DNA of 10,666 nucleotides from positions 1 through 10,666 of the forward strand of contig JAITLF010000321.1 in the NCBI GenBank assembly GCA_031278025.1. The letters run 5' to 3'. Below, in pieces: positions 1 to 10,666 of the stretch. Source of the DNA: Treponema sp. (GTDB lineage: Bacteria; Spirochaetota; Spirochaetia; Treponematales; Breznakiellaceae). The translations under genes were made by a program, and so were the position numbers. The stretch's first letter is position 1. Each line of letters starts with the position of its first letter. The notes under the pieces were generated by a model that worked only from the letters and a program-made list of their open reading frames with translations, did no database searches and was not told the origin of the DNA.

Positions 1-185
1 CGCTTTCCCTGGCCCGATCCGATACGGAGTCAAGTCGAAGCATGGCGAGTAGGATTAAACAGATGGCCTGGTCTGAAGAATATCTAGAGGGCTTGATATT
101 CCACTCGGGATTTGCCGCTCACACGGAACCTTCTCCGGCCAACCCTTGAGAATTTTTAATGCGCTCGCCCTGGGGTAAAAACCAG
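1..185. other. Left edge, no gene assigned
   Basis: One reading frame (+, from base 3) is open from the window edge to a TGA at 147-149, giving 48 residues with no recognisable motif. It could be the tail of a gene starting outside the window or chance. No ribosome site, RNA gene or convincing terminator is visible before the promoter at 186. Confidence 0.3.
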
Positions 186-215
186 TTGACAGATACTGAA
201 TCTGTCCCTTATGTT
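186..215 (+). promoter_or_regulatory. Sigma-70-like promoter of the acidic-protein gene
   Basis: A perfect -35 TTGACA (186-191) is followed 18 bases later by TATGTT (210-215). The predicted start is about 222, leaving an ~84-base leader before the ATG at 306. The -35 and spacer are overlaid by an inverted repeat, GACAGAT (188-194) and ATCTGTC (200-206), separated by ACTGA. That is a likely repressor site, because a bound protein would cover the -35 box. Promoter and repeat are read directly; the regulation is inferred. Confidence 0.6.
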
Positions 216-223
216 TCAATAGG

Positions 224-275
224 AATACGGTCTAACCGTATTTTAACGGAAATTATGGGGTCCGTCTTACGGACC
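224..275 (+). promoter_or_regulatory. Two leader hairpins before the acidic gene
   Basis: Two perfect stem-loops follow the predicted transcript start. The first is AATACGGT-CTA-ACCGTATT (224-242, 8-bp stem, 3-base loop). The second is GGTCCGT-CTT-ACGGACC (259-275, 7-bp stem, 3-base loop). Neither has a proper U-tract, although TTTTA follows the first, so attenuation is possible but weakly supported. Tight 3-base loops right at the 5' end suggest mRNA protection or a protein-binding site. Confidence 0.55.
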
Positions 276-305
276 TGCGAAAAATGATTCCAAATGGAGA
301 AAATT

Positions 306-596
306 ATGGTTCTGTATGAGGCCATGACTGATGAGCGGTTTTCCGCAGACGAACTCGCATTGTTTCCTCTGGAAGGCGAGCCAAATTATGATCTTCTCGG
401 CCCTCTCCGTATCTTTAGTGATGAAGACGACGAGGATGATCTTGAGGAAGAAGATGACTTCGATGATATAGACGACGATTTTGAGGACGACTTCGACGAT
501 GATTTTGACGACGATGACGATGATGACGACGACTATGATGAAGAAGACTTTGACGACTACGAAGAAGACGGAGACTACGACGATTTTGATGAATAG
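306..596 (+). CDS. Small hyperacidic protein of unknown function
   Basis: A 96-residue protein that I do not recognise. The start at 306 is preferred over an in-frame ATG at 294 because GGAG (296-299) lies 6 bases before 306, while nothing suitable precedes 294. Residues 1 to about 37 are an ordinary mixed segment with several hydrophobic residues. Of the last 59 residues, 46 are Asp or Glu with no Lys or Arg, punctuated by Phe or Tyr every few residues and including a run of nine Asp. There is no signal peptide, membrane segment or Cys. The tail recalls acidic tails such as that of RNA polymerase delta subunit, but the delta N-terminal domain is absent. DNA or RNA mimicry, cation binding or a chaperone-like role are possible but unproven. 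It has its own promoter, structured leader and terminator, which supports a real monocistronic gene. Confidence 0.62.
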   Translation: MVLYEAMTDERFSADELALFPLEGEPNYDLLGPLRIFSDEDDEDDLEEEDDFDDIDDDFEDDFDDDFDDDDDDDDDYDEEDFDDYEEDGDYDDFDE

Positions 597-663
597 TCGA
601 TCTTATTCCGAAAAGTCAGGAGTCGACGGCTAGGAGTTTGTTGCACTTCGCGCGTAAAATCTC

Positions 664-690
664 AAAAAAGCGCCGATGAGGTGCCTTTTT
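664..690 (+). terminator. Intrinsic terminator after the acidic gene
   Basis: A6 GCGCC - GATGA - GGTGC C T5: a five-pair stem (one G-T pair) flanked by an A-run and a T-run that can extend the helix. The T5 at 686-690 gives a Rho-independent terminator 68 bases after the acidic gene's stop. The complement also ends in T6, so it may stop leftward transcription as well. Confidence 0.55.
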
Positions 691-729
691 ACCGTACAAA
701 ACAAATTCTGAAAGCAGCCCATAAATCGT

Positions 730-760
730 GGTTTTTGCATTACAAAATGGCACAAAAACC
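730..760. repeat. Stem-loop in spacer
   Basis: GGTTTTTG (730-737) pairs perfectly with CAAAAACC (753-760). Inside is a second small stem, CATT (738-741) with AATG (746-749). It lies in the 240-base spacer between the acidic gene and the amidohydrolase end, where I see no coding sequence. An open frame across 630-842 (-) has no ribosome site or family resemblance. Confidence 0.45.
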
Positions 761-788
761 TACAAGTACAAAAGGCCGCTAGGATTCC

Positions 789-821
789 GGAAGTTTGCGG
801 GGTAACGCCTTGCAAACTTCC
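789..821 (-). terminator. Hairpin downstream of the amidohydrolase gene
   Basis: GGAAGTTTGC (789-798) and GCAAACTTCC (812-821) are perfect inverted copies. Including G-T pairs the stem reaches 14 bp with the loop TAACG (803-807). It begins 17 bases past the stop codon of the leftward amidohydrolase gene, so it probably ends or protects that mRNA. No T-run follows on the minus strand; on the plus strand T6 follows only 12 bases later. It may instead be a dispersed intergenic repeat. Confidence 0.45.
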
Positions 822-838
822 CTTGGGGGTTAATTTTT

Positions 839-1954
839 TCACTCTTTCGTAAGGGCCATAAAGAGATCCACTACGGTTGGTATGATCGTATCGTTAAAGT
901 CGTATTCGGCGGTGTGGATGTTAGGATTGTTTTCGCCGCCGCCTACCCAAAAAAATGCCCCTCGGGTATGGCGGGTAAAACGGCCGAAATCCTCCGATCC
1001 CCGGGCGGGCCTGTCTCCTTCCAGGACAATGCGCCCTAATTCCTTCGCCGCCTTGCGTATTTTGTCGTTGCTTTCCTTGTGGCTGACCGTCGCGAAAAAG
1101 CTGTCGCAATAGGCGATGTCGTATTCAAGGCCGTGGCGTTCGGCTTGCTCTTTGGTCTTTTCTTCCAGCTTTTGCTTCAGCGCCTCAAGCTCCCCGTCAT
1201 ACTCGCCCCGGATGGTAAGCAGCAGGCGGCCTTCACCGGCAGACATGCCAAAGACTTCTTCACCTACGTCTATGCGGATTACGGTACACATCACCAGCCC
1301 CTGATATCCCGCTGGGGCCGTAATCACAGGTATGTCCCGGACAAGCTCTGCAACGGCAAAGGCGGGGTTACGTCCATCTTCCGGTTGGCTGGCATGGCAG
1401 GGGATGCCTTTTAAATGGATGATCATGCCGGTGGAAGCGCAGCATATCACTCCGTCCTTAACGCCAATGACCTGTTCCGGTAGTCCCGGGGCATTGTGGT
1501 ACCCGAAGATCTCGGAGATTCCGGCTTCTTCTATTAAAGGTAGGCATTCCGCCGCTCCCGCGCCGATCTCCTCCGCGTGCTGAAACAGGAAATAGACGTT
1601 TTTATCCGCCCCCTCCCGGTCAATTTCCAGGGCGAATCCCGCTAAACAGGCGCTGTGGCCGTCGTGGCCGCATTTATGGGAAATCCCGGGGAATTGAGAA
1701 CCATAGGGAAGGTCGATGGTTTCGTCTATAGGCAGGGCGTCAAAATCCGCCCGGAACGCGATGGCCGGTTTGTCCGATCCGGTGCGGTAAACCGCGTAAA
1801 ACCAGTGTCCCTTATCGATCACTTCCAGGGCGGTATGCTGTTTCAGAAAATCGATCAAGCGCTGTTTGGTCCACGCCTCTCGGCAGGATAACTCCGGATG
1901 CCGGTGCAATTCATGGCGGAGCGTTACAGCCCGCTCCAGATTGGTTTTATTCAT
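839..1954 (-). CDS. M20D-family metallo-amidohydrolase (hippurate / N-acyl-amino-acid hydrolase type)
   Basis: A 371-residue enzyme. The start at 1954 is fixed by GGGAGG (1961-1966) six bases upstream; the frame stays open a further 100 codons upstream, but that stretch is repetitive spacer. M20D hallmarks: HELHRHPELS (14-23), FRADFDALPIDE (67-78), the metal-binding HKCGHDGH (93-100; Cys95, His97), FQHAEE (124-129, catalytic Glu128 and ligand Glu129), GYHNAP (151-156, His153) and NIHTAEYDF (345-353, His347). Residues ~180-290 hold the lid/dimerisation domain. Length is slightly short of the usual 380-400 but complete. Enzymes of this group use two divalent metals to split the amide of N-acyl amino acids or small conjugates in the cytoplasm. 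The exact substrate cannot be told. It lies divergent from a decayed Lrp-type regulator and near an amino-acid importer, which fits amino-acid salvage. FQHAEE replaces the usual FQPAEE. Confidence 0.93.
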   Translation of the reverse strand: MNKTNLERAVTLRHELHRHPELSCREAWTKQRLIDFLKQHTALEVIDKGHWFYAVYRTGSDKPAIAFRADFDALPIDETIDLPYGSQFPGISHKCGHDGHSACLAGFALEIDREGADKNVYFLFQHAEEIGAGAAECLPLIEEAGISEIFGYHNAPGLPEQVIGVKDGVICCASTGMIIHLKGIPCHASQPEDGRNPAFAVAELVRDIPVITAPAGYQGLVMCTVIRIDVGEEVFGMSAGEGRLLLTIRGEYDGELEALKQKLEEKTKEQAERHGLEYDIAYCDSFFATVSHKESNDKIRKAAKELGRIVLEGDRPARGSEDFGRFTRHTRGAFFWVGGGENNPNIHTAEYDFNDTIIPTVVDLFMALTKE

Positions 1955-2009
1955 CGTCTTCCTCCCTATCGTACGGGCATCTTTAGCGCCTGTCGCGCTT
2001 CGCGCATAT

Positions 2010-2047
2010 GTTATAGCATAAAATATGCAATAAGTTGCATATTTTAT
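2010..2047 (-). promoter_or_regulatory. Probable amidohydrolase promoter with a 30-bp palindromic operator
   Basis: On the minus strand TGCTATAAC (TATAAC at 2015-2010) is an extended -10 box about 55 bases ahead of the amidohydrolase start. Just upstream, where the -35 would lie, is a perfect palindrome: ATAAAATATGCAA (2018-2030), loop TAAG, TTGCATATTTTAT (2035-2047). No good -35 hexamer is seen, which suits an extended -10 or activator-dependent promoter. The AT-rich 13-bp arms resemble a regulator site; an Lrp-type protein is a natural but unproven candidate because such a gene lies divergently next door. Confidence 0.5.
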
Positions 2048-2080
2048 ACTTTGCAGGCTCCAAAGAAGCTCCGCTAATCG

Positions 2081-2125
2081 GGATTTTTTGCATGAAGGGC
2101 GCCAAAGGCGCCTGAGCAAAAATCC
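2081..2125. repeat. Imperfect hairpin with a GGCGCC core
   Basis: GGATTTTTTGC (2081-2091) pairs with GCAAAAATCC (2116-2125), one T bulged. Inside, GGCGCC-AAA-GGCGCC (2098-2112) forms a second stem. It is part of the palindrome-packed spacer 1955-2419, which carries no credible gene. Confidence 0.45.
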
Positions 2126-2196
2126 ACAGATGTAACAGGCTCTTAGCGTCCGGCCAAAACCAGCGTCCCATTGGTATACGTACTCCATTTTATGGA

Positions 2197-2353
2197 TATA
2201 GTTGAGCCTGTTCCAAAACCGGTGCCTTGAGTTCAGCGCCCCGGTTTTCACGATCAAAAATGGAGCATTCTTTAGTACAAGAATGGAGCGTTCACAATCG
2301 TGAAAATCGGTGTGCGGAACACCGGCGCAAGTTTTGGAACAGCCTCAGTTATA
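2197..2353. mobile_element. 157-bp MITE-like near-symmetric palindromic element
   Basis: The two halves (2197-2272, 76 bases; 2279-2353, 75 bases) are imperfect inverted copies around the centre TAGTAC. The outermost 23 bases match at 20 positions and include the perfect CTGTTCCAAAAC / GTTTTGGAACAG pair. A second strong match is CCGGTTTTCACGAT against ATCGTGAAAATCGG, and the centre is ATTCTT / AAGAAT. No coding capacity. Size, terminal inverted repeats and TA at both ends fit a miniature inverted-repeat element or a REP-type hairpin. Mobility is inferred; copy number in the genome would decide it. Confidence 0.5.
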
Positions 2354-2356
2354 AGC

Positions 2357-2384
2357 CTTTCCCAAAACTGGAATTTTGGGAAAG
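2357..2384. repeat. Perfect 11-bp hairpin next to the palindromic element
   Basis: CTTTCCCAAAA (2357-2367), loop CTGGAA, TTTTGGGAAAG (2374-2384). It sits 3 bases after the 157-bp element and 35 bases before the start of the broken regulator. It could be a former operator or another repeat unit. No T-run beyond it. Confidence 0.5.
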
Positions 2385-2419
2385 ACTCTCATGAATACTT
2401 TTTATAGACGTATAGAATT

Positions 2420-2751
2420 ATGGACGATTTTGACCGAAAAATACTATTGGCCCTTCAAAAAAACGCCCGCATATCGCTGACGGAGTTGAGCAAAACGGTA
2501 CACCTGTCGCTCCCTGCGGTTCGTACGCGGCTTCTGAAGCTGCAAGACCAGGGGTATTTCATTTCTTTTTCCGCGATTATTGATCCTGAAAAATTCGGAG
2601 AGGGGAATATTTGCTGAAAATAATCACCAGGTCCTCCCGGAACCTGGAAGAACTTATCAGAAAAATACGGGCGGTCGAAAATGTGATCAATACCAATACC
2701 GTGACTGTCCTGAATACTCTGAAGGGAGAACTCTCCGTTAAGCCGGATTGA
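2420..2751 (+). pseudogene. Lrp/AsnC-family regulator, broken by internal deletion and frame change
   Basis: Residues 1-60 (MDDFDRKILLALQKNARIS..., S-LPAVRTRLLKLQDQGYF) are a textbook AsnC HTH with intact recognition helix and linker. After DPEKFGEG (to about 2601) the frame runs into TGA at 2615-2617. In another frame, from about 2602, the protein resumes as GEYLLKIITRSS... and continues through INTNTVTVLNTLK to TGA at 2749-2751, which is the second half of the RAM (ACT-like) ligand domain. Compared with E. coli Lrp about 40 residues between the linker and 'GDFDYLLK' are gone and the frame has shifted, so no normal octamer-forming regulator can be made. A 65-residue HTH-only peptide could still be produced, but no good ribosome site precedes 2420. 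Such regulators control amino-acid transport and metabolism, matching the genes on both sides. Confidence 0.85.
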
Positions 2752-2775
2752 CCTTCCTGCGCAGTTTTCCTTTAA

Positions 2776-2804
2776 GAGGACCTGTCCTCAGGGGCTTTGT
2801 CCCC
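2776..2804 (+). other. Two adjoining small hairpins after the broken regulator
   Basis: GAGGAC-CT-GTCCTC (2776-2789) is followed at once by GGGG-CTTTGT-CCCC (2791-2804). They start 24 bases past the regulator's stop. No U-tract follows, so a terminator is only weakly supported. Confidence 0.3.
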
Positions 2805-2821
2805 CTCCCGAAATTATGGAA

Positions 2822-2887
2822 ATGCATAAATATACATAAAAAATCAAAAGACTGTATAAATTCGCCGTTTTATGCATAAATATACTT
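2822..2887 (+). promoter_or_regulatory. Three helically phased TGYATAAAT motifs upstream of the liv promoter
   Basis: ATGCATAAATATAC occurs exactly at 2822-2835 and 2872-2885, and a degenerate copy TGTATAAAT lies at 2853-2861. The TG of each copy falls at 2823, 2853 and 2873, i.e. 30 and 20 bp apart, close to whole helical turns, all in the same orientation. The last copy abuts the -35 box. The first copy is nearly palindromic (ATG-AT-AT-CAT) and resembles ARG-box or Lrp-type sites. The binding protein is unknown. Confidence 0.55.
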
Positions 2888-2914
2888 GCCTCATTTTTCG
2901 GTCTGGGATATAGT
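2886..2914 (+). promoter_or_regulatory. Promoter of the liv operon
   Basis: TTGCCT (2886-2891), exactly 17 bases, then TATAGT (2909-2914): a good sigma-70-type promoter with a predicted start near 2921, 39 bases before the livK start codon. Upstream AT-rich repeats end directly at the -35. Confidence 0.65.
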
Positions 2915-2919
2915 ATAGC

Positions 2920-2936
2920 CACGGTAGTTTACCGTG
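2920..2936 (+). promoter_or_regulatory. Hairpin at the 5' end of the liv transcript
   Basis: CACGGTA-GTT-TACCGTG: a perfect 7-bp stem with a 3-base loop starting at the predicted transcription start. It has the same design and the same ACGGT/ACCGT half-sites as the leader hairpin at 224-242. It may be a 5' mRNA stabiliser or a symmetric operator at +1. The ribosome site CGGAGG (2948-2953) follows 11 bases later. Confidence 0.5.
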
Positions 2937-2959
2937 ATACTGCAAATCGGAGGAAGAAC

Positions 2960-4120
2960 ATGAAAAGAACAGCACTTGCGGGGATATTGCTCCTCTGCGT
3001 CTTGGCCGCGCTGTCGGCGGGGGGCGGAAAGGAAAATGTCATCAAAATCGGATTTAACATCCCTTTGACCGGGGACTCGCCCATGATTGGGGAAGGGTCC
3101 CGGTATGCCGGAGAGATCGTCAAAAAGCGGATCAATGGTCAGGGAGGGCTGGAAGTTAAAGGTCAAAAGTATATGGTGGATTTCGTTTATGTGGATAACG
3201 AACTCAAGGCGGAATCCGCTATTCAGGCGGCTTACCGGCTTATAGAGCAGGATAAGGTCCTGGCGGTCGTGGGTCCCCAGGGTTCTGGCCGGGCTATTCC
3301 GGCGGCTCAAATCAACAACGATAACCGTACCCCTATGGTGTCCGCCTGGTCAACCAACCCGGATACGACGAAAAACCGGCCCTATGTGTTCCGGGCCTGT
3401 TTCCTGGACCCCTTTCAGGCGCCGGTAGCGGTGAAATTCGCCAGGGAACAGTTTAAGGTAGCCAAAACAGCCATCCTCTACAATCTGGAAGACGATTATT
3501 CCAAGACCCTGGCGGAACTTTTCCGGGATAACTGGGAAAAGGAGAACGGCGCCGGATCCGTGGTGGTATTCGACAGTTTTGGTCAAAAGGACCAGGATTT
3601 TTCCGTCCAACTGACCCGTATTGTCAATTCCGGAGCGGAGATGCTCTATCTTCCGGCTTATTACAACCATGTCGCCCTGATTGTGCCTCAGGCCCAGGAC
3701 TTGGGCTGGACCAAACCCATCATGGGAAGCGATTCTTGGGGCTCTGCGGACCTCATTTCCCTAAGCAAAGGATCCGTGGAAGGCTACTACTTCACCACTC
3801 ATTACGCCGCAGCCGGTGCGGTGGGCAAGACAAAAGAATTCATCGACGAATATACCGCCACGTATGGCTATGTTCCCGATGACGTGGCGGCCCTGACCTT
3901 TGATGCGGTGAATATCATCCTTCAAGCCATCCAGAACGCGGGGCTTTCGGGCAACCTCCAGCAGGACCGGGACAACATCCGTACTGCAATCGCGGCCATC
4001 AAAAATTACAACGGCATTACCGGAAATATGACCTTTAACGAAAGCGGTGACCCGGAAAAAGACGCCGTGGTTGTGCGGATTGTTAACGGGGAATTTACCT
4101 TCGTAACCAGCCTGCACTAA
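2960..4120 (+). CDS. livK: Branched-chain/amino-acid ABC transporter substrate-binding protein
   Basis: A 386-residue extracytoplasmic binding protein with a type I periplasmic fold, capturing a branched-chain or related amino acid for the membrane parts encoded next. CGGAGG six bases before the ATG fixes the start. Residues 1-20 are a signal peptide (MKR, then a hydrophobic core to about LAALSA). Family landmarks: IGFNIPLTGD (30-39), AVVGPQGSGRAIPAAQI (102-118), SAWSTNP (128-134) and VFRACFLDPFQAP (143-155), followed by the second lobe with YNLEDDYSK and LPAYYNH. The leader ends LSAGGGKE: it looks like a lipobox with Gly where the acylated Cys should be, and the only Cys (13) is inside the hydrophobic core, so the protein is probably soluble or signal-peptidase-I processed. 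First gene of the operon. The true ligand cannot be deduced from sequence alone. Confidence 0.95.
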   Translation: MKRTALAGILLLCVLAALSAGGGKENVIKIGFNIPLTGDSPMIGEGSRYAGEIVKKRINGQGGLEVKGQKYMVDFVYVDNELKAESAIQAAYRLIEQDKVLAVVGPQGSGRAIPAAQINNDNRTPMVSAWSTNPDTTKNRPYVFRACFLDPFQAPVAVKFAREQFKVAKTAILYNLEDDYSKTLAELFRDNWEKENGAGSVVVFDSFGQKDQDFSVQLTRIVNSGAEMLYLPAYYNHVALIVPQAQDLGWTKPIMGSDSWGSADLISLSKGSVEGYYFTTHYAAAGAVGKTKEFIDEYTATYGYVPDDVAALTFDAVNIILQAIQNAGLSGNLQQDRDNIRTAIAAIKNYNGITGNMTFNESGDPEKDAVVVRIVNGEFTFVTSLH

Positions 4121-4128
4121 AACACTGC

Positions 4129-4148
4129 CCCCGGGTTAAAGCCCGGGG
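4129..4148 (+). promoter_or_regulatory. Intercistronic hairpin between livK and livH
   Basis: CCCCGGG-TTAAAG-CCCGGGG, a GC-rich perfect 7-bp stem 8 bases past the livK stop, directly followed by the livH ribosome site GAGGAGGT (4151-4158) and no T-run. Such hairpins usually protect the upstream message and let binding protein exceed membrane components; here this is inferred. Confidence 0.6.
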
Positions 4149-4164
4149 TTGAGGAGGTGTCCCG

Positions 4165-5076
4165 ATGTTGACCACTTTTTTACAGAATGTATTTAACGCC
4201 CTCCAGTGGGGAAGTTTCTATTCAATGATCGCCTTGGGATACTGTTTGGTATACGGGGTGCTGCGGCTCATCAACTTCGCCCACGGCGATATTTTTATGA
4301 TCGCCTGCTACATTGCCTTTTTCGCCGCCACCGCCCTCCTGGGCGCGTTGGGCGGGGCGGGCTGGGGGGCCTTCATCCTTACCCTGGCACTGACCATGTT
4401 GGGGACGGCGCTTCTGGGGGTCACCATAGAGAGGGTGGCCTACCGTCCCCTCAGGCGGAAAGGAGTAAACCGCCTTTATGTGGTGATCACCGCTCTAATG
4501 GTGGGGTTCATTCTGGAAAATGGGAACCTCGCGATCCTCGGGGCCAGTTCCAAGCGTTTCCCCGATATTATCGACAAGGAACTTTGGCAGATAGGTTCCC
4601 TGGTGCTTACCAACCTTAAGGTACTGGTAATTATTGCGGCCTTCGCGGTTTTCGGCATCCTGCAATTTATCGTGCGGAAAACCCTGTTCGGCATGTCCAT
4701 GCGGGCCGTCTCGTATGATAAATTTGCCATCCCCCTGATGGGAATTCCGGTGAACCGGGTCATCACCTTTACATTTGCTCTTGGGTCGTCCCTTGCGGCG
4801 GTGGCGGGCATCCTGTTCGGCATGTCCTATCCTGTGCTGGACCCTTACATGGGGATGATCATCGGATGGAAAGCCTTTATCGCCGCCGTGGTCGGGGGTA
4901 TAGGCGATATAAAGGGAGCTTTCCTGGGGGGCTTTATTTTGGGGTTCATCGAAATTTTTGTAACCGCAGTCTTCCCATCAAGTTTTAAGGACCTGATTTC
5001 CTTTGTCATCCTTTTGATCATTCTGGTCATCAAGCCTACGGGATTTTTCGGCGTACCCAGAAGCGCCAAGATTTAG
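4165..5076 (+). CDS. livH: Branched-chain amino-acid ABC transporter permease LivH
   Basis: A 303-residue inner-membrane permease, one half of the translocation channel with LivM. GAGGAGGT six bases upstream fixes the ATG. The N-terminal signature GYCLVYGVLRLINFAHGD (25-42) is the classic LivH motif. The protein is almost entirely hydrophobic helices (about eight). The C-terminal block contains AAVVGGIGDIKGAFLGG, the cytoplasmic coupling loop that meets the ATPases, and ends IKPTGFFG as is usual. Length fits the family (about 290-310). It follows livK by 44 bases and precedes livM by 8, within one operon. Confidence 0.97.
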   Translation: MLTTFLQNVFNALQWGSFYSMIALGYCLVYGVLRLINFAHGDIFMIACYIAFFAATALLGALGGAGWGAFILTLALTMLGTALLGVTIERVAYRPLRRKGVNRLYVVITALMVGFILENGNLAILGASSKRFPDIIDKELWQIGSLVLTNLKVLVIIAAFAVFGILQFIVRKTLFGMSMRAVSYDKFAIPLMGIPVNRVITFTFALGSSLAAVAGILFGMSYPVLDPYMGMIIGWKAFIAAVVGGIGDIKGAFLGGFILGFIEIFVTAVFPSSFKDLISFVILLIILVIKPTGFFGVPRSAKI

Positions 5077-5084
5077 GAGCGGAT

Positions 5085-6164
5085 ATGGCTTTACCAAACG
5101 AAAAAAACAAGAGCGCTGTCCTGCTCATAGCCCTTCTTACCGGCGGCATGGCGGCCGTTACGATCCTCGCCACCCTGGGAATAATCAATCAATATATCCA
5201 GAGCGTGATGATGTCCATAGGAATCAACATCATCTTTGCCTCAAGCCTCAATGTCGTGAACGGCTATATGGGAGAATTTTCCTGTGGCCACGCGGGATTC
5301 ATGGCGGTGGGGGCCTATGTTTCATCGGTACTCTCCCTCATCCTCTTTACCGAAAACAAATTTACCGGCGGCCCCCTGCTTCCGCCTCAGACGGCAATAG
5401 CGCTTTTTCCGGCGGTCATCGTCATCGGGGGCTTCGCGGCGGCGGCGGCGGGACTCCTGGTGGCCCTCCCGTCTTTCAAGACACGGGATGACTACCTGGC
5501 TATCATCACCATCGCGGCCAACTACATCATCATGACCGCCATCAATAACCTGGAGATAGTCGGCGCCAGCCGGGGGCTTATGGGGATGAAAGGAGCCATC
5601 TTCGCCATGTCGGACCTTATCCCCCTGCCCTGGATACTCCTGTGGATCATGGCCTTTGTGGTGATCTGCGTAACCGCCATCAAGCGCCTTATGGGGTCGG
5701 TATTGGGCAAAGGGATTTCCGCCATCAGATACGACGAGATTTCCGCGGAGATCATGAGCGTGGACACCAATAGGATGAAGCTTCTGGCCTTCATGTTTTC
5801 TTCCGGCCTTGCGGGCATAGCCGGAGGGCTTTTCGCCCACATGATGGGGTTCATCAACCCCCAGTCCTTCAACATCATGAAATCCACCGAGGGCATGGTG
5901 ATGGTCTACCTGGGCGGTATGGGGTCTCTGAGCGGTTCGGTCCTGTCGGCGGTGCTGTTCACCTTCCTTTTGGAGCTGCTCCGGCCATTGCAAATCCTCA
6001 AGTGGGTATTCATCCCCCTGCTCCTCATCCTGCTCATGCAATTCCGGCCCGAAGGGCTCATGGGGAACCGGGAACTTTCGGGCATGGCGGTTTTCAGTCG
6101 GTTTTTGGGGAAGGGCGGAACCAGGGCGAAGGAGGCGCCGGATCATGAACGAGTACCATCTTGA
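5085..6164 (+). CDS. livM: Branched-chain amino-acid ABC transporter permease LivM
   Basis: A 359-residue inner-membrane permease partnering LivH. The ribosome site AGGAG (5075-5079) overlaps the livH stop TAG, so translation is probably coupled. Landmarks: LNVVNGYMGEFSCGHAGF (55-72; family form GYAGQLSLGHAAF, here with a Cys), then a long central domain with AIRYDEISAEIMSVD, LAFMFSSGLAGIAGG and the coupling segment YLGGMGSLSGSVLSA, ending near QFRPEGLMG. Roughly ten hydrophobic helices. The last 18 residues are polar and unconserved in look and overlap the livG start by 20 bases. Confidence 0.97.
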   Translation: MALPNEKNKSAVLLIALLTGGMAAVTILATLGIINQYIQSVMMSIGINIIFASSLNVVNGYMGEFSCGHAGFMAVGAYVSSVLSLILFTENKFTGGPLLPPQTAIALFPAVIVIGGFAAAAAGLLVALPSFKTRDDYLAIITIAANYIIMTAINNLEIVGASRGLMGMKGAIFAMSDLIPLPWILLWIMAFVVICVTAIKRLMGSVLGKGISAIRYDEISAEIMSVDTNRMKLLAFMFSSGLAGIAGGLFAHMMGFINPQSFNIMKSTEGMVMVYLGGMGSLSGSVLSAVLFTFLLELLRPLQILKWVFIPLLLILLMQFRPEGLMGNRELSGMAVFSRFLGKGGTRAKEAPDHERVPS

Positions 6165-6918
6165 ACTCAGGAACCTGAGCCATCGTTTCGGCGGCCTCCA
6201 GGCGTTGACCGACATCAACCTGGAATTAAAACACGGGGACATAGCCGGGCTCATAGGCCCCAATGGGGCGGGAAAGACCACCGTCTTTAACCTGGTAAGC
6301 GGGTTCTATGTGCCTTCTGAAGGGGACATACTCCTTAAGGGGGTACGGATCAACGCCAGAAAGCCCCACGAAATAGCTTCCATGAAAATCGGGAGGACCT
6401 TTCAGAATATACGGCTGTGGAGCGAGATGACGGTGTTGGACAACATACGCATAGCCCAGCATTACCGCCTGGGGTACAACGCGGCGGAGGTGTTCTTCAA
6501 GACCAGGCGCTACCGGGAACGGGAAGCGGAGATCACCCGGTCGGCGCGGGAACTGCTTGAGGCGTTTCACCTGGCGGACCTGGCGGAGGAATATCCCCGG
6601 AACCTGCCGTACGGGATACAGCGCAGGGTGGAAATAGCCCGGGCCCTGTCCTTACAGCCGGAACTCCTCATGCTGGACGAGCCTGCGGCGGGGCTTAGTA
6701 CCGCAGATGTCTCCGAGCTTATCGACTATATCAACTGGATTCACGATACCTTCAAGCTTACCATCTGGATGATCGAACACCAGATGGAAGTGATCATGTC
6801 CTTGTGCCGTACGATACAGGTGATCGATTTCGGCAAAGAGATAGCCAAAGGGACGCCGGAAGCAATCAGGAGCAATCCGGAAGTTATCAAAGCCTACCTG
6901 GGGGAAGGAACGATATGA
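6145..6918 (+). CDS. livG: Branched-chain amino-acid ABC transporter ATPase LivG
   Basis: A 257-residue cytoplasmic ATPase that pairs with LivF to drive import. The start lies inside the livM end (20-base overlap), with AAGGAGG nine bases upstream. Walker A GPNGAGKTT (38-46), Q-loop TFQNIRL (85-91, Gln87), signature LPYGIQRRVE (154-163), Walker B LLMLDEP (174-180), switch His212 in EHQMEV. The ABC signature LPYGIQ departs from LSGGQ, but LivG proteins commonly read L-S/A-YG-QQ, so only the Pro and Ile are unusual. Length and the end (KAYLGE) are normal for LivG. Confidence 0.97.
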   Translation: MNEYHLELRNLSHRFGGLQALTDINLELKHGDIAGLIGPNGAGKTTVFNLVSGFYVPSEGDILLKGVRINARKPHEIASMKIGRTFQNIRLWSEMTVLDNIRIAQHYRLGYNAAEVFFKTRRYREREAEITRSARELLEAFHLADLAEEYPRNLPYGIQRRVEIARALSLQPELLMLDEPAAGLSTADVSELIDYINWIHDTFKLTIWMIEHQMEVIMSLCRTIQVIDFGKEIAKGTPEAIRSNPEVIKAYLGEGTI

Positions 6919-6945
6919 ATCATATACACAACCGGGAGCGCGGTC

Positions 6946-7686
6946 ATGCTGCTTGAAGTTCACCAATTAAAGGCGTCCTACGGGAACATTGAAGCCCTCC
7001 ACGGTGTTTCCTTTGCCATAGACAAGGGGGAGATCGTTACCCTCATCGGCGCTAACGGCGCGGGAAAGACCTCGACCCTCCTGAGCCTGGCCCGGCTTCC
7101 GCAGCCTGAAGCGCCGGCGGTCTCAGGCGGGGATATTCTCTACGAGGGGAAGAGCATACTTAAAACCGAACCCCATGTCCTCATACAGAAGAAGATGATG
7201 GCCTTGGTTCCGGAAGGCAGGCATATTTTTGGGAACCTGACGGTACAGGAAAACCTGATGATTGCCTCCTTCCCCCACCGGAAGGAGGTGAACCGGGAGG
7301 TTATTACCGGGGAAATCCAGGAACTGGTGTACAGCCTCTTTCCCCGGCTCTATGAGCGGCGGAAACAGCGGGGGGAGCTTTTGAGCGGCGGGGAACAGCA
7401 GATGCTGGCGGTGGGCCGGGCTCTGATGACCGGCAGCGAATTCATCATGCTGGATGAGCCTTCCATGGGCCTGGCGCCGAAACTGATGTACGAGATGTTC
7501 CGGGCCTTACGGCAGCTAAACTTTGTCAAGCATATCACCATCCTGGTGGTGGAGCAGAACGCCAAGGTAGCCCTTGATTTCGCAAGCCGGGGCTATGTCC
7601 TCAAGACCGGGGAAATCATCGCATGGGGAACTTCGGAGGAACTGGCGGCCAACGCGGACGTAAAGAAAGCGTACCTGGGCGGCTAA
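6946..7686 (+). CDS. livF: Branched-chain amino-acid ABC transporter ATPase LivF
   Basis: A 246-residue ATPase, the second motor subunit. The start MLLEVHQLKASYG at 6946 is supported by GGGAG (6934-6938) seven bases upstream, 27 bases after livG. Walker A GANGAGKTS (35-43), the LivF-typical VPEGRHIF (88-95), signature LLSGGEQQ (145-152), Walker B FIMLDEP (166-172), and VVEQNAKVAL (201-210), where LivF proteins have EQN in place of the switch His. A short insert (PQPEAPAVS, 52-60) lengthens the loop after Walker A. It ends KKAYLGG as the family does. Its TAA overlaps the stop codon of the convergent nudC gene by sharing CTAA. Confidence 0.97.
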   Translation: MLLEVHQLKASYGNIEALHGVSFAIDKGEIVTLIGANGAGKTSTLLSLARLPQPEAPAVSGGDILYEGKSILKTEPHVLIQKKMMALVPEGRHIFGNLTVQENLMIASFPHRKEVNREVITGEIQELVYSLFPRLYERRKQRGELLSGGEQQMLAVGRALMTGSEFIMLDEPSMGLAPKLMYEMFRALRQLNFVKHITILVVEQNAKVALDFASRGYVLKTGEIIAWGTSEELAANADVKKAYLGG

Positions 7687-8549
7687 AGCCGATAACAGCC
7701 GCCGTCCTTTAGCCATTGATTGATAAGATACCGGGCTACCGAGCCGGGACCGGGCAGTTTCGGCAAGGCATCCCGGCGGAACCAGCGGGCATCTTCGATT
7801 TCCTCGCCGTCGGGGCAAAGCTCTCCCCGGACATGGCGGGCGGTAAAACCCAGCATCAGAGCGTTGGGAAAAGGCCAGGGCTGGGATGCCGCGTAGCGTA
7901 TGTTACGGATATCAATTCCCGCCTCTTCCCGGACTTCCCGTTCCACGGTGGTTTCCAGATTTTCCCCGGCTTCGTTAAACCCCGCGATAAGGCTGTAGAC
8001 GCCGCCAGGGAACTTTTTGTTGTGGGCCAGGAGAACTTCGTCCCGGTCGTTGGTAACCAGAACAATGACAGCCGGGGAAATCCGCGGGTACTCCCGGCGT
8101 CCGCAAACCGGGCAGAGCCGGGCAAGTTCGTCTGGGGCGTCGATGTTGCGGCCTCCGCAGGCGCCGCAGTAGACCGATTCCCGCCGCCACTGCATGACAT
8201 GGTATGCCCGAAAAAAGCGGCCTATGTCCTCCTGGCCGGAGAACACGCCGTGTTCCGCAGCGGGAAGGGAACGGCGTATATGGACAGCCTGCCATCCGGC
8301 GGGCAGGGGGACGCCGTCGTCCAGGAACAAGCCCCCTATCACCCCTCCCCCGTGGGTTTCGGGGATCTCAAAATAATCCGTTCCCGCGCCCGTCCATTCG
8401 CCGGGAAGCAGGCCCCGGTCTATTCCGTGAAAAAGAAACCCGCCGCCGGTTTTTAGGGAAGCCTCAGCGGCTTCAGGGAAAGAATCCGGAACCGCCAGGG
8501 TATCCCCCCGGAAAACAAACACCGTCGAAGCACAAACACCGTCCACCAT
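7683..8549 (-). CDS. nudC: NudC-type NUDIX hydrolase (NADH pyrophosphatase / NAD-cap decapping)
   Basis: Cytoplasmic pyrophosphatase that splits NADH to NMNH and AMP and, in E. coli, removes NAD caps from RNA 5' ends. With the start at 8549 it has 288 residues: an N-terminal NudC-like domain (1-~115), zinc ribbon Cys128-x2-Cys131 and Cys146-x2-Cys149, then a complete NUDIX box from Gly190 (G-x5-E-x7-REVREEAGI, to about 212) and the NudC signature SQPWPFP (222-228), which separates NudC from other NUDIX enzymes. E. coli NudC has 257 residues. The frame is open to an ATG at 8621 (312 residues) and has another at 8561. I chose 8549 because GAGGG (8559-8555) precedes it by five bases and the family-like ASTVFVFRGD begins soon after; the upstream starts lack ribosome sites. 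Convergent with livF, stops overlapping, no terminator between. Confidence 0.92.
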   Translation of the reverse strand: MVDGVCASTVFVFRGDTLAVPDSFPEAAEASLKTGGGFLFHGIDRGLLPGEWTGAGTDYFEIPETHGGGVIGGLFLDDGVPLPAGWQAVHIRRSLPAAEHGVFSGQEDIGRFFRAYHVMQWRRESVYCGACGGRNIDAPDELARLCPVCGRREYPRISPAVIVLVTNDRDEVLLAHNKKFPGGVYSLIAGFNEAGENLETTVEREVREEAGIDIRNIRYAASQPWPFPNALMLGFTARHVRGELCPDGEEIEDARWFRRDALPKLPGPGSVARYLINQWLKDGGCYRL

Positions 8550-8596
8550 ACACGCCCTCATGCCATCATCATAGTGTGCCAGATCCCATCTGACTA

Positions 8597-8655
8597 GGAA
8601 CCTGCCGCAGGGCGAGCGCATTAGACATTCTTAGGGATCAGCCGCCACAGGTTCC
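8597..8655. repeat. Spaced inverted repeat upstream of nudC
   Basis: GGAACCTG (8597-8604) and CAGGTTCC (8648-8655) are perfect inverted copies 43 bases apart, spanning the alternative nudC start at 8621. It could be a looping operator or a remnant boundary; nothing in the sequence decides. Confidence 0.3.
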
Positions 8656-8787
8656 CTTACCGCCGCCGGCGGCTACGGCGGCAACAGCAACGGCACGATC
8701 GGCGGCAACGGCGGCGGCTACGACGCCTCGCCAGGCTTCATCATGATGTCCGGCGCGGTTATTGGCGGCGGTACTGCCGGCAACTGA
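8635..8787 (+). pseudogene. Gly-rich protein relic
   Basis: After an in-frame TAG at 8632, the frame is open for 50 codons to TGA 8785-8787 and reads as a low-complexity Gly/Ala/Asn/Thr peptide (GGYGGNSNG, GGNGGGYDASPG, MMSGAVIGGGTAGN). It has no usable start. The GGGTAGN / SGAVIGGG wording resembles the short repeats of Gly-rich surface or passenger proteins, so this may be the truncated tail of such a gene. The very GC-rich codons differ from the neighbours. A chance frame in GC-rich DNA is the alternative. Confidence 0.35.
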
Positions 8788-8810
8788 CGGCGGCGGGGCC
8801 TGGAGCGTGT

Positions 8811-8822
8811 AAACCTGGGTTT
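8811..8822. repeat. Left boundary palindrome AAACCTGGGTTT
   Basis: Near-perfect 12-bp palindrome at the left end of the 21-bp repeat array. It matches the boundary at 9000-9011 except for one base. Confidence 0.5.
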
Positions 8823-9002
8823 TTGCGCCGCAAAAATGTTTTTCCGCAGCGCAAAAGTGTTTTTCCGCAGCGCAAAAATGTTTTTCCGCAGCGCAAAAGT
8901 GTTTTTCCGCAACGCAAAAGTATTTTTGCGCTGCACAAAAGTGTTTTTCCGCTGCGGAAAAGTGTTTTTCCGCAACGCAAAAGTATTTTTGCGCTGCACA
9001 AA
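8820..9002. repeat. Tandem array of nine ~21-bp palindromic units
   Basis: Units start at 8820 (19 bp), 8839, 8860, 8881, 8902, 8923, 8944, 8965 (seven of exactly 21 bp) and 8986 (17 bp, partial). Each is T5, a 9-base GC core, A4-5, then RTR. The core is CCGCAGCGC, CCGCAACGC, GCGCTGCAC or CCGCTGCGG. Unit 1 (TTTTTGCG-C-CGCAAAAA) and unit 7 (TTTTCCGC-T-GCGGAAAA) are perfect palindromes; the others carry one or two breaks. Units 5-6 and 8-9 are near-identical pairs, so the array grew by block duplication. 21 bp equals two helical turns, so the A/T tracts are in phase and the DNA should be bent. There are no unique spacers, hence not CRISPR. All frames across it are open only because the period is a multiple of three. 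Confidence 0.9.
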
Positions 9003-9011
9003 CCCGGGTTT
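9000..9011. repeat. Right boundary palindrome AAACCCGGGTTT
   Basis: Perfect 12-bp palindrome closing the array, where the ninth unit breaks off. It is the symmetric counterpart of 8811-8822. Confidence 0.55.
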
Positions 9012-9026
9012 CTGATCAATAAACCG

Positions 9027-9060
9027 GGGTCCGGCAACACCGGACCCGGATTTTAATTTT
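9027..9060 (+). terminator. Intrinsic terminator after the array, possibly bidirectional
   Basis: GGGTCCGG (9027-9034), loop CAACA, CCGGACCC (9040-9047), then TTTTAATTTT (9051-9060). The stem can extend with a bulge to CCGG on both sides. On the plus strand this would end a transcript crossing the repeat array. Read leftward, TTTATT follows the same stem, so it can also end the stomatin operon about 105 bases past its stop. Confidence 0.65.
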
Positions 9061-9076
9061 CCATAAGGAGGAAAAT

Positions 9077-9226
9077 ATGGCAGATTGGCTTCTCCCTGCT
9101 CCCCGCGGGGATCTGCCCCGCCACCCCGCCGGGGGGGTTCGAACCCCCCGGAGCCCCGCCGTCGCTATCCTTTTTCCCGGCGCAGTTCCGTCAGCGCCTC
9201 AAGGCCGAAGATATCCTTGGCCTTGA
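9077..9226 (+). pseudogene. Orphan gene start with a perfect ribosome site
   Basis: AAGGAGG (9065-9071) lies five bases before an ATG that opens MADWLLPAPRGDL. The 49-codon frame soon enters GC-rich hairpin sequence and then the antisense of the stomatin gene, so only the first dozen codons look like a gene start. Short Treponema hypotheticals beginning MADW are something I recall but cannot verify here. Most likely it is the 5' stub of a gene cut by rearrangement. Confidence 0.3.
9132..9149. repeat. 18-bp perfect GC palindrome
   Basis: GGGGGGTTCGAACCCCCC, centred on TTCGAA, 16 bases past the stomatin stop. It may help end or protect the leftward stomatin message, but no T-run follows. Neighbouring CCCCGCGGGG is a second palindrome. 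Confidence 0.5.
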
Positions 9227-10133
9227 GTTCCTCGGTGATGGAATTGGGGACCAGCATCATGGAGTTCCCCGCCTTGAGCCCTTCATTTAATATCGAAAGA
9301 ATTTTGAGCTTCATGGCCGGTTCGTTCTTCCCGTAGATAGTTACCGCCTCTTCCATCTTTTTAGCGATTTCAATTTCCGCCTCCGCAAGGAGTATGCGGC
9401 CTTTTTTCTCCCGTTCCGCCTGGGCAAGCCGGGACAGGGAATCCTGAAGCGCTTCGGGGATCTGGATGTCGGTGATCTCGATGTGCTGTATGGTGATCCC
9501 CCATTCGGTCGTCTTCCGGTCAACTTCCTCCTGAATCCGCTTTTGGATGACTTCCCCGTGTTCCAGAAAGGTGGACAGGTCCTGGCTGGAAATGGCGTTC
9601 CGCAGGGCGTTTTTGGCGGAAAGCACCACCGCGCCGGTGTAATCTTCGACCTCCAGGATCGCTTTTTGCGGGTCCCACACCAGCCAGAAACACAGGGCGT
9701 CTACCGTTACGGTTACCGAATCGCCGGTAAGGGTTTCCTGAGCGGAGAAGTCGGTTACCCGGATGCGGAGGTCCACTATCTGGGCAATACGGTCCGCCAG
9801 GGGGATGAGGAAAAAAAGTCCCGGACCCTTCACCTGGTGGAACCTCCCGAACCGGAGAACAATGGCCCGCTCCCATTCGTCAACTTTACGTACCGAAGGG
9901 ATGAGGAGTACCGCCGCGGCCAGAATCGCGGGAAGCGTTGTCAGGATGGAAGGATCAAAAATCCAGAGCCGGGACAGGCGCTGACCGGCCAGGATCCCCG
10001 CGGCGCAGAGGAACAGGACGAACAGCTTTACCCCGATAAAGTCCCGTTTTATTCCATCAGGATGCGCGTTTTTTGCCGGGGCGCGCGCGGGCTCCCAGGA
10101 TTCGTCCTTCCTGTTCGGCTTAATCAGATTCAT
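9165..10133 (-). CDS. Stomatin/slipin-type SPFH (band 7) membrane protein
   Basis: A 322-residue protein of the SPFH family, which forms oligomeric membrane microdomain scaffolds and often modulates proteases or membrane quality control. ATG at 10133 is preferred, with AAGGAG (GGAG at 10147-10144) ten bases ahead; TTG at 10136 is an alternative with better spacing. Two hydrophobic segments (34-50 and 62-80) anchor it. The SPFH domain follows: VDEWERAIVLRFGRF (84-98), GPGLFFLIP (103-111), VDLRIRVTDF (120-129), DSVTVTVDAL (138-147), EVEDY (161-165), ALRNAISSQDLSTFL (176-190), then WGITIQHIEITDIQIPEALQ (211-230) and a coiled Ala/Glu-rich stretch (236-270). The canonical PPQEVIT reads SAQETLT. 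A longer polar N-terminus (1-33) and a second hydrophobic segment are additions to the simplest slipins. No NfeD partner is seen on the visible side; a GntR gene precedes it by 31 bases. Confidence 0.93.
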   Translation of the reverse strand: MNLIKPNRKDESWEPARAPAKNAHPDGIKRDFIGVKLFVLFLCAAGILAGQRLSRLWIFDPSILTTLPAILAAAVLLIPSVRKVDEWERAIVLRFGRFHQVKGPGLFFLIPLADRIAQIVDLRIRVTDFSAQETLTGDSVTVTVDALCFWLVWDPQKAILEVEDYTGAVVLSAKNALRNAISSQDLSTFLEHGEVIQKRIQEEVDRKTTEWGITIQHIEITDIQIPEALQDSLSRLAQAEREKKGRILLAEAEIEIAKKMEEAVTIYGKNEPAMKLKILSILNEGLKAGNSMMLVPNSITEELKAKDIFGLEALTELRREKG

Positions 10134-10164
10134 CAATCTCGTTCTCCTTATCAAAATTTTGGCT

Positions 10165-10614
10165 TCAGGAGCGCTTTGCCCGCCGTTTCCCCTTCACCAC
10201 ATCTTTGCGTATATAATCCCGCACGGTATCGGGCAGGTCCCCTTCTTCCACTCCCAGATCCTTCATGTCCTGAACGAAACGGCTCAACACCTCCCGGATC
10301 TTCCGGTTAAGCCCTTCCTCGGCGCTGATGGCTTCCCCCAGGGAAGGCGCTTTGTCCGACACGTAGGTGCCGCTGCCCACCTGGGTTACCAGGATCCCCC
10401 GTATCTCCAGTTCTCCATAGGCTTTGGCGATGGTATTGGGGTTGATCTTTAAGGCCACCGCCAGGGAACGGATAGTGGGCAACTTGTCCCCCGGATGCAT
10501 CCGCCCGGATAGGATCGCGTATTCTATCTGCTGGATGATCTGCCGGTAAATCGGCACGCCGTTAGCCGCGCCCAGGGAAAAGTTCAGTTCCGTTTCCACG
10601 GTTGTACTATTCAT
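10165..10614 (-). CDS. GntR-family transcriptional regulator, YtrA subfamily
   Basis: A 149-residue DNA-binding protein with a winged HTH at residues ~18-88: VPIYRQIIQQIEYAILSG (20-37), PGDKLPTIRSLAVALKINPN (41-60), TIAKAYGELEIRGIL (61-75) and the wing VGSGTYVS (79-86). The C-terminal part (90-149) is a short helical dimerisation tail ending in a basic KGKRRAKRS, not a FadR, HutC or MocR domain, which marks the YtrA type. These regulators usually repress their own operon, often with membrane-protein or ABC-transporter partners. Its operon mate here is a stomatin-like protein. No ribosome site precedes the ATG; the promoter position predicts a leaderless mRNA. Confidence 0.92.
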   Translation of the reverse strand: MNSTTVETELNFSLGAANGVPIYRQIIQQIEYAILSGRMHPGDKLPTIRSLAVALKINPNTIAKAYGELEIRGILVTQVGSGTYVSDKAPSLGEAISAEEGLNRKIREVLSRFVQDMKDLGVEEGDLPDTVRDYIRKDVVKGKRRAKRS

Positions 10615-10622
10615 CGGATACC

Positions 10623-10651
10623 GTCATAGATGACATCGTACAATATGTCAA
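10623..10651 (-). promoter_or_regulatory. Promoter and operator of the gntR-stomatin operon
   Basis: On the minus strand TTGACA (10651-10646), exactly 17 bases, TATGAC (10628-10623). The expected +1 is about 10616, only two to three bases before the ATG at 10614. The inverted repeat TGACAT (10631-10636), 8 bases, ATGTCA (10645-10650) fills the spacer and overlaps the -35, an ideal place for autorepression by the GntR protein. Confidence 0.65.
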
Positions 10652-10666
10652 TCGTTTTTTCCCCGG

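Follow-up and report, generated by a model that had tools for sequence, protein, structure and literature searches.

A 21-bp palindromic array in a Treponema contig as a probable orphan of a leader-array class associated with MADW/Y genes

The window analyzed here, a 10,666-bp stretch of Treponema sp. DNA (contig JAITLF010000321.1), contains a tandem array of palindromic 21-bp units that we consider, with somewhat better than even confidence, to be an orphan copy of a non-coding class of 21-bp leader arrays usually located directly upstream of MADW/Y genes. MADW/Y is a label coined here for a family of about 220 amino acids whose start is carried by the window. Related arrays occur in other genomes, where they are associated with MADW/Y genes, differ in sequence from locus to locus, keep a fixed period and frequently display dyad symmetry; in the window, the gene itself is absent. 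At intact loci the array would act as a cis-acting leader of its own gene, its useful property presumably being its geometry or its recognition by the product of that gene, and not a motif for one shared regulator. The window copy is probably a relic that is no longer functional.

The window array and its copies

The array extends over 8811-9020 of the forward strand, with a core at 8820-9002. TRF describes it as 8.3 copies of 21 bp at 8829-9002 (86% matches, 0% indels), with an additional 63-bp period, and a repeat search resolves 8 registers whose seven consecutive spacings are all exactly 21. Lag-21 identity reaches 0.90 over 84 bp, compared to a maximum of 0.46 in 200 shuffles of 8811-9020 and of 0.69 in the window outside the array. 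These three approaches confirm the 21-bp array at 8820-9002 proposed in a preliminary description. The units consist of T5 and A4-5 tracts flanking a GC core, and inspection by eye bears out the palindromic units and duplicated blocks also claimed for them: unit 1 measures 19 bp and, like unit 7, is a perfect odd palindrome, and units 5-6 and 8-9 form an identical block. The limits originally assigned located the array correctly and were slightly short, since AAACCTGGGTTT, which begins at 8811, and AAACCCGGGTTT, which begins at about 9000, keep the register of the inner units and widen it to about 8811-9020, an extent to which alignment with the homologous array of contig L002 also contributes. 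The entire array constitutes an inverted repeat with 99-nt arms that are 76% complementary. The view that such a self-complementary, period-locked array fits no known repeat class is likewise supported; CRISPR arrays are defined by a conserved repeat with unrelated spacers, whereas in the window and in the other displayed arrays the entire 21-bp unit recurs.

A two-unit pattern scanned over genomes matched two contigs. The Bacteroidetes match (L001) looks like a chance A/T match and was discarded, while L002, from Treponema sp. Pcl387_bin1, carries a homologous array with the same flanks and different adjoining genes, the homology spanning from 8608 to a hairpin at 9027-9047. The array thus has relatives, in L002 and, as further arrays, in related genomes, and the length variation expected of it is also observed: counted by eye, the window contains ten 12-bp linker blocks and L002 twelve, and the metagenome proteins P0001 and P0002 are translations of window-type elements with 6 and 3 linker blocks, respectively. 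In L002, the 9-bp core that the window units carry as CCGCAGCGC is inverted to its reverse complement, GCGCTGCGG, whereas the AAAARTRTTTTT linker has the same orientation in both. A search for paired AAACCCGGGTTT blocks at a 21-bp distance, allowing up to 2 mismatches, matched 4 of the 195 genomes searched from the same bacterial family. The plasmids and viral contigs searched gave no match to the window array, and Rfam at gathering score returned nothing for the window or for ten array loci, with a permissive Rfam search yielding sub-threshold matches only, mostly to miRNA hairpin families.

The segment common to the window and L002 starts at an ISAs1-type insertion-sequence end (8608-8658, reverse strand), made up of a terminal repeat and the last transposase codons (EPVAADP-stop). 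These 51 bp are 92% identical to two other places in the genome that contains L002, G001 (L005 and L006), and the L006 copy adjoins a transposase C-terminus (NF033564 ISAs1, E 1.6e-22). The window copy would have come on, or been cut by, an ISAs1-ended segment. A short Gly-rich open frame (8638-8787, forward strand), for which no Pfam match and no family were found, is also common to L002. Because the segment has other neighbors in L002 and starts at the ISAs1 end, the local role once considered for the array, insulation between nudC and a stomatin operon, is not supported. The apparent start codon of the longest frame resembling nudC (7683-8621, reverse strand; NUDIX and zinc ribbon) is an ATG located within the ISAs1 end; since the real start probably lies further in, that codon may have been contributed by the insertion sequence. 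Elsewhere in the window, the forward strand encodes a complete branched-chain amino-acid ABC transporter at 2960-7686 (binding protein, two permeases and two ATPases) and a frame of 100 aa that ends in a long stretch rich in Asp and Glu at 294-596, where TRF reports periods of 9-27 bp; the TRF repeats near 470-583 correspond to this acidic-protein stretch.

Downstream of the array, a terminator-like hairpin (GGGTCCGG-CAACA-CCGGACCC; 9027-9047, forward strand) is the same in L002 except for one stem base. A stricter terminator scan did not flag it; the scan that did yielded 4 terminator-like sites in 1 kb versus 1.9 expected. A Shine-Dalgarno sequence (AAGGAGG) and the MADW-type start ATGGCAGATTGG follow at 9065-9088, placing the array directly upstream of a MADW/Y-type start. 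The alignment of P0001 to the window extends through 9092, that is, through the MADW start, which is therefore common to another copy of the element. The MADW/Y family profile finds no match in the window (best E 1.7), so that no intact gene follows the array and the window copy is read as an orphan, with only a gene stub at 9065-9094 (forward strand), delineated by the Shine-Dalgarno/start scan and the P0001 alignment. In L034 (genome G120) and L038 (G184), the array precedes the start ATGGCTGATT, and the window start is of the same kind. Window-like arrangements, with arrays followed by truncated MAD starts (MAD-stop; MADYIPKKDDGEARF...), are seen in L035 (1431-1616) and L038 (393-645), where seemingly only the first codons of a family gene remain.

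Association with the MADW/Y gene family

When the open part of the L034 gene served as protein query, the MADW/Y family was detected in 106 of 195 genomes, and a second protein query detected it in 105 of 195. In a class-wide sample, matches were obtained in 8 of 394 genomes, 6 of which were already among those of the family search. MADW/Y is, in these searches, a multi-copy, unannotated family nearly confined to one spirochaete family; the Treponema label of that family and any gut origin are in part our assumption, as are some of the family names adopted in the analysis. The members tried had no Pfam match at E 0.001 (weak ones only, with one of 55 members at 0.005), five or six members had none in NCBIfam, PHROGs or PADLOC, and the search of solved-structure sequences returned nothing significant. 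The AlphaFold2 model (mean pLDDT 95, pTM 0.66) contains N-terminal helices and a beta domain, and its best Foldseek matches are mostly fibronectin III domains; as modeled, the protein shows N-terminal helices joined to a predicted fibronectin-III-like domain. In the pairs L042/L062 and L041/L107, the N-terminal halves are 64% and 51% identical and the C-terminal halves unrelated (27% and 23%), as if domains had been swapped, and array similarity in this comparison goes with the N-terminal half.

The association between arrays and genes was examined on 139 loci obtained from protein matches (30 + 29 + 80) and picked by protein score, not by array, which were reduced to 122 after duplicate removal, 118 of them with at least 200 bp upstream. 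The loci were ordered by protein score, with partial or already included rows skipped, and therefore do not represent a random sample. When an array is defined by lag-21 identity of at least 0.6 over 84 bp, one is present upstream of 98 of the 118 testable MADW/Y genes, with 20 lacking it, versus downstream of 0 of 116. The best upstream lag is 21 or 42 in 101 of the 118, another value in 2, and no repeat is seen in 15. Of seven tblastn queries in this analysis, one (L065) was translated out of frame, and for several loci, L040, L054, L134 and L197 among them, the called start codon falls inside or at a distance from the real one. The 102 arrays available for characterization average 13 units and stop a median of 45 bp ahead of the called start codon. 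Gene association, one-sidedness and the short gap together suggest a cis-acting leader.

Several samples address the specificity of this association. In 400 kb of contigs chosen for carrying family genes (L239-L258), 34 of 42 tandem-repeat tracts have a best period of 21, 42 or 63, and an array lies upstream of 10 of 11 family genes, which partly overlap the earlier loci; 18 of 29 lag-21 tracts, some of which abut, are not beside a family gene. Intergenic period-21 arrays with no MADW/Y gene reach about 870 bp (L258, 8533-9401; L243, 5028-5837). A family gene was in reach at 7 of 35 inspected repeat loci, 3 of the 35 being without an array by that test, and some gene-less repeat loci may be coding or unrelated repeats. 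Four genomes that lack the family, sampled over 546 kb, yielded no period-21 array; the three contigs flagged there (L270, L271 and L273 of G049, about 1.8 kb each) consist almost wholly of a period-9 repeat. Genome G178, with two family genes, had 0 arrays in the 200 kb sampled, and one of its two family genes has an array (L219); upstream of the family gene of L212, also from G178, the best lag is 44, not 21 or 42 (0.71). Arbitrary contigs of three family-rich genomes yielded 1 array in 117 kb. A looser pattern, AAA-N6-TTT at 21 bp occurring three times, is present in 34 of 195 genomes; the family occurs in 31 of these 34, compared with 106 of 195 overall (Fisher p 8e-7). In some genomes the pattern is unspecific (156 versus 97 control matches in G165, 36 versus 213 in G166, 24 versus 37 in G182).

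Within the family, the motif AAACCYRGGTTT (up to 1 mismatch) is found upstream of 5 of 7 MADW genes versus 1 of 111 other family genes, and its match in the window is perfect; by this motif, the window array belongs to the MADW subfamily. In 1.2 Mb (both strands), a Shine-Dalgarno sequence combined with a MADW start defines 8 distinct sites, after overlapping regex matches were collapsed by hand, and 7 of these 8, including that of the window, have an array upstream.

Shared properties of the arrays

The period of the arrays is fixed, with unit-to-unit steps of 21 bp in 541 of 553 clear cases (647 more steps are unclear). Their sequence, on the other hand, is locus-private even inside one genome: for family members less than 45% identical, array likeness is 0.360 within genomes (105 pairs) and 0.356 between genomes (3928 pairs; p 0.51). 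Such privacy disfavors a single shared regulator. Array similarity increases with protein identity and tracks the N-terminal over the C-terminal half (22 of 164 versus 20 of 609 pairs, which are not independent), a correlation that physical linkage alone could explain. Measured against permuted controls, dyad symmetry lies beyond the 95th percentile in 38 of 102 arrays, with about 5 expected (an earlier scoring gave 47 of 102), and is therefore frequent, not universal. In the L192 array alternate units are reverse complements of each other; alternating inversion was discarded as a general rule, with 5.3% of neighbor pairs versus 2.2% in controls. The controls for the average/gap, covariation, dyad and curvature tests were generated by permuting columns, which keeps period and composition and not every property. 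Within-unit covariation, at first strong (98 of 101 arrays), was dropped as proof of selection after cross-validation: real arrays score 0.672 within and 0.617 across units and three column-permuted controls 0.616-0.629 within and 0.575-0.583 across, and covariation is not claimed because of this similar difference in the controls.

The intrinsic curvature put forward in the preliminary description holds as a prediction for the window copy and not as an essential or shared property. In a wedge model with assumed parameters, the window array bends by 7.8 degrees per turn, at the 99.5th percentile of the 183-bp stretches of the window and the 72nd of its own column-permuted versions. Among 92 related arrays the median is 4.5, versus 3.9 for gene bodies and 4.1 for permuted arrays, and bending was therefore rejected as a common feature. 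The array may conceivably form a structured RNA, as the preliminary description also considered: it folds at -114 kcal/mol (z -10) in the window, but its other strand does so at -118 (z -9.5). Arrays in general are more stable than their permuted counterparts whichever strand is folded (mean z -2.2 sense, -2.0 antisense). The more stable strand is sense in 54 arrays and antisense in 47 (p 0.13), and the sense-strand mismatches of 101 arrays comprise 437 G.T versus 441 A.C; neither measure detects an RNA-strand preference. In the minimum free energy (MFE) structures of 90 arrays, G-U pairs account for 930 of 7562 sense and 802 of 7382 antisense pairs. G.T exceeds A.C in the window element (14 versus 2) and in L002 (17 versus 3), where units are mutual copies, and the single long hairpin of the window array is absent from the L002 fold, a single hairpin loop being seen in 1 of 90 arrays. 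Selection for an RNA hairpin was hence rejected, given matching G.T and A.C counts, no strand bias and a window minus strand that folds equally well; with equal mismatches and folding on both strands, the symmetry is one visible at the DNA level.

Promoter-like sites scoring at least 10 of 12 occur in the 120 bp preceding 10 of 94 arrays; the corresponding figures are 5 of 86 for regions further upstream, 2 of 94 for array interiors and 0.6% for shuffles, and 2 of 58 array-gene gaps of at least 40 bp contain one. At a lower cut-off, such sites are as common in the gap before the gene (8 of 58) as upstream of arrays (17 of 97). Judged by these matches, promoter-like sites appear only modestly enriched upstream of arrays, and transcription through the array is plausible. 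A strict scan detected a terminator between array and gene at 6 of 102 loci; the hairpin of the window is among the sites it overlooks.

Alternative explanations and known systems

The minus strand of the window array can be read through in open frames, and two array translations are entered in JGI as hypothetical proteins, which could indicate that the array codes for a heptapeptide-repeat protein. This is hardly credible, since 43 (sense) and 41 (antisense) of 102 arrays have no fully open frame, much as in column-permuted controls (46%), and the frame set by the gene start is broken in 90 of 102; the arrays as a class are non-coding. It is also highly improbable that array and gene form a type III toxin-antitoxin-like pair in which array RNA restrains the MADW/Y protein. 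Such a pair would account for tandem repeats right upstream of the gene that are distinct at every locus, for the strong foldability of the array RNA and for the promoter-like sites ahead of some arrays. Membership fails, nonetheless, because the terminator between array and gene is mostly absent (6 of 102, with the caveat noted above on the scan) and the fold differs, with nothing like the endoribonuclease ToxN among the inspected solved-structure matches; six members had no PADLOC match, and the sense strand is not preferred.

An operator array, bound on one helix face by a dimeric protein, most likely the gene's own product in a private autoregulatory circuit, is improbable too, even if it agrees with a near-invariant step of 21 bp, equivalent to two turns of B-DNA, with the dyad symmetry of 38 arrays, with the dissimilarity of arrays from the same genome and with the link of array similarity to the N-terminal half. 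The MADW/Y model, with its helices and fibronectin-III-like domain, has no recognized DNA-binding fold, that link may reflect linkage alone between non-independent pairs, and 647 steps are unclear. Rather unlikely as well is a neutral or self-propagating 21-bp minisatellite, produced by replication or repair peculiar to these spirochaetes, for which MADW/Y loci are favored sites. Many arrays lie away from family genes, units may be inverted between element copies (window versus L002), array symmetry shows no RNA-strand preference and within-unit covariation barely exceeds controls, all in keeping with a minisatellite; the one-sided placement (98 of 118 upstream versus 0 of 116 downstream) and a motif, AAACCYRGGTTT, that follows gene subfamily speak against it. 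This leaves arrays that are read through their geometry or by the product of their own gene, or else a neutral process linked to the MADW/Y loci. Returning to the leader reading, we tentatively suggest, while holding it doubtful, that the information conserved is geometry (21-bp unit, dyad symmetry and position) and not sequence, with private arrays read through their shape or by their own products.

No description of the array class or of the MADW/Y family turned up in full-text searches of mainly open-access journal papers. The 21-bp leader-array class is apparently undescribed so far, the newness residing in the class and not in the window copy, itself probably a relic. Recognized by period rather than by sequence, the class would escape the usual searches for repeats and motifs. 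Should the arrays control or restrain their genes, each genome would harbor many private leader-gene pairs, and, if the geometry reading is true, many gene-array pairs per genome that do not cross-talk.

Three known systems offer partial parallels. In Mycoplasma gallisepticum, vlhA promoters carry GAA repeats upstream of a multi-copy gene family (PMC6258824). The likeness lies in many family members with a length-variable tandem repeat just upstream. In vlhA-type phase-variable promoters the number of repeats switches expression, and the length of the 21-bp array does differ between copies; one trinucleotide serves all vlhA loci, whereas MADW/Y arrays have a 21-bp, locus-private unit. The type III toxin-antitoxin loci ToxIN, CptIN and TenpIN feature tandem repeats upstream of a protein gene (PMC4627078), and resemble MADW/Y loci in that repeats lie directly before the gene and are very different between loci; MADW/Y loci differ in predicted protein fold, in a mostly absent terminator and in the lack of an RNA-strand signature. 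REP elements and BIMEs, finally, belong to one sequence family with high copy number per genome (PMC2817692), and share with the arrays regularly spaced palindromic units, in alternating orientation in some arrays such as L192. The difference is that MADW/Y arrays of one genome are unlike each other (0.360 within versus 0.356 between genomes, p 0.51), instead of forming one genome-wide palindrome family, and are placed one-sidedly at a single protein family.
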